In this document: positions 1 to 64,000 of the stretch, one piece after another
Position numbering within the stretch: the first letter of the stretch is position 1
How the letters are laid out: each line of letters starts with the position of its first letter
DNA from: Paracoccus aerodenitrificans
GTDB taxonomy: Bacteria; Pseudomonadota; Alphaproteobacteria; Rhodobacterales; Rhodobacteraceae
Length of the DNA: 64,000 nt
Direction: 5' to 3'
Assembly: GCF_027913215.1 (NCBI RefSeq)
Contig: NZ_CP115784.1
Coordinates: 62,001 to 126,000 of the forward strand
The notes under the pieces: model-generated
Databases searched by the model: none
What the model saw: the letters and a program-made list of their open reading frames with translations, nothing else
What the model was told of the DNA's origin: nothing
Program-made: the position numbers and the translations under genes

Positions 1-152
1 CGACACGTGCGCCGCGTGCCGCCAAGACCGACGCGCCGGCAAAGCCCCGCACCCGCAAGGCCAGCACCCGTAAAGCCGCAGAGCCGGAAGCCGCTGCTTC
101 CGATCCATCGGGCGAGGCGGCAGCCCCTGCAACAGAGACGTCCGGCGAATAG
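1..152 (+). CDS. C-terminal tail of an unidentified protein (5' end outside window)
   Basis: An open frame enters from the left edge (phase begins at base 3) and ends at a TAG at 150-152. The visible 49 residues are almost only Ala, Lys, Arg, Pro, Thr and Glu, for example KPRTRKASTRKAAEPEAAA. This is a low-complexity basic tail of the kind seen at the C-terminus of nucleic-acid-binding proteins. No fold or family can be named from this piece. It is convergent with rsmA, 36 bases away. That it is coding rests on the uninterrupted frame and the GC-rich third positions. Confidence 0.55.
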   Translation, partial: TRAPRAAKTDAPAKPRTRKASTRKAAEPEAAASDPSGEAAAPATETSGE

Positions 153-158
153 CCGGAC
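140..158 (+). terminator. Hairpin over the stop codon of the left-edge gene
   Basis: GTCCGGC (140-146) and GCCGGAC (152-158) form a perfect 7-bp stem with a five-base loop that contains part of the TAG stop. No T-run follows on the plus strand, so it is at best a weak or factor-assisted terminator. A second dyad, GGGTTAA (171-177) with TTAACCC (189-195), lies next to it over the rsmA stop codon. Confidence 0.3.
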
Positions 159-188
159 CCTTGAGGGACAGGGTTAAGGCAGGCCGCT

Positions 189-1037
189 TTAACCCGACCG
201 GGCCTCAAAGATGCGGGCCAATGTGCAGAACCCCTCGATCCCGATTTCCTCGGCGCGTGCCGTCGGTTTGATCCCGGCTTCGGTCAGGATCGCTTCCATT
301 TCGGGATGCAGCCCCCGGAGGGAACTGCGCAGCATCTTGCGCCTCTGATTGAAGGCCGTCGCCACGATGCGCGACAATATCGCGGGATCGGCGGGAAAGC
401 GCGGCTTAGGCAGCGCGGTGATCTGCACCACCGATGAGTGTATTTTCGGCGCGGGGACGAAGGCCTCGGGCGGGATGCTCATCACGATGCGGGCCTCGCT
501 GCGCCACTGGGCAAGGATCGAAAGCCGCCCATAGGCTTTCTGGCCGGGCTGCGCGACGATGCGCTCGGCGACCTCGCGCTGGAACATCAATGTCAGAGAC
601 TGCCAGAATGGCGGCCAGTCCGGCGGGGTCAGCCAGCGGATTAGAAGCTCGGTTCCGATATTATAGGGAAGATTTGCGGCAACCCGGATCGGCGGCGTCA
701 GATGGCTGAGCGGATCGATTTCAAGCGCGTCGCCGTGGATGACCTGAAGCCGTCCGGGATAGGCATGTACGATCTGTTCTAGCGCGGGCAGGGCGCGGGC
801 ATCTTTTTCGATGGCCAGCACATGACGTGCACCCTCGGCCAGAAGCCCACGGGTCAGCCCGCCCGGACCCGGTCCGATCTCTAGAATATCGCTTCCGGTC
901 AGATCTCCGGCCTGCCGCGCGATCTTGGCGGTCAGGTTCAGGTCCAGAAGGAAATTCTGGCCAAGCTGCTTCTTGGCACGCAAATCATGGGTGCTGATCA
1001 CCTCTCGCAGCGGTGGAAGCCCGTCAATGCTGCTCAT
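189..1037 (-). CDS. rsmA: 16S rRNA (adenine1518/1519-N6) dimethyltransferase RsmA/KsgA
   Basis: The protein dimethylates two adjacent adenines in the 3'-terminal hairpin of 16S rRNA, using S-adenosylmethionine, during late 30S assembly. It has 282 residues, normal for the family. The N-terminal KKQLGQNFL motif is near residues 22-30, the SAM-binding EIGPGPGG loop at 53-60, and the catalytic NLPYNIG motif at about 122-128. Its ATG overlaps the pdxA stop by four bases (ATGA), so the two are translationally coupled. The surA-pdxA-rsmA order is the one known from enterobacteria, which supports the call. Confidence 0.97.
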
Positions 1038-2002
1038 GCCGTGCCCCGTGTTTGCGCCATGTCCCAGGCCATGCGCAAGGCGGCGATGGCGCTGTCCGCA
1101 TCGGCGATTCCTTTTCCGGCAATGTCGAACGCGGTCCCGTGATCCGGTGAGGTTCGTACGAAGGGCAGGCCAAGCGTGATATTCACGCCGCCCGAGAAAT
1201 CAAGCGTCTTGATCGGGATAAGTGCCTGATCGTGATATGCGCAGATCGCCGCATCATAACGTATGCGGGCGGTGGCGTGAAACATCGTATCGGCGGGCAG
1301 CGGCCCGGTCAGGTTCAGCCCCTCATCTTTCAGGCGCAGGATCAGAGGCGCGATCCAGTCCAGTTCCTCATGCCCCATCGCGCCGCCTTCGCCCGCATGA
1401 GGGTTCAGCCCGGCGATGGCGATCCGGGGCCGGGCGATGCCGAAATCCCGGATCATCGCGTCATGCGTGATGCGGATGGCGCGTTCCAGAGCTTCGGGCG
1501 TCAGTTGCGCCGGAACCTCGGACAGCGCGATATGAATGGTTGCAGGCACCACGCGGCATGGCGGCTCGACCGTGGTCGAGGCGAGCATCATCGCCACCCC
1601 GGCAGCTCCGGCAAGATGGGCAAGAAACTCGGTATGGCCCGGAAAGGCGAAACCGGCCCCGTCTTTCAGTGCCTTCTTGTGAATCGGCATGGTGCAGATA
1701 CCCGAAGCTGCGCCGCTTTGGGTCAGGGAAACGGCACGCTCAATCACTTCGATCACGCCACGGGCATTTCCGGCATCGGGCTGGCCCGGCGTTGCAGGCT
1801 GCGCGAAATCATGGCTCAGCACGGGCAGCGTATCTGCGGGCAGTTGCGACAGATCGCTGATCCCGGTCCAGTCCGTGCCGGGTGGCAGATGCGTTGGGTC
1901 GCCGATCCAGACGAAAGGCACATGCGCCGCAAGCAGCTTAGGAGCCAGTTCCGGCCCGATACCCGCCGGCTCTCCGCAGGTGACAAGGATGGGGCGTACC
2001 AT
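1034..2002 (-). CDS. pdxA: 4-hydroxythreonine-4-phosphate dehydrogenase
   Basis: PdxA oxidises 4-phosphohydroxy-L-threonine with NAD(P) in the DXP-dependent pyridoxal 5'-phosphate pathway. The 322-residue protein opens with the typical [12 protein letters not shown] segment. It has the metal-ligand histidines in [10 protein letters not shown] and in [10 protein letters not shown], and the late DHGTAFD motif. The start lies one base from the surA stop, and the end overlaps the rsmA ATG. It is the fifth gene of the lptF-to-rsmA operon; its link to envelope genes is positional and not functional. Confidence 0.97.
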
Positions 2003-2003
2003 C

Positions 2004-3272
2004 TCAGTTGCGCCGGATCACCGCATCTGCCCGCAATTCCGCAAGATAGGCATTTGCCGCCTGCGAGATTTTCCGGTTGTAGATCTGCTGGCGGACGGCT
2101 TCGCGTTCCGGCAGGGCGTTGGGGTTCGCGTCGGTCACGGTCTCGCCATCCGTGGTCGAGGCCGTCGCAACCGGGCCGGCATCAAGCCCCGCAAGCAGCG
2201 CCGGGGTCCGGTCGCACAGCATCAGCACATCGGCTGCGCCGCCGCGATTGACCACAACGGCTTCGTTTTCATCCAGCGAGGCCAGCCTGATGGCGATATC
2301 GGCGGGAACAGAGCCTTGCGAGCCTGTGAATTCCTGCACCTGCTGATCCGGCAGACCATTCGCGAATTCATACAGCGTGCCGCAGGACAGCGCCTGCGCG
2401 GCGGCATTCTGTGCTTCGGCGGAGCTGGCGAAGGTGACCTGAAGATAGTTGAGCTGCTGTTCGCGGGCACCGGGACGCAGCTCACCGCGCGTATCGCGCA
2501 GATAGAACAGCACAACCGCGCCCGGCACGGTCAGCGGCGGGGTCATCTGGCCGGGCTGAAGCCCCAGAATGATCGGGCGCAGACTCGGCGGCATGTTCTC
2601 GACGGCCATCCATTCCAGCCTTCCGCCCCGTCCCGCCGATGGCGTCGCGGAATATTGCCGCGCAGCCGCCGCGAAATCGCCCTCGCTGCCGATCGAGCGG
2701 GTCAGCGTTTCGGCGAGGTTCATCACGGCCTCTTCCTGCCCGCCGGGCGCGGGAATGATCATCTCGGACAGCAGAACCTGCGTGATCAGCGGCGTCTCGA
2801 CGATGCGCTTCATTTCCTGATCTAGCTCGGCGTCGGTGACCGCCACGGTTGGCATGATCCGCTGGCGGACCACCTCGCGCCAGGCGACGCCTGCGCGGAT
2901 GAAATCGCGATAGGCCTGACGTTCCACCCCGTTGCGTTCGAGAACCTGAATGAATTCGCCGGTGGTCAGCCCGGCACGGCCCGCGAATTCCGCCAGCCCC
3001 TGCTCAAGCCCGACATCGCTGACCTCGACCCCGATCTGACGCGCCGCATCCAGCCTCAGCCGGTCCTCTATCAGCGCCCGCTCTGCCGCATCCACGCCCT
3101 GTTCAGGCGAGTTCAGAACCTGCGAGAAACGCTGGCGCTGCTGGATTTCATACTGGGTTACGACCGAGTTGTTGACATAGACAACCGGAGAAAAATCCTG
3201 CGCCGCTGACGGGGCGCCGAGGGACCCGCCAAGCGCCACTGCAACTGTCGCGGAAAGAAGTAACTGCCGCAT
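2004..3272 (-). CDS. surA: SurA-like periplasmic peptidyl-prolyl isomerase/chaperone
   Basis: SurA escorts outer-membrane proteins, LptD among them, across the periplasm. The 422-residue protein begins with a Sec signal peptide (MRQLLLSATVAVALGG, cleavage likely after a PSAAQ-like site). An N-terminal chaperone core contains VVYVNNSVVTQYEIQQRQ, and a parvulin-type rotamase domain starts near residue 165 (ITQVLLSEMIIPAPG). Only one rotamase domain is evident, against two in E. coli, which is common in alphaproteobacteria. The gene follows lptD after 32 bases. Confidence 0.9.
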   Translation of the reverse strand: MRQLLLSATVAVALGGSLGAPSAAQDFSPVVYVNNSVVTQYEIQQRQRFSQVLNSPEQGVDAAERALIEDRLRLDAARQIGVEVSDVGLEQGLAEFAGRAGLTTGEFIQVLERNGVERQAYRDFIRAGVAWREVVRQRIMPTVAVTDAELDQEMKRIVETPLITQVLLSEMIIPAPGGQEEAVMNLAETLTRSIGSEGDFAAAARQYSATPSAGRGGRLEWMAVENMPPSLRPIILGLQPGQMTPPLTVPGAVVLFYLRDTRGELRPGAREQQLNYLQVTFASSAEAQNAAAQALSCGTLYEFANGLPDQQVQEFTGSQGSVPADIAIRLASLDENEAVVVNRGGAADVLMLCDRTPALLAGLDAGPVATASTTDGETVTDANPNALPEREAVRQQIYNRKISQAANAYLAELRADAVIRRN

Positions 3273-3304
3273 GTGTCCATGCCCCCTTTTGATTTTGCGT
3301 CAAT

Positions 3305-5647
3305 CTAGCGCAAGCAACTGCGCCGCGCCACCGTGCCCTTGTTTTCTGGCTGGCGGCCGAAGCCTCCCAGCCGGATGGACAGGTCGATATCAGTTTCCGG
3401 GTCGGTATTCTCGGTATCTATGAAGTTGCGCGAGGCGGCCAGTTCCACGCTGATACACTCATTCTGGTAGGCCAGACCGAGACCGGCCTCCTGTGCGCGG
3501 CTTTCCTCAAGATCATGTCTGCTGAAGGCGGTCGCCCACCAGCCCTGCGCGACCTGCCAGCCGATTTCCCCGGTCAGTTCAGAGAGATCGTCGTTCCGAT
3601 CCTCGAACTGATCGGCCTTCATCCACAGATAGCCGAGGCTGAGTTCCAGCCCGGGCCGCGCCCAACCAAGGCGAAGCTCATCGCGGTTGATGTCGAAATC
3701 GTCGTCGAACAATGCGCGGTTGGACAGCGAGAGACCCGAAATATCCGAATAATGTCCGGCAAGCAGCCAGTCCGACCGCTTGCCGCGCAAGGGCATCGGA
3801 GCATCCTCATCGTCAAGCTCCTGATCGCGGAAGACCCGGCCTCCGGCGATTGCCAGGGACCAGCCTGCCGGGTCGAAACGGGTCCATGTCATGCCGAGAT
3901 TCGCGCGAAGCCCGGTTTCTCTGGCGTCCCAGCCGGGATAGCGCGACAGTGCGAACAGATTGCCCTCGTCGAATTCGATCTGGCGGCTGTCTTCGTTCGG
4001 AATTTCGTCTTCCTTGTCGTCATCCCCGGACCAGACAAGCTGCGCGACGGGTTCCAGAACATAGGATGCGTAACCGTCACTGCCGGTCAGCGGATAGCGC
4101 AGCGTCGCCGATACCCAGGGCATGGTGCGCACGACATTATTATCATAGCGTTCATCGTCCCGGATCGCATAGAAATCGGTATCCAGACCAGTTGCTGCAT
4201 TTGCGACCACCCCACCGGGCAGGATCCGGGTCCCCCGCCAGTCCATCGAGACCGAGGCCCGCGCCACGTCGCGACCGATGATATTTTCACCCGAGGGGCG
4301 GCGATGGGCATGTGTGGACCATTCAAGCCCCGCATCGCCTCCGCCAAGCCGCCATCTGCGGATCCAGATCGCATCGGCCACCTGTGTGGGCGAGGTCGAA
4401 TCGTCCTCATCGTCCCGCAGCGACTGGTAATTGCCCACACGAGCCCAGACCAGCTTGTCGGATGTCACCCGTTGCAGGGTCAGCCCGCTCCAGAGCCGGT
4501 CGGCATCGGTAATGTCGTAATCGCGCAGATAATCGTCGTCGCTGGCCATCTGGACCTGAATGCCCAATTCATAGCCGCGGGGCAGTTCCCATTGCGCGGC
4601 ACCGAACAGATAGCCGCGGGTTTCCCCGTCGCGGATATCGTCGCGGGTGATCGCGCCGTTCCATTCGGTCGCGCCGTTCCAGAAGGCCTGACGATAGCGC
4701 ATCATCAGTGTCGTGGTGCGGGACGCGGAAAGATAAGGCGTGACGGTCAGATCCGCATGAGGCCCAAGCGTTTTGAAATAGGGCTGCATTACCCCGAAAC
4801 CCAGTTTCGAGGTGGTCCGCCAGCGGGGACGCAGCAGGCCGGACATGCGTTCGACTGTGGGATCGGGGGCGGTGACCGTGCCGGGCCACGAACCGATGGG
4901 CAGCCCGAATGCGCGAAGCTGCGGATGCTCGAAGCGCAGCATGTTCAAGTCGTCGTCATGGGTGATCCGCCGGGCGCGGATTTCCCAGAGCGGCGTCGGG
5001 TCCTCGGCACAGATCTGGCAGGATGAGGCGACGACATTATCCAGCGTCGTGAACCGCCCGTTTCCGGTCAGGGTGATCTCGGTCGCGGCCATCTGCATTT
5101 CCCGCGCCAGCACCAGTCGCGCACCACGCAGCAGCCCGTCGCGCATATCCTGCGAAAGCTGCGCCTGATCGGCGATCAGAATTGCGTCATCCTCGGTGCC
5201 TACGTCGCCGGGACGCGTCAGATGGATGGGGCCGGTGATCGTCATTTCGCCGGTCTCGCCATCATAGCGCACCCGGTCGGCGACAAGCCGCGCCCCGTCA
5301 TACCAGACGACGACGCCACCCGAGGCGGTGAGTGTCCGGTCTTCGGAAACGGAAAAATAATCTGCCAGAACGGTCGCTGCGCTCCCTTCCTCATCGAGGT
5401 CGTCGTCAGAGATCGTCACATCGCGCTGCGGCGGCCGGATGCTGCCGGTCAGACGGCTCAGCTCGGTTCCGTCGGCATAGGGCGCGTTCGGGTCGGCATC
5501 CTCGGTCGGCGCGAGTGCCGGGCCGTCAGCGGCACCATAGGCCGGATCCGTTTCCCACCACGGCTGCGCCGCCCCGGTCATGTCCTGACCAGAGGCCGGT
5601 GCCGCGCAGGCAAGGCACAGAGATGCGAAGAGCAAACGGTTCATCAT
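3305..5647 (-). CDS. lptD: LPS-assembly outer-membrane protein LptD
   Basis: LptD is the beta-barrel that inserts lipopolysaccharide into the outer leaflet of the outer membrane. The frame stays open to 6103, but the real start is the ATG at 5645-5647. There it overlaps the lptG stop (ATGATGA) and is followed by a signal peptide, MNRLLFASLCLACAAPASG. This gives 780 residues. An OstA/LptA-like N-domain (about 90-200) precedes the barrel. A Cys pair in SSCQIC near residue 220 and a Cys at the extreme C-terminus (RRSCLR) are candidates for the inter-domain disulphides known in LptD. The upstream ATG extension is rejected because it would lie inside lptG. Confidence 0.93.
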   Translation of the reverse strand: MMNRLLFASLCLACAAPASGQDMTGAAQPWWETDPAYGAADGPALAPTEDADPNAPYADGTELSRLTGSIRPPQRDVTISDDDLDEEGSAATVLADYFSVSEDRTLTASGGVVVWYDGARLVADRVRYDGETGEMTITGPIHLTRPGDVGTEDDAILIADQAQLSQDMRDGLLRGARLVLAREMQMAATEITLTGNGRFTTLDNVVASSCQICAEDPTPLWEIRARRITHDDDLNMLRFEHPQLRAFGLPIGSWPGTVTAPDPTVERMSGLLRPRWRTTSKLGFGVMQPYFKTLGPHADLTVTPYLSASRTTTLMMRYRQAFWNGATEWNGAITRDDIRDGETRGYLFGAAQWELPRGYELGIQVQMASDDDYLRDYDITDADRLWSGLTLQRVTSDKLVWARVGNYQSLRDDEDDSTSPTQVADAIWIRRWRLGGGDAGLEWSTHAHRRPSGENIIGRDVARASVSMDWRGTRILPGGVVANAATGLDTDFYAIRDDERYDNNVVRTMPWVSATLRYPLTGSDGYASYVLEPVAQLVWSGDDDKEDEIPNEDSRQIEFDEGNLFALSRYPGWDARETGLRANLGMTWTRFDPAGWSLAIAGGRVFRDQELDDEDAPMPLRGKRSDWLLAGHYSDISGLSLSNRALFDDDFDINRDELRLGWARPGLELSLGYLWMKADQFEDRNDDLSELTGEIGWQVAQGWWATAFSRHDLEESRAQEAGLGLAYQNECISVELAASRNFIDTENTDPETDIDLSIRLGGFGRQPENKGTVARRSCLR

Positions 5648-6744
5648 CCGTCCTCTAATTGCAGAATAGCGCCGACCGCAAATAATATTCCGACAACTGG
5701 CGGCGCCCACCCCGCAAGCCAGGGCGGAACGCCTGCGGTGTCGCCCAGAACCTGCGCCATGTTGCGAAGGAAAAACAACGCCATTCCGGCGGCGAAGGCG
5801 GCAAGGACAAGCCCGCCTGTTCTGCGCCCCCGCATATGGCGCATGGTGAACACCGAGGCAATCAGGACCATCGCCGCCAGCGTCAGCGGCAGGGCCAGTT
5901 CCATTTGCAGCCAGACCTGATGGCGCAGCGCCGAGAAGCCGGCGCGTTTCAGTCCGGCGATATAGCCCGGCAACTCCCAGATCGGGATCGCGTCGGGGCT
6001 GCCGAAACCGTCGCGGATGCGATCTGCGGTCAGTTCCGTCGGCAGGCTCAGCGTCTCCATCCGGCGGGCATCGGCTTCGGGATTGGGGTCGGTCAGCGAC
6101 CATTCCTTGACGCTGCTCAGCTCCCAGTTGTTGCCGATCAGCCTTGCCTGCTGCGCCTCGATCCGGGTGGCGGGACCGGTTCCCGGCGCGTAGATAATGA
6201 AGCTTGCATCGTAAAGCGTCGTGGCATCTGGGCTGGTGCGAGCGGCGCGGATCATCATCTGCTCACCCTCATCGCCGATCCCCTGACGCAGCCAGACCGC
6301 ATCGTCGCCAAGACTGACAGTCTGTGTGCTGCCCGATTCGATCCGGGTCACGGCTGCGGAATATTGCGACTCGGTCGCGGCGACGACCGGGTTCAGAACG
6401 GCAACGGCAAGCGCCCCGATAATCCCGGCCATGATCGACGGAGCCGCAACGCAGCGCAGCGCCGAGCGGCCCGAGGCGCGGATGGCCACCATCTCGGATG
6501 AGCGCGACAATGCCAGAAACAGCGCAATCCCGGCCAGAAGACCGATCAGCGGCAGGATCTGGTAAAAACTGCCCGCCACCGCCAGGGCTGAAAGCTTGGC
6601 CGCCCCGCCAAGGCTGATCCCGTCATCTGAAAAGCGGCGGATCTGTTCCACCATGTCGATCAGCAGCAGAATGGCCAGAAAAACCCCGGCCAGAAGCAGG
6701 AAGGAACGAAGATAGCGCGTGGCGATATAGCGTGCGAGGGTCAT
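5644..6744 (-). CDS. lptG: LPS export ABC transporter permease LptG
   Basis: LptG pairs with LptF in the inner-membrane LptB2FG complex that extracts LPS. The chosen ATG at 6744 overlaps the lptF stop (ATGA) and starts MTLARYIATRYLRSFLLLAG, the usual LptG N-terminus; the longer frame to 6801 lies inside lptF. The 366-residue protein has three N-terminal membrane helices, a periplasmic jelly-roll region (about 130-265) and three C-terminal helices ending near residue 363. The ATPase gene lptB is not in the window. Confidence 0.93.
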   Translation of the reverse strand: MTLARYIATRYLRSFLLLAGVFLAILLLIDMVEQIRRFSDDGISLGGAAKLSALAVAGSFYQILPLIGLLAGIALFLALSRSSEMVAIRASGRSALRCVAAPSIMAGIIGALAVAVLNPVVAATESQYSAAVTRIESGSTQTVSLGDDAVWLRQGIGDEGEQMMIRAARTSPDATTLYDASFIIYAPGTGPATRIEAQQARLIGNNWELSSVKEWSLTDPNPEADARRMETLSLPTELTADRIRDGFGSPDAIPIWELPGYIAGLKRAGFSALRHQVWLQMELALPLTLAAMVLIASVFTMRHMRGRRTGGLVLAAFAAGMALFFLRNMAQVLGDTAGVPPWLAGWAPPVVGILFAVGAILQLEDG

Positions 6745-7877
6745 GCCGATTCCTGTTCGCTTCCCGAATATCGCGGGCGCTTCCGCCGTCCCGATATCCA
6801 TAACAGAACGGCGCAGATCAGCCCTCCGATTGCGGCGGGCAGATAGACAATGGGCCAGAGCGAGGGCTCATCCCCGGCCCGGTTCGCCGCCCAGTTGGTC
6901 AGAAGCTGCACGAAAATCAGCGCGACGATGGCCCAGGCAACCTGCCTCCAGACGCCGAAGCGGGAAAACCCTCCGACCAGCAATGTGGCGAATCCCAGCA
7001 TTGCAGCGACCGGAGACAGAAGCGGCTTGGCAAGCCGCTCATGCGCCTCAAGCCGCGCCCGCTGCGGCGTCGCGCCGGTTGCGTCCAGCAATTCCTGATC
7101 CGGGGTCAAAAGACGCCGGGTCGAATAGTCGCGGAGGTCTCTGCCGCCGGAATCGCTGCCTCCGATCATGCCTCCCAGATCATAGGTCATTTCCTCGAAC
7201 CGCGTGACGGAAAGCAGCGGGGAGTCGGCACCCGGTCGCAATGCCTGCACCACGCCGTTCATCATCAACAGCATGGGGCCGCTTTCCGCACGAAGGATCA
7301 GCGCTGAATCGGCGCTGTATGAGGTGACCGAGGCCGGGTCTCTGGCATCTTCAAGAAACAGACCCCCAAGTTCCCCAAGCGGGCTCATCTCGCGGATAAA
7401 CAGGGTAAGACCCGGGGCGGGATACTGAAACACACCGGGATTGAGAAGCTGCGCGGTAACGTTCTCGGAGATCTGATCCTGACGCGCGGCAAGCTGTGCC
7501 CGCGCCATCGGGACGATTGCGTGCACCAACATGGTGACCATAAGCGCAACGAGAATGCCGAAAGCAAGCACCGGACGGGCCAGCCGCCACGGCGAAAGAC
7601 CGGCGGCCTGCATGGCGACCAGTTCGGAATCGCCGGATAAGCGGTTCGTGCCATATGCCGTCGCTGCGAAGGCCGCCACGGGCAGCACGACGGAAATGAC
7701 AAGCGGCAGGGTCAGAAGCGTGAACTCCAGCACGACCAGAGCGGTCTGGCCATCCGCGATCAGGTTCTCAAACAGGGATACGGCCCGGTTGACCCAATAG
7801 ACGGCCACCAGAACAAGCGCGAAGAAGCCGAAGAAGATCAGCATCAGCTTCAGTATATAGCGGTCGATCCGGTTCAT
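6741..7877 (-). CDS. lptF: LPS export ABC transporter permease LptF
   Basis: LptF is the partner permease of LptG. The 378-residue protein starts MNRIDRYILKLMLIFFGFFA, has three N-terminal helices, a periplasmic domain of roughly 160 residues, and three C-terminal helices followed by a basic tail (SGRRKRPRYSG). It is the first gene of the six-gene minus-strand operon. The promoter should lie in the 131-bp gap shared with pepA, where I see no convincing -35/-10 pair. Confidence 0.92.
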   Translation of the reverse strand: MNRIDRYILKLMLIFFGFFALVLVAVYWVNRAVSLFENLIADGQTALVVLEFTLLTLPLVISVVLPVAAFAATAYGTNRLSGDSELVAMQAAGLSPWRLARPVLAFGILVALMVTMLVHAIVPMARAQLAARQDQISENVTAQLLNPGVFQYPAPGLTLFIREMSPLGELGGLFLEDARDPASVTSYSADSALILRAESGPMLLMMNGVVQALRPGADSPLLSVTRFEEMTYDLGGMIGGSDSGGRDLRDYSTRRLLTPDQELLDATGATPQRARLEAHERLAKPLLSPVAAMLGFATLLVGGFSRFGVWRQVAWAIVALIFVQLLTNWAANRAGDEPSLWPIVYLPAAIGGLICAVLLWISGRRKRPRYSGSEQESA

Positions 7878-8008
7878 GCGCGATCCCTCAGCCTGCGACC
7901 TGATTAGCCGCTGCCGCGCTCCGGGGAAAGCCCGGGGCTGACACGCACTGGCAAAGCGCCCCGCGCCGGGCTAGGCTTCACCGCCAAAAGAAGACAGGAG
8001 TTCAGCGC

Positions 8009-9613
8009 ATGACCCATCCGGTCGAGATCCGGTTCACCGAAACAACCACAGACGGCCTGACCGAGCGTGAGGGGCGCGTGGCTCTGATTCTCGGCGATGA
8101 TGCCCGGTTGCCGCCGAAATTGCCGCGAACGGTGCGGAGCGCATTGGCGCGCGCCGCCGAATCGGCCGAGTTCGGGAAGCTGAAGCCCGGCCAGTCGCTG
8201 ACGCTTGCCTATCCGGCCGGGTTGCAGGCGGAATCGGTGATGCTGGTGAAGCTGCCGAAAAAGGCCTCGGTCAGTGAGGCGCGGAAGGCTGGCGGTGCGA
8301 TCGGTGCGGCGCTTGGGAAAGGCGGGATGCTGGTGATGGTGGGGCATCACCCGATGGCCGGTGACATCGCGCTCGGTCTGGCGCTGCGCGGATATGATTT
8401 CTCTGTCTACAAGACCCGCAAGGATGATGGCGATGCAGAAGGGGCCTCCGTCATCCCCGCCGAGCCGCCGCAATCGGTGACGGCAAGGGGGCAGGGCGAC
8501 GCGGTTCTGAACGACGCAGCAGCCGATAGCAATCAGCGTGGCGGTTCCTCTGCTGAAGAAACTCCCGATCCGGCGAAGGCGCATGTCACTTTCATGTGTG
8601 CCAAGCCGGAAACCCTGTCCAGGCGGGTCGCAGATCAGGCCGCCGTCGCGGAAGGCGTCTTCTTTACCCGCGATCTGGTGAATGAACCGGCGAATATCCT
8701 CACCACTAGCGATTTCGCGGACCGGCTTCAGGCGATGGAGGAAATCGGGCTTGAGGTCGAGGTGCTGGACGAGGAGGAGATGGCGAAGCTGGGTATGCGG
8801 GCGCTTCTGGCGGTAGGGCAGGGCTCTGAATCGCCGTCCAAGCTTGTCGTGATGCGATGGAATGGCGGTGCCAGCGACGATGCGCCTGTGGCCCTGGTCG
8901 GCAAGGGCGTTGTGTTCGACACGGGCGGGATTTCGATCAAACCCGCTGCCGGTATGGAAGAGATGACGATGGATATGGGCGGCGCGGGTGTCGTTGCCGG
9001 TGTCATGCGGACCCTCGCCTTGCGGCGGGCGAAGGCGAATGTCGTCGGTCTGGTCGGTCTGGTCGAGAACATGCCGGATGGTCGCGCACAGCGTCCGGGC
9101 GATATCGTGAAATCCATGAAGGGCGACACGATCGAGGTGATCAATACCGATGCAGAAGGCCGTCTGGTTCTGGCCGATGTGCTCTGGTACGCGCAGGAAA
9201 AATACCGCCCGCGTGCCATTGTCGATCTGGCGACGCTGACCGGAGCGGTTATCATCGCGCTTGGCCATGAACATGCCGGGATTTTCTCGAATGACGACGA
9301 TTTCGCCGGTCAGGTGCTGAAAGCCGCTGCCGCCGAAGGCGAGGGCGTGTGGCGTCTGCCGCTTGCACCGGCCTATGACAAGCAACTCGACAGCAGGCTT
9401 GCCGATATGAAGAATGTGGGCGGACGTGCCGCAGGCTCGATTACCGCAGCGCAGTTCCTTCAGCGCTTCGTCCGGGAGGGTAACCCCTGGGTGCATATCG
9501 ACATTGCCGGTGTCGCGCTGCCGCCCGGTGGTGGGGATCTTGCGCCGAAAGGGGCATCCGGCTGGGGTGTGATGACCCTGAACCGGCTGATCCAGGACAA
9601 TTACGAGGGCTGA
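8009..9613 (+). CDS. pepA: Leucyl aminopeptidase (M17), with an insertion between domains
   Basis: This is a cytosolic two-metal exopeptidase that releases N-terminal residues from peptides. The C-terminal catalytic domain has all hallmarks: VGKGVVFDTGGISIKP and NTDAEGRLVLAD with the metal and catalytic residues. At 534 residues it is some 30-40 longer than usual. The extra sequence is a Gly/Ala/Ser-rich stretch at about residues 140-185, just after the N-terminal domain (YKTRKDDGD) and before the helical linker. The gene is divergent from lptF, and holC follows after nine bases. Confidence 0.95.
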   Translation: MTHPVEIRFTETTTDGLTEREGRVALILGDDARLPPKLPRTVRSALARAAESAEFGKLKPGQSLTLAYPAGLQAESVMLVKLPKKASVSEARKAGGAIGAALGKGGMLVMVGHHPMAGDIALGLALRGYDFSVYKTRKDDGDAEGASVIPAEPPQSVTARGQGDAVLNDAAADSNQRGGSSAEETPDPAKAHVTFMCAKPETLSRRVADQAAVAEGVFFTRDLVNEPANILTTSDFADRLQAMEEIGLEVEVLDEEEMAKLGMRALLAVGQGSESPSKLVVMRWNGGASDDAPVALVGKGVVFDTGGISIKPAAGMEEMTMDMGGAGVVAGVMRTLALRRAKANVVGLVGLVENMPDGRAQRPGDIVKSMKGDTIEVINTDAEGRLVLADVLWYAQEKYRPRAIVDLATLTGAVIIALGHEHAGIFSNDDDFAGQVLKAAAAEGEGVWRLPLAPAYDKQLDSRLADMKNVGGRAAGSITAAQFLQRFVREGNPWVHIDIAGVALPPGGGDLAPKGASGWGVMTLNRLIQDNYEG

Positions 9614-9622
9614 GCCGCAGCA

Positions 9623-10075
9623 ATGGGCAATGCGCTGTTCTATCACCTGACCCGCTCGACGCCCGAGCGGCTGCTGCCGCTTTTACTGGGCAAGGCGATG
9701 GCTGCGGGATGGCGCGTCGAGCTTCGCGGTCGCGGAGCCGAGCGGCTTGCGCGGCTGGATGAGGCGCTCTGGATGGGCGACGGGTTTCTGCCTCACGGTC
9801 TGGCTGGCGGGGCGCATGACGCCCGCCAGCCCGTGCTGCTGCGGGATGCAGAGGCGCCGCCTGCCGCCAACGCGCCTACATGTCTGATGGCGGTTGACGG
9901 TGCGGATATTGTCGGGGATGAGGCCATGCAGCTTGAACGGGTCTGCATCATTTTCGACGGCAATGACCCCTCTGCTGTCGAACGCGCACGGGAACAATGG
10001 CGCAGCCTGACCGCGCAGAATGTCACCGCAGAATACTGGTCAGAAGCAGGCGGCCGTTGGGAAAGGAAGCGTTAG
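9623..10075 (+). CDS. holC: DNA polymerase III chi subunit
   Basis: HolC links the clamp-loader complex to single-stranded-DNA-binding protein at the replication fork. The 150-residue protein begins NALFYHLTRSTPERLLPLLL and has the chi pattern LDEALW...FLPHG..., with a late DGADI segment. pepA-holC adjacency is widespread in proteobacteria. The TAG stop at 10073-10075 overlaps, by four bases, the stop of the convergent protease gene, so there is no room for a terminator between them. Confidence 0.92.
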   Translation: MGNALFYHLTRSTPERLLPLLLGKAMAAGWRVELRGRGAERLARLDEALWMGDGFLPHGLAGGAHDARQPVLLRDAEAPPAANAPTCLMAVDGADIVGDEAMQLERVCIIFDGNDPSAVERAREQWRSLTAQNVTAEYWSEAGGRWERKR

Positions 10076-10644
10076 CGTTCCAGCACCATCGTTTCGCCCT
10101 CGAAACTGACGCGGGCAAACCGGCGCAGATAGGCCATACCAAGCAGGGAAACCTCCAGATCGCCCTCGACGACGCTTGCGCGGACCTCTTCATCGACGAT
10201 GTCGCCGATCCGCACAACGCCGATCGTGACTGGGGCCGTATAGACGATCCCATTCGCGGTCGAGGCCATGTTGATATAGTTCAGCTCATCCGGATCGAGG
10301 CCGATCCTTTCCGCATCCCTCCGCCGCAGAGCGATATCGGATGCGCCGGTATCGACCATGAAATCGACCGGCTCTCCGTTCAGGTCGAGTGTAATGCGGA
10401 AATGCCCGCCGCTGCCCATTGGCAGTTCGATCCGGTTTCCCTGAACGCTTTGCTGCGGCGCGACATCGCGGCGGATATCGTCCCAGAGGCCGAATCCGGC
10501 AACCAGCCCGAGGAAAATCAGCCCCCATGCAAGGATCTGCCGCATGGATTTGCCCGGACTGGTCCGGAGTTCGACGATCATATAGCCGCAGACGGCAACC
10601 AGCAGCAGGACCAGATAGGCGACGCGCGGAAGTTCGTCGGTCAT
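10072..10644 (-). CDS. Membrane-anchored retropepsin-like aspartic protease
   Basis: The 190-residue protein has two N-terminal membrane helices (about 8-24 and 38-54) and then one retropepsin-like domain with the active-site DTG at residues 98-100 (VDTGASDIALRR). A single-domain aspartyl protease has to dimerise to form its active site. The fold and the TM-plus-protease layout match the clan AA family common in alphaproteobacteria; the substrate is unknown. It is translated downstream of the MarC gene with an ATGA overlap and its stop overlaps that of holC. Confidence 0.82.
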   Translation of the reverse strand: MTDELPRVAYLVLLLVAVCGYMIVELRTSPGKSMRQILAWGLIFLGLVAGFGLWDDIRRDVAPQQSVQGNRIELPMGSGGHFRITLDLNGEPVDFMVDTGASDIALRRRDAERIGLDPDELNYINMASTANGIVYTAPVTIGVVRIGDIVDEEVRASVVEGDLEVSLLGMAYLRRFARVSFEGETMVLER

Positions 10645-11255
10645 GAATACAGCCCCGTTCCACGCAGCCCGTCGATGATGAATTGCACCGAAAGCGCTGC
10701 AAGCAGCATACCCAGCAATCTTGTCACAACCATCGTTCCGATCCGTCCGAGAACGCGGGCAAGCGGTCCGGCCAGCATGAACAGCACCATCGCCACCCCG
10801 AGCACCGACAGCATGACAAGATGGATCATGATCGTGTGCAGCGCCGTCTGGTTCTCGCCCACAAGCAGAATCATGGTCGCCAAAGCGCCGGGCCCGGCCA
10901 GAAGCGGGGTGGCCAGCGGGAAAACCGAGGGGTCGAGATCGCTGTCCGCCGACTGACCCTCGCGGCGCTCGGTCCGGCGTTCGAACAGCATGTCGAGCGC
11001 GGTCAGGAATAACAGGATTCCGCCCGCGATCTGGAAGGCGGGCAGGGAAATCCCGATGCCCGACAGGATATTCTCGCCTGCCAGTCCGAACAGCGTCAGC
11101 AGGATCGCCGCGATGAAGACCGCACGCAGTCCGATTCTGCGCCGGTGCTCATCGCTCATGCCCTGGGTCAGCGCGATGAACATCGGTGCCAGACCCACAG
11201 GGTCGATGACGACGAACAGGGTCACGAAAGCGGTGATGAGCGCGGACATATCCAT
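10641..11255 (-). CDS. MarC family integral membrane protein
   Basis: This 204-residue protein has about six hydrophobic helices and begins MDMSALITAFVTLFVVIDPVGLAPMF, with the DPVG signature of MarC/UPF0056 proteins. A charged loop sits near residues 110-130. MarC proteins have no proven role; the old link to multiple antibiotic resistance was not borne out. The gene is the first of a two-gene minus-strand unit with the aspartic protease (ATGA overlap). Confidence 0.88.
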   Translation of the reverse strand: MDMSALITAFVTLFVVIDPVGLAPMFIALTQGMSDEHRRRIGLRAVFIAAILLTLFGLAGENILSGIGISLPAFQIAGGILLFLTALDMLFERRTERREGQSADSDLDPSVFPLATPLLAGPGALATMILLVGENQTALHTIMIHLVMLSVLGVAMVLFMLAGPLARVLGRIGTMVVTRLLGMLLAALSVQFIIDGLRGTGLYS

Positions 11256-11338
11256 TGCCTGCTTATGGCGCAGCCGGACCGCTCTGCCAAGCCGGGGCGG
11301 TGGCGGATGATATCTGCGTCAACATATGCAACGAGGCT

Positions 11339-11367
11339 TTGCAAATCGCCCCCGAACACCCTAGATG
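11339..11367 (+). promoter_or_regulatory. Candidate sigma-70-type promoter of the tat operon
   Basis: TTGCAA (11339-11344) and TAGATG (11362-11367) are separated by exactly 17 bases and lie 43 bases before the tatA start. The boxes match consensus at 4/6 and 3/6, so this is only a candidate. Confidence 0.35.
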
Positions 11368-11409
11368 TGTTGCGTCATCGGGCCATCTTGCCCGAGGAGG
11401 GAGCAAGAC

Positions 11410-11676
11410 ATGCTGAACAATATCGGCCTTCCCGGCCTTCTGCTGATCGCCGTCGTGGTTCTCGTCCTGTTCGGGCGTGGGAAAGTATCCTCGCTGATGG
11501 GTGAGGTCGGCAAGGGGATCAGCTCGTTCAAGAAGGGCGTCAAGGAAGGCAGCGAAGATGTCGATTCTGCCGGGCGTGAGCTGACGGACGACATGAAGCG
11601 CGATGAGGCCAAACGCGACGAAAAGCTGCGCGATGTCACGCCGCACAGCGTGCCGGAAGACAAGAACCGCGTCTGA
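11410..11676 (+). CDS. tatA: Twin-arginine translocase subunit TatA
   Basis: TatA oligomerises to open the passage for folded Tat substrates. The start is set by a GAGGAGG ribosome-binding site at 11394-11400, nine bases before the ATG; the frame extends upstream but without support. The 88-residue product has one N-terminal helix ([20 protein letters not shown]), the FGRGK hinge, an amphipathic helix ([17 protein letters not shown]) and a charged C-tail. tatB and tatC follow. Confidence 0.95.
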
Positions 11677-11722
11677 GTTCCGGTAATTGGTTGTTTCGGT
11701 AGGATTTGCCTAGGGGCCTCTG

Positions 11723-12214
11723 ATGCTGGATATCGGCTGGAGCGAACTGCTCATCATCGGAGTGGTTGCGCTGATCGTGGTCGGTCCGAAGGACCTGCCG
11801 CATATGTTCCGTGCGCTTGGCCGGATGACCGGGAAGGTGCGGTCGATGGCGCGGGAGTTTTCCTCGGCGATGGAGGATGCCGCGCGGGATTCCGGTCTGG
11901 ATGAGGCCACGAAATCGCTGAACGATATCCGCAACGTGACCTCGAAGCGCTCGCTTGGCGTTGATGCGCTTGATCGCGCCGCCGAACGGTTCGAGAAATG
12001 GGACCCGAAAATCCCCTCGGCGCGGGCTGGCGCGAAACCCGACCCTGCCGCGAAGGAACTGACCCCGCAGGAAGGCGTGACGCCTGCGTCCGCTGACGCC
12101 CCGCCCGTCCCGCCGCTGGAATCTGCGCCTGACGATTCGGGGCCGCAGCCGGGGGAAACAACCGGGCAGCGCCGCCTGCATGCCATCCGCCGCAGCGAAG
12201 CGAAGGATCTCTGA
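11723..12214 (+). CDS. tatB: Twin-arginine translocase subunit TatB
   Basis: TatB binds Tat substrates together with TatC. The 163-residue protein starts [21 protein letters not shown] with the conserved Glu in the membrane helix and the GPKDLP hinge. A long amphipathic helix and a Pro/Ala/Asp-rich tail follow. The stop at 12212-12214 lies just before the GTG start of tatC. Confidence 0.95.
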
Positions 12215-12215
12215 G

Positions 12216-13067
12216 GTGAGCGCGAATACCGATAAACGTGATGAGATCGATGACAGCTCTGCCCCTCTGATCGAACATCTGGCCGAACTGCGGACAAGAC
12301 TGATCTGGTCCGTTCTGTCCTTCGTTGTCGCGATGGTGCTCAGCTATACGGTGTGGAACCCGATCTATAATTTTCTGACGCGCCCGATCTGTTCGGCACT
12401 TGAACAGCGGGATCAGGAATGCGGGCTTATTCTGCTGAAGCTGCAGGAGGGCTTCCTTGTCGCCATCCAGATCAGCTTTCTGGGCGGCTTCATCCTTGCG
12501 TTTCCCATCATCGCCTTCCAGCTTTGGCGCTTCGTCGCGCCGGGGCTGTATCGCAGCGAGAAACAGGCTTTCCTGCCTTTCCTTGTCGCGTCTCCGGCGA
12601 TGTTTTTTCTCGGCGCGGCATTCGCTTATTACATCATTCTGCCGATGGCCTATGATTTCTTCCTCGGCTTCCAGCAAGGTCCGCTGGCATTGCCTGACGA
12701 TGTCGAATCCGGTCCCTCGACGGCAATGGCGGGGATCGTGTTTCAGGGCTCGGTCAGTGAGTATCTGTCTCTGACGATCAAATTCGTTCTGGCATTCGGG
12801 CTGTCCTTCCAGCTTCCGGTGGCGTTGACGCTGATGGGCAAGGCGGGGCTGGTGTCGGCGGACGGGCTGGCGACGATGCGGAAATATGCGGTGCTGCTGA
12901 TCCTCGTTCTGGCCGCAATCGTGACGCCGCCCGATGTGATCAGCCAAATCGTTCTGTTTACCGTGGTGTACGGTCTTTACGAAATCTCGATCCAACTCAT
13001 CCGTCGGATCGAGCGCCGCCGCAATGAGGAATTGCGTGCTCAGGGGCTGCTTGACGAAAATGAATGA
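12216..13067 (+). CDS. tatC: Twin-arginine translocase subunit TatC
   Basis: TatC is the signal-peptide receptor of the Tat system. I choose the GTG at 12216, which has an AGGA ribosome-binding site eight bases upstream and begins just after tatB; the ATG at 12180 would lie within tatB. The protein has 283 residues, six membrane helices and the conserved [13 protein letters not shown] near residue 20. The C-terminus is charged. Its end overlaps the next gene by eight bases. Confidence 0.94.
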
Positions 13068-13902
13068 TCAGACACTGATCCGAATTGCCGAAGCGCTTGA
13101 GCGGCTGGCCCCCGCGCCGGCCGCTGCGCCAAGCTTCTCAGAGGCGCATGCCTATGTCTGGCATACCGGCCCTGACCGGCTGGAACCTGTCGCGCAGGTG
13201 AACCGCGTCGATCTGGACCGGCTTGTCGGGATCGACCGCGCCCGCGATACATTGCTGGCCAATACGCTTCAATTCGCCCGGGGCCATGCGGCGAATAACG
13301 CGCTGCTTTGGGGGGCGCGGGGGATGGGCAAATCCTCTCTGGTCAAGGCGGCTCATGCCGAAGCGGTTGCGCAGGGACTGCCGCTGGTTCTGGTGGAGAT
13401 CGCGCGTGAGGATCTGGACAGTGTCGGGCGGCTGCTGTCGATGCTGGGGCAGGCCGGGGATAAGCGTTTCCTGCTTTTCGCCGACGATCTGTCCTTCAGC
13501 CATGACGATACGCAATATAAATCGCTGAAAGCAGTTCTGGATGGCGGCATTTCCGGTCGGCCCGAGAATGTGATCCTGTATGCGACCTCGAACCGGCGTC
13601 ATCTGATGCCGCGTGAAATGATCGAGAATGAACGTTCGACCGCGATTCATCCCGGTGAGGCGGTTGAGGAAAAAGTGTCTCTGTCCGACCGGTTCGGTCT
13701 GTGGCTTGGCTTTCACAGCTGCGCTCAGGACGAATATCTTGAGATGATCCGCGGATATTGCGAGGCAGCCGGTCTGGAGGTCGATCCCGATACGCTGCGT
13801 GCCGAGGCGATCGAATGGCAGGCAACACGCGGGGCGCGTTCCGGCCGGGTCGCATGGCAGTTCTTTACCGATCTTGCCGGGCGGCACGGGCTTTCCGTGT
13901 AA
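13060..13902 (+). CDS. DUF815-family AAA-type ATPase
   Basis: The 280-residue protein has a Walker A motif GARGMGKSS at about residues 85-93, a Walker B-like LLFADDLSF near 140 and an arginine-rich C-terminal lid. This matches the DUF815 (COG2607) family, which has no settled function. The ATG at 13060 overlaps tatC by eight bases, so it belongs to the tat transcript. I know of no proven role in Tat export, so the link is positional. Confidence 0.85.
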
Positions 13903-13978
13903 AATATCCAGAATTCTGTAAATCGCGAGTTGTGGCAGGGGCTTGCTTGTCTGTGTCGCTTGGCGTCATCATGTAAAA

Positions 13979-15211
13979 ATGAGCCAGTCACCTGCCGCAC
14001 AAAGGGTCTCTGCGGGGACCCGTATCCGCGAAAGACGGTTATCGCTTGGTCGGGCGCAATCCGATGTTGCCCGGGATGCCGGGATTTCTCCGGCCTATCT
14101 GAACCTGATCGAACATGACCGGCGGAACCTGACCGCAAAGGTCCGGGCGCGGCTGGCGGATGCGCTGGAAACCTCCGAGGCCGAACTGGAAGCGGGGCGT
14201 GAACAGGCACTGCTTGCCGGGCTGAGGATCGCGGCGGCTGGCGAAACCGGCAGTCATTCCGGCGCAGAACTGGACCGGATCGCGGAATTCGCCGCCCGCA
14301 TGCCGGGATGGGCGGGGCTGGTCGTGGCGCTCTCGCAGCGCAGTGAGGCGCAGGCGCGGCGTCTGGCGGATCTGTCCGACCGGATGACGCAGAACCCCTA
14401 TCTGCTGGATACGCTGCATGAGGTTTTGTCGGCCATCACCTCGCTGCGTTCAACCGCGTCCATCCTTGTGCAAGAGCCTGATATGGCACCGGATTGGCGC
14501 ATCCGGTTCCACGGCAATCTGGATCAGGACAGTCGCCGCCTTTCTGTGACCGCGCAGGCTCTGGTCGCTTATCTGGACAGTTTCGAACAGGATGCCGGGC
14601 TGCTGACACCACAAGAGGAGTTCGAGGCATGGATCGCCGATGGCAGGCCCGCTGAGGGTCCCGCCTCGGATGCGGCGCGGGATCTGGCGCAGGCATGGCA
14701 GCGCAACGAAGCCGAGGATTGCGCTTTGCTTCCCGACACGGCGCTTCAGGCTGCGGCGGGGGCCGACCCGCTGCATCTGGCCGCAGAGCTTCGGCTGCCG
14801 CTGGATCTTGTGCTGCGGCGTTTGGCAACGATCGAACCGCAATCGGGGATCATGATCTGTGACGGCGCGGGTGGGGTCGTCTTTCGCAGGCCGCCGCATG
14901 GTCTTGGGGAAACACGGCCGGGCGATTCCTGTGCGATGCTGCCTCTGTTCGAGGCGCTTGGTCAGCCGGGGACGCCGGTCCTGCGTGTGGTCGAAACGGA
15001 ATCGGCAAAGCGTTTCCGGGCGGTTGCGATCTCGGTCAGATCTCCCGCAGCCGAGGCCAGCCGACCGGTTCTTGGCCGCGCGGTCATGTTACTGCGACCC
15101 TCAGAGGATGACGGCACCGAGGCCGTGCCGATCGGTCCGACCTGCCGCGTCTGTCCCCGGCCTGCCTGTCCGGCACGGCGTGTGCCCTCGATCCTGCAAT
15201 CCTTGCGGTAG
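13979..15211 (+). CDS. XRE-family regulator of the ScfR/RamB (DUF2083) type
   Basis: The 410-residue protein has an N-terminal helix-turn-helix (about 10-65; VSAGTRIRERRL, SPAYLNLIEHDRR). The long C-terminal region resembles the short-chain-fatty-acid regulators (DUF2083) and ends in a Cys cluster, CRVCPRPACPARR, likely to bind a metal or Fe-S centre. Relatives control propionate and glyoxylate-cycle genes, but the IrrE-like peptidase core is not obvious here. No strong ribosome-binding site marks the start; ATG 13979 is chosen because the helix-turn-helix begins soon after. Confidence 0.8.
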   Translation: MSQSPAAQRVSAGTRIRERRLSLGRAQSDVARDAGISPAYLNLIEHDRRNLTAKVRARLADALETSEAELEAGREQALLAGLRIAAAGETGSHSGAELDRIAEFAARMPGWAGLVVALSQRSEAQARRLADLSDRMTQNPYLLDTLHEVLSAITSLRSTASILVQEPDMAPDWRIRFHGNLDQDSRRLSVTAQALVAYLDSFEQDAGLLTPQEEFEAWIADGRPAEGPASDAARDLAQAWQRNEAEDCALLPDTALQAAAGADPLHLAAELRLPLDLVLRRLATIEPQSGIMICDGAGGVVFRRPPHGLGETRPGDSCAMLPLFEALGQPGTPVLRVVETESAKRFRAVAISVRSPAAEASRPVLGRAVMLLRPSEDDGTEAVPIGPTCRVCPRPACPARRVPSILQSLR

Positions 15212-15228
15212 CTTGCCGGAGAGCGACT

Positions 15229-15256
15229 TTGACAAGCCGTCGAAGCTGTGTCTAAT
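15229..15256 (+). promoter_or_regulatory. Near-consensus sigma-70 promoter of the receiver/kinase operon
   Basis: TTGACA (15229-15234) and TCTAAT (15251-15256) are separated by 16 bases. The start codon of the receiver gene follows 20 bases after the -10 box with a GGGAGG ribosome-binding site. This gives the signalling operon its own promoter, separate from the XRE gene. Confidence 0.65.
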
Positions 15257-15276
15257 CCGAGACAAAGGGAGGCGGC

Positions 15277-15654
15277 ATGAGGTCCGGAACCGACATCCTG
15301 CTGATCGAGGACGAAGCGAATATTGTCGAAGCCGTGCGGTTCATTCTGTCGCGCGATGGCTGGCGGCTTGAGCATTGGCATGAGGGAAGCGAGGCGCTTT
15401 CCCGCGTTCAGACGCTGCGGCCCCGTTTGCTGATCCTCGATGTGATGCTGCCCGGACGCTCGGGGATCGAAGTTCTTGAGGCCTTGCGTCAGCATGAGGA
15501 TCTTGCGGATATGCCGGTTCTGATGCTGACGGCGCGTGGGACTGGCGGGCGAGGTGCGGCGATCTCGGATGCCGCGAACCGGGTCCTTGCAAAGCCTTTC
15601 GACAATGACGAACTGCGCCGCGTCGTGGCCGAGATGCTTGAGGGCGCGGCATGA
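15277..15654 (+). CDS. Single-domain response regulator (receiver only)
   Basis: The 125-residue protein is one CheY-like receiver with no output domain. It has the acidic pocket E11-D12, phospho-acceptor D55 (LILDVMLPG), T85 (LMLTARG) and K106 (LAKPF). Its gene is translationally coupled (ATGA overlap) to the next one and lies two genes before a histidine kinase that has no receiver, so the kinase is its likely partner. The output is unknown. Confidence 0.9.
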   Translation: MRSGTDILLIEDEANIVEAVRFILSRDGWRLEHWHEGSEALSRVQTLRPRLLILDVMLPGRSGIEVLEALRQHEDLADMPVLMLTARGTGGRGAAISDAANRVLAKPFDNDELRRVVAEMLEGAA

Positions 15655-15914
15655 GCCTTCCGACCGACCGCCCCATTTTCCTTGAGCGGGCAGCCTATCG
15701 CAGGCGCAGGCTGAAAGACGCCGCGAAACTGCTGCCGGTTGTGACGCTTTTGCTGCTTCTGGTGCCGGTCTGGCTTGCGCCCGGGGAAATCTCGGGTGCG
15801 GCGGGGATCATCTGGACATTTGCCGTGTGGCTGACCGTAATCATCGCGTCCGCGGCTTTGTCTTATGGCCTGTCGCGCAAAACTCCGGACGAGGCCTCGC
15901 CGGATGAGCTTTGA
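15651..15914 (+). CDS. Small two-helix membrane protein
   Basis: The 87-residue product has a basic N-terminus (RAAYRRRRLKDAAK), two hydrophobic helices (about 28-44 and 53-72) and an acidic tail. It overlaps the receiver gene by four bases and the kinase gene by 11. Its place directly before the SLC5-type kinase suggests an accessory subunit, in the way small proteins accompany some sodium/solute symporters. This role is an inference. Confidence 0.75.
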   Translation: MSLPTDRPIFLERAAYRRRRLKDAAKLLPVVTLLLLLVPVWLAPGEISGAAGIIWTFAVWLTVIIASAALSYGLSRKTPDEASPDEL

Positions 15915-18543
15915 TACGCTCGTTTTCGCGGCGCTGATCTATGTGGGGTTTCTGTTCACCGTCGCATGGGCGGCTGACCGGGCGGCCTCGCGCGGGCGGA
16001 CAGGATGGACCGACCGTCCCATCGTTTACACGCTGTCCCTGTCGGTCTATTGCACCGCCTGGACGTTTTACGGTGCCGTCGGATATGCAGACCGCTCGGG
16101 GCTGGAATTCGCAACGATTTATCTTGGTCCGACAGTCGTTCTTGCCGGAAGCTGGTGGGGGCTGCGGCGTCTGGTGCGCGTGGCCCGGATGCATCGCGTC
16201 ACCTCGGTTGCGGACCTGATCTCGGCGCGGTTCGGGAAATCCAACCCGCTGGCGGCGCTGATTACCCTGATTTCGCTGATCGCCGCGACGCCCTATCTGG
16301 CGCTTCAACTGCAATCCATCGCCCTGTCATTTGCCGCGTTCGGTCCCGGAGACACGCTGCCCGGCCCGCTGAATCTGTGGGTTGCCGCCGGTCTTGCCGG
16401 ATTCGCTATTCTGTTCGGCACCCGGAACCTTGCCGCAGATGAGCGTCACTACGGTGTCGTGATGGCGATTGCGCTTGAGGCAATCGTCAAGCTGATCGCC
16501 TTCGTCGTGCTTGGAGTCTGGGTGATCTGGGGGCTTGCGGACGGGCCGCAGGATGTCATCGCGCGTATCGCGCAGCGGGCAGCGGGGCCGGATGCGGCGG
16601 GGTGGGTGCTGAAACCCGACCGCTGGACGGCGCTGATCGCCGTTTCAGCCGCTGCCGTTCTGACCCTGCCGCGCATGTTTCAGGTGCTGGTGATCGAGCC
16701 CGCCGATGAAACGCCGCTGAACTCGGCGGCATGGGCTTTTCCGGCATATCTCATGGCGATGTCGCTTTTCGTGTTGCCGATTGCGGTGATCGGGTGGGAA
16801 ATGCTTCCACCGGAGGTTTCCCCGGATCTCTATGTGCTGCACCTGCCGCTGTCGCAGGGCAATGAGATGCTTGCATTGCTGGTTTTCCTTGGCGGGCTCA
16901 GCTCGGCCACCTCGATGGTTATCATCAGCGCGATTGCCCTAGCGACAATGATCTCGAATCACTGGTTTGCGCCTGCGCTGCTGTCTCTCAGGCGGGCGGA
17001 ACATGGCGATGCCGTGGCGGCGGATCTTCGGGGGCCGTTGCTGGCCTCGCGCCGTCTGGCGATCCTGACCGTGATTGCATTGGGTGCGGTGTATCAGAGT
17101 TTCGGCGGCGCTCAGGCGCTTGCCGCGATGGGTACGGTCGCATTTGTCGGCGTCGCCCAGCTTCTTCCGGCGATGCTCGGAGGGCTGTTGTGGCGGGGTG
17201 CAACGCGGATGGGTGCCTATGCGGGGATCATCGCCGGGGTCGGGATCTGGCTGTTGCTGGTTTTCCTGCCCTCTCTGGGCCTGCTCCCGATGTGGCCGCT
17301 TGGGCCGGTGGATGCGCTTTCTGCGGCGGTGTTTATCTCGCTTGGCGCGAATATTTTCCTGTTCGTCGGCGTCTCGCTGATAACGCTGCCCGACCCGCAG
17401 GAAAGGCTTCAGGGTCTGTCCTTCGTCCATGCGGTGACACCCGATCTTGCGACCGCAACCGGGTCGCCACGGCAAAGTGGCGGCGCCAGATCCGAGGCGC
17501 TGCTGGCCCTGTCCCGGCGTGTCTGGGGCGGGGATGAGGCGTTGCGTTTCTTCCGTGCCGAGGCAGACCGTCAGGGGAAATCGGGCTTTCTGCCGGATGT
17601 GAATGCAGGTTTCCTGTCGCGACTGGAACGGCGACTGGCCGGGGCGGTCGGCTCGGCGACGGCGCATGCGATGCTGGCGCAGTTTGCCGGGCAAAGACCC
17701 ACGACAATGGCCGAACTGATGGCCGTCGCCGGAGAGGCGCAGCGTGCCAAAGAGCGGGCGCGGCAGTTGAAGGACGATTCCGACGAACTCGCCCGCATTG
17801 CCCGCCGCCTGCAAGAGGCGAATGACCGGCTGACCGCCGTTTCCGCCCAGAAAGACGCATTTCTCGGCCAGATCAGCCATGAGTTGCGGACCCCCATGAC
17901 CTCGATCCGGGCCTTTTCGGAACTGATGAAACTTGGCGATATCCCGGCTGCCGAGCGTGAGCGCTTTGCGGGGATCATCCATGACGAGGCCTCAAGGCTG
18001 ACTCGGCTTCTGGATGATCTTCTGGATCTCTCCGTTCTCGAAAGCGGCAGGGCCAGGCTGTCGGCGGAAGTCGTCAACCTGCATGACCTGATTTCACGCG
18101 CGATCGAGGCGAGTTCCTCGGCAGGCGGCGGTGCGGCTCTGACGATCGACCGGGATCTTCCGGCAGAGCATCTGATGGTGATCACGGATAAGGACCGGCT
18201 TTTACAGGTTTTGATCAATATTTTCGGTAACGCGCGGAAATATTGCGATGCGGAACGCCCAATCATGACGATTCGCACGCGGCGCACCGGCAACGGAACA
18301 GAGATCGACATCATGGATAACGGATCGGGGATCGCCTCGGAGCAGCAGGATATGATCTTTGAGAAATTCTCGCGCCTGGAAGAGACGCATCGCGCCGGGG
18401 GGGCCGGTCTGGGGCTGGCGATTTCGCGTGAGGTGATGGAGGCGCTTGGCGGCAGCATTACCTATCTTCCCGGGCATGGCGGCGCGGCCTTCCGGCTGGA
18501 GCTTCTGGCCCGTCCTCCCGGGTTCGGGCGCGGGGCGGAGTAA
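15904..18543 (+). CDS. Histidine kinase with N-terminal SLC5 (Na+/solute symporter) domain
   Basis: The start ATG at 15904 overlaps the small membrane gene. The 879-residue protein has an SLC5/PutP-like membrane domain of about 12-13 helices (1-500), a linker with a coiled coil, then HisKA with phospho-acceptor His659 (QISHELRTP). The HATPase domain has N-box INIFGNARKY, DNGSGI and GLGLAISREV. This is the CbrA/CrbS architecture, used elsewhere to sense carbon sources such as histidine or acetate, but it has no own receiver. The adjacent single-domain receiver could fill that place. Confidence 0.9.
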   Translation: MSFDTLVFAALIYVGFLFTVAWAADRAASRGRTGWTDRPIVYTLSLSVYCTAWTFYGAVGYADRSGLEFATIYLGPTVVLAGSWWGLRRLVRVARMHRVTSVADLISARFGKSNPLAALITLISLIAATPYLALQLQSIALSFAAFGPGDTLPGPLNLWVAAGLAGFAILFGTRNLAADERHYGVVMAIALEAIVKLIAFVVLGVWVIWGLADGPQDVIARIAQRAAGPDAAGWVLKPDRWTALIAVSAAAVLTLPRMFQVLVIEPADETPLNSAAWAFPAYLMAMSLFVLPIAVIGWEMLPPEVSPDLYVLHLPLSQGNEMLALLVFLGGLSSATSMVIISAIALATMISNHWFAPALLSLRRAEHGDAVAADLRGPLLASRRLAILTVIALGAVYQSFGGAQALAAMGTVAFVGVAQLLPAMLGGLLWRGATRMGAYAGIIAGVGIWLLLVFLPSLGLLPMWPLGPVDALSAAVFISLGANIFLFVGVSLITLPDPQERLQGLSFVHAVTPDLATATGSPRQSGGARSEALLALSRRVWGGDEALRFFRAEADRQGKSGFLPDVNAGFLSRLERRLAGAVGSATAHAMLAQFAGQRPTTMAELMAVAGEAQRAKERARQLKDDSDELARIARRLQEANDRLTAVSAQKDAFLGQISHELRTPMTSIRAFSELMKLGDIPAAERERFAGIIHDEASRLTRLLDDLLDLSVLESGRARLSAEVVNLHDLISRAIEASSSAGGGAALTIDRDLPAEHLMVITDKDRLLQVLINIFGNARKYCDAERPIMTIRTRRTGNGTEIDIMDNGSGIASEQQDMIFEKFSRLEETHRAGGAGLGLAISREVMEALGGSITYLPGHGGAAFRLELLARPPGFGRGAE

Positions 18544-18605
18544 ACGGAATATCAACCTCGCGGATGTCAGTGTCCTCAGGGGCAGCAGTTTGATTCGGAC
18601 GGAAC

Positions 18606-19835
18606 ATGACGCAGGCGGCAGGTGAAAAGGAATCGCTCGGCGGTAATGGTCCGGCCGGTTCTGCAGGTGCGGGAAAGACGGTTTCTGTGCTGGTGCCTTA
18701 CCTGCAAAAGCGGCGTAAAACTCGGGCAGATCCGAACCGGGCCGAGGTGCCGCGCCTGACTCCTGAACGGGCGGTTGCCACGGCGATCGGCCGCGCTGCC
18801 CAGAAAAACTGCGGGCTGCCGGTTTATCCCAAACAATCCGCTATTGCCCCTGCCACGCTGGCGGAACTGGTTGAGCTTCTTCCAGACCGCGCCCTGACAA
18901 TCGTGGTTGAGGATGTGACGGGCGGTCTGGGTGTGATCGCTCTCTGTCCCTCGATGTTGTCAGCGGTGATCGAGATGCAGGCGCTCGGGCGGGTCTCGTC
19001 GCGGATGCCGCCGGAACGACGCCCGACCCGGACGGATGCCGCGATTTGCGCTGATTTCGTTAATCTGGCGCTGTCGGAACTGTTCGCCGAACTGACAGCG
19101 GCGCAGCCGGGGGCGGCTGCTTCGGCCTATCGTTTCGCCAGTTTCGTGGATGATCCCAAACCGCTGGAACTGATGCTGGAGGATATCGCCTATCGCCGCT
19201 TTCAGCTTGATCTGAAAATCGGTGAGGGAGGGCTGCGGGACGCCACGTTTCTGGCATTCCTTCCCGATAATATGTCTGCGCATCTCGGGGTCGCCGGTGA
19301 TCCGCCGGAATGTACGCAGATCCCATCCATTCCGGCGTCGCGCAGCCTTTCCGCCGCAGTGCAGGCCGCGCCACTGACACTTTCCGCAATTCTGTGCAGG
19401 CGGCGCATGACCCTGCGTGAGTTGCGGTCTCTGGAACCGGGGACAGTGCTTTCTCTGCCGCATGGCGCGATCTTCGATGCGCGGCTTGAAACCCGCGAAG
19501 GGCAGGTCGTTGCGCGGGGTAAGCTTGGTGCGCTTCATGGCAGCCGGGCCATTCGAATCCTTGCCTCCGGCAACAGTGATGTTTCCGGCAGCGAGGCTGT
19601 GGCATCTGCTGAAAGCGTCGTTTCCGGGGCTGGTTCTTTGGCTGAAGCTGAAAGCAGCGATGATACCGGAAATGTTTTTGCATCAGTGCCTTCCGATGCC
19701 GCCGATATGGATAAAACGATGGATCAGCCTGGGATCGGAGATCTGGCGTTGCCCGACCCTTTCCGCCCGGATGGGGTGGCCGAAGAGGGTGAGATGGGCG
19801 ATTTGTCCCTGCCGCTCAATTTCGCCGTGGAATAG
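18606..19835 (+). CDS. Orphan FliM/FliN-like (SpoA domain) protein
   Basis: The 409-residue protein has a basic N-terminal segment (PYLQKRRKTR), a middle domain (about 55-200) reminiscent of FliM, and a SpoA/FliN-type beta domain at about 255-320 (MTLRELRSLEPGTVLSLP). An acidic, Ser-rich tail ends in GDLSLPLNFAVE. No other flagellar or type III secretion gene lies in the window. It may act in a motor switch encoded elsewhere, or be a remnant in a non-motile lineage. Confidence 0.65.
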   Translation: MTQAAGEKESLGGNGPAGSAGAGKTVSVLVPYLQKRRKTRADPNRAEVPRLTPERAVATAIGRAAQKNCGLPVYPKQSAIAPATLAELVELLPDRALTIVVEDVTGGLGVIALCPSMLSAVIEMQALGRVSSRMPPERRPTRTDAAICADFVNLALSELFAELTAAQPGAAASAYRFASFVDDPKPLELMLEDIAYRRFQLDLKIGEGGLRDATFLAFLPDNMSAHLGVAGDPPECTQIPSIPASRSLSAAVQAAPLTLSAILCRRRMTLRELRSLEPGTVLSLPHGAIFDARLETREGQVVARGKLGALHGSRAIRILASGNSDVSGSEAVASAESVVSGAGSLAEAESSDDTGNVFASVPSDAADMDKTMDQPGIGDLALPDPFRPDGVAEEGEMGDLSLPLNFAVE

Positions 19836-19997
19836 GCGGCTTCTTGGAAAACGGTTCGTCCCCGCCGTGCGATTCGCTGCATCGCCGCGCGTGTTATGGT
19901 GATTCGGCATCGCTTTTGTGACGAAACAGCGTACAAACTGCCGCGAAGCCTCTTTTCCCCTTGAAAAAAAGGCGTCATGGACGCATTTAACCTTTCG

Positions 19998-20014
19998 CCC
20001 GCCATCCCGGCGGG
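19998..20014 (+). other. Leader hairpin just before infA
   Basis: CCCGCC (19998-20003) pairs with GGCGGG (20009-20014) over a five-base loop. It ends ten bases before the AAGGAG ribosome-binding site of infA and could affect its translation. Confidence 0.35.
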
Positions 20015-20034
20015 AACCCCTTTAAGGAGTGATC

Positions 20035-20253
20035 ATGGCCAAGGAAGAAATGCTCGAATTCCCAGGCGTCGTGAAGGAACTCCTGCCTAACGCGACGTTC
20101 CGGGTCGAGCTTGAAAACGGCCATGAAATTATCGCGCATATGGCAGGCAAGATGCGGAAGAACCGCATCCGCGTTCTGGCCGGCGACAAGGTTCAGGTAG
20201 AGATGAACACATACGACCTGACCAAGGGACGTATCAACTATCGCTTCAAGTAA
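20035..20253 (+). CDS. infA: Translation initiation factor IF-1
   Basis: IF-1 blocks the ribosomal A site during initiation. The 72-residue OB-fold protein begins [20 protein letters not shown] and has the [14 protein letters not shown] segment that contacts 16S rRNA. The start is fixed by AAGGAG at 20024-20029, five bases upstream. The next gene, maf, follows after 92 bases. Confidence 0.98.
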
Positions 20254-20345
20254 TCCGATCCGCCATGCGGTGCGCCGCGTCTGGCTGTTGACACAGCGCT
20301 CCCGGGCAGCGTCGGGTTGGGGCAATCTGCAATGACGGCTCGATC

Positions 20346-20933
20346 ATGACGAAATGCCCACAGCTTATTCTGGCTTCAGCCAGTCCCCGGCGACTGGAAC
20401 TGCTTGCCCAGATCGGCATCGCCCCGGACGCCGTGCGCCCCGCCGATATCGACGAGACGCCGCATAAAGGTGAGCGCCCGCAGGATTATGTCCGCAGGAT
20501 GGCGCATGAGAAAGCTGCGGCGATCTCTGCCGCACCGGATGAAATTGTGCTGGCCGCCGATACGGTTGTGACCGCAGGCCGCCGGATCCTCGGGAAACCT
20601 GCCGATCGCGCCGAAGCCAGGGCGTTTCTGACGCTGCTTTCCGGTCGTCGCCATCGGGTCATGACTGCGATTGAACTGCGCCGCGAAGATCGCCATTGGT
20701 CGCGCTGCGTCCCGACGATTGTCAAAATGCGTCCTCTGGATACAGCGGAAATCGAGGATTATCTCGAAAGTGAGGAATGGCAGGGCAAAGCAGGCGGATA
20801 CGCGATTCAGGGACGTGCCGGTGCTTTCGTCACCTGGATCAGCGGCTCATTCACGGCGGTGGTCGGGCTGCCTCTGGCCGAGACCGCAACGCTGCTGAAC
20901 GCTGCCCGCACCGCACAGAAAGGAACGCAATGA
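20346..20933 (+). CDS. maf: Maf-like nucleotide pyrophosphatase
   Basis: Maf proteins hydrolyse non-canonical or modified nucleoside triphosphates (dTTP/UTP or m7GTP, depending on subtype). The 195-residue protein starts with the substrate-binding [14 protein letters not shown] motif, followed by [10 protein letters not shown] and the LAADTVV and GKPAD motifs. The subtype cannot be set by eye. Its stop overlaps the ATG of the RNase E/G gene (ATGA), as in many alphaproteobacteria. Confidence 0.93.
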
Positions 20934-21970
20934 AGGGTCGTCAGATCATTCTCGGACGCTTGCAGGGCCGTGACGCGGCGGTGCTTTTAGTGGATGGGCA
21001 GCTGGAAGACCTCGCCATCGATCCGTCGGATCTGGTTTCTTTCAGCCCCGGCGCGATCCTGCGTGGCCGTGTGAACCGGCTGATGAAAGGGCAGGGCGGT
21101 GTCTTCGTCACCTTGCCGGATGGGGTTAACGGCTATCTGCGCGACCGTTCCGGTCTGCGAGAGGGGCAATCAGCTCTGGTTCAGGTTGGCGGCGTTGCCG
21201 AACAGGGAAAGGCCGTCCCGCTGACAGCCCGGCTGCTGATCCGGGGGCGCTACGGTATCGTGACGCCGGGTGCTCCGGGCGTTAATCCCTCTCGTGCCAT
21301 CCGTGACGCTGACAGGCGTGACCGGCTTCAGCAGCTTGGTGAGGAAGCGCTTGCCGGGCGCGAATTCGGCCTGATCATGCGCAGCGTCTCTGGCACTGCC
21401 GATGACGGCGATATTCTGGCCGAGCTTTCAGAGTTGATAGGGGTTGCGGATGCGATCCATTCGGATGTCGAGGGCCCTCCCGAGTTGCTTCTCGATGCGC
21501 CGTCGTCTGCCGATACGGCCTGGCGCGATTGGATCGCAACCGATGGCGACACGGTCGAGGAACATGACGCGCTTCCCGATCAGGTTGTGGATGCAGTCGC
21601 GGAACTTGCCGCGCCGCGCATAGCCCTGCCCGGCGGCGCGTCTGCTTTCATAGAGCCAACGCGGGCCATTGTCGCAATCGACGTGAATACCGGTGCCGAC
21701 ACCTCGCCCGCGGCGGCTCTCAAGGCCAATATCGCTTTGGCGAGGCAGCTTCCCCGGCAGTTGCGGCTTCGCGGGTTGGGCGGTCAGGTGGTCATTGATT
21801 TTGCGCCGATCTCGAAACGTGAAAGGGGCACGCTGGAGCAGGAGATGAAAAAATCCTTCCGCGCGGATGGTCCGGACAGCGCATTGTCGGGATGGACAGC
21901 GATGGGGCTGTATGAGCTCAGTCGGAAGCGCGACCGGATCCCGCTGTCTTTGCTGATGGAGGCCGAATGA
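20930..21970 (+). CDS. Ribonuclease E/G family protein (short form)
   Basis: The ATG at 20930 overlaps the maf stop. The 346-residue protein has an N-terminal S1-like part ([21 protein letters not shown]), the middle AFEPTRA-like segment ([20 protein letters not shown]) with the DVNTG catalytic metal motif, and [16 protein letters not shown]. It is shorter than full RNase G (about 490) and lacks the zinc link and extended C-domain. It probably processes structured RNA, but the exact role is unknown. Confidence 0.85.
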
Positions 21971-22128
21971 TGTCTCGCTGCCCGATCTGCAAAAAACCAA
22001 GTGCCGAGGCGTACCGTCTCTTCTGTTCCAAACGCTGCGCAGATGTCGATCTGGCGCATTGGCTGCGCGGCGATTACGTGATCCCCGGCGACAGCGCCAC
22101 GTCCTCTGAGGCGGGCGAAGAAGAATAG
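21967..22128 (+). CDS. yacG: YacG zinc-finger protein (DNA gyrase inhibitor type)
   Basis: A 53-residue protein starting at 21967 (ATGATG; the second ATG at 21970 is an equal choice), four bases into the previous gene's end. It has four Cys in the C-X2-C...C-X3-C pattern (C5, C8, C20, C24: SRCPICKK and FCSKRC) and the YacG signature [14 protein letters not shown]. coli YacG binds and inhibits gyrase. It closes the maf-RNase-yacG unit. Confidence 0.9.
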
Positions 22129-22195
22129 CGTTTTCGCTCTGGACACTGCGAACTGGCTTGCGTAAACAGCCTCACACCTCAGCACAGGCTGACGT

Positions 22196-22271
22196 GCCCG
22201 GATAGCTCAGTTGGTAGAGCAGCGGATTGAAAATCCGCGTGTCGGTGGTTCGAATCCGCCTCCGGGCACCA
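22196..22271 (+). tRNA. tRNA-Phe (GAA)
   Basis: A 76-base cloverleaf with a 7-bp acceptor stem (GCCCGGA/TCCGGGC), the D arm TAGCTCAGTTGGTAGAGCA, an anticodon stem GCGGA/TCCGC around loop TTGAAAA with anticodon GAA at 22229-22231, and the T arm GGTTCGAATCC. The 3' CCA is encoded (22269-22271). Confidence 0.98.
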
Positions 22272-22515
22272 TTTGCAAAGATCTGTCAGTTTCAATCTTG
22301 TCGCACGCCTGCTTTTTGGCAGTTTCTTTGCAGCTCATTTTGAATGAGCGCAGCAATGTTCAGACGAAGCTGCCGACGCTTTCGCAAAGTGTCGTTTTCC
22401 CCAATCTTGGATTAGAACAATATGTTCCGGGCTTGCGGGATGTTTTTATTCAGATCGCAAACGGGCATACGGCAGAGCTATGTCGTGCGGTGATCGTTAT
22501 CATGAGGTGGACCGC

Positions 22516-23127
22516 TTAAGTTCGCCACCTTATCCAGCGAGGCACCAAGCGTTGATAAGCGATATATTCCGCGCCGATTGACGCCGACAGGGCCGCTTCC
22601 TCCTGCCTGATCTGATGGCGGGCAGACAGGTAGAACACCACTGCGCCAAGTATTGTCGGGCTTGCGGGTGCCGCAATAGTCACGCCTGAAAGAAGGATAA
22701 GCTGGCCAAGAAATGTCGGGTTTCGGCTGATGCGAAACAGGCCGCTCTGCACGAAAGGGCCAGTCTCTTCGGTCGCTACGCCCACCCGCCATGAGACACC
22801 CATCGACATCTGCGCTGCGAAAGCCAGCATAGCCCCGCCTGCGGCTAGGGCTATCCCGACAAAACCAGATACTGGTCGAGAGGTTGGGCTCCATATCGGA
22901 TCGAATTCGCCAATAGAAGGAAGAATTGACCAGACCAAGGGACCTGCGAAACTCAGTGTGAAAGCTGCGCGAAATCCTGTCGCAGCAAGTCTGTCCCGAC
23001 CGCTCGTCTGACCGAACAGCCAAATCGGTCGTCCCGCTGCTCGGGCCGCCTCGGAGCCGCCCCATAAGAAGAGCACCAGATATGCGCAAAGAACCGCAGC
23101 CGCTGCCAGCCCGAATGCGCTCGGCAC
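22516..23127 (-). CDS. ICMT-like integral membrane methyltransferase
   Basis: The 203-residue protein has four to five hydrophobic helices and the C-terminal signature of the isoprenylcysteine-carboxyl-methyltransferase/PEMT fold: GPFVQSGLFRISRNPTFLGQ and, later, QEEAALSASIGAEYIAYQRLVPRW. The methyl acceptor in bacteria is not known. It begins six bases after the stop of the metal ATPase gene and is surely co-transcribed with it, so a role in metal resistance or envelope change under metal stress is an inference. Confidence 0.82.
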   Translation of the reverse strand: MPSAFGLAAAAVLCAYLVLFLWGGSEAARAAGRPIWLFGQTSGRDRLAATGFRAAFTLSFAGPLVWSILPSIGEFDPIWSPTSRPVSGFVGIALAAGGAMLAFAAQMSMGVSWRVGVATEETGPFVQSGLFRISRNPTFLGQLILLSGVTIAAPASPTILGAVVFYLSARHQIRQEEAALSASIGAEYIAYQRLVPRWIRWRT

Positions 23128-23132
23128 TCGCT

Positions 23133-25388
23133 CTATCCTGTCTTTTCCGGGTTGAAACCCAGAAGACGCAGCGCATTCAGTGTGACCAGAACCGTTGCGC
23201 CTGTATCGGCGAGGATCGCGAGCCAGAGACCTGTGATGCCGAGGATGGAAGTGACAAGGAAGATTGCCTTGAGGCCAAGCGCAAGTGTGACGTTCTGACG
23301 GATATTGACCATCGTGGCACGTGCCAGCCGGATCTGAGCGGGGATGTCGGTCACGCGATCGCGCAGAATGGCGGCATCCGCCGTTTCAAGCGCGACATCG
23401 GTGCCAGAGCCCATCGCAACCCCGACGCTCGCCTGTTTGAGCGCCGGAGCGTCGTTGATCCCGTCGCCAACCATCATCACGCCGCCCGATGCAGCCATTT
23501 CGCGGATGGCGACAAGCTTGTCTTTGGGAAGCATTTCGGCGCGGAACCCGGTTCCAAGGCCTTCCGCAATGGCGGCTGCCGTGCGAGGATTGTCTCCTGT
23601 CAGGATGATCGGCGAAAGTTCCAGATCGCGCAACTGACGGACAGCCTCGACAGCGTCGCTGCGCAGTTCATCGCGCATCGCGATAAGCCCGAATGCGGTC
23701 TTCTGATCGAATAATACCGCAATGGTCTTGCCTTCGTTTTCAAGCGCGGTTGCGCGGTCGGCAAGGTCGCCGGACAGCACCCCCTGTTCCGAAGCATAAC
23801 GCGGGCTGGCGACTGTCAGAGACCGTCCGTCGACTGTCGCGGCGACGCCCTTTCCCGTTATCGCCCTCGCATCCGACGCCGCCGGAAGCTCCACTCCTTC
23901 GGCACGGCGCAGGATTGCCTGAGCAAGCGGGTGGCTCGATCCTGTTTCGACTGCGGCGGCAAGGCGGATGACTTCATCCTCGGACATATCAGGAGCTGCC
24001 ACCACATCCGTCACTTGCGGGCGTCCGTGGGTGAGTGTTCCGGTCTTGTCGAACGCGATCTGACGGACATTTGCGGCGGCCTCGATCACCGCTCCGCCTT
24101 TCATCAGGAGGCCTCGTTTCGCGCCGGATGACAGGGCTGATGCGATCGAGGCGGGGACCGAAATGACAAGTGCGCAAGGGCAGCCGATCAGCAGTAGCGT
24201 CAGGCCGCGATAGATCCAGTTCTGCCAGTCCGCCCCGAAAAACAGCGGCGGGATCAGAATCACCGCAGCCGCAAGAGCGACGATCAGCGGCATGTACCAG
24301 CGGCTGAAGCGGTCGATGAAACGCTCGGTCGGGGCGCGGGCTTCCTCGGCATCCTCTACCAGCCGGATGATCCGGGCGATGGTATTGTCCTGCGCTTCGG
24401 TGGTCACCCTGATCCGCAACGCCGCCTCGGTATTGATCGCACCGGCAAAGACCGCATCGCCGGGGCCGCGCGTATTGGGCACGCTTTCGCCGGTGACCGG
24501 GCTTTCGTCGATGCCGCTGGTTCCCTCGATGATCTCGCCATCCGCAGGGATGCGGTCGCCGGGCCGGACCAGAACGGTCTGGCCGAGCGTCAGGCTTTCG
24601 GCGGGAACTTCGCGGGTCCGGCCATCTATCTCAAGCAAAGCGGTTTTCGGGACAAGATCGGCCAGAGCGCGGATGCCGTCGCGGGCCTTGTTCGCGGCGA
24701 CGCCCTCCAGCACCTCGCCGACAGCGAAGAGGAACACCACCAATGCCGCTTCTTCTGCTGCGCCGATGAACAGCGCTCCGACCGCGGCGATGGTCATCAG
24801 GCTTTCAATCGTGAAAGGCTCGCCCAAGCGAAGCGCTGTGTAGGCACGTTTTGCAATCGGGGCGACGCCGATCACGCAGGCTGCGACGAATGCCCAATAG
24901 CCCGCCGGGCCGGCGATCAGCCAGCTTACACACCATGCCGCGGCCAGCAGAAGTCCGGTGCCGATGACGAGACGACCCTTTGCGGTTTCATACCAGCGTT
25001 TGCCGCGATCTGCCGGGTCGTCATGCAGATGGCCGGATGTCTGCGTGTCATCTGCGTGGTCGGAGGTCTCTGAGCCATGATCGTGGCCTGAGCAGTCAGA
25101 ATGGTCATGCGCTTCGGCCCCCGGTGAGGGAACTGGCTTTGAGGAAGGGGCGGTCGCCCCCTTTTCAGCGATGCCGTAACCGAGTTTGCGCACGGTGTCT
25201 TCGACCTCCGAGCGCTGCGTCTGCGAGGTGTCCAGTTGCAATTTCAGCTTTTCGCTCATCACGGTGACGCTGACCTCGGTAACGCCCGGAAGGCGACCAA
25301 CCGCATTGCGAATCTTTCCCGCGCAGCTTGCGCAATCCATTCCGCTGATCGACCATTCGCAGGCGGCGTTCCGATCGGTGATGCTCAT
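23133..25388 (-). CDS. zntA: Zn2+/Cd2+/Pb2+-type P1B ATPase (ZntA/CadA)
   Basis: The pump exports divalent soft metals. The 751-residue protein has an N-terminal HMA domain with GMDCASC (16-22), a His/Asp-rich linker (94-122, HDHSDCSGHDHG), the CPC transport motif at 403-405, phosphorylated D447 in DKTGTLT, and GDGINDAP. The start is placed at 25388: the frame reaches 25430, but that lies at or before the transcription start predicted from the MerR-type promoter, and the 25388 ATG has AGAGAG upstream. Zn, Cd and Pb cannot be told apart here. Confidence 0.92.
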   Translation of the reverse strand: MSITDRNAACEWSISGMDCASCAGKIRNAVGRLPGVTEVSVTVMSEKLKLQLDTSQTQRSEVEDTVRKLGYGIAEKGATAPSSKPVPSPGAEAHDHSDCSGHDHGSETSDHADDTQTSGHLHDDPADRGKRWYETAKGRLVIGTGLLLAAAWCVSWLIAGPAGYWAFVAACVIGVAPIAKRAYTALRLGEPFTIESLMTIAAVGALFIGAAEEAALVVFLFAVGEVLEGVAANKARDGIRALADLVPKTALLEIDGRTREVPAESLTLGQTVLVRPGDRIPADGEIIEGTSGIDESPVTGESVPNTRGPGDAVFAGAINTEAALRIRVTTEAQDNTIARIIRLVEDAEEARAPTERFIDRFSRWYMPLIVALAAAVILIPPLFFGADWQNWIYRGLTLLLIGCPCALVISVPASIASALSSGAKRGLLMKGGAVIEAAANVRQIAFDKTGTLTHGRPQVTDVVAAPDMSEDEVIRLAAAVETGSSHPLAQAILRRAEGVELPAASDARAITGKGVAATVDGRSLTVASPRYASEQGVLSGDLADRATALENEGKTIAVLFDQKTAFGLIAMRDELRSDAVEAVRQLRDLELSPIILTGDNPRTAAAIAEGLGTGFRAEMLPKDKLVAIREMAASGGVMMVGDGINDAPALKQASVGVAMGSGTDVALETADAAILRDRVTDIPAQIRLARATMVNIRQNVTLALGLKAIFLVTSILGITGLWLAILADTGATVLVTLNALRLLGFNPEKTG

Positions 25389-25431
25389 CCTTACAACTCT
25401 CTTTCCCGGCACAGGCTTTTTTCGAATCATA

Positions 25432-25462
25432 AGGCTAATGTCTCTAGCCGCTATAGGTTCAA
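25432..25462 (-). promoter_or_regulatory. MerR-family-type promoter/operator of the metal ATPase
   Basis: On the minus strand TTGAAC (25462-25457) and TAGCCT (25437-25432) are separated by 19 bases, the over-long spacing typical of MerR-activated promoters. The spacer contains CTATAGCGGCTAGAG, an imperfect dyad (CTATAGC-G-GCTAGAG) close to the core known for CadR/PbrR operators. No MerR-family gene lies in the window, so the activator must be encoded elsewhere. Confidence 0.7.
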
Positions 25463-25576
25463 GAGTTTTCTGATGCTGCAGGAGATAAAATCAGACTGTC
25501 CCCCAAGTAGGTTTCTGAGGCAGAAGAACATGTCTGATGTCCGATGCTGTACAAGAAAACAGGCAGGTGAAGCCGT

Positions 25577-26053
25577 TCACCCGACCTTGTTCAAAACATC
25601 ACCTTCCATCTCTTCGGTGTCCCGACCTTCAAGCCCGGCGGTCACCTTCTTCAGCAGGCGCATGAACTCTTCCTGCTCCTCAGGTTCCAGCGGGGCGAGT
25701 ATTCGTGCCTGCGCGGCGCGTACGGCTGGCTTGATTGTCTGGACCACAGATTCGCCGCGCTCGGTCAGGCGCAGCAGGCGTGCGCGGCGGTCCTCTTCAC
25801 GGACCTCGCGAGTCAGGTAGCCCCGGCTTTCCAGGCGGCTGACCACACCGCCAATTGTGACGCGATCATAGGCGACAAGTCCGGCCAGCGTTGCCTGATC
25901 GATCCCTTCCCGCTGCGCCAGCGTCAGCAGCGAGCCGTATTGAACCGGCGTCAACTCGAAACCGGCTTCCCTGGTTTCGGTTGCGAAGGCGCTGACGGCC
26001 AGCTGGTGAAGTCGGCGGATCATATGTCCGGGAAGATTGCCAAGTGTGTCCAT
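25577..26053 (-). CDS. MarR-family regulator of the gentisate operon
   Basis: The 158-residue protein is one winged-helix MarR domain: ELTPVQYGSLLTLAQREG, recognition helix region DRVTIGGVVSRLESRGYLTRE and the wing REEDRRARLLRLTERG. Helices at both ends should dimerise. It is divergent from the gentisate dioxygenase gene across 107 bases holding a long palindrome, so it most likely represses its own and the catabolic promoter until an aromatic ligand binds. The ligand is a guess from context. Confidence 0.88.
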   Translation of the reverse strand: MDTLGNLPGHMIRRLHQLAVSAFATETREAGFELTPVQYGSLLTLAQREGIDQATLAGLVAYDRVTIGGVVSRLESRGYLTREVREEDRRARLLRLTERGESVVQTIKPAVRAAQARILAPLEPEEQEEFMRLLKKVTAGLEGRDTEEMEGDVLNKVG

Positions 26054-26094
26054 GCTGTAAAATTGTTCCCTCTTCGGGCGATGACAAGAAATTT

Positions 26095-26131
26095 ATTGAT
26101 AAGTATACGTTTCATTAGTATACATATCAAT
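26095..26131. promoter_or_regulatory. 37-bp palindrome holding two overlapping divergent promoters (MarR operator)
   Basis: Arms ATTGATAAGTATAC (26095-26108) and GTATACATATCAAT (26118-26131) match at 13 of 14 positions around a nine-base centre. The plus strand reads TTGATA (26096-26101), 17 bases, TATACA (26119-26124). The minus strand reads TTGATA (26130-26125), 17 bases, TATACT (26107-26102). Predicted leaders are about 30 bases to the dioxygenase and 42 to marR. A bound MarR dimer would cover both promoters. Confidence 0.75.
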
Positions 26132-26160
26132 ATGGCGATTCGTGAGGGAGGACGCTGATC

Positions 26161-27237
26161 ATGGACAATGCGATGCAACCTGAAGACACGCCCGAACTGC
26201 GGCGGCTTTATCAGGGGTTCAAGGATAATCACCTTAATCCGCTCTGGACGCAGATCGGCGATCTGATGCCGGTGCATCCGCGCCCCAAAGCTGTCGCGCA
26301 TGTCTGGAAATGGTCGGAGCTTTATCCTCTGGCCAAGGAATCCGGCGATCTCGTTCCCGTCGGCAGGGGTGGAGAGCGGCGCGCGATTGGTCTTGCCAAT
26401 CCCGGACTGGGCGGTGAGGCCTATATCTCGCCGACGCTCTGGTGCGCTATCCAGTATCTCGGCCCACGTGAAACCGCGCCGGAGCATCGGCATTCACAGA
26501 ATGCGTTCCGCTTTGTGGTGGAAGGCGAAGGGGTCTGGACCGTGGTTAACGGCGATCCCGTGCGAATGAGCCGCGGTGATTTCCTGCTGACGCCTGGCTG
26601 GTGCTTCCACGGCCATCACAACGATACCGATCACCCGATGGCGTGGATTGACGGGCTGGATATTCCCTTCAGCTTCCAGAACGATGTCGGTTTCTTTGAA
26701 TTCGGCGCGGATCGTGTCACCGATTACGCAACGCCCCGCTTCTCGCGTGGTGAGCGTCTGTGGTGTCACCCCGGATTGCGCCCCCTGTCGCAGCTTGAAA
26801 ATACCACCGCCAGCCCGATCGGCGCCTATCGGTGGGAGTTCACCGATGCTGCCCTGACCCAGCAATTGCTGCTGGAGGATGAAGGCCATCCGGCGACCTA
26901 TGCACAGGGACATGCTGCCGTCAGATATGTGAACCCGACCACTGGTGGCGATGTGATGCCGACCATCCGCGCCGAGTTCCACCGGCTGCGCGAGGGGACC
27001 GAGACACAGACCCGGCGTGAGGTCGGATCGACCGTGTTCCAGGTCTTCGAAGGCAGCGGTGCCGTTGTGATGAACGGTGAGACCAGGACACTTGAGAAGG
27101 GCGATATCTTCGTGATCCCCTCATGGGTTGCATGGTCCCTTCAGGCCGAAACGCAATTCGATCTGTTCCGCTTCTCGGATGCGCCGATCATGGAGCGGCT
27201 GCATTTCGGGCGCTCGATGATCGAGGGTGGTGAATGA
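26161..27237 (+). CDS. Gentisate 1,2-dioxygenase
   Basis: The enzyme opens the gentisate ring with O2 and Fe(II) to give maleylpyruvate. The 358-residue protein is a two-cupin (bicupin) type. The first cupin carries the iron ligands H109, H111 and H150 (PEHRHSQNAFRFVVEG and GWCFHGHHND). A second cupin (about 260-345) ends GDIFVIPSWVAWSLQAE. It is the first gene of the gentisate operon and overlaps the next by four bases. The neighbouring fumarylpyruvate hydrolase, GST-type isomerase and 3-hydroxybenzoate 6-hydroxylase support the substrate. Confidence 0.93.
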   Translation: MDNAMQPEDTPELRRLYQGFKDNHLNPLWTQIGDLMPVHPRPKAVAHVWKWSELYPLAKESGDLVPVGRGGERRAIGLANPGLGGEAYISPTLWCAIQYLGPRETAPEHRHSQNAFRFVVEGEGVWTVVNGDPVRMSRGDFLLTPGWCFHGHHNDTDHPMAWIDGLDIPFSFQNDVGFFEFGADRVTDYATPRFSRGERLWCHPGLRPLSQLENTTASPIGAYRWEFTDAALTQQLLLEDEGHPATYAQGHAAVRYVNPTTGGDVMPTIRAEFHRLREGTETQTRREVGSTVFQVFEGSGAVVMNGETRTLEKGDIFVIPSWVAWSLQAETQFDLFRFSDAPIMERLHFGRSMIEGGE

Positions 27238-27797
27238 GCGATCTCGACCGGGCCCGCGCGGATCTTCGTGCGCAGCAAGGTGCGGGCGCACGGTATGACT
27301 CTGATGCTGCGCCGGCGGAAGCTTTGCATATTGCCCGGCGCGGCGTCGCCTATATGGCGCGGCTGGTCAATCAGCTTGACGAGGCAGCGCTGTGGCAGGG
27401 CTCTGCCCGGCCCGGCTGGACACGCCGCCGGATTATCGCCGCGAATGCGCTTCAGGCGCGGGAAATTGCACAGGCGCTTGAGGATGCAACCGGGCAACAA
27501 GGCGACCGCGCCGATACCAGCGAGGCTGCCGTTAACCTTGCGGAGACACTGCCATCCCGGGCTTTGCGTCATCTGGCATCCCATGCGGATATCCATCTCA
27601 ACGTGGTCTGGAGAGACCTGACGGATGAAGACTGGGATCTGCCGGTGACCCTGTCGAACGGCAGCGTCCCGGCCCGTGAGACAGCGGATCTGCGTGCGCA
27701 GCGTATCTGGCAGGATGCGATGGATCTGGGGGCGGGCGGCAGGCTTCGCGATGTGCCCGCCATCCTCAGGGACCGGATTGCCGGAGAACCACATTGA
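27234..27797 (+). CDS. MDMPI-like (DinB-fold) protein without the usual zinc ligands
   Basis: The 187-residue protein resembles the N-domain of mycothiol-dependent maleylpyruvate isomerase: WTRRRIIAANALQAREIA and a late DLGAGGRLRDVPA, where the family has DLGxG and a D-x-P motif. The family's His in the first motif is Ala here, and the E-x3-H pair before DLG reads WQDAM. All three expected zinc ligands thus look replaced, judged by an alignment from memory. Proteobacteria do not make mycothiol. It overlaps the dioxygenase gene by four bases. Activity is uncertain. Confidence 0.65.
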   Translation: MSDLDRARADLRAQQGAGARYDSDAAPAEALHIARRGVAYMARLVNQLDEAALWQGSARPGWTRRRIIAANALQAREIAQALEDATGQQGDRADTSEAAVNLAETLPSRALRHLASHADIHLNVVWRDLTDEDWDLPVTLSNGSVPARETADLRAQRIWQDAMDLGAGGRLRDVPAILRDRIAGEPH

Positions 27798-27822
27798 TCT
27801 TAACCAAATGGGAGGAATTTGA

Positions 27823-28773
27823 ATGACACGCAGACTTGCCGCCATCATGACAGGAGCGATGCTGACCGCCGCCATGCCAGCCCATGCAGGGGATTTTATG
27901 GTAACGCTTCTGGGAACTGCCAGCCCGGCACCCCGGCCGGATCGCTCTGGCCCGTCGATCCTGATCGAAGGCGGCGAAAGCCGTGTGCTGATCGACGCCG
28001 GACGCAATGCGCCGGTCAGGCTGTGGCAGGCGAAGATCCCGATCGGCAGCATCGATGCGACGGTCATCACGCATTTCCATTCGGACCATACATCGGGTCT
28101 TGCCGATCTGTGGCTGACCGGCTGGATCGCGCGTCCCTTCGGTGGCCGGGATGCTCCGATGCGGGTTATCGGGCCGGTGGGCACTGCGGCGCTGACCGAT
28201 GGGCTGCAGAATGCCTATGATGGCGATATCCAGATCCGCCTTGTCGATGAAGGCAATCCTCCGGAAGGTGTGGAAATCGAAACGACCGAGATCACCGAAG
28301 ACGGCGTGGTGTTCAATGAAGGCGGGTTGAAGGTCACCATGTTCGCTACCAATCACGGGGAAAATATCACTCCGAATTACGGTATTGTGGCGGAATATGA
28401 TGGCCGCAAGGTCGTGATCTCCGGCGATACCACCTATGACGAACGCATTGCGGAACGCGGGCAGGGCGCGGATCTGCTGATACACGAACTTGGCACGGCG
28501 CAGCCCGAGCTGCTTCAGGAAGACCATGCGAAGCGCGTGATCGCGCATCATACGACTCCGCAGCAGGCCGGTGAAATCTTTGCTGCGGCGCAACCGAAAC
28601 TGGCGGCATACACGCATCTTGTCATGCTCTCTGACGCGAATAACCCCGAACTGACCCTGCCGGAAATCGTCGAACAGACACGCGAGACTTATGGCGGCCC
28701 CCTTGTGGTTGGCGAGGATCTTATGACCTTCGACATCGGCACTGACGGCGTCGCGACCTATATCCGCGACTGA
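27823..28773 (+). CDS. Exported metallo-beta-lactamase-fold hydrolase
   Basis: The 316-residue protein has a signal peptide (MTRRLAAIMTGAMLTAAMPAHAG) and an MBL domain with the HFHSDH metal motif at residues 84-89, a later Asp in ISGDTTYDE and a His in IAHHTTPQQAG. It resembles RNase Z-like and sulfatase-like MBL enzymes. Its place between two gentisate-pathway genes suggests a periplasmic ester or lactone hydrolase for an aromatic precursor, which is an inference. Gaps to both neighbours are about 25-28 bases with ribosome-binding sites. Confidence 0.78.
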   Translation: MTRRLAAIMTGAMLTAAMPAHAGDFMVTLLGTASPAPRPDRSGPSILIEGGESRVLIDAGRNAPVRLWQAKIPIGSIDATVITHFHSDHTSGLADLWLTGWIARPFGGRDAPMRVIGPVGTAALTDGLQNAYDGDIQIRLVDEGNPPEGVEIETTEITEDGVVFNEGGLKVTMFATNHGENITPNYGIVAEYDGRKVVISGDTTYDERIAERGQGADLLIHELGTAQPELLQEDHAKRVIAHHTTPQQAGEIFAAAQPKLAAYTHLVMLSDANNPELTLPEIVEQTRETYGGPLVVGEDLMTFDIGTDGVATYIRD

Positions 28774-28801
28774 TGCGGCCAAGAAAACAAAGGAACTGAA
28801 C

Positions 28802-29500
28802 ATGACCGATACATTGTTTCCCGCCCCTGAATGGCCGACTGTCCCGGTAAAGGGTGCAACGGCCGAGCTGCCCGTCCGCCGCGTCTTCTGCGTGGGCCGG
28901 AATTATGCCGATCACGCCGCCGAGATGGGTGTCGAGGTTGATCGCGAAGCGCCGTTCTACTTCACCAAATCCGCCCTGACGATCCTGCCGAGCGGGCAAA
29001 GCTATCCCTATCCGCCGGGAACCGAGAATTTCCACTATGAGATGGAGTTCGTCGTTGCCATCGGGAAGCCGGCTTTCCGCATTTCCAAAGAGCAGGCTCT
29101 GGACGTGGTCTATGGCTATGCTGCCGGTCTGGACATGACCCGCCGCGATCTGCAACTGGCCGCACGTGCCAAGCAACGCCCGTGGGATCTGGGCAAGGAT
29201 GTCGAAGGCAGTTCCGTGATCGCGGCGATCACCCGCGCCGCCGATTTCGGTGAGGTTGCTGATCAGAAGATAACGCTCAGCGTGGACGGTGAGACCCGTC
29301 AGGATGCGGAACTGTCGGATCTTGTTTGGTCGGTGGCCGAGCTGGTGGCGGATCTCTCGAAATTCTACCATCTTGAGCCGGGCGATCTGATTTATACCGG
29401 GACACCTGCCGGTGTCGGCGCTGTGACGCCGGGTGCCAGAATCGTCGGCACGGTGGACGGTCTCGACCCGGTGGAACTGACCGTCGGAGAGGCAGAGTGA
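28802..29500 (+). CDS. Fumarylpyruvate hydrolase (FAH family)
   Basis: The enzyme splits fumarylpyruvate into fumarate and pyruvate. The 232-residue protein has the FAH-family core: VFCVGRNYADHAAEMG, FYFTKSALTILPSG, the metal-binding E80/E82 in FHYEMEFVVAIG, GLDMTRRDLQ and the late YTGTPAGVG. Several FAH proteins act on other keto-acids, but the cluster decides for fumarylpyruvate. Its stop overlaps the next start. Confidence 0.9.
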   Translation: MTDTLFPAPEWPTVPVKGATAELPVRRVFCVGRNYADHAAEMGVEVDREAPFYFTKSALTILPSGQSYPYPPGTENFHYEMEFVVAIGKPAFRISKEQALDVVYGYAAGLDMTRRDLQLAARAKQRPWDLGKDVEGSSVIAAITRAADFGEVADQKITLSVDGETRQDAELSDLVWSVAELVADLSKFYHLEPGDLIYTGTPAGVGAVTPGARIVGTVDGLDPVELTVGEAE

Positions 29501-30138
29501 TGCGGTTTTTCGGCTATTTCCGGTCCTCGTCAGCCTACAGATGCAGGATCGCCTTCAATCTGAAGAATATTCAGCCGGAATTCGTGCCGGTCAATCTGCG
29601 TGACAAGGATCATCGGAAGGCCGATTTTCTGGAGATGAATCCGCAGGGCCTCGTTCCGGTGCTGGATACCGGCGATGCAAGGCTGTCGCAGTCCCTTGCG
29701 ATTATCGAGTGGCTTGAGGAAACGCATCCCGCACCGGCGCTTCTGCCGTCGGACCCGGCTGCGCGGGCGCATGTCAGGGCATTCGCCCAGATCATCGCCT
29801 GCGAAACTCACCCGCTGCAAAATCTGCGCGTCCTGAACTATATCAAGGAAAATTACGGGCAGGATCAGGCGGGCGCGGATGAATGGTGCCGGAAATGGAT
29901 CGGCGACGGTCTGGCCGCGTGCGAGGCGATTGCTGCCGCGCAGAAACATGGTGGGGGCTTCACCTTCGGAGATACGCCCGGACTGGCCGATATCTGCCTG
30001 ATCCCGCAATTATTCTCGGCGGACCGCTTCGGTCTGGAGACTGCCGCATTCCCGCGTTTGCGCGAAATCCGCGCGGAATGCGACGCGATGCCTGAATTTT
30101 CCAATGCTCACCCGGCGAAACAGCCGGACGCAATCTGA
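29500..30138 (+). CDS. Zeta-class GST: maleylpyruvate (maleylacetoacetate) isomerase
   Basis: The enzyme turns maleylpyruvate into fumarylpyruvate with glutathione. The 212-residue protein has the zeta-class SSSAYR motif (9-14), NPQGLVPVL and SLAIIEWLEE in the thioredoxin half, and a helical C-half ending LREIRAECDAMPEF. ATG 29500 overlaps the previous stop by one base; a GTG at 29497 is an alternative. It makes the MDMPI-like gene at 27234 redundant for this step. The maleylacetoacetate reaction is possible but nothing else here needs it. Confidence 0.88.
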   Translation: MRFFGYFRSSSAYRCRIAFNLKNIQPEFVPVNLRDKDHRKADFLEMNPQGLVPVLDTGDARLSQSLAIIEWLEETHPAPALLPSDPAARAHVRAFAQIIACETHPLQNLRVLNYIKENYGQDQAGADEWCRKWIGDGLAACEAIAAAQKHGGGFTFGDTPGLADICLIPQLFSADRFGLETAAFPRLREIRAECDAMPEFSNAHPAKQPDAI

Positions 30139-30165
30139 ACGTATCGACCTACAGGGAGGAAACGC

Positions 30166-31164
30166 ATGTCCGTAACGAAATTCACCCGCCGTGCTGCAAT
30201 TGCGGCATCTGTGGCTGTAACCGCGCTGATCTCGACTGGTTTTGCGCAGGATGCGCAGGCCCGAGAGCTGCGCATGGGGCTGATCACGCCGCCCAGCCAT
30301 GTCTGGACTCAGGTCGCCAACCGCATGGCGGAGAAGCTGCCCGAGGCAACGAATGGCGAGCTGACCATTGCCGTATTTCCCGGCGGCCAGCTTGGGTTGG
30401 AGCAGGAAATGTTCCAGCAAATGTCCGGCGGCCTGCTGGATAGCGGTCTAATGACGGCAGCAATCACCAGCTTGCGCGCGCCGTCGATGCAGGGCTGGTT
30501 CACGCCCTATCTGTTTGCCGATGTCGAGGCTGCCGCTGCTGCTGCCGACACCGAAGGCGCACAGCAGATGCTGGATCAGCTTGCGCAGGCCAATCTTGTC
30601 GGCCTTGGATATACATTCGCGGGTCAGCGCCACATCCTGATGAAGGGCGATGCCGCAACCACGCCCGAGGATCTGGCGCAGCAGAAAATCCGCATCGTGC
30701 CGTTCCCGGCGATGAAAACATGGTGGGAGGCGATCGGTGCCGTGCCGACCCCGGTCAACCTGACCGAGGTCTATCAGGGCCTGCAAAGCGGTCTTCTGGA
30801 CGGGATCGACATCGACCTCGACGCGCTTGTCGGTCTGAAATTCGATGAGGTTGCCGAAGGTCTGACGATCACCAACCATATGCCGTTCCCCGCGGCGCTT
30901 GTGGTCAGCAAAACCACCTGGGATTCCCTGTCGGAAGAGCATCGGGCGGCGTATCTTGAGGTTGCGAATGAAGCCCTTGCATGGGGGACTCAGCAGCAGG
31001 TCGAGGCCGAGAAGTCGAATCTCGCCTCGCTGGAAGGCAAGCTGGAAATCGTGACGCTGGATAACGGCGCCGAGGCGTTCCAGGAGGCCAATCAGGCCGT
31101 TCGTGACAGCTTCGCGAATGACCCGATCATCCAGACCTTCCTGTCTGAAGTCGAAGGCCAATGA
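30166..31164 (+). CDS. dctP: TRAP transporter solute-binding protein (DctP)
   Basis: This is the periplasmic receptor of a TRAP importer. The 332-residue protein has a signal peptide (TRRAAIAASVAVTALISTGFAQ) and DctP-family motifs: HVWTQVANRMAEKLPEATNGEL, FPGGQLG, and IRIVPFPAMKTWWEAIGAVPTPVNLTE-type text near residue 175. It is inside the gentisate operon, so 3-hydroxybenzoate or gentisate is the likely ligand. The two membrane genes follow with four-base overlaps. Confidence 0.9.
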   Translation: MSVTKFTRRAAIAASVAVTALISTGFAQDAQARELRMGLITPPSHVWTQVANRMAEKLPEATNGELTIAVFPGGQLGLEQEMFQQMSGGLLDSGLMTAAITSLRAPSMQGWFTPYLFADVEAAAAAADTEGAQQMLDQLAQANLVGLGYTFAGQRHILMKGDAATTPEDLAQQKIRIVPFPAMKTWWEAIGAVPTPVNLTEVYQGLQSGLLDGIDIDLDALVGLKFDEVAEGLTITNHMPFPAALVVSKTTWDSLSEEHRAAYLEVANEALAWGTQQQVEAEKSNLASLEGKLEIVTLDNGAEAFQEANQAVRDSFANDPIIQTFLSEVEGQ

Positions 31165-31679
31165 ACTGGCTTTCCACATTTTCCAATGGACTGGCCCGCG
31201 TTGAACGTTGGGCCAGCCGATTGCTCGTGGTGGGCTTCGTCGCGCTGATCGTCGCGAATGTCGGTATGCGCTATCTGGTCGGGCGCCCGATTGTCTATGC
31301 CGAGGAACTGGCGGCGATCCTGCTGGTGTGGCTGGCCTTCGTGGCGACCTCGATCACCATCCATGACAGGGCGCAGATTGGTGTGACCCTCCTGACCGAG
31401 CGCCTGCCCGTCGGGCTCAGACGGATCGTCGATATCGTCGTGCTGGCGGTGGTTGCCGCGATTCTGGCGACGCTTTTGTGGAAATCCTGGATCTGGGCCA
31501 GTTCTCCTATGGTCGCGTTCGATCAGATCATCACAACAGGTTGGGCCAAGGCGCCGTTCTATATGATCGTTCCGGTCTTCTCGGCGACGTCGCTGCTCCA
31601 TGTTCTCGCCGATCTTGCCGAGGCGGTAAGCGGTCAGCAGCCGGTGGAACTCGCAGCCGATAAGGGGGCCAAGCTATGA
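31161..31679 (+). CDS. dctQ: TRAP transporter small permease (DctQ)
   Basis: The 172-residue protein has four membrane helices and the DctQ signature VYAEELAAILLVWLAFVATS near residues 45-65. It binds DctM to form the sodium-driven membrane part. The gene overlaps dctP and dctM by four bases each, so expression of the three parts is coupled. Confidence 0.9.
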   Translation: MNWLSTFSNGLARVERWASRLLVVGFVALIVANVGMRYLVGRPIVYAEELAAILLVWLAFVATSITIHDRAQIGVTLLTERLPVGLRRIVDIVVLAVVAAILATLLWKSWIWASSPMVAFDQIITTGWAKAPFYMIVPVFSATSLLHVLADLAEAVSGQQPVELAADKGAKL

Positions 31680-32938
31680 CCGGGTTTTCCTTCCTCGCCT
31701 TCATGCTTGCCGGGATGCCGATTGCCTTCGTGCTGCTGGCGGCGACATTCGTATTCGTCCTTGCGACGGGCAATCTTCAGATCCTGAACTCGGTCCCGCA
31801 GATCCTGTTCGGCTCGGTCGAAAGCTTCGATCTACTGGCCATTCCGCTTTTCGTGCTTCTGGGCGAGATCATGAATGAAAGCGGGCTGACCCGCCGTATC
31901 ATTATCGCCGCGCGGGTCTGGCTGAAATCGCTGCCGCATAATCTGGTGGTGGTGAATATCATCTCGAACCTCGCGCTCGCGGCGATCATGGGATCGGCGA
32001 CGGCGCAGATGGCGGTGATGTCGCGCGTCGTCGTGCCCGAGATGGAGAAAGACGGCTATGATCGCGGCTATGCCGCCTCGATTACCGCCAGTGCCGGTCT
32101 GCTTGGGCCGATTATTCCGCCCTCGATGGTGTTCATCATCTATGGCGTTCTGGCGCAGGTCTCGATTGCGGATATGTTCATTGCCGGGATCGTGCCAGGC
32201 GTGGTGCTGTTCGCGCTGATCCTGATCATCGCAATGGTGCAGGCCGGGCGTCACCGGCAGAAGGGTCATGCCGGTGCGCCGTTGCCGCAAACCTCGCTGC
32301 TGAAGGCAACCTTGCCGGGGCTGGCGACGATGGTCATTCCGCTGACCATTATCGGCGGTATCAGCCTCGGGATCTTTACCCCGACCGAAAGCGCGGCGGT
32401 CGCCATCGTCGTGGCGCTGCTTTTCGGCGGGCTGGTGTTCCGCGAGCTTTCGTTGTCGAAACTGCCTCTGATCATCGACCGTACCGTCACCAATTCGGCG
32501 ATTGTGCTGTTCTTGATCATGGCGGCGAAGGTGTTCGGCTGGGTGCTGACCTTTAACCAGATCCCGCAAGCCGTGGCTGCCTTCATCGTGTCGCTGACCA
32601 GTGATCCGACCCTCTTCATGCTGCTGATCATGCTGGCGCTGATGGTGGTGGGCATGTTCCTCGACGGTATTGCCGCGCTGATCATCCTGACCCCGATCCT
32701 GCTGCCGGTCGCAATGTCGGATTACGGCATCGACCCGATCCAGTTCGGCGTGATGATGTCCATGACGCTGGTTCTGGGCCTGCTGACCCCACCTGTAGGC
32801 ACCGGGCTCTATATCGCGGCGGCGCTGAGCGAGATTTCCATCACCCGGCTTTCGAAGCTGGTGCTGCCTTACATCATCGCGGCCATCGCGGTGATCCTGC
32901 TGGTCATCTTCGTCCCCTGGGCGGTGAGACCGTTCTAA
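31676..32938 (+). CDS. dctM: TRAP transporter large permease (DctM)
   Basis: The 420-residue protein has about 12 hydrophobic helices and family motifs FVLLGEIMNESGL, LLGPIIPPSMVFIIYG, IFTPTESAAV and LTPPVGTGLYIAA. It moves the ligand delivered by DctP with sodium ions. A GGGGCC/GGCCCC hairpin follows its stop. Confidence 0.92.
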   Translation: MTGFSFLAFMLAGMPIAFVLLAATFVFVLATGNLQILNSVPQILFGSVESFDLLAIPLFVLLGEIMNESGLTRRIIIAARVWLKSLPHNLVVVNIISNLALAAIMGSATAQMAVMSRVVVPEMEKDGYDRGYAASITASAGLLGPIIPPSMVFIIYGVLAQVSIADMFIAGIVPGVVLFALILIIAMVQAGRHRQKGHAGAPLPQTSLLKATLPGLATMVIPLTIIGGISLGIFTPTESAAVAIVVALLFGGLVFRELSLSKLPLIIDRTVTNSAIVLFLIMAAKVFGWVLTFNQIPQAVAAFIVSLTSDPTLFMLLIMLALMVVGMFLDGIAALIILTPILLPVAMSDYGIDPIQFGVMMSMTLVLGLLTPPVGTGLYIAAALSEISITRLSKLVLPYIIAAIAVILLVIFVPWAVRPF

Positions 32939-32949
32939 CCAACAGACAG

Positions 32950-32970
32950 GGGCCGGTTCGCCTGGCCCCG
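32950..32970 (+). other. Intra-operon hairpin between dctM and the hydroxylase
   Basis: GGGGCC (32950-32955) pairs with GGCCCC (32965-32970) over a nine-base loop, with no T-run. It may stabilise the upstream mRNA end or reduce read-through into the hydroxylase gene. Confidence 0.35.
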
Positions 32971-32991
32971 ACATATCGGAGGAGAATCCCC

Positions 32992-34206
32992 ATGATCAAC
33001 CAACCCGTCCTGATCGCAGGCGGGGGGATCGGCGGACTTGCGACCGCGATCGGCCTCGCCCAGAAAAATATCCCCAGCATCGTAATGGAGCGTGCGTCTC
33101 GGCTTGGCGAGATCGGAGCAGGTATCCAGCTTGGCCCGAATGCCTTCCATGCCTTCGATTATCTGGGCGTCGGAGAGGCCGCGCGATCCATCGCCGTTTA
33201 TGTGGACAGTATGCGCCTGATGGATGCGATGAGCGGTGAGGAAATCACCCGCATCCCATTGGATGAGGCGTTTCGCGAGCGTTTCAAAAACCCCTATGCG
33301 GTGATCCATCGCGGCGATCTGCACGGCATTTTCCTGAAAGCCTGTGAGGATCATCCTCTGGTCAGCCTGCGCACTTCGTCCGAGGTGAGCGGCTATGAAC
33401 AGGATGGCAGCAGCGTGACCGCCATTCTGAAATCGGGTGAACGTGTTCAGGGACGGCTTCTGGTCGGCGCGGACGGTCTGTGGTCGAATATCCGCAAGCA
33501 GCTTGTCGGAGACGGTGCGCCGCGCGTATCCGGCCATACCACCTATCGTTCGGTGATCCCGACCGAGGACATGCCCGAGGATCTCCGCTGGAATGCGGCG
33601 ACGCTTTGGGCCGGGCCGAAATGCCATATCGTTCATTACCCGCTGAAGGGCTGGAAAGTGTTCAATTTGGTGGTGACCTATCACAATGACGCGCCGTCGC
33701 CCGAGGCCGGAGTGTCGGTCGATCATGAAGAGGTCCGCAAGGGGTTTGAACATGTGACCCCGGTCGCTCAGCAGATCATCGAGCGCGGGCAGGATTGGAA
33801 ACGCTGGGTCTTATGCGACCGCGATCCGATCCAGAACTGGATCGACGGGCGTGTGGTTCTGCTGGGAGACGCCGCCCATCCGATGATGCAGTATTTCGCG
33901 CAGGGCGCCTGCATGGCGATGGAAGACGCCGTGGCTCTGTCGGCGATGATGCAGACGCATGAGGATCAGGACCGCGCCCTTGCCGCCTATCAGGATCTGC
34001 GCCGGTTGCGGACTGCGCGGGTTCAGTTGCAGTCGCGAGAGATCGGGCAGCATGTCTATCATCCCGCCGGTGCTCATGCCGAGTTGCGCAATGCGGTCAT
34101 GCGGTCGAAATCGGCTGAAGACTGGTTCGAGGCGGTCGGCTGGCTTTACGGCTCGACCGGGCTGGAGGGGGCCGTGTCGCCGCAATGGAATGCCGCATCG
34201 GCCTGA
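32992..34206 (+). CDS. 3-hydroxybenzoate 6-monooxygenase (FAD-dependent)
   Basis: The enzyme para-hydroxylates 3-hydroxybenzoate to gentisate with NADH, FAD and O2. The 404-residue protein is a group A flavoprotein hydroxylase: GGGIGGLATA (about 10-19), the GADGLWS-type DG motif, and VVLLGDAAHPMMQYFAQGA near residue 290. The family also holds salicylate 1-hydroxylases; the gentisate genes upstream decide for the 6-hydroxylase. It closes the first operon and converges on pcaQ, nine bases away. Ribosome-binding site GGAGGAG is present. Confidence 0.85.
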   Translation: MINQPVLIAGGGIGGLATAIGLAQKNIPSIVMERASRLGEIGAGIQLGPNAFHAFDYLGVGEAARSIAVYVDSMRLMDAMSGEEITRIPLDEAFRERFKNPYAVIHRGDLHGIFLKACEDHPLVSLRTSSEVSGYEQDGSSVTAILKSGERVQGRLLVGADGLWSNIRKQLVGDGAPRVSGHTTYRSVIPTEDMPEDLRWNAATLWAGPKCHIVHYPLKGWKVFNLVVTYHNDAPSPEAGVSVDHEEVRKGFEHVTPVAQQIIERGQDWKRWVLCDRDPIQNWIDGRVVLLGDAAHPMMQYFAQGACMAMEDAVALSAMMQTHEDQDRALAAYQDLRRLRTARVQLQSREIGQHVYHPAGAHAELRNAVMRSKSAEDWFEAVGWLYGSTGLEGAVSPQWNAASA

Positions 34207-34215
34207 GCGTTCGGA

Positions 34216-35133
34216 TCAGCCGAGGGCAAGCTCATTCACGGCGGCCTCAGCCGCGCGGGCGAAGAGGCGCATCTCATGCGTCTCCCGGTCGCTCGCGCGG
34301 CGCATCAGCCCGACAGGGCCTTCTGTGCCGATTGTCGGGAAGGGCAGCCGGACCAGACGGCCCTCGGCGATTTCATTGCTGACCACACCGGCCGAGATGA
34401 TCCAGACCGCGTCGCTTTGTGCGGTGTAAACCCGTCCGAACGCGCCTGACACGGTCTCGATCCGGTGCAGGGGGATGGGAACGCCTTGCGCGATCAGCAT
34501 ATGTTCGACAAATGGGCGGATCGCGGCCCAGGGTGGCGGAAAGATCACCGTAAACTCATCGACCAGCCTATGAGGATGCGGATCGTCCAGGATCGGATGC
34601 CCGGGCCGGACGACGAAAATCACGCTTTCCATGTAAAGCTGAGCGAAGCTGAGCCCGCGCATCGTCTCGGGCGTCCCCAGACGGCCCAGAACCAGATCGA
34701 CGCTGCCCGCACGCAGCCTGTCCGTCAGATGTTCATGCGAGCCGTCCGCAATGGTCAACTGAAGCTCCGGCGCGGTCTGGGCAAGAATTTTCACCATTTG
34801 CGGCATCAGCCTTGCCGCCACCGAGGGCAGCGCCCCGATCCGCAGCCTCGGCACGGATTGCCGAAGCTCTTGCGCGGCGCTGTCCAGACCGCGTTCCAGT
34901 GAGCCGAGACCCGCCTGCGCGAAGTCGAACAGGATATCGCCTTGCGCCGTCAGTTCGACCCCGCCACGCCCACGCTTCAGCAGGCGGGTGCCGATGATCC
35001 CCTCAAGCTCTGCCAGCGTCCGTGAGATGGCGGGCTGGGTCAGGTTCAGCTTCTCTGCTGCGCGTTTGAGGCTTTGCTGGCGGCTGATTTCGACAAAGGC
35101 CTCGATATGGCGGAGCTTGATTCTGCGGTCCAT
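34216..35133 (-). CDS. pcaQ: LysR-type regulator PcaQ
   Basis: PcaQ activates protocatechuate genes with 3-carboxy-cis,cis-muconate pathway intermediates as inducers in rhizobia. The 305-residue protein has the N-terminal LysR helix-turn-helix (LRHIEAFVEISRQQSLKRAAEK, then LTQPAISRTLAELE) and a substrate domain with RIGALPSVAARLMP. It is divergent from pobA across 89 bases. I do not see a clear copy of the rhizobial PcaQ box there; CCAA-AA-TTGG at about 35142-35151 is a weak dyad. Confidence 0.88.
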   Translation of the reverse strand: MDRRIKLRHIEAFVEISRQQSLKRAAEKLNLTQPAISRTLAELEGIIGTRLLKRGRGGVELTAQGDILFDFAQAGLGSLERGLDSAAQELRQSVPRLRIGALPSVAARLMPQMVKILAQTAPELQLTIADGSHEHLTDRLRAGSVDLVLGRLGTPETMRGLSFAQLYMESVIFVVRPGHPILDDPHPHRLVDEFTVIFPPPWAAIRPFVEHMLIAQGVPIPLHRIETVSGAFGRVYTAQSDAVWIISAGVVSNEIAEGRLVRLPFPTIGTEGPVGLMRRASDRETHEMRLFARAAEAAVNELALG

Positions 35134-35168
35134 TTACTTGCCAAAATTGGTAACTAATTTGCGCATAA

Positions 35169-36391
<1,223 letters not shown>

Positions 36392-36392
<1 letters not shown>

Positions 36393-37172
36393 TGCAGATT
36401 ATCGACGCGAATGGGATCGGGATTCACTATGCCGATCACGGGCCGGAAAACGGCAAGGCTGTGGTGTTCTCGAATTCTCTCGGCACCGATCTGCGACTGT
36501 GGGATGCGCTTTTGCCGCATCTGCCGGAAGGCTTGCGGCTGGTCCGCTATGACAAGCGCGGCCACGGGCTGAGCGAGGAAACGCAGGGGCCATACAGTAT
36601 CGAACAGCTTGCCGATGACGCGGCCGGGCTGATCGACGGGCTTGGGCTGAAAGATGTGGTCTTTGTCGGCCTGTCCATTGGCGGGCTGATCGGGCAGGGG
36701 CTGGCGCTGCGGAGGCCGGATCTGCTGAAGGCTCTGGTCATTTCCAACAGCGCCGCGAAGATCGGCACTGACAAGATGTGGAACGACCGCGTCGCCGCGA
36801 TCCGGGAAGGCGGGCTGGAGGTCATTGCCGCGCCGACGATGGAACGCTGGTTCTCGCCGGATTTCAGGGCCACGCCGGAGCTTGCCGTCTGGCAGCGCAT
36901 GCTGGAGCGGCAGCCGATGCAGGGCTATATCGCCTGTTGTCAGGCCATCGCCGCCGCCGATCTGCGCCGCGATGTCGAGGGGCTGGACCTGCCTGTCCAG
37001 ATGATCGCGGGCAGCCTTGACGGCTCTACCCCGCCCGAACTGGTGAAGGCGACCGGCGATCTGATGCCCGGTGCTGCCTATGCGGAAATTGACGGCGCAG
37101 GCCATCTGCCCTGTGTCGAGGCCGCCTCGCGCTATGCGGATATTCTGAACGGCTTTCTTAAGGAAGTCGGCC

Positions 37173-37180
<8 letters not shown>
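36392..37180 (+). CDS. pcaD: 3-oxoadipate enol-lactonase
   Basis: PcaD hydrolyses the enol-lactone to 3-oxoadipate. The 262-residue alpha/beta hydrolase has the nucleophile S95 in GLSIGGL, FSNSLGTDLRLWD for the oxyanion region, and a catalytic His in DGAGHLPCVE near residue 238. It overlaps pobA by one base and pcaC by eight. This is a stand-alone PcaD, not the PcaL fusion. Confidence 0.95.
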
Positions 37181-38272
<1,092 letters not shown>

Positions 38273-38273
38273 G

Positions 38274-38966
38274 ATGCCACAGAAGCTTGATTACCTGAAG
38301 GAATCTGCCTCTCAGACGGCTGGTCCATATGTCCATATCGGCCTTGCGCCGGGGGCTGCGGGTTTCGATATCTACCGGCAGGAACTTGGCTGGGATATTG
38401 CCGGGCCGAATGCGAAGGGTCAGAAGATCCGAGTCGAAGGCGTGGTCATCGACGGCATGGGCAGCCCGGTGAAGGATGTGCTGCTGGAAGCCTGGCAGGC
38501 CAACTCGGAAGGGGTTTACGCCCATCCGGAAGGCGGCGGCGAGGTCGAGGACGGTTTTCGCGGCTGGGGCCGTGTCATCACCGATTTCGAGACCGGCGAA
38601 TGGGGTTTCGACACGGTGAAGCCGGGCAAGGTGAAGCCGCGTGTCAAGCTGGGGTCGGGCGTGTCGCAGCGTGTCAGCGACAGCGATCCCGACTGGCAGG
38701 GCCGCATGGACAGCCATGAGCCGATGGCACCGCATATCAATCTCTGGATCGTTGCGCGGGGCATCAATATCGGCCTCAATACGCGCATGTATTTCGAGGA
38801 TGAGGCAGAGGCGAATGCCGCCGATCCGGTGCTGAACCTGATCGAATGGGAAAATCGCCGCGCGACCCTGCTTGCCAAACGCGACGGAGAGCGCGACGGT
38901 GTGCCGGTCTATCGCTTCGAAATCCGCCTGCAAGGCGACAATGAGACGGTCTTTTTTGATGTCTGA
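38274..38966 (+). CDS. pcaG: Protocatechuate 3,4-dioxygenase alpha subunit
   Basis: PcaG is the structural alpha subunit and lacks the full set of iron ligands. The start at 38274 follows the pcaH stop, and the protein (230 residues) begins MPQKLDYLKESASQTAGPYVH, the standard PcaG N-terminus. The longer frame to 38175 lies inside pcaH. It overlaps the BKACE gene by eight bases. Confidence 0.95.
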   Translation: MPQKLDYLKESASQTAGPYVHIGLAPGAAGFDIYRQELGWDIAGPNAKGQKIRVEGVVIDGMGSPVKDVLLEAWQANSEGVYAHPEGGGEVEDGFRGWGRVITDFETGEWGFDTVKPGKVKPRVKLGSGVSQRVSDSDPDWQGRMDSHEPMAPHINLWIVARGINIGLNTRMYFEDEAEANAADPVLNLIEWENRRATLLAKRDGERDGVPVYRFEIRLQGDNETVFFDV

Positions 38967-39798
38967 GAACAAACCCTGCATTATCTGCGTGGCCATTACC
39001 GGGTCGCTTCCCACCAAGGAAAACAACCCGGCGGTGCCGATCACCGTGGCCGAGCAGATCGAATCCACCCAGGAAGCCTTCGAGGCCGGCGCCACCATCG
39101 CGCATTGCCATGTGCGCGACGATGAGGGCAAACCGACCAGCGATCCCGAGCGCTTCGCCGCGCTGAAAGAGGGGCTGGAAAAGCACTGCCCCGGCATGAT
39201 CGTGCAGCTTTCGACGGGTGGACGGTCCGGTGCAGGGAATGCGAGGGGCGGCATGCTGCCCCTTGCGCCCGACATGGCCTCTCTGTCGGTCGGGTCGAAT
39301 AATTTTCCGACGCGCGTCTATGAGAACCCGCCGGATCTTGTGGACTGGCTGGCAGCCGAGATGCTGAAATACGATGTGAAGCCGGAAATCGAGGCTTTCG
39401 ATCTGTCGCATATTCATCAGGCGAAGAAGATGGCCGATGACGGGCGGCTCAAGGGCACGCCCTATGTGCAGTTCGTCATGGGCGTGAAGAACGCCATGCC
39501 GGTCGATCGCGACGTGTTCGATTATTATATCAGGACGGTACAGCGCCTGTTCGGCGAAGATGCGCCGTGGTGCGCCGCCGGGATCGGGCCGAACCAGATC
39601 GTGCTGAACGAGTGGGCGATTTCCTCGGGCGGTCATGCACGGACCGGGCTTGAGGATAATGTCCGCATCGACCGCGACACGCTGGCACCGTCGAATGCCG
39701 CTCTGGTGAAGCGGGCGGTTGAGCTGTGCGAGAAATACGAACGCCCGGTGGCAAACTATGCTCAGGCGCGGGAATTGCTGGGCCTGCGGGCGGCCTGA
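38959..39798 (+). CDS. BKACE-family beta-keto acid cleavage enzyme (DUF849), probably acting on 3-oxoadipate
   Basis: BKACE enzymes condense a beta-keto acid with acetyl-CoA and split the product into a CoA thioester and acetoacetate. The 279-residue protein has the zinc motif HCHVRD (H49, H51), STGGRSG and the late GPNQIVLNEW with a catalytic-type Glu. ATG 38959 overlaps pcaG by eight bases and the stop overlaps pcaB by one. Placed inside an otherwise complete pca operon without pcaIJ or pcaF, it likely converts 3-oxoadipate and acetyl-CoA to succinyl-CoA and acetoacetate. The family is sure, the substrate is inferred. Confidence 0.88.
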   Translation: MSENKPCIICVAITGSLPTKENNPAVPITVAEQIESTQEAFEAGATIAHCHVRDDEGKPTSDPERFAALKEGLEKHCPGMIVQLSTGGRSGAGNARGGMLPLAPDMASLSVGSNNFPTRVYENPPDLVDWLAAEMLKYDVKPEIEAFDLSHIHQAKKMADDGRLKGTPYVQFVMGVKNAMPVDRDVFDYYIRTVQRLFGEDAPWCAAGIGPNQIVLNEWAISSGGHARTGLEDNVRIDRDTLAPSNAALVKRAVELCEKYERPVANYAQARELLGLRAA

Positions 39799-41099
39799 TG
39801 CGTCTCTACGCCGATCTGCTTGGCGATAGGGAAATCGCGGAGATGATGGGGGACACCGCCAGCATCGCCGCGATGCTTCATGCCGAGGCGGTGCTGGCAC
39901 AATCTCAGGCGCGGCTCGGCATCATCTCCGAGGCCGCCGCCACGGCTATTGCCGCTGCCGCCGAGGCGTTGAAACCGGATATCGCCGTTATCGCTGCTGG
40001 TGTGGCGGGTGCGGGGATCTCTGCGCAGCCGGTTATCAAGGCGTTGAAAGAGGCGGCGGGCGATCATGCCGCATGGGTGCATTTCGGCGCGACCTCGCAG
40101 GATATCGTCGATACCGGGCTGATGATCCAGCTTGCCGGGGTGATGCCGGTGCTGCGTGAGCGGCTGTCGGCCCTGTCGGGTGTTCTGGCCGGGAAAGCGG
40201 CGGAATATGCAGATCAGCCGATCCCTGCCCATACACGGTTTCAGGTTGCCGCGCCGACAACTCTGGGGGCACGGATCGCCACCTGGTATGCGCCGCTGTG
40301 TCGTCAGACGGAACGTCTTGAGGAGATGCTGCCGCGCCTGCTGAATGTCTCGCTTTACGGTGCGGTGGGGACCTCTGCCGCGCTTGACCCGAAAGCCTCG
40401 GATCTGCGCCGCGCGATGGCGGCTGAGCTGGAACTGGGCGCACCGGAGATTCCCTGGCACAGCACGCGCGATATGATTGCCGAACTTGGCGGCTGGCTGT
40501 CCCTGCTGACCGGATCTCTTGGCAAGATGGGGGCCGATCTGGTCCTGATGTCGCAATCCGAGCTTGGGCAGGTCTCGGCAGGGACCGGAGGCGGTTCCTC
40601 GACCATGCCGCAGAAATCCAACCCGGTCGCCGCTGAAACGCTGGTGACTCTGGCGCGGCTGAATGCTGGTGATCTTGGCAGTCTGCATCAGGCGCTGATC
40701 CATGCGAATGAGCGCGACGGTACTGCGCTTGGTATCGAGTGGTCGCTGCTTCCCGCCATGCTGGAACGCGCCGGGGCCAGTCTGCGGATTGCGCGGGATC
40801 TGGCGGCTTCGCTGCGGGCGCAGCCGGACCGGATCGCCGAGGCATTCGCGGCGGATCGGGGAATGATGATGGCCGAGGCCGCCGGATTTCTGCTGACACA
40901 GGATATGCCCCGGCCCGAGGCGCTGAAAATCGTCGGCAAGGCGTTGACGGCGATGCAATCCGATCAGACGATGACGCTGGCAGATGCGTTATCCGGTCTT
41001 GTGCCCGGCAGGGACTGGGCCGGAATTCTGGCACCTGAGAATAATCTGGGTGATGCTGCAAGCATAGCAATGCAATTTGACAATAAACGGGAGAGGTAA
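39798..41099 (+). CDS. pcaB: 3-carboxy-cis,cis-muconate cycloisomerase
   Basis: PcaB lactonises 3-carboxymuconate to 4-carboxymuconolactone. The 433-residue protein belongs to the fumarase/aspartase superfamily with the signature GSSTMPQKSNPVAAE near residue 270, and HFGATSQDIVDTGL near 95. ATG 39798 overlaps the BKACE stop by one base; the longer frame from 39726 lies inside that gene. Length is close to bacterial PcaB. Confidence 0.95.
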   Translation: MRLYADLLGDREIAEMMGDTASIAAMLHAEAVLAQSQARLGIISEAAATAIAAAAEALKPDIAVIAAGVAGAGISAQPVIKALKEAAGDHAAWVHFGATSQDIVDTGLMIQLAGVMPVLRERLSALSGVLAGKAAEYADQPIPAHTRFQVAAPTTLGARIATWYAPLCRQTERLEEMLPRLLNVSLYGAVGTSAALDPKASDLRRAMAAELELGAPEIPWHSTRDMIAELGGWLSLLTGSLGKMGADLVLMSQSELGQVSAGTGGGSSTMPQKSNPVAAETLVTLARLNAGDLGSLHQALIHANERDGTALGIEWSLLPAMLERAGASLRIARDLAASLRAQPDRIAEAFAADRGMMMAEAAGFLLTQDMPRPEALKIVGKALTAMQSDQTMTLADALSGLVPGRDWAGILAPENNLGDAASIAMQFDNKRER

Positions 41100-41100
41100 A

Positions 41101-42162
41101 ATGAAACGCGTATTTCTGACGGCAACCGCCCTTGCAACACTGGCCGCACCGGCCTTTTCGCAAGAGGTCACGCTGAGGGTCCATCACTTCCTGTCGGCCG
41201 ATGCGCCGATGCATGCCGACGTATTGGCTCCGTGGGAGAAGATGGTCGAGGAAGCCTCGGGCGGGCGGATCGATGTGCAGCTTTATCCGTCGATGCAGCT
41301 TGGCGGCAAGCCGCCTCAGCTTTTCGATCAGGCGCGTGACGGGATTGTGGATATTTCCTGGACCCTGCTGGGATATACGCCGGGCCGCTTCCCGATTGCC
41401 GAAGTGTTCGAACTGCCCTTCATGTCCTCGACAGCGGTTGCGACGACCAATGCGCTGCAGGAATTTCAGGCGAAATATCTGGGCGAGGAACTGGGCGAAG
41501 TCCATCCGCTGCTGATCCATGCACCATCTGCCTATAAGTTCCACATGGCCGATACGCAGGTCGGCTCGCTGGAGGATCTCAGCGGTCTGAAGATCCGCGC
41601 TCCGTCCCGCGCGATGACCGACGGGCTGAATGCGCTTGGTGCGACGGCGGTCGGTATGCCGGTGCCGGAAGTGGCTCAGTCGCTGACGACCGGGGTGATC
41701 GACGGTGCCGTTATCCCGTGGGAGGTTGTCGGCTCGCTGCGTATCGAGGATGTGACCGAAGGCCATACCGAGCTGGGTGTCGAGAATGGCGGCATCGCGA
41801 ATTCGGTCATGGCTCTGGTGATGAACAAGGCGAAATATGAAGGCCTGCCGGGTGATCTGAAAAAGGTCATCGACGATAACTCCGGCGCTGCGCTGGCCGC
41901 GCTTGCGGGTGAGGCCTTCGATAATGCCGAACAGGCCGAGCGGCAGAAATATGTCGATAGCGGCGCTTCGATCACCGTCATTCCGGAAGCCGAGCTCGGT
42001 CCGTGGTACGAGGCCTCGCAGCCGGTTATCGACGCCTGGGTTCAGTCGATGAACGATGCGGGCCATGACGGGCAGGCGATGCTGGACGATGCCCGCGGCA
42101 TGCTGGCAGCCGCGAACGAGGCTGAAGGCACCGGCTCCGATACGCCAGCCGCAGCGCAGTAA
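41101..42162 (+). CDS. dctP: TRAP transporter solute-binding protein (DctP) of the pca operon
   Basis: The 353-residue protein has a signal peptide (KRVFLTATALATLAAPAFS) and the DctP fold motifs YPSMQLGGKPPQLFDQARDG, PFMSS and LKIRAPSRAMTDGL. It starts one base after the pcaB stop, so it is part of the same transcript. 4-hydroxybenzoate or protocatechuate is the likely ligand. The C-terminus ends in a short Ala-rich tail (GSDTPAAAQ). Confidence 0.9.
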   Translation: MKRVFLTATALATLAAPAFSQEVTLRVHHFLSADAPMHADVLAPWEKMVEEASGGRIDVQLYPSMQLGGKPPQLFDQARDGIVDISWTLLGYTPGRFPIAEVFELPFMSSTAVATTNALQEFQAKYLGEELGEVHPLLIHAPSAYKFHMADTQVGSLEDLSGLKIRAPSRAMTDGLNALGATAVGMPVPEVAQSLTTGVIDGAVIPWEVVGSLRIEDVTEGHTELGVENGGIANSVMALVMNKAKYEGLPGDLKKVIDDNSGAALAALAGEAFDNAEQAERQKYVDSGASITVIPEAELGPWYEASQPVIDAWVQSMNDAGHDGQAMLDDARGMLAAANEAEGTGSDTPAAAQ

Positions 42163-42192
42163 ACGCGGCAAGCTCGGGAAAGGGGGGCATCA

Positions 42193-42714
42193 ATGGCCGA
42201 GGCCGAACAGTTGAGCGAACATGCTCAGGACGTTGAACTGCCGGGATGGCTTTTGACCATATGCCGTTGGGTCGCCACATTTGGCGGGTTGGTGCTGATG
42301 GCGGTCATGCTGATGACCGTTGCCAGCGTGACGCGGCGCGGCGTCTTCGGCGCCCCCATTCCCGGAGATTACGAAATAGTCGAGATGGCCTCGGCCGTGG
42401 TGATTGCCTGTTTCCTGCCGTGGTGTCAGGCGACGGGCGGGAATGTTCTGGTGGATTTCTTCACCATGAAAGCCGGGCCGCGCGTGAATCACATGCTCGA
42501 AGCCTTCGGAGATCTGATCTATCTGCTGATCGGTGCGCTGCTGTTATGGCGGATGTGGTTCGGTGTAAGTGAGTTCCGCGGCTATGGAGAGCAGTCGATG
42601 GTGCTGGGTATCCCGATCTGGCCAAGCGCGGCGGTGATGCTGCCGGCATTCGCTTTGCTGATCGTGACCACCTTCTTCACCATGATGGGCCATCTGAAAG
42701 GAGCGCGGCAATGA
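42193..42714 (+). CDS. dctQ: TRAP transporter small permease (DctQ) of the pca operon
   Basis: The 173-residue protein has four helices and the motif IPGDYEIVEMASAVVIACFLPW near residues 55-77. It starts 30 bases after dctP with GGGGGG as ribosome-binding site and overlaps dctM by four bases. Confidence 0.9.
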   Translation: MAEAEQLSEHAQDVELPGWLLTICRWVATFGGLVLMAVMLMTVASVTRRGVFGAPIPGDYEIVEMASAVVIACFLPWCQATGGNVLVDFFTMKAGPRVNHMLEAFGDLIYLLIGALLLWRMWFGVSEFRGYGEQSMVLGIPIWPSAAVMLPAFALLIVTTFFTMMGHLKGARQ

Positions 42715-44030
42715 CCGGAATAGCAGCCGGACTGGCGGGATTCGCGGCGCTTCTGGCGCTGATGGCGGTCAGGGTGCCGATTGCCGTCGCGATGCTGGCG
42801 ACCGGGATCACCGGATACTGGCTGGTCAACGGCACGGTGCCTCTGCTGGCCTATCTGAAGACCAATACTTATTACCAGTTCTCGACCTATTCCCTTTCGG
42901 TCATTCCGCTTTTCGTGCTGATGGGCGAGTTCGCTACCCATGCCGGGATGAGCCGGGCGCTGTACCGTGCCGCCGCCGCCTTTCTGGGGCAGCGCCGGGG
43001 CGGTCTGGCAATGGCGACGATTGGCGGCAGCGCGGCGTTCGGGGCGATCTGCGGATCGTCTCTGGCGACGGCTGCCACGATGGGGCAGGTGGCACTGCCC
43101 GAGATGCGGCGCTATGGCTATTCCGGTGCGCTCTCGACGGGTTCGGTTGCGGCGGGGGGAACTCTGGGCATTCTGATCCCGCCATCGGTCATTCTGGTGC
43201 TCTATGCGCTGATGACCGAACAGAGCATCGCCAAGATGTTCGTTGCGGCGATGATCCCCGGTATTATCGCGGCGCTTGGCTATATGCTGGCGATTGCGTG
43301 GTTCGTGCGCCGCCATCCCGAGGCGGGTCCGGCGGCGGAAAAAGCCACCCGCGCCGAGAAGCTGACAGCGATCCGTGAGACATGGTCCATCGCGCTGATC
43401 TTCCTTCTGGTCATCGTCGGCATGTATCGCGGCTGGTTCACCCCGACCGAGGCCGCCGCAATCGGTGCTTTCGGCACATTCGTTCTGGCGGTGCTGCATG
43501 GCGGGCTGCGGTGGAACGGGCTTGTCGCCTGTCTTCAGGGCACCGCGCGGACCAGTGCGATGATCTTCCTGATCATGCTGGGGGCCGAGATGTTCAACGC
43601 CTTCCTGTCAGCCACGCAGACCCCGATGCTGGCGGCGCAGGCCATTGTCGATAGCGGTCTTTCTCCGATGCTGGTGCTGCTGGCGATCCTGTTCCTGTAT
43701 CTGCTGATGGGCTGCGTCATGGATTCCATGTCCATGCTGCTGCTGACCGTTCCGATCTTCTATCCGATCATCGCGGGGCTGGATTTCGGCATGGGCCGCG
43801 AGGATACGCTGATCTGGTTCGGCATCCTTGCCGTTGTGGTCGTCGAGGTCGGGCTGATTACGCCTCCGGTCGGGATGAATGTTTTCGTCATCAACGGGAT
43901 GGCCAAGGATGTCCCGATGGTCGAAAGCTTTCGCGGCGTCCTGCCTTTCCTGATCAGCGATATCATCCGTATCGGATTGCTGATCCTTATCCCCGGAATC
44001 TCGTTATTCCTCGTCCGCATCCTGAGTTAG
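42711..44030 (+). CDS. dctM: TRAP transporter large permease (DctM) of the pca operon
   Basis: The 439-residue protein has about 12-13 helices with FVLMGEFATHAGMSR, GGTLGILIPPSVILVLYALM, WFTPTEAAAIGAFG and LITPPVGMNVFVIN. The sequence differs clearly from the DctM at 31676, so the two importers are not a recent duplication. The TauE-like gene follows after 12 bases. Confidence 0.92.
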   Translation: MTGIAAGLAGFAALLALMAVRVPIAVAMLATGITGYWLVNGTVPLLAYLKTNTYYQFSTYSLSVIPLFVLMGEFATHAGMSRALYRAAAAFLGQRRGGLAMATIGGSAAFGAICGSSLATAATMGQVALPEMRRYGYSGALSTGSVAAGGTLGILIPPSVILVLYALMTEQSIAKMFVAAMIPGIIAALGYMLAIAWFVRRHPEAGPAAEKATRAEKLTAIRETWSIALIFLLVIVGMYRGWFTPTEAAAIGAFGTFVLAVLHGGLRWNGLVACLQGTARTSAMIFLIMLGAEMFNAFLSATQTPMLAAQAIVDSGLSPMLVLLAILFLYLLMGCVMDSMSMLLLTVPIFYPIIAGLDFGMGREDTLIWFGILAVVVVEVGLITPPVGMNVFVINGMAKDVPMVESFRGVLPFLISDIIRIGLLILIPGISLFLVRILS

Positions 44031-44042
44031 AGATTTCGGCAG

Positions 44043-44786
44043 ATGTTTGCGTTCATCGTCACCATGATCGCCTTCCTTTTCGGAGGCATCCTGAAAGGTG
44101 CAATCGGGGCGGGGACGCCGGTGATCGTCATTCCGATCATCTCGATCTTTTTCGGCGTTCCCCACGCGGTTGCGACCTTTGCCCTGCCGGCTCTGGCCTC
44201 GAATATCTGGCAGGGCTGGCAGTATCGCGATGCGCTCGCCGATAAGGGCTTCATCCTTCGGCTGGCGGGATCTGCCGGGGTGGGGGCGCTGATCGGGACG
44301 TTCATACTGGCCTCGCTGCCGCATGAGATCCTGTCGCTGATCGTCGGGCTTCTGGCGCTGTCCTATGTCGGGGTCAGGCTGCTTAAGCCCGACTGGAGCC
44401 TTGAATACGGGTTTGCGCGGCGCATTGCCGTACCTGTGGGGCTTGTCGCGGGCATTCTTCAGGGCGCGGCGGGGATCTCTGCCCCGGTCTCGGTGCCATT
44501 TCTTCATGCGCTTCATTTGTCGCGCGAACGTTTCATCGCGACGCTGTCGATCCAGTTCATTGCGATGTCGGTCGTCCAGTTGCCCTCGCTGATCGGCGTG
44601 GGGGTGATGGACTGGCAGGTTTTCCTGCTGAGCATCGTGGCCTGTATCCCGCTGTTTCTGGCGATGCCGATCGGGGCGGGGTTGGTGAAGCGCTTTGGTG
44701 TGAAACTGTTTGACCGGCTGATCATGGCGATGCTGTTCATCATCGCCGTGAGGCTGATCTTCGAGGCGCTGTCTGGTCTTTCCTGA
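44043..44786 (+). CDS. TauE/SafE family permease
   Basis: The 247-residue protein has about seven to eight helices and the family pattern GGILKGAIGAGTPVIVIPII near the start, with the repeat half GILQGAAGISAPVSVPF near residue 140. TauE/SafE proteins move sulfonates, sulfite or organic anions. It closes the pca operon, where it could export or take up an aromatic acid; that is an inference. It converges on kduD, 54 bases away. Confidence 0.82.
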   Translation: MFAFIVTMIAFLFGGILKGAIGAGTPVIVIPIISIFFGVPHAVATFALPALASNIWQGWQYRDALADKGFILRLAGSAGVGALIGTFILASLPHEILSLIVGLLALSYVGVRLLKPDWSLEYGFARRIAVPVGLVAGILQGAAGISAPVSVPFLHALHLSRERFIATLSIQFIAMSVVQLPSLIGVGVMDWQVFLLSIVACIPLFLAMPIGAGLVKRFGVKLFDRLIMAMLFIIAVRLIFEALSGLS

Positions 44787-44840
44787 GGTCAGGCCGACGG
44801 CACTGAAAATGCCCTGCTGCACAGCGAATATTGCGGCGCT

Positions 44841-45569
44841 CTATCGTGCAAGCCAGCCGCCATCCACATTCAGTACCGCGCCGTTGATATAATCCGAGGC
44901 TGGTGCGGCGAGGAACACCGCGCTTTGGGCGATATCTTCGGGTCTGCCCCAACGTCCCGCCGGAATCCGGTCGAGAATGGCTTTCGAGCGGTCGGGATCG
45001 GCGCGGAGGGCCTTTGTATTATTAGTTTCTATATAGCCGGGCGCGATGGCGTTCACGTTCAGCCCCTGCGCCGCCCACTCATTCGCCATCAGCTTTGTCA
45101 GCCCGGCAACGCCATGTTTGCTGGCCGTATAGGACGGAACGCGGATGCCGCCCTGAAAGGACAGAAGCGAGGCGATGTTGATGATCTTGCCCCGCCCGCG
45201 CGGCAAGGCTTCCCGAGAAAACGCCTGACAGGTGAAGAACAGCGCCTTCAGATTCACGTCGATCACATCGTCCCAGTCGGCTTCCGAGAAATCGACGGCG
45301 TCCTCGCGGCGGATGATCCCGGCATTATTGACAAGGATGTCGATGCGGGTTTCTGCAAACACATCACGCGCGGCCATCGGATCGGCGAAATCCAGATGCA
45401 TGGCCCGCCCCTTGCCGCCCATCATCGACAGGGTTTCATCACAATCGCTGCGGCCTGCGGCGATCACGTCGGCACCGGCCTGCGCCATCGCCACGGCAAT
45501 GGCCTGACCGATCCCGGTATTCGCGCCTGTGACAAGCGCGGTCTGTCCCTCAAGCGAAAACGGGTTCAC
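44841..45569 (-). CDS. kduD: 2-dehydro-3-deoxy-D-gluconate 5-dehydrogenase
   Basis: KduD interconverts 3-deoxy-D-glycero-2,5-hexodiulosonate and 2-keto-3-deoxygluconate with NAD(H). The 242-residue short-chain dehydrogenase has TGANTGIGQAIA (about 15-26), NNAGI and the YTASKHGVAGLTK catalytic Tyr/Lys. kduI lies directly upstream with a four-base overlap, which decides for KduD over other dehydrogenases. Confidence 0.9.
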   Translation of the reverse strand: MNPFSLEGQTALVTGANTGIGQAIAVAMAQAGADVIAAGRSDCDETLSMMGGKGRAMHLDFADPMAARDVFAETRIDILVNNAGIIRREDAVDFSEADWDDVIDVNLKALFFTCQAFSREALPRGRGKIINIASLLSFQGGIRVPSYTASKHGVAGLTKLMANEWAAQGLNVNAIAPGYIETNNTKALRADPDRSKAILDRIPAGRWGRPEDIAQSAVFLAAPASDYINGAVLNVDGGWLAR

Positions 45570-46390
45570 CGCATATCCTCCGGCTGAACGAAATCCATAT
45601 CCGTATAATCGACATTGTCCCCGGCCATCGCCCAGATGAACGTATAACCCCCGATCCCCGCGCCGGAATGGATCGACCAGGTCGGCGAGATCACTGCCTG
45701 CTCATTCGCGACAAACAGATGCCGAGTCTCCTGCGGTTCGCCCATCAGATGCAGCACACGCGATTCCGGCTCCATTCCGTGATACAGATAGGCCTCCATC
45801 CGGCGGTCGTGATAATGGCTGGGAATGGTGTTCCAGACAGAGCCGTCCTCAAGCGTGGTATAGCCGAGGACAAGCTGACAGCTTTCCATGACCAGAGGGT
45901 GAATGAACTGGCGGATAGTGCGCTTGTTGCTGGTCTCGACCGCGCCCAGTCTGACCTCTTTCGCGTCCTGAACGGTCACCAGACGGCAGGGCAGCGTACG
46001 ATGCGCCGGGGCCGAGGTGATGTAGAACCGGCCATGTCCGGAGAAATTCACCGCTCCGGAGCCCATGCCCAGATACAGCACATCGCCCCTGTTCATCTCC
46101 CATGACTGGCCCGCAGCCTCGACCGTGCCTGCGTCCCCGATATTGACGATGCCCATCTCACGGCGTTCCAGAAACGTCTCGGTTCTGGTTTCCTCGATCC
46201 TGTCCAGCGTCAGCGTCTTGCCTGCCGGGACCGCCGCACCAAGGGTGAACCTGTCGTAATGGGTATAGATCAGGCGGATCTCTCCATCGGCGAAAAGACC
46301 CTCGGCCAGAAAATGACGGCGGAGCGTTTCGGTATCCATCGTTCTGGCATGTTCGGGATGGATGGCGTGGCGGGTTTCGACATGAGGCAT
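45566..46390 (-). CDS. kduI: 5-dehydro-4-deoxy-D-glucuronate isomerase
   Basis: KduI isomerises the unsaturated uronate monomer released by pectin or glycosaminoglycan lyases. The start at 46390 has GGAAAGGAG upstream; the frame to 46450 has no such support. The 274-residue cupin begins VETRHAIHPEHARTMDTETL and has NTIPSHYHDRRMEAYLY with the zinc ligands. kduD follows. No lyase gene is in the window. Confidence 0.94.
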   Translation of the reverse strand: MPHVETRHAIHPEHARTMDTETLRRHFLAEGLFADGEIRLIYTHYDRFTLGAAVPAGKTLTLDRIEETRTETFLERREMGIVNIGDAGTVEAAGQSWEMNRGDVLYLGMGSGAVNFSGHGRFYITSAPAHRTLPCRLVTVQDAKEVRLGAVETSNKRTIRQFIHPLVMESCQLVLGYTTLEDGSVWNTIPSHYHDRRMEAYLYHGMEPESRVLHLMGEPQETRHLFVANEQAVISPTWSIHSGAGIGGYTFIWAMAGDNVDYTDMDFVQPEDMR

Positions 46391-46460
46391 GAAAACTCCT
46401 TTCCCAGAAAATCTTCGCGGCGCGGGCAGATGCGTGTTCGGATATGCCATGCGTAACCTG

Positions 46461-46488
46461 CCCGGAATTGCCTTTCAATTCTTCCGGG
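46461..46488. promoter_or_regulatory. Inverted repeat in the kduI/kinase divergent gap
   Basis: CCCGGAATTG (46461-46470) faces CAATTCTTCCGGG (46476-46488) across CCTTT; the arms pair fully except for three extra bases in the right arm. It lies midway between the divergent genes, where an operator for a uronate regulator would be expected. No regulator gene is adjacent. Confidence 0.4.
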
Positions 46489-46559
46489 CTTCATGATGAT
46501 ACGTTGCGGGACGGCGGGGCAAAACAGACGCGCGTCGGCCTGTCGGGAATGCGGTGAGG

Positions 46560-47471
46560 ATGATGGCGAACCATATTCTGTCAATCGGCGAGGCGATGAT
46601 TGAGCTGTCGCAGCCCGGAGGAAACGGACTCTGGCAGCTTGGCATCGCAGGCGATACGTTGAATACGGCGTGGTATCTGCGCCGCCTGCTGCCAGCGGAT
46701 CGGCGCGTCGATTACTTTACCCGCGTGGGAACCGGCGAGTTTTCGCGCCGGATGACCGATTTCCTGCGTTCCGAAGGGATTGGCACAGGATTTGTGGGAC
46801 GCGATCCCGAACGTGAGATCGGTCTTTACGCGATCTCGCTTGAGAACGGAGAGCGCAGTTTTTCCTATTGGCGGGACAACTCGGCAGCGCGGTGGCTTGC
46901 GGATGATCCCGAGACGCTGAGGGCGGCGCTTGCGGGATGCGCGATTGCGTATTTCTCGGGGATCACACTGGCGATTTTGTCGGATCAGGGGCGCAAAACG
47001 CTGCTGGAGGCACTGGCTGTCGCGCGGAAGCAGGGCAGCCGGATCGTGTTTGATACCAATCTCCGGCCGCGGCTATGGCCGGATATCGACACGATGCGCC
47101 AATATGTGCAGCAGGCGGCGAGCCATGCCGATCTGATCCTGCCAAGCTTCGATGATGAGCGGGAATTCTTCGGGGATAGCGACCCCGAGACGACGCTGGC
47201 GCGATATCTGCGTCTCGGCGCAAAGCAGGTCATCGTCAAGGCTGGCGGCGCTGCGGTGCATTTCGCAGGTGCTGAGGACAGTGGGGTCGTCGGCGATCTG
47301 CCGCGTGACCGGCCCGTCGATACCACCGCTGCCGGAGACAGTTTCAATGCCGGTTATCTGGCCGCCCGGATCAGGGGAGAGACTGTTCCTGACGCCATCC
47401 GCAGCGCCCACGTGCTGAGCCGGAAGGTGATCGGTCACAGCGGTGCTCTGGTGTGGGAGGCGGTGATTTAG
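46560..47471 (+). CDS. kdgK: PfkB-family sugar kinase, likely 2-keto-3-deoxygluconate kinase
   Basis: KdgK phosphorylates KDG, the KduD product, to KDPG for the Entner-Doudoroff aldolase. The 303-residue protein has ILSIGEAMIELSQPG, FDTNLRPRLWPD and the late catalytic DTTAAGDSFNAGYLAARI. Start codons at 46554 (GTG), 46560 and 46563 (ATG) are all possible; GTGAGG sits too close to decide. It is divergent from kduI by 169 bases. The KDPG aldolase is not in the window. Confidence 0.85.
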   Translation: MMANHILSIGEAMIELSQPGGNGLWQLGIAGDTLNTAWYLRRLLPADRRVDYFTRVGTGEFSRRMTDFLRSEGIGTGFVGRDPEREIGLYAISLENGERSFSYWRDNSAARWLADDPETLRAALAGCAIAYFSGITLAILSDQGRKTLLEALAVARKQGSRIVFDTNLRPRLWPDIDTMRQYVQQAASHADLILPSFDDEREFFGDSDPETTLARYLRLGAKQVIVKAGGAAVHFAGAEDSGVVGDLPRDRPVDTTAAGDSFNAGYLAARIRGETVPDAIRSAHVLSRKVIGHSGALVWEAVI

Positions 47472-47506
47472 CCGAAAACCTGTGCCGGGTTCGGCATCGT
47501 CCGATC

Positions 47507-48094
47507 TCAGCGGTCCTGCATTCCTTTTCCTTCAAGGATTTTCTGCGTGGCCTTGTCGATCCGGGAAACCCGTGTCGCCGATTGTTTCGCGCCGGAAAAA
47601 TGCAGCACCCAGCCACGGCGGCGGCCAGGAGTCAGACCCTCGAACGCAAGGCGGAAATCGGGGTTTTCGTCCAGCCTGGCCTGTAATTCCTCGGGATAGG
47701 CGAGATCGTCCTTCGGCATCTCGACCTTTGCGCCGGATTGTTCGATCGCGATGGCCTCGGCAAGATAGGCGGTGATCACCGGGCGCATCTTGTCGATCTG
47801 GGACAGGCTGGTGAAGTTCAGCATCCGCGAAGAGCGCGAGTTTTCGCCGGGAGCCTCCAGAACCCGTTCGGGGTCGGTCAGCAGAACGCCCTTGAAAAAG
47901 CCGAGCGCGGCCCGGTCCTTGAAGCCCCAGATAATCGCGATATTGCCGCCATCATGGGTATAGACCGGAGAGGACCATTTGAAATCCTCGGTTAGATCGC
48001 AGCTTCTGAGGATATCGCGAAGGGCAAGCAATTCCTCTTTCCAGCTATCGAGGCGTGAGAAAAACGCATCTGCTCTGACCTGTGCACTGACCAC
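47507..48094 (-). CDS. YdeI/DUF1801-like protein
   Basis: The start is a GTG at 48094: it has AAGGAG seven bases upstream, while the ATG at 48121 has nothing. The 195-residue protein has an N-terminal DUF1801-like fold (KWSSPVYTHDGGNIAIIWGFKDRA) and a C-terminal part ending GRRRGWVLHFSGAKQSATRVSRI, as in the YdeI/OmpD-associated family. E. coli-type relatives are linked to cell-envelope stress; the real function is unknown. Confidence 0.8.
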   Translation of the reverse strand: MVSAQVRADAFFSRLDSWKEELLALRDILRSCDLTEDFKWSSPVYTHDGGNIAIIWGFKDRAALGFFKGVLLTDPERVLEAPGENSRSSRMLNFTSLSQIDKMRPVITAYLAEAIAIEQSGAKVEMPKDDLAYPEELQARLDENPDFRLAFEGLTPGRRRGWVLHFSGAKQSATRVSRIDKATQKILEGKGMQDR

Positions 48095-48246
48095 GCGATA
48101 TCTCCTTGCTGTCAGGGGCAATATGGAGGCGTCTCGGAGGCCTTGTCCATTGGCGGACGGGCCTCATCTGCGGTGACCTGACCGTGCAGGGCAGCGTGAT
48201 TTGTCCGGTTGCCGTGGAAATAATCCGCAAATATGTAGGTTTTCGG

Positions 48247-48265
48247 GGATAATTTACCATTATCC
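48247..48265. promoter_or_regulatory. Perfect inverted repeat upstream of putP
   Basis: GGATAAT (48247-48253) and ATTATCC (48259-48265) are exact inverted copies with a five-base spacer, 62 bases before the putP start. Both strands carry GATAAT, a good -10 match, but no -35 is clear at either side. It may be an operator or a symmetric -10. The 233-base gap also holds a broken stem, AGGCC-TT-GTCC with GGAC-G-GGCCT, near 48140-48167. Confidence 0.45.
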
Positions 48266-48327
48266 TTTGCTCCGTGGCTCTGGTTGTGAAAGAAGCGGGG
48301 AGTCACAATTGGAAAACGGGAGGGAAT

Positions 48328-49782
48328 ATGGCCACCGGAATCTGGATCAGTCTTGCGGCATATTTCGTGCTGATGCTTGGCATCGGCGTTTATGCATGGC
48401 GAAAATCGACATCGAGCTCGGAAGAATACATGCTGGGCGGGCGAAGCCTGCCGCCTGCGGTGGCCGCTTTGTCCGCCGGGGCCTCGGATATGAGCGGCTG
48501 GCTGTTGCTGGGTCTGCCGGGGGCGCTGTTCGCCTCGGGGCTGGCGCAAAGCTGGATCGGGATCGGGCTGTTCGTCGGGGCGTTTCTGAACTGGATCATC
48601 GTCGCCCCGCGGCTGCGCCAACAGACTGAGGAATACGATAACAGCCTGACCATTCCCGGCTTTCTGGGCGCACGTTTTCCCAGCACGGCCCGGCTTCTGC
48701 GGATCGTTTCGGCCATCGTGATCGTGGTTTTCTTCGCGGTTTATACCGCGTCGGGCCTTGTCGGTGGCGGCAAGCTGTTCGTCAGCGCCTTTGACGGCGG
48801 CTATATGTCCGGCGTCCTTCTGACACTGGGCATCGTGCTGGTCTATACGGTGATGGGCGGTTTCCTTGCCGTGTCTTTGACTGATTTCGTGCAGGGCTGC
48901 ATCATGATGCTGGCGCTTGTGGTCATGCCGATCGTGATCCTGACCACGGGGCAGGGAGAGGGGATCGGGACTGCGGCGGAAAGGCTGCGGACCGAGGTCG
49001 ATCCGAACTTCCTGTCCATGACCGCCGGGCTGACCTTCATGGGCTGGATCTCTGCCGTGGCATGGGGTCTGGGCTATTTCGGGCAGCCGCATATCATCGT
49101 GCGTTTCATGGCCGTACGCAGCGTTGAAGAGGTGCCTGCGGCCCGTAATATCGGGATGAGCTGGATGGCGGTTTCGCTGATCGGGGCGGTCTCGGTCGGT
49201 ATTTTCGGACGTGCCTACGCGCAGCGGAACGGGCTAGAAATCGCTGACCCCGAGACGATATTCATCGTGCTGTCCAACCTGCTTTTCCATCCTCTTGTCA
49301 CGGGTTTCCTGTATGCGGCGCTGCTGGCGGCGATCATGTCGACCGTTTCCAGTCAGTTGCTGGTCGCGTCTTCATCGCTGACCGAGGATATCTATCATTC
49401 GCTGTTCAAGCGCGACGCGACCGAGAATGAGCTGGTGCTGATCGGCCGGATCGCGGTGCTGGCCGTGGGGCTGGTTGCGGTCTTCATCGCGCGGGACCCG
49501 GATTCGCAGGTTCTGGGGCTGGTCTCTAACGCCTGGGCCGGTTTTGGTGCGGCGTTCGGGCCTCTGATCATCCTGTCGCTGACCTGGAAGCGGATGAACG
49601 GATATGGCGCGGTTGCCGGGCTGATCGTCGGTGCGGTGACGGTCGGTCTGTGGATCATGCTTGGGCTGAGCAGCACGCTCTATGAGATCGTGCCGGGCTT
49701 CATCGCCTCGTGGATCGCCATTGTGGTGGTCAGCCGGATGACGCCGGATCTTGGTGAATACCGTGAGTCGCCTCTGACCTGA
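48328..49782 (+). CDS. putP: Sodium/proline symporter PutP
   Basis: PutP imports proline with sodium. The start at 48328 has GGGAGGGA upstream; the frame from 48274 is not supported. The 484-residue protein has 12-13 helices with SEEYMLGGRSLPPAVAALSAGASDMSGWLLLG near residue 32-65, the classic PutP text, and GFGAAFGPLIILSL. No putA is near, so proline catabolism lies elsewhere. A strong terminator follows. Confidence 0.92.
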   Translation: MATGIWISLAAYFVLMLGIGVYAWRKSTSSSEEYMLGGRSLPPAVAALSAGASDMSGWLLLGLPGALFASGLAQSWIGIGLFVGAFLNWIIVAPRLRQQTEEYDNSLTIPGFLGARFPSTARLLRIVSAIVIVVFFAVYTASGLVGGGKLFVSAFDGGYMSGVLLTLGIVLVYTVMGGFLAVSLTDFVQGCIMMLALVVMPIVILTTGQGEGIGTAAERLRTEVDPNFLSMTAGLTFMGWISAVAWGLGYFGQPHIIVRFMAVRSVEEVPAARNIGMSWMAVSLIGAVSVGIFGRAYAQRNGLEIADPETIFIVLSNLLFHPLVTGFLYAALLAAIMSTVSSQLLVASSSLTEDIYHSLFKRDATENELVLIGRIAVLAVGLVAVFIARDPDSQVLGLVSNAWAGFGAAFGPLIILSLTWKRMNGYGAVAGLIVGAVTVGLWIMLGLSSTLYEIVPGFIASWIAIVVVSRMTPDLGEYRESPLT

Positions 49783-49808
49783 GGGGCATAATCTGAGGAC
49801 ATGACAAG

Positions 49809-49842
49809 GCGCCCGCTCTTTCAAGGGGCGGGCGCTTTTCTT
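49809..49842 (+). terminator. Intrinsic terminator after putP
   Basis: GCGCCCGC (49809-49816) pairs with GCGGGCGC (49828-49835) and is followed by TTTTCTT. It is placed 27 bases after the putP stop. Confidence 0.88.
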
Positions 49843-50252
49843 ATGCGTGGCCGGGGCTGTGGGGCGTTTCGGGAGCGGGGGCCGGAAACAGCCTGTGGAT
49901 GCTGGGTTCCGGGCTGTGATTTATGTGCAGAACCCATACACGGAATGTACACAGATCGTACAGCAGCGGCGCTGATCCCGAACGTTCATCCTTATATATA
50001 ATAGCTTGCAGTTATATTGAGGAATGCCGCGCTGACAGGCGTGGGACGGACAGGAAGGACAGGCCGCGCCGCATGCCGTCGCGCTGACATGCAGAGGCTT
50101 CCCAAAGCAAGGGTTTTCCTGTATGGCCCCAAAATCTGAGACGTGATGCCCGCGCCCCCTGGGCTACGCTAAGGATTCGGGGGCGGCGGCAATGGGGCCG
50201 CCATTTGACATGGGGATGGCCGGAGGGCCGGTGCATCCCAAGAGGAAACCGC
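49843..50252 (+). other. 410-base gap with the structured pnp leader
   Basis: No gene is supported here. An AT-rich spot (49991-50002) contains TATAAT at 49997-50002 without a matching -35. Nearer to pnp, CGCCCCC (50153-50159) pairs with GGGGGCG (50179-50185), and GGCGGC (50185-50190) pairs with GCCGCC (50197-50202). These may be the leader hairpins that RNase III and PNPase use for autocontrol in other bacteria. The gene that usually precedes pnp, rpsO, is not here. Confidence 0.45.
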
Positions 50253-52394
50253 ATGTTTGATGAAGTGAAGAAATCAATCCAGTGGGGGCAGGAAACGCTT
50301 ACCCTGGAAACGGGCAAGGTTGCGCGTCAGGCCGACGGCAGCGTCATCGCCACTCTGGGCGAGACCAGCGTCATGGCCAACGTGACCTTTGCCAAGGAAC
50401 CGAAGCCGGGTCAGGACTTTTTCCCGCTGACGGTCCATTATCAGGAAAAATACTATGCCGCCGGCAAAATTCCGGGCGGCTTTTTCAAGCGCGAGGCGCG
50501 TCCGACCGAGAAAGAGACGCTGACCGCGCGTCTGATCGACCGTCCCTGCCGTCCGCTTTTCGCTCCGGGCTTCAAGAATGAAGTTCTGGTGATGTGCACC
50601 GTGCTGAGCCACGATCTTGTCAACGATCCCGATATCGTCGCGATGATCGCTGCATCGGCGGCGCTGACCATTTCCGGCGTTCCATTCATGGGTCCGATCG
50701 GTGCGGCGCGTGTCGGTTTTGCCAATGGCGAATATGTGCTGAACCCCGAGGTTCAGGACATGGACCAGCTTCGCAACAATCCCGAGCAGCGTCTCGATCT
50801 GGTTGTCGCAGGCACCAAGGATGCCGTGATGATGGTCGAATCCGAGGCTTACGAGCTGACCGAGGAAGAGATGCTGGGCGCCGTGAAATTCGGCCATGAG
50901 CAGATGCAGCCGGTGATCGACCTGATCATCCAGCTTGCCGAAACCGCCGCGAAAGAGCCGTTCGACTTCCAGTCGCCGGAATATGGCGCTTTGGCCGACC
51001 GGGTGAAATCGCTTGGCGAAGCCGGTATGCGCGACGCCTATCAGATCAAGGATAAAAGCGAGCGCCGTGACGCGATTCAGGTGGTCCGCGAGAAGATCGT
51101 GGCCGGGCTGAGCGAGGAAGAGCTTGAGGATCCGAATCTGGGTTCCGCGCTGAAGAAGCTGGAATCCGACATTCTGCGCGGCGATGTGATCGCTGGCGGT
51201 GCGCGGATCGATGGTCGCGACACGAAAACCGTGCGTCCGATTGATTGCGAAGTGGGCATTCTGCCGCGCACGCATGGTTCGGCGCTGTTCACCCGTGGCG
51301 AGACGCAGGGTCTGGTTGTGACGACTCTGGGGACCGGCGACGATGAACAGATCATCGACGCTCTGCACGGCAATTTCCGCTCGAACTTCCTGCTGCATTA
51401 CAACTTCCCGCCCTATTCGGTCGGTGAGGTTGGTCGCGTGGGCAGCCCCGGCCGTCGCGAGATCGGTCACGGCAAGCTGGCTTGGCGTGCGCTTCAGGCG
51501 GTGCTGCCTGCGGCGACGGATTTCCCCTATACGATCCGCGTCGTGTCGGAGATCACGGAATCGAACGGCTCGTCCTCGATGGCCTCCGTCTGCGGCGGTT
51601 CGCTGTCGATGATGGATGCGGGCGTTCCGCTGAAAGCGCCGGTTGCGGGTGTGGCAATGGGTCTGATCCTTCAGGATGACGGCAAATATGCGGTTCTGAC
51701 GGATATTCTGGGTGATGAAGATCATCTGGGCGATATGGACTTCAAGGTCGCAGGGACCGAGAACGGCATCACCAGCCTTCAGATGGACATCAAGGTTCAG
51801 GGCATCACCCCGGAAATCATGCAGCAGGCCCTGGCTCAGGCCAAGGACGGGCGTCTGCATATTCTGGGTGAAATGGGCAAGGCGCTGACCGAAGGTCGCC
51901 GCGAGTTCAGCGAACACGCGCCGCGCATCGAGACGATGCAGATCCCGACCGACAAGATCCGCGAAGTGATCGGCTCGGGCGGCAAGGTGATCCGCGAGAT
52001 CGTCGAGGTTTCGGGTGCGAAGGTCGATATCAACGACGATGGCGTGATCAAGATCGCATCGGCGAATGGTGAATCGATCAATAAGGCTTATGAGATGATC
52101 CACTCGATCGTCGCTGAGCCGGAAGAGGGCCAGATCTACACCGGCAAGGTGGTGAAGTTGGTCGATTTCGGCGCTTTCGTGAACTTCTTCGGCAAGCGTG
52201 ACGGGCTGGTTCATGTCAGCCAGATCGCGAATAAGCGTCTGGGTCACCCCTCGGACGTGCTGAAGGAAGGTCAGGAAGTGAAAGTCAAGCTTCTGGGCTT
52301 TGACGACCGCGGCAAGGTGCGCCTTGGCATGAAGATGGTCGATCAGGAAACCGGCGAGGAAATCACCGAGCCGAAGGAAGAAACCGCCGAGTAA
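50253..52394 (+). CDS. pnp: Polynucleotide phosphorylase
   Basis: PNPase is a 3'-5' phosphorolytic exoribonuclease. The 713-residue protein has two RNase PH domains (about 1-140 and 310-530; [37 protein letters not shown]), a KH domain near 555-610 ([17 protein letters not shown]) and an S1 domain from about 620 ([20 protein letters not shown]). Start 50253 is preceded by AGAGGA; the longer frame from 50205 is rejected. Confidence 0.98.
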
Positions 52395-52410
52395 TCGGCG
52401 CGATATCTTG

Positions 52411-52451
52411 AAAGATCGGGCCGGTCCGGGGATGCTCGGGCCGGTCTTTTT
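52411..52451 (+). terminator. Intrinsic terminator after pnp
   Basis: AAAGATCGG (52411-52419) pairs with CCGGTCTTT (52441-52449, one G-T pair), followed by more T to 52451. A direct repeat TCGGGCCGGTC lies within the structure. The next start codon follows only 16 bases later, so that gene needs read-through or its own promoter. Confidence 0.75.
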
Positions 52452-52467
52452 GATCGGAGGAGCGCGG

Positions 52468-53550
52468 ATGCGCAGCGCCTTTTACATCACCGTCGATGAT
52501 CGCTATCTGGGGATTGGACAGGCGCAGGCCCGCAGGCTTCATGCGTTGTGGGGCATCGACGTTCATGTTTTTGTGGAAGGCGAAGGCGGTAAATTCCGCG
52601 ATGAGAACGGTCGGGACGGGGTCTTTCTGCATCGCAACCTGATGGATGATCTGATCCCGCAGGGTTTGCCCGCCACTGAAAGCTGGCCGCGCATCGTCTA
52701 TGGCCGGATCTTCGCGCCCTATCTTCTGCCGCAATATGACCGGCTGATCTATCTGGACGCGGATATATTTCCGATGGTCCGGGCGGATGAGCTTCTGGGT
52801 CTCGCATTGCCCGGCGGGCTTGCGGCGGTGCAGGATGCCGCATCCATCGGTTCGGCCCCGCGCTCGGCTGGCGGTCTGGACCGGGCGGCATGGCTGCGGT
52901 CGATCGGGGTGCAGGGTGCGCGTTACTTCAATGCCGGGGTCATGATGCTGGACCGGCAGGCATGGGCTTCGGTCGATTTCGGGGCCGAGCTTCTGGCCTT
53001 CATGACCAGATACGGGGATGCGGCGCATACGCAGGATCAGGATTTCCTGAACTGCTATTTTCAGGGCCGCTGGACCGAGATCAGCCCGCGCTTCAATTTT
53101 CAGAAAGCGCATTTCAACTATGGGTATGAGCAGGTTTTTCCGCCGGTTTTCCTGCATTTCTCCAGTTTCGAAAAGCCGTGGCTGCAGGAAGCCGCGCCGG
53201 ATACGGTGCATGGGCAGTTCTTCCGGCCCTATCAGCAGATGATGGGCGCTGCCGGTGTCGATTATCGCCAGTATCTGCGCCCGCGACGACAAAGCGTGAT
53301 GCGCAGGCTGCGCGGGGGGATGCGTAAATGGCTGACGCAGCGCGGGATCCGCACCGGGAAAGAGCGGCGGCAATGGCAGGAATGGCGGCAGAAATCCGAC
53401 GCGCTTTATCAGGGGTTCCGCGACGATGCGGCGGCAGGCCGGTATCGCGACATGGATTTCTTGCTGGACCGCCGCCCCGAGCCGGAATTGTCCTTCGATG
53501 GCAGCTATTTGCGGCGCAGTCTGGATGTCTCTTTTGATCCGGTTCAGTAA
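52468..53550 (+). CDS. GT8-like glycosyltransferase
   Basis: The 360-residue protein starts at 52468 with GGAGG upstream (MRSAFYITVDDRYLGIGQA). It has the D-x-D motif in LIYLDADIFPMV (near residue 100) and the GARYFNAGVMMLDRQAW and QDQDFLNCYF motifs of family 8 (LgtC/glycogenin-like) transferases. It probably adds a sugar to LPS or a capsule. A second transferase gene follows. Donor and acceptor cannot be told. Confidence 0.85.
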   Translation: MRSAFYITVDDRYLGIGQAQARRLHALWGIDVHVFVEGEGGKFRDENGRDGVFLHRNLMDDLIPQGLPATESWPRIVYGRIFAPYLLPQYDRLIYLDADIFPMVRADELLGLALPGGLAAVQDAASIGSAPRSAGGLDRAAWLRSIGVQGARYFNAGVMMLDRQAWASVDFGAELLAFMTRYGDAAHTQDQDFLNCYFQGRWTEISPRFNFQKAHFNYGYEQVFPPVFLHFSSFEKPWLQEAAPDTVHGQFFRPYQQMMGAAGVDYRQYLRPRRQSVMRRLRGGMRKWLTQRGIRTGKERRQWQEWRQKSDALYQGFRDDAAAGRYRDMDFLLDRRPEPELSFDGSYLRRSLDVSFDPVQ

Positions 53551-53616
53551 AGTCGAGTTTTCCCGCCGCAGAACAGATTGCGCGGCACTTATTTTCCGCA
53601 GTTTCGGAGGTTTCTG

Positions 53617-54408
53617 ATGCGTGAGCTTGCGACTTTTTGGGCGGGGGATCTCGGCCCGATTGAATATGCCAGTATCGGTTCCTTCCTGCGGCATGGCCAT
53701 CGCCTGAGCATTTACAGCTATGACAGGCTTGCCGGGTTGCCGGAGGGCGTTCAGGGCCTGGATGCGAATGAAATCCTGCCCGCGCGAGAGGTGGCCCGTT
53801 ACAGCCGCGAGGGAAGCCCGTCCCTGCATTCCAATTTTTTCCGCTATGCGCTGATGGAGAAAACCGAAAGCGTCTGGGTCGATCTGGATATGATCGCTTT
53901 GCGGCCTTTCGATTTCGCAGGGGATCGGATTTATGCGCATGAAAACCCTGAGCGGGTCAATTGTGCCGTGCTGCGTATGCCGAAAGACTCGCCCGCTCTG
54001 GCCGAGTTGCTGAAGTTCAAACCGGGTATGCGGGGGATCGCGCCGCATATTACCGGGCTGCGGCGGCTGAAATACCGGATCAGGACGTTGGGGCAGGGTG
54101 TGCCGATCGAGGAATGGCCCTGGGGCAGTACCGGGCCGCGTGCCTTGTCAGCCTATCTGCGCCGCCACGATGAGATGAAATACGCCATGCCGGTAGAGAC
54201 TTTCTATCCCATCGTTCCCGCGGATTGCGAACGTTTCGTTGCCCCCGCTGCGCTGAGCGACGATGATTTCGGTCCCGGCACCTATGGCGTTCATCTGAGC
54301 GCGTCGAATGTCCAGAAAGTGCTTGCCGCCCGATATGACGGCAAGATCCCGGAAAACAGTTTTCTGGGATCGCATGTCGAAAAGGCGAAGGCTGCCGGTA
54401 TCTTCTGA
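53617..54408 (+). CDS. DXD-type glycosyltransferase (GT32/capsule-type)
   Basis: The 263-residue protein starts at 53617 with GGAGG six bases upstream. A WVDLDMIAL motif near residue 90 holds the D-x-D of GT-A enzymes, and SIGSFLRHGHRLSIYSY plus LHSNFFRYALM match the Gly_transf_sug/Gb3-synthase group. It does not resemble the preceding GT8 protein closely. Its stop lies inside a hairpin shared with the convergent peroxiredoxin gene. Confidence 0.8.
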   Translation: MRELATFWAGDLGPIEYASIGSFLRHGHRLSIYSYDRLAGLPEGVQGLDANEILPAREVARYSREGSPSLHSNFFRYALMEKTESVWVDLDMIALRPFDFAGDRIYAHENPERVNCAVLRMPKDSPALAELLKFKPGMRGIAPHITGLRRLKYRIRTLGQGVPIEEWPWGSTGPRALSAYLRRHDEMKYAMPVETFYPIVPADCERFVAPAALSDDDFGPGTYGVHLSASNVQKVLAARYDGKIPENSFLGSHVEKAKAAGIF

Positions 54409-54416
54409 CCGGCAGC
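54391..54416. terminator. Hairpin between convergent genes
   Basis: GCTGCCGG (54391-54398) pairs perfectly with CCGGCAGC (54409-54416) around a ten-base loop that contains the glycosyltransferase stop. There is no long T-run on either side, so termination strength is uncertain. Confidence 0.45.
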
Positions 54417-54427
54417 CCTGTGCAGCC

Positions 54428-55090
54428 TCAGCCGTGTTTCGGGTCTTTCGCGAAACGCAGATAGGGCAGTTTCTTGTCCAGCTTGCCGTATTTTTCTTCG
54501 GCTGCGGCATCGTCCAGAGACAGGGCGACGATCACATCCTGACCGGGAACCCAGTTCGCCGGGGTGGCCAGCGGCGCGCCGTCGGTTTCCTGCACCGCAT
54601 CCAGCGCCCGGATGATCTCGGCGAAGTTGCGGCCGACCGACATCGGATAGGTCATGGTCAGCCGGACTTTCTTGTCGGGGCCGATGATGAAGACGGTACG
54701 GACGGTTGCCGAATGCTGCGGCGTGCGGCCTTCTGTCGGCAGATAGTAATCTGCGGGCAGCATGTCATAAGCCTTCGCGACGTTCAGTTCCGTGTCGTCG
54801 ATAATGGCGAAATTGGCGGGGACACCTGCGACTTTCTCGATATCGGCTTTCCATTTGCCGTGATCCTCGACCGAGTCGACCGAGACGCCCAGCACCTTGG
54901 TATTGCGCTTCTCGAAATCCGGGACGAGTTGTGCGACCGCGCCGAATTCGGTCGTGCAAACGGGGGTGAAGTCACGCGGATGTGAAAACAGAACGACATA
55001 GCCGTCCCCGGCCCAGTCGTGGAAACTGATTTCACCCTCGGTCGAGTTCGCCGTGAAATCCGGAGCGGTATCGTTGATGCGCAGGCTCAT
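54428..55090 (-). CDS. 1-Cys peroxiredoxin (PRDX6-like)
   Basis: The enzyme reduces H2O2 and organic peroxides. The 220-residue protein has peroxidatic C45 in HPRDFTPVCTTEF and the long C-terminal domain of the Prx6 group (PANWVPGQDVIVALSLDD). An IS element sits 35 bases upstream of the start codon. GAAAGGAC is the ribosome-binding site. Any native promoter further upstream has been displaced, so expression may depend on the IS end or on the residual 35 bases. Confidence 0.93.
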   Translation of the reverse strand: MSLRINDTAPDFTANSTEGEISFHDWAGDGYVVLFSHPRDFTPVCTTEFGAVAQLVPDFEKRNTKVLGVSVDSVEDHGKWKADIEKVAGVPANFAIIDDTELNVAKAYDMLPADYYLPTEGRTPQHSATVRTVFIIGPDKKVRLTMTYPMSVGRNFAEIIRALDAVQETDGAPLATPANWVPGQDVIVALSLDDAAAEEKYGKLDKKLPYLRFAKDPKHG

Positions 55091-55125
55091 GAGTGGTCCT
55101 TTCGGTTGCTCTTAACGGCAACATA

Positions 55126-55966
55126 GGCTCCAGACCCATTGATTTCGGGCTGTTTGCGTGATTCAGGCTCTGCAAGGAGACCTGATTTATGAGCAACCTT
55201 TTCTGGCTGACTGACGCGCAGATGGAGCGTCTGAAACCCTATTTCCCGAAATCCCACGGCAAGCCACGCGTTGACGACCGGCGTGTGCTGAGCGGCATAA
55301 TATTCATCAATCGTAATGGCTTGCGATGGTGCGACGCGCCGACGGACTACGGCCCCGCCAAGACGCTCTACAACCGCTGGAAGCGCTGGAGCGAGAACGG
55401 GACCTTCGCCCGGATCATGGTGGGCCTCGCCGCCGAGAGTGCCGAACACAATACGATCATGATCGACGCGACCTATCTGAAAGCGCACCGCACGGCCTCG
55501 AGCCTGCGGGTCAAAAAAGGGGGCGCGGGCGCCAGATCGGGCGAACGAAAGGCGGCATGAACACGAAACTGCACGCCGTCACCGACGCGAAGGGCCGGCC
55601 GATAGGGTTCTTCATGTCCGCCGGACAAGTCAGTGATTACACCGGGGCAGCGGCACTTCTGAACAGCCTGCCGGAGGCGGATTGGCTGCTGGCCGATCGG
55701 GGCTATGATGCCGACTGGTTCAGAGATGCCTTGAAAAACAAGGGGATAAAGGTTTGCATCCCGGGTCGGAAGTCGCGCAAGAAACCCGTCAAATACGACA
55801 AGCGGCGCTACAAACGCCGCAACCGCATCGAAATCATGTTCGGCCGACTCAAGGATTGGAGGCGCGTCGCCACCCGATACGACCGTTGCCCCGAGACCTT
55901 CTTCTCTGCAATCCTGCTCGCCGCGACCGTCATCTTCTGGTTATGATCAAGAACGAGTCCTGAGCC
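55126..55966. mobile_element. IS5-family (IS427-like) insertion sequence, 841 bp
   Basis: The left end GGCTCCAGACCCATT and the right end (reverse complement) GGCTCAGGACTCGTT match at 11 of 15 positions. Both ends are flanked by TA (55124-55125 and 55967-55968), the target duplication of this group. Inside are two overlapping frames for one transposase. The length of 841 bp is right for the IS427 subgroup. It seems complete and possibly active. Confidence 0.88.
55189..55946 (+). CDS. IS5-family transposase, two frames joined by -1 frameshift
   Basis: OrfA runs 55189-55560 (123 residues); the second frame continues to 55946. A run of six A then GGG (55513-55521) lies in the overlap, and slipping back by one base there joins the frames. 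The DDE residues are split: the first Asp in IMIDATYLK (frame one), the second in LLADRGYDAD and the Glu in RRNRIEIMFGRLKDW (frame two). AAGGAGA precedes the ATG. This is normal for IS427-type elements, not a broken gene. Confidence 0.9.
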
Positions 55967-56055
55967 TAGGCAGTACAGGCCAATATCCAAGCCTATTCCG
56001 CAGGTAACTGCCGGTCGGGGGTCCGTGGCGCTGTGCAAGCTTGCGTGGCAGCCCC

Positions 56056-56074
56056 GCAAATGCGAGCATTTTGC
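56056..56074. promoter_or_regulatory. Dyad before the aldehyde dehydrogenase
   Basis: GCAAATGC (56056-56063) faces GCATTTTGC (56066-56074), one extra T, nine bases before the GGAGGA ribosome-binding site. It may be an operator or a hairpin that affects translation. Confidence 0.35.
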
Positions 56075-56093
56075 ACAGATATGGAGGATTCTC

Positions 56094-57545
56094 ATGAGCG
56101 AGCTTCTGAATAAGCGGCAATTCTACATTGACGGAAAATGGGTGGACCCGGCGGCGCCGAACGATCTTGAGGTGATCGACCCGTCGACCGAAGACGCTGT
56201 GGCGGTGATCTCGCTTGGTGCTCAGGCGGATACCGATGCGGCGGTCGCGGCGGCTAAGCGGGCCTTCCCGGACTGGTCGGCGACCAGCAGGGAAGAGCGG
56301 CTGGCCGTCGCCGAGAAGATCCTGGAGGTTTATAAGAAACGTGCCAGTGACATGGCCTGGGCGATTACTCATGAGATGGGCGCTCCCGCCGATATGTCCG
56401 CCGGCGATCAGGTGGCGGCGGGTATCTGGCATACCACGAACTTCATCAATGCGTTCAAGGATTTCGAATTCGTCCGGCCTCTGGGCGATCATGCGCCGGG
56501 GACGATGATTTCATGGGAGCCGATCGGCGTTGTCGGTCTGATCACCCCGTGGAACTGGCCGATGAATCAGGTCACGCTGAAGGTGATCCCGGCGCTGCTT
56601 GCGGGCAATACGATGGTGCTGAAACCGTCCGAGATCGCGCCGCTTTCCTCGATGGTGTTTGCCGAGATCGTGGATGATGCAGGCGTGCCTGCTGGCGTGT
56701 TCAACATGGTGAATGGCGATGGTGAGGGTGTCGGCTCTCAGCTTTCGGTGCATCCCGATGTCGAGATGATCAGCTTCACCGGCTCGACCCGCGCCGGGAT
56801 CGCGATTTCCAAGGCTGCCGCGGACAGTCTGAAGAAAGTGGCGCTTGAACTGGGCGGCAAGGGTGCCAATGTGATCTTCGCCGATGCCGATGATCAGGCC
56901 GTTATCCGGGGGGCGCGGCATTGCTTCTATAATTCCGGGCAAAGCTGCAATGCGCCGACAAGGATGCTGGTCCAGCGCGAGATCTATGATCATGCGGTCG
57001 AGACCGCCAAAAGCGTGGCCGAAAGCACCCGCGTTGCCAGCGGCCACGATTCCGGGCCGCATATCGGGCCGGTGGTCTCGAAAAAGCAGTGGGACCAGAT
57101 TCAGAGCCTGATCGAGAAGGGGATCGAGGAAGGGGCGCGGCTGGTTGCCGGTGGTCCTGGTCTGCCGGAAGGCGTCAACCGGGGTTATTATGTCCGTCCG
57201 ACCGTCTTTGCCGATGTCAGCAATGACATGACCATCGCTCAGCAGGAGATTTTCGGCCCGGTTCTGTCGATCATTCCCTTCGAGGATGAGGAAGAGGCCG
57301 TGCGCATCGCCAATGACACCGCCTATGGTCTGACGAATTACGTCCAGAGCGAGGACGGTGCGCGGCGCAACCGGATGGCCCGCAAGCTGCGTTCCGGCAT
57401 GGTCGAGATGAACGGCGAAAGCCGTGGCGCGGGCGCGTTCTTCGGCGGGGTTGGCCGGTCCGGACGGGCGCGGGAAGGCGGCGTCTGGGGAATCGAGGAA
57501 TTCATGGATTCGAAGGCCATCAGCGGCTGGGATCCCGCCAGCTAA
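56094..57545 (+). CDS. NAD(P)-dependent aldehyde dehydrogenase
   Basis: The start at 56094 has GGAGGA five bases upstream. The 483-residue protein has NWPMNQVTLKVIPALLAGN, the catalytic Glu in LELGGKGANVIF and catalytic C285 in YNSGQSCNAPTR. CNAPTR, where many ALDHs have CxAxxR, fits the broad class of betaine/aliphatic aldehyde dehydrogenases. The substrate is not shown by context. An IS lies upstream and a terminator follows. Confidence 0.9.
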   Translation: MSELLNKRQFYIDGKWVDPAAPNDLEVIDPSTEDAVAVISLGAQADTDAAVAAAKRAFPDWSATSREERLAVAEKILEVYKKRASDMAWAITHEMGAPADMSAGDQVAAGIWHTTNFINAFKDFEFVRPLGDHAPGTMISWEPIGVVGLITPWNWPMNQVTLKVIPALLAGNTMVLKPSEIAPLSSMVFAEIVDDAGVPAGVFNMVNGDGEGVGSQLSVHPDVEMISFTGSTRAGIAISKAAADSLKKVALELGGKGANVIFADADDQAVIRGARHCFYNSGQSCNAPTRMLVQREIYDHAVETAKSVAESTRVASGHDSGPHIGPVVSKKQWDQIQSLIEKGIEEGARLVAGGPGLPEGVNRGYYVRPTVFADVSNDMTIAQQEIFGPVLSIIPFEDEEEAVRIANDTAYGLTNYVQSEDGARRNRMARKLRSGMVEMNGESRGAGAFFGGVGRSGRAREGGVWGIEEFMDSKAISGWDPAS

Positions 57546-57572
57546 TTCCGAAAAAATTTCAGAAAATTTTTG

Positions 57573-57606
57573 ACCCGCGGTTGTAAAACGCCGCGGGTTT
57601 TCTTTT
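57573..57606 (+). terminator. Intrinsic terminator after the aldehyde dehydrogenase
   Basis: ACCCGCGG (57573-57580) pairs with CCGCGGGT (57591-57598), followed by TTTTCTTTT. A-rich sequence precedes it. Confidence 0.88.
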
Positions 57607-57646
57607 GCGGAAATCTGACCGTTTTTCTTCCTGCAATAAATTCAGG

Positions 57647-57671
57647 GCGTTTCCTTTCCCAAGGAAAACGC
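57647..57671 (+). other. Long hairpin upstream of the small Cys-protein promoter
   Basis: GCGTTTCCTT (57647-57656) pairs with AAGGAAAACGC (57661-57671, one bulged A) over TCCC. No T-run follows. A second, AT-rich dyad, ATTCAAT (57692-57698) with ATTGAAT (57714-57720), ends five bases before the -35 box and may be an operator or an UP-like region. Confidence 0.45.
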
Positions 57672-57725
57672 TTGAGATCAGAAGCTGAGAAATTCAATCA
57701 ACTATTTGTTTTTATTGAATAAATA

Positions 57726-57754
57726 TTGACGTCCGGGGATTGGGGACCTATATG
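57726..57754 (+). promoter_or_regulatory. Strong sigma-70-type promoter of the small Cys protein
   Basis: TTGACG (57726-57731), a 17-base spacer and TATATG (57749-57754), directly preceded by AT-rich DNA. The predicted leader is about 73 bases. Confidence 0.75.
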
Positions 57755-57833
57755 TCTGCTCACAGACGGGACAACCCGCGACGAAATCATCACCGAAGGG
57801 TGGATGCCCCCGGAACACCGAAAGGAATTTGAC

Positions 57834-58019
57834 ATGGCTGACAGCAGCTGCGCCGATTGCGCATTCTTCGAAGATCACAAGTCCAACAACAAGGCCGATC
57901 TGAGCGACGCAGGCCTGTGCCGCTTCAATCCTCCGATCAGCCAGCCGAGCGCGGATGCGCGTGGCCTGTGGCCGGTTGTGAAAAACGACGACTGGTGCGG
58001 ACATTTCGACGCCGCCTGA
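57834..58019 (+). CDS. 61-residue cysteine-containing protein of unknown function
   Basis: The start at 57834 has AAAGGA eight bases upstream. The protein has four Cys (C6, C9, C29, C55) in the pattern C-X2-C...LCRFNPP...WPVV...DWCGHF, which looks like a small metal-binding site. The C-R-x-x-P-P and D-W-C-G texts recur in short proteins of many bacteria and phages, none with a known role that I can name. It stands alone behind a strong promoter, so it is probably abundant. Confidence 0.8.
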   Translation: MADSSCADCAFFEDHKSNNKADLSDAGLCRFNPPISQPSADARGLWPVVKNDDWCGHFDAA

Positions 58020-58038
58020 GGCGTTCGATACGTCATCC

Positions 58039-58191
58039 GGCAGCCACCTGGCAGCGACCCCGCAAGCAGATCCGTAACGCCACTTCCGCCGCCACCTGAA
58101 CGGCAGCGACGCAGGCAGCAGAACGGAAAGCCAGCCGGGCAGCGACCTGAAAGGCAGCCACCGGAGGCATCTCTATCGCGGACAGGGCAGC
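58039..58191 (+). repeat. Seven GGCAGC motifs in the 3' region of the small gene
   Basis: GGCAGC occurs at 58039, 58050, 58102, 58114, 58138, 58153 and 58186. Most copies extend to GGCAGC(G/C)ACC(T/C)G. Spacing is irregular (11-52 bases). The region is not coding in any convincing frame and lies between the small gene and a strong terminator, so it should be transcribed as a 3' UTR or processed to a small RNA. Confidence 0.55.
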
Positions 58192-58225
58192 CAGCCATGT
58201 GCCAGCCACCCGGACGCGAAGCGGG

Positions 58226-58256
58226 AAGGGACGGTTCTGCCGTCCCTTTTCGTTTT
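58226..58256 (+). terminator. Intrinsic terminator after the repeat region
   Basis: AAGGGACGG (58226-58234) pairs with CCGTCCCTT (58240-58248) over a five-base loop, followed by TTCGTTTT. It also lies just downstream of the convergent response-regulator gene. Confidence 0.9.
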
Positions 58257-58283
58257 GATATGGCGAAAGATGCGGGTTGGCGG

Positions 58284-58994
58284 TCAGCCCCAGGAGATCT
58301 CGGCCAGGAAGATATAGCCCGCGCCGTAGATCGTCTTGATCAGTTGCGGGTTCTTCGGGTCCTCTTTCAGCTTGCTGCGCAGCCGTGAGATGCGGACATC
58401 CATCGCGCGGTCGAAGCTTTCTCCGCCCGCGCCGCCAAGGGTCTCAAGCATCTGGCCGCGCGAGATCAGACGGCGTGGATTGTCGAGGAACATGCGGAGA
58501 AGTTCGGCTTCGGCATGGCTCATGGGCGTTTCCTGACCGTCCGGCGCGGTCAGCGTATATCGGTCGAAATCCGCCAGCCACCCGGCGAAACGGCCCTGAC
58601 TGTGATGATCGGGACGCCCGGTCGAGGCGGGACGGCGCAGACGGGCGCGGACACGGGCCACCAGCTCGGCCGGTTCGAAAGGCTTGATGATATAGTCATC
58701 CGCCCCCAGCTCCAGCCCGGTCACGCGGTCCTGAACCTGAGCGCGGCCCGACACGATGATGATCGCCGCGCCGGATTCCGTTGCCAGCCGGTGCACAAGC
58801 GCCAGCCCGTCGCGATCCGGCAGGCCCAGATCGACCAGACAAGCATCCGGGGTGATGCGGCGCAAAGCCGCCTCGAATTCGGTTGCGCGGGAAAACCCCA
58901 TGATCCGGAAACCTGCGGCCTCCAGCGTGGCGGACATGATGCGCCGTATATCGGGTTCGTCTTCCAGTATCGCGATCAGCGGAGCGTCAGTCAT
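58284..58994 (-). CDS. OmpR-family response regulator
   Basis: The 236-residue protein has a receiver with E11-D12, D55 (CLVDLGLPD), S82 and K104 (IIKPF), and a C-terminal winged helix with DRAMDVRISRLRSKLKEDP and TIYGAGYIF. It overlaps the hybrid kinase gene by eight bases. The pair is therefore a two-component system whose target is not shown by the neighbours. Confidence 0.93.
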   Translation of the reverse strand: MTDAPLIAILEDEPDIRRIMSATLEAAGFRIMGFSRATEFEAALRRITPDACLVDLGLPDRDGLALVHRLATESGAAIIIVSGRAQVQDRVTGLELGADDYIIKPFEPAELVARVRARLRRPASTGRPDHHSQGRFAGWLADFDRYTLTAPDGQETPMSHAEAELLRMFLDNPRRLISRGQMLETLGGAGGESFDRAMDVRISRLRSKLKEDPKNPQLIKTIYGAGYIFLAEISWG

Positions 58995-60864
58995 CAGTCA
59001 CCTGTACGAAGGCTTCGGCCAGCATGGCTGAATCGAAGGGTTTGGTCAGGACCGGGCAGGGGGCGTTTTCACGCAACGGGTCTCCCGGCGGCAATCCGGT
59101 CATCAGAAGGGTGGGCGGGCCGGATGGGCTGACCAGATCCAGGCCCAACCCGTCGCCAAGCTGAAGATCCGACAGGATCACCGTCAGCCCGGGCAGATCG
59201 GTCAGGCTTTGCGCCTCGGCAAGCGAGCCTGCCTCGATCACGGAATGCCCCATTGAAATCAGCATCCGGCGCAGCATCGCGCGAAGATTATCGTCATCCT
59301 CGGCCAGCAGCACCATTTGCGGACGCACCGGCTGCATGGGAAGGCGCAGCAATGCGCGGGCGCCTTTCACATCCTTCCGGTTGGACAGATGCAGCGTGCC
59401 GCCTGCGATCTTGGTCTGGTCGAACACCATCGCCAGCCCCAGCCCCGAGCCTTGCCCCTGTTTCGTCGAGAAAAACGGCTCAGTCGCGCGTGACAGCGCC
59501 TCGGGTGAGAAGCCCGGGCCGGTATCGCTGATTTCCAGTTCCAGCCAGCGGCTGGTTGCGCGGACATCGAGCGTGATCTCTCCGCCGTCATGGGCCATTG
59601 CATCGCGGGCATTCAGGATCAGGTTCAGCAGCGAATCCTGGAGCTGACCCGGATCGAGCATCAGCCTGCCCTCGGGAAGGTCGGTTGTCAGGGACAGCCG
59701 CACCGAGTTGCCCAGTGTCGGTCGTGCCATCGCGCAGAGATCGCGCAGCAGCGTGTCGAGGCAGACCGGTTCCCGCGCCATGCCGCGCGGAGCGGCGATC
59801 TGGCCGATCCGGTCCAGCAACTGCACACCGCGCCGGGTCGCGGCCAGCGTTGCCTGTACGTCCTGACTTGCATCTTCGGGCAGAGGGCTTCGCGACAGCC
59901 GGTCCTGAAGACCCAGAATGATTGTCAGAAGATTGCCGAAATCATGGGCCAGCCCCGAGGTGATTTTCGCGGCAAGCTCGCGGCGGGAGGCATGGGTCAG
60001 GGCCTCGCGCACCTCGACCTCGGCGGTTACATCGGTCGAGAGGATGTAAATCCCGTTGCCACCCCGGTCGGGGGTCAGCGCAATACGGATGCGACGGCCG
60101 GATTCGGGATGGGTGATTTCAAACACCTGATGGCGGCCGGCAAGCGCCTTGTCGAGATAGGGCCGCACCGCCGCGAAGGTCGGCGCACCAAGCGCTTCCT
60201 CGCCGGTCAGTCCGACAATATCGGGCCGTGTTCCCGGAAAGATCTGAGGCATTTGCCGGTTCGAGAACACATAGCGGTAATCACGGTCCATATGCGCGAT
60301 ATCGGCCGGAACCATTTCCGTGACCTGCCGCGTCCGGGCCTGAGTCTCGGTCACGACACGTTTGGTTTCCTGAAGCGCGGTGATCGTCGCCGCCAGTTCC
60401 CGGTTGGCTGCCGAAAGCGCCTCGGCATGGTCGAAGACCTGTTCGGAAAGCTCTTCGGAGCGGGCGCGCAGCAGGGCCTCCTGCCGCTTTGTGTCGGAGA
60501 TATCCGTATAGACCGCGATCCATCCGCCCTGCGACAGCGGCGCTCCTTCGACCGAAATCCAGCTTCCATCGGGGCGCTGACGTTCGAGATAATGGGGCTG
60601 GAAGGTCCGGGCCTGCTCGACCCGGATGCGCACGGCCTCGTCGGGATCGTCCTGAGGGCCGTATTCGCCGCGCAGCATCATATGGCGAATCGTGTCCTCG
60701 AAGAATGCACCCGGCTGGCACAGCGAATCCGGTAACCCGAACATCGTCTGATATTGGTGGTTGGCAACGGCCAGCCGCAGATCGGCATCGAAGATGGACA
60801 GGGCCTGACCGATCAGATTCAGCCCCGACTGCATTAACTCCGATCGTGAAATACTGTCGGCCAT
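58987..60864 (-). CDS. PAS-PAS hybrid histidine kinase with C-terminal receiver
   Basis: The start at 60864 has GGGGGAG upstream. The 625-residue protein has no membrane helix, so it senses a cytosolic signal: PAS 1 (about 15-130), a coiled coil (about 140-180), PAS 2 (about 190-285), HisKA with His307 (GLAHDFGNLLT), HATPase (ISDTGPGF, GSGLGLAM) and a receiver with D566 (ILSDLQLGD) and a late TKPF Lys. The phosphate may pass His-Asp within the protein or to the adjacent OmpR regulator. Confidence 0.9.
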   Translation of the reverse strand: MADSISRSELMQSGLNLIGQALSIFDADLRLAVANHQYQTMFGLPDSLCQPGAFFEDTIRHMMLRGEYGPQDDPDEAVRIRVEQARTFQPHYLERQRPDGSWISVEGAPLSQGGWIAVYTDISDTKRQEALLRARSEELSEQVFDHAEALSAANRELAATITALQETKRVVTETQARTRQVTEMVPADIAHMDRDYRYVFSNRQMPQIFPGTRPDIVGLTGEEALGAPTFAAVRPYLDKALAGRHQVFEITHPESGRRIRIALTPDRGGNGIYILSTDVTAEVEVREALTHASRRELAAKITSGLAHDFGNLLTIILGLQDRLSRSPLPEDASQDVQATLAATRRGVQLLDRIGQIAAPRGMAREPVCLDTLLRDLCAMARPTLGNSVRLSLTTDLPEGRLMLDPGQLQDSLLNLILNARDAMAHDGGEITLDVRATSRWLELEISDTGPGFSPEALSRATEPFFSTKQGQGSGLGLAMVFDQTKIAGGTLHLSNRKDVKGARALLRLPMQPVRPQMVLLAEDDDNLRAMLRRMLISMGHSVIEAGSLAEAQSLTDLPGLTVILSDLQLGDGLGLDLVSPSGPPTLLMTGLPPGDPLRENAPCPVLTKPFDSAMLAEAFVQVTDD

Positions 60865-60912
60865 TGCGTCTCCCCCGGCGATGGTTAGCACTGCGTCAGG
60901 AATTCGGAAAGT

Positions 60913-60923
60913 ATTGTAACAAT
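60913..60923. promoter_or_regulatory. Short perfect dyad in the kinase/ligase divergent gap
   Basis: ATTGT (60913-60917) and ACAAT (60919-60923) with one central base lie 49 bases upstream of the kinase start. The 184-base gap to the ligase shows no clear -35/-10 pair otherwise. Confidence 0.3.
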
Positions 60924-61048
60924 TCGTAAGGTTCAGGAAAAACTAGGGTAAGGGTTCCGGCGAAATCTGCCATTGTCATGCCGCAGGAGGAGCTTCGGCG
61001 TGGCAGGGTCCGGCCCGCAATGGCCGCTGACCGAAGACGGGAGGAGAC

Positions 61049-63034
61049 ATGGCGAAGCTGGACGCGCCCGCGACTGCGGGGCTGCAATCCATACCTGCAT
61101 TGCTGGCACGCAATGCCGATAATCTGGCCAACAGGCCGGCCTATCGCGAAAAGGAATTCGGCATCTGGCAAAGCTGGACCTGGCAGGAGACGGCGGAGGA
61201 AATCCGGGCTCTGGCGCTTGGGCTGCTGAATCTGGGGCTTGCTCCGGGGGATCATGTCGCGGTGATTGGGCGCAACCGTCCGGCGCATTACTGGTCGATG
61301 ATCGCGGTGCAGATGTGCGGCGCGATTCCCGTGCCGCTTTATCAGGACGCCGTGGCTGAAGAGATGGCCTATGTTCTGGGCCATTGCGGTGCGCGTTTCG
61401 TGGTGTGCGGCGATCAGGAGCAGGTCGACAAGGTGCTGGAGGTGCAGGCCATGCCCGACGCGCCCCGCAATGTCGAACAGATCATTTACACCGACAAGCG
61501 CGGCATGCGGAAATACGATCACAGCCACATGAATGCCTTGTCCGATGTGCAGGCCGAGGGCCGCGCAGCCGAAACCCGGCTGGGTGAGGAACTGGACCGC
61601 CGCATTGCCGGGCTGGATTACGACAGCACCTGCGTGATGCTGTATACCTCGGGGACGACCGGCAAGCCGAAAGGCGTGGTGCTGTCGAACCGCAATATTA
61701 TCGAAACCGCGAAGAATACCTCGGAGTTCGACGGGCTGAACCACCGCGATGAGGTTCTGGCCTATCTGCCGATGGCATGGGTGGGCGATTTCATCTTCTC
61801 AATGGGGCAGGCGATGTGGACCGGCTTCACGGTGAACTGCCCGGAAAGCGCCGCCACGATGATGACCGATCTGCGTGAGATCGGGCCGACCTATTTCTTC
61901 GCGCCGCCTCGGGTGTTCGAAGGGCAGTTGACCAATGTGATGATCCGGATGGAGGATGCTGGTCGGATCAAGAAATGGTTGTTCGACCGCTATATGAAGG
62001 TCGCCAACCGTGTCGGCCCGGCGCTTCTGGACGGCAAATCCGTGGGCTTTGGTGACCGGCTGTCCTATGGGCTGGGCAAGCTGTTCATCTATGGCCCGCT
62101 GAAGAACACGCTCGGCTACAGTCGCATTCGCGTGGGCTATACGGCGGGTGAGGCAATCGGGCCGGAGATTTTCGATTTCTATCGCTCGCTCGGGATCAAC
62201 CTGAAGCAGCTTTACGGCCAGACCGAAGCCTCTGTTTTCATCACCCAGCAACCTGATGGAGAGGTGCGCTCGGATACGGTCGGCGTGCCCTCGCCGGGGG
62301 TTGAGGTGAAGATCGCCGATAACGGAGAGGTTTTCTATCGCAGCCCCGGCACCTTCGTCGAATATTACCAGAATGCCGAAAGCACCGCCTCGACCAAGGA
62401 TGCCGAAGGCTGGGTGGCGACGGGCGATGCCGGGTTCTTCGAGGATAGCAGCGGTCATCTGCGCATCATCGACCGCGCCAAGGATGTCGGCAAAATGGCC
62501 GATGGCAGTATGTTCGCGCCGAAATATGTCGAGAATAAGCTGAAATTCTATCCGAATATTCTGGAAGCCGTGGTGATCGGCAATGGCCGGGCGGAATGCA
62601 CGGCGATGATCAATATCGACCTGAACGCCGTCGGCAACTGGGCCGAGCGGAACAATATCGCCTATGCTTCATATCAGGAGCTTGCGGGTCACCCGCAGGT
62701 CTATGCGACGATCAGGGATCATGTCGAAGCGGTGAACAGATCCGTCGCCGAAGATGAGATGCTGGCCGGCTGTCAGATCCATCGCTTCCTTGTGCTGCAC
62801 AAGGAACTGGACCCGGATGACGGCGAAATGACCCGCACCCGCAAGGTGCGCCGCAACATCATCAACGAGAAATTCGCCGATCTGGTGACGGCGCTCTATG
62901 ACGGTTCTGACAGCGTCTACACGGAAACCGAGGTCACCTATGAGGATGGCCGCAAAGGCAGGATCACGGCGACGCTGAAGATCGAGGACGTGCCGGTATT
63001 CGGCGTCGAACCGCAGAAGGTGGCCGCAGAATGA
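61049..63034 (+). CDS. AMP-dependent acyl-CoA synthetase (FadD/ANL family)
   Basis: The enzyme activates a carboxylic acid with ATP to its CoA thioester. The 661-residue protein has the P-loop LYTSGTTGKPKGVVLSN near residue 200, YGQTEASVF, GWVATGDAGFFEDS and the late hinge IIDRAKDVGKMADG. The long form with a C-terminal extension resembles the long-chain acyl-CoA ligases that sit with branched-chain-type ABC transporters. livG follows with a four-base overlap. The acid may be a fatty or aromatic acid. Confidence 0.88.
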   Translation: MAKLDAPATAGLQSIPALLARNADNLANRPAYREKEFGIWQSWTWQETAEEIRALALGLLNLGLAPGDHVAVIGRNRPAHYWSMIAVQMCGAIPVPLYQDAVAEEMAYVLGHCGARFVVCGDQEQVDKVLEVQAMPDAPRNVEQIIYTDKRGMRKYDHSHMNALSDVQAEGRAAETRLGEELDRRIAGLDYDSTCVMLYTSGTTGKPKGVVLSNRNIIETAKNTSEFDGLNHRDEVLAYLPMAWVGDFIFSMGQAMWTGFTVNCPESAATMMTDLREIGPTYFFAPPRVFEGQLTNVMIRMEDAGRIKKWLFDRYMKVANRVGPALLDGKSVGFGDRLSYGLGKLFIYGPLKNTLGYSRIRVGYTAGEAIGPEIFDFYRSLGINLKQLYGQTEASVFITQQPDGEVRSDTVGVPSPGVEVKIADNGEVFYRSPGTFVEYYQNAESTASTKDAEGWVATGDAGFFEDSSGHLRIIDRAKDVGKMADGSMFAPKYVENKLKFYPNILEAVVIGNGRAECTAMINIDLNAVGNWAERNNIAYASYQELAGHPQVYATIRDHVEAVNRSVAEDEMLAGCQIHRFLVLHKELDPDDGEMTRTRKVRRNIINEKFADLVTALYDGSDSVYTETEVTYEDGRKGRITATLKIEDVPVFGVEPQKVAAE

Positions 63035-63864
63035 TGCAGATACAGACCGATATCCCGGCTGGTGGCTATACCACCGCCGATGGCCGCCAGATCGGCGGCG
63101 TGCTGATGGATCTGCGCAATATCACGCTGCGTTTCGGTGGGGTCGAGGCGATCAAGAATATCAGCTTCGATGTGCGCGAGGGTGAGATCCGCGCCATTAT
63201 CGGCCCGAACGGCGCCGGCAAATCCTCGATGCTGAACGTGATTTCAGGCTTTTATGTCCCGCAAGAGGGCGAAGTCTGGTTCAAGGGCTATAAGCGCGGC
63301 CCGATGCGCCCCTATGAGGTGGCGCGTCTGGGCATCGCCCGCACCTTCCAGAATATCGCGCTGTTCGACGGTATGACCGTGCTGGACAACATCATGACTG
63401 GGCGTCTGAACAAGACGAAATCGGGGTTTCTGGCGCAGGCTCTCTGGTGGGGCGCGGCAGAGCGCGAAGAGATCGCCAATCGCGAGCAGGTCGAAAAGAT
63501 CATCGACTTTCTGGAGATCCAGAATATCCGCAAGACCCCGGTCGGGCGGCTGCCTTACGGCCTGAAAAAGCGGGTGGAACTGGCCCGCGCCCTTGCGGCG
63601 GAACCGCAGATCCTGCTGCTGGATGAGCCGATGGCCGGAATGAATGTCGAGGAAAAAGAGGATATGTCGCGCTTCGTCCTCGACGTGAATGATGAATTCG
63701 GCACTACGATCGTTCTGATCGAACACGATATGGGCGTGGTCATGGATTTGTCCGACAGGGTGGTGGTGATGGATTACGGCCGCAAGATCGGAGACGGCAC
63801 CCCGGACGAGGTCCGCAATAATCAAGAGGTCATCGACGCCTATCTGGGGGTCGCCCATGACTGA
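63031..63864 (+). CDS. livG: Branched-chain amino-acid-type ABC transporter ATPase (LivG-like)
   Basis: The 277-residue protein has Walker A GPNGAGKSS (near 59-67), the Q-loop ARTFQNIALFDGMTV, signature LPYGLKKRVELARAL, Walker B ILLLDEPMAGMN and a His in LIEHDMG. The N-terminal 20 residues (TDIPAGGYTTADGRQ) are extra to LivG. The operon order, ligase-livG-livH, suggests an importer for the acid that the ligase activates. Confidence 0.9.
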   Translation: MMQIQTDIPAGGYTTADGRQIGGVLMDLRNITLRFGGVEAIKNISFDVREGEIRAIIGPNGAGKSSMLNVISGFYVPQEGEVWFKGYKRGPMRPYEVARLGIARTFQNIALFDGMTVLDNIMTGRLNKTKSGFLAQALWWGAAEREEIANREQVEKIIDFLEIQNIRKTPVGRLPYGLKKRVELARALAAEPQILLLDEPMAGMNVEEKEDMSRFVLDVNDEFGTTIVLIEHDMGVVMDLSDRVVVMDYGRKIGDGTPDEVRNNQEVIDAYLGVAHD

Positions 63865-63897
63865 TCCCGCCCGTTTCCACACCGAAGGAGCCCGCTG

Positions 63898-64000
63898 ATG
63901 GACCAGCTTATCTTCTCTGCCGAGGTGTTTCTGAACGGTCTGATGACCGGGGTGATGTACTCGCTGGTGGCGCTTGGCTTCGTGCTGATTTTCAAGGCCT
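63898..64000 (+). CDS. livH: LivH-like ABC permease, N-terminus only (runs off the window)
   Basis: The frame from ATG 63898 (AAGGAG upstream) is open to the edge: 34 residues, MDQLIFSAEVFLNGLMTGVM then a hydrophobic YSLVALGFVLIFKA. This is the standard start of the LivH/BraD permease, where G-L-M-x-G-x-x-Y-x-L-x-A-L-G is conserved. Confidence 0.88.
   Translation, partial: MDQLIFSAEVFLNGLMTGVMYSLVALGFVLIFKA

Follow-up and report, generated by a model that had tools for sequence, protein, structure and literature searches.

The DNA between a marR-family gene and a divergent gentisate 1,2-dioxygenase-like gene of Paracoccus aerodenitrificans holds a near-perfect palindrome, and the question at this locus is whether such symmetry reflects two promoters laid over each other, one large operator, or smaller operators set side by side. 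The window, that is, the whole analyzed stretch of 64,000 nucleotides, contains the palindrome at 26094–26132, with 15-nt arms (26094–26108 and 26118–26132) that are 93% complementary, including one mismatched pair, and separated by 9 nt. Counting arms of 15 nt with at least 14 paired and a loop of at most 20, two inverted repeats of such quality occur in the 64-kb window, compared with a mean of 0.1 and a maximum of 1 in 20 shuffled windows, and the palindrome is beyond chance. The other strong inverted repeat, situated at 37440–37472 with 15-nt arms, 14 paired, and a 3-nt loop, seems to be located within an open reading frame.

On the plus strand, TTGATA (26096–26101) is separated by 17 nt from TATACA (26119–26124), as read from the letters of the window, and the minus strand carries TTGATA (26130–26125) and TATACT (26107–26102) with the same spacer, as also found by the promoter scan. 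An earlier note on this DNA had described these four boxes within one palindrome, each -35 abutting the -10 of the opposite promoter; the boxes are situated where it placed them, and the coordinates bear out the direct abutment. The 37-bp palindrome of that note is real and slightly longer than it stated, and its term "face-to-face" suits the footprints of the polymerase only. The two promoters would be divergent and wholly overlapping, pointing outwards and away from each other, with starts approximately 36 bp apart if transcription begins about 7 bases after each -10. In the 3.56-Mb genome, TTGATA-N17-TATAC occurs once per strand, both times within the palindrome. A direct repeat of period 15 on the same DNA (26096–26110 and 26111–26125, 80% identical) had been overlooked, along with the shorter palindrome on which each of its copies is centered, possessing a GTATAC core and TGAT/ATCA-like flanks.

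The palindrome is composed of two overlapping 20-bp MarR-type operators, whose GTATAC cores are 15 bp apart. The features of the region are as follows.

26096–26115, no strand: operator 1, TTGATAAGTATACGTTTCAT, core GTATAC at 26103–26108 (pattern match, PWM score 23.9, overlapping inverted repeat I2)
26111–26130, no strand: operator 2, TTCATTAGTATACATATCAA, core GTATAC at 26118–26123, centre 15 bp from that of operator 1 (pattern match, PWM score 23.6, overlapping inverted repeat I3)
26096–26101, plus: predicted -35 of the gentisate-operon promoter, TTGATA, where most tandem relatives have TTGACA or TTTACA (sequence, relatives)
26119–26124, plus: predicted -10 of the gentisate-operon promoter, TATACA, within operator 2 (sequence, relatives)
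26125–26130, minus: -35-like hexamer TTGATA, which is the outer half-site of operator 2 and is poorly conserved as a -35 (relatives, scan)
26102–26107, minus: -10-like hexamer TATACT, overlapping the core of operator 1 (sequence, scan)
26082–26087, minus: TTGTCA, proposed -35 of marR's own promoter, with TTG invariant in 8 aligned Paracoccus loci (relatives)
26059–26064, minus: AATTTT, proposed weak -10 of marR, 5 nt before the ATG, with 3/6 consensus matches (relatives)
26144–26152, plus: Shine-Dalgarno-like GAGGGAGGA of the dioxygenase gene; the longest match to AAGGAGGT is 5 nt (sequence)
25577–26053, minus: marR-family regulator, 158 aa (Pfam MarR PF01047 above cut-off)
26161–27237, plus: gentisate 1,2-dioxygenase-like gene, first of a gentisate/3-hydroxybenzoate cluster (TIGR02272 265 bits, below the 442-bit equivalog cut-off)

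The 158-aa protein belongs to the MarR family (PF01047 35.9 bits against a cut-off of 24.6), and its nearest solved structure by sequence is PcaV (4fht, E 8e-17). The operon on the other side encodes the gentisate dioxygenase-like protein, an FAH-family hydrolase, a maleylacetoacetate/maleylpyruvate-type isomerase, a TRAP transporter, and a 3-hydroxybenzoate 6-monooxygenase. On this basis, 3-hydroxybenzoate, gentisate, or a downstream product are the candidate ligands of the regulator. The cluster also carries two unrelated candidate isomerases side by side, at 27234–27797 and 29497–30138, one with an MDMPI_N domain (mycothiol-type maleylpyruvate isomerase) and the other of the GST/maiA type.

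Operators and promoter strand in the relatives

Relatives of the MarR protein were collected from 125 genomes of the same genus (23 with a match) and 394 genomes of the family, 11 of which gave a match under a stricter cut-off; from the named genomes, which were scanned as well, the best 80 of at least 548 confirmed loci were taken, giving a sample of the nearest relatives rather than a census. The final set comprises 110 loci, following the removal of three without a start codon (L024, L025, and L029) and of repeated genomes (L050–L053 and L055). Among 28 held-out dioxygenase loci, six possess an adjacent divergent MarR gene; since five of these had been part of the set before, only L136 served as a new test. 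One further locus, L158, from the same genus as L031, came from searches at genus level around three additional genomes.

Refinement on the 44 loci that have a gentisate-type divergent gene gave ATGATAAGTATACTTATCAT as the operator motif, with a GYATRC core. A pair of operators at 14–16 bp is present in 46 of the 110 loci, and 44 of those 46 pairs are spaced at exactly 15 bp; two 20-bp units at a fixed spacing kept in relatives, the mark of a tandem MarR operator, are thus found in 44/110 loci. Single arrangements are also common, with 57 qualifying sites in 44 of the 110 loci lacking a second qualifying site within 22 bp, some of them with a weaker partner below the cut-off, and in some loci the sites are situated 36–38 bp apart. 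Allowing one mismatch, the 20-bp pattern has 8 matches in the 3.56-Mb genome, compared with 3 for the backward control pattern, and two of the 8 are the two halves of the palindrome. The single site TTCATTAGTATGCTAATAAA (L049:3425–3444) stops 2 bases short of the start codon of another, second marR in the same genome; this gene precedes an MFS/HlyD-type efflux pair, and the site resembles what a stand-alone MarR operator should look like. As a side observation, the two MarR regulators of this genome share one operator type, and each may bind the sites of the other. Because of the exact 15-bp pairs, the single sites, and the sites 36–38 bp apart, the 20-bp site is taken as the unit and the large palindrome as a pair of such units.

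The outer half-site of an operator and a -35 box differ in their informative bases, the operator motif favoring ATGATA and the -35 box TTGACA. For the strand-bias and symmetry tests in tandem loci, L068 and L073 (spacing 16) were omitted and L008, whose operator 1 is below the cut-off, was added by hand; de-duplication at 75% identity reduced the 45 tandem loci to 34, dropping L004 and L007 among others. With a 1-base shift allowed, the plus -35 is the better one in 30 of the 34 de-duplicated loci, 4 are ties, and the minus -35 is better in none (P 1.9e-9); L007, lost in de-duplication, is the sole tandem locus in which the minus -35 beats the plus one. Without the shift, the bias is weaker (29 plus against 7 minus, with 10 ties, n = 46). 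TTGAC or TTTAC is found on the left in 28 of the 34 tandem loci and on the right in 1, and the promoter-specific C at the fifth base is found in 22 and 0, respectively. Furthermore, across the 79 operator-bearing loci, a strict TTGAC lies 16–18 bp before the operator core on the plus strand in 45 and on the minus strand in 0, and looser -35 hexamers occur in 52 and 9 (43 and 9 of 68 following de-duplication). The right outer half-site is often lost in the relatives.

The operon strand thus carries a conserved -35 at a 16–18 bp spacing, as a tandem operator embedded in a sigma-70-type promoter would, and conservation of both -35 boxes as -35 elements, which nested divergent promoters would show, was not found. 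L134 carries TTGACA and tandem operators before a dioxygenase gene without any divergent gene, a TRAP permease being located upstream on the same strand. The plus-strand bias, the strict TTGAC counts, and L134 together suggest that the block is primarily the promoter of the gentisate operon. The sigma-70-type promoter that the earlier note had placed in the palindrome for this operon is conserved, with MarR-type operators overlapping both its boxes.

The start of marR

Upstream of marR, a TTG at -34 to -36 from the ATG is present in 13 of the 18 loci in which marR faces a close dioxygenase ortholog. In 1000 shuffles of the upstream sequences, the maximum averages 4.2 and is never above 7, and in the real sequences no other position has the TTG in more than 5 loci. 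The best -10 match is separated from the TTG by a 17-bp spacer, with A as its second base in 12/14 loci. The distance from TTG to ATG is fixed, and that from TTG to the operator ranges from 17 to 56 bp, the off-register match of L004 being left out. Outside the motif, the mean identity is 0.31; since the remaining bases are just 31% identical on average, the conserved TTG does not reflect mere relatedness. Among the same-genus loci, the TTG is found in 8 of 9, including the window, and is missing in L012; the corresponding CAA at 26085–26087 is invariant in those 8. L136, found after the prediction, carries the TTG as predicted, and, judged by eye, so does the L031 relative L158. The element is missing in five of the 18 loci (L012, L054, L057, L058, and L066) and is found in just 11 of 92 more distant marR relatives. 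In L012, which has one operator only and lacks the TTG, the match to the dioxygenase is split in two, and the starts that the two parts imply are one base apart, suggesting a frameshift.

A conserved -35 element about 35 bases before the ATG, as a leaderless-type promoter would have, is therefore present in 13/18 loci and in L136, and it suggests that marR has a separate promoter of this type nearer the gene. Because the -35 lies at 34–36 bases, transcription would start at the ATG or a few bases from it, yielding a leaderless-type mRNA. In a start-site mapping study of Sinorhizobium meliloti, a promoter motif with a conserved TTG, a downstream A, and a poorly conserved -10 was derived, and 171 leaderless starts were all at AUG (PMC3616915). 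This Motif 1 resembles the TTG, downstream A, and weak -10 upstream of marR, although S. meliloti belongs to another order of alphaproteobacteria and the marR start is predicted from sequence (PMC3616915); by analogy, these data lend plausibility to a leaderless marR. By way of analogy only, the MarR-type mhbR of Burkholderia xenovorans is transcribed both on aromatics and on glucose (PMC3572157).

The preferred reading, of moderate confidence, is a single gentisate-operon promoter containing tandem MarR-type operators, with marR more likely served by a weak promoter of its own nearer the gene. Computation shows the operator unit with its spacing, the bias toward the plus strand, and the conserved TTG; MarR binding, repression, release by ligand, and the start sites are inferred. 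The plus -35 would be supplied by the outer half of operator 1, and the -10 by the core (GTATAC) of operator 2. One or two MarR dimers on the -35/spacer and the -10 would shut the operon, and an aromatic ligand of the pathway would release the dimers and turn it on. The gene marR would be transcribed from its weak promoter, with the TTG 34–36 bases before the ATG, a spacer near 17, and a -10 immediately upstream of the ATG, so that its mRNA would be leaderless or nearly so. The 15 bp correspond to approximately 154 degrees of helix; hence, the two dimers could bind different faces.

The main alternative holds that one palindrome carries two promoters, divergent and fully nested, which serve the gentisate operon and marR, respectively, with the polymerase proceeding in one direction at a time and MarR closing both; it is considered rather unlikely. 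Both box pairs are present at the ideal spacing, and in the window the minus promoter of the palindrome, with 10 of 12, is the best consensus match and the sole one reported by the scan; the plus promoter scores 9 of 12, and the proposed own promoter of marR about 8. Just 0.9% of the simulated tandem operators reach at least 9 of 12 on each strand, and among the 34 de-duplicated loci this occurs in the window alone. Moreover, among 8 aligned Paracoccus loci, the minus TTGATA is kept in 4, with TTGAAA in one more. In L157, a distant relative, TTGACA is found on both strands (strict pattern) around a tandem GYATRC block at 1337–1369, which no other fetched locus displays; the block stands between a GST-type isomerase gene (609–1292, minus), followed by a MarR gene, and the dioxygenase gene. 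It appears to be used both ways, for the dioxygenase gene and the divergent isomerase gene. The minus-strand score of the window, the rare simulated matches, the minus TTGATA in Paracoccus, the missing TTGs, and L157 are the reasons why two nested promoters retain some probability.

However, TTGAC as a minus -35 occurs in 0/79 operator-bearing loci against 45/79 for the plus strand, the minus TTGAT also resembles an operator half-site, and marR has another conserved candidate promoter. The earlier note had assigned marR to the minus promoter of the palindrome and had proposed the keeping of both boxes in relatives sharing the gene pair as a check. The plus boxes are kept, and the minus -35 is lost across the wider set, being partly kept in the closest Paracoccus and not beyond close relatives; with the TTG element conserved instead, that assignment is not supported. 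In the window itself, the minus promoter may work as well.

Where it is needed on both sides, this geometry can probably function in either direction. It is possible, although doubtful, that in the Paracoccus lineage the block turned into a true two-way promoter as its outer half-sites drifted to TTGATA on both strands, the older leaderless marR promoter being kept for basal supply. Were a two-way reading true, a 35-bp block would set a mutually exclusive choice between repressor and operon, and L157 would be an independent two-way case with catabolic genes on both sides. As an observation in its own right, L157 looks like a better candidate than the window for a true two-way nested promoter.

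Symmetry of the operator pair

The earlier note had also treated the whole palindrome as one MarR operator. Such an arrangement would require that the whole 35–39 bp palindrome be read by one MarR dimer, or by an obligate complex of four subunits, with the GTATAC boxes as half-sites. The nearly fixed spacing, 44 of 46 pairs (14–16 bp) being at 15, is in keeping with it, as is a composite arm symmetry of 7.74 of 13, which per base is at least that of the individual sites at about 5.5 of 10. The symmetry of each site about its own center is modest in tandem loci (means 5.5 and 5.6 of 10). However, in the 34 de-duplicated tandem loci, the composite symmetry of real pairs (7.74 of 13) is the same as that of pairs mixed between loci (7.74). 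Given this equality, nothing points to selection on the large palindrome itself, and its symmetry was discarded as evidence of selection. The window is exceptional in this respect, with a composite symmetry of 12 of 13 that just 0.6% of mixed pairs match.

Single sites and sites 36–38 bp apart in relatives, the single site before the second marR of the same genome, and the frequent loss of the right outer half likewise argue against one large operator, which is very improbable; a single 37-bp operator was rejected on the single sites and the mixed-pair control. Under the preferred reading of two tandem operators 15 bp apart, the large palindrome would be a consequence of setting two short palindromes at that distance. 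That the palindrome has no regulatory role and its promoter matches are accidental, a simple scan giving a mean of 0.4 promoter-like matches in shuffles of this 301-base region, can practically be dismissed, since the palindrome lies far above shuffles and conservation of the operators and the plus promoter across alphaproteobacterial loci refutes it.

Known switches and significance

The palindrome between the gentisate and marR genes is an ordinary kind of bacterial switch. In Escherichia coli, the bio operator is accompanied by overlapping divergent promoters, both of which are real. It is likewise a long palindromic operator located at divergent genes; however, it is one operator, and its regulator comes from another family. 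BirA binds this operator, which is 40 bp in length (PMC4382993). The arrangement belongs with MarR operators overlapping promoter boxes at divergent genes, such as the CouR operator between couN and couR in Rhodococcus jostii, which also serves a MarR-type repressor of an aromatic pathway (PMC4737184). CouR utilizes one operator, with mapped starts 23–54 nt before the start codons (PMC4737184), whereas two tandem operators are present here and the promoters, if both real, would be fully nested.

The SlyA site TTAGCAAGCTAA is also a MarR-family inverted repeat with TTA/TAA flanks; operator 2 contains TTAGTATAC, and the site of the genome's other marR contains TTAGTATGCTAA (PMC5797941). In contrast with the GCAAGC core of SlyA, the core here is GYATRC, and the flanks extend the dyad to approximately 20 bp (PMC5797941). 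In QacR-type binding, two dimers occupy two overlapping palindromes, and the 154 degrees predicted here are near the 130–145 degrees between the QacR dimer axes, but QacR belongs to the TetR family and the joint binding of two MarR dimers would follow by inference only (PMC6018408). The bidirectional promoters of Warman et al. similarly combine symmetric DNA, RNA polymerase in either orientation, and mutual exclusion (PMC12825309). Those promoters share one -10, with starts mostly 18, 10, or 23 bp apart; here, the -10s at 26102–26107 and 26119–26124 are separate, placing the block outside that class, with predicted starts approximately 36 bp apart (PMC12825309).

Literature searches found no paper on this MarR regulator, which is not a claim that none exists, and searches on face-to-face promoters and on overlapping MexR/TtgR promoters returned nothing on point. 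For MarR regulators next to gentisate genes in Alphaproteobacteria, the motif above, with its GYATRC core and 15-bp tandem, offers a testable operator. The locus also offers a caution: where a single sequence seems to show two promoters in mirror symmetry, tandem palindromic operators may have produced the pair incidentally, and comparing the half-sites for the one that keeps the promoter-specific base can tell a real promoter from its mirror image.

In addition, the 5' leader of the dioxygenase gene, at 26140–26142 and neighboring positions, contains a TCG within a CGATTCG-like sequence. This TCG is invariant in the 8 aligned Paracoccus loci, and CGAATCG or CGAGTCG is also visible in the dioxygenase leaders of L031, L032, L065, L075, and L136.
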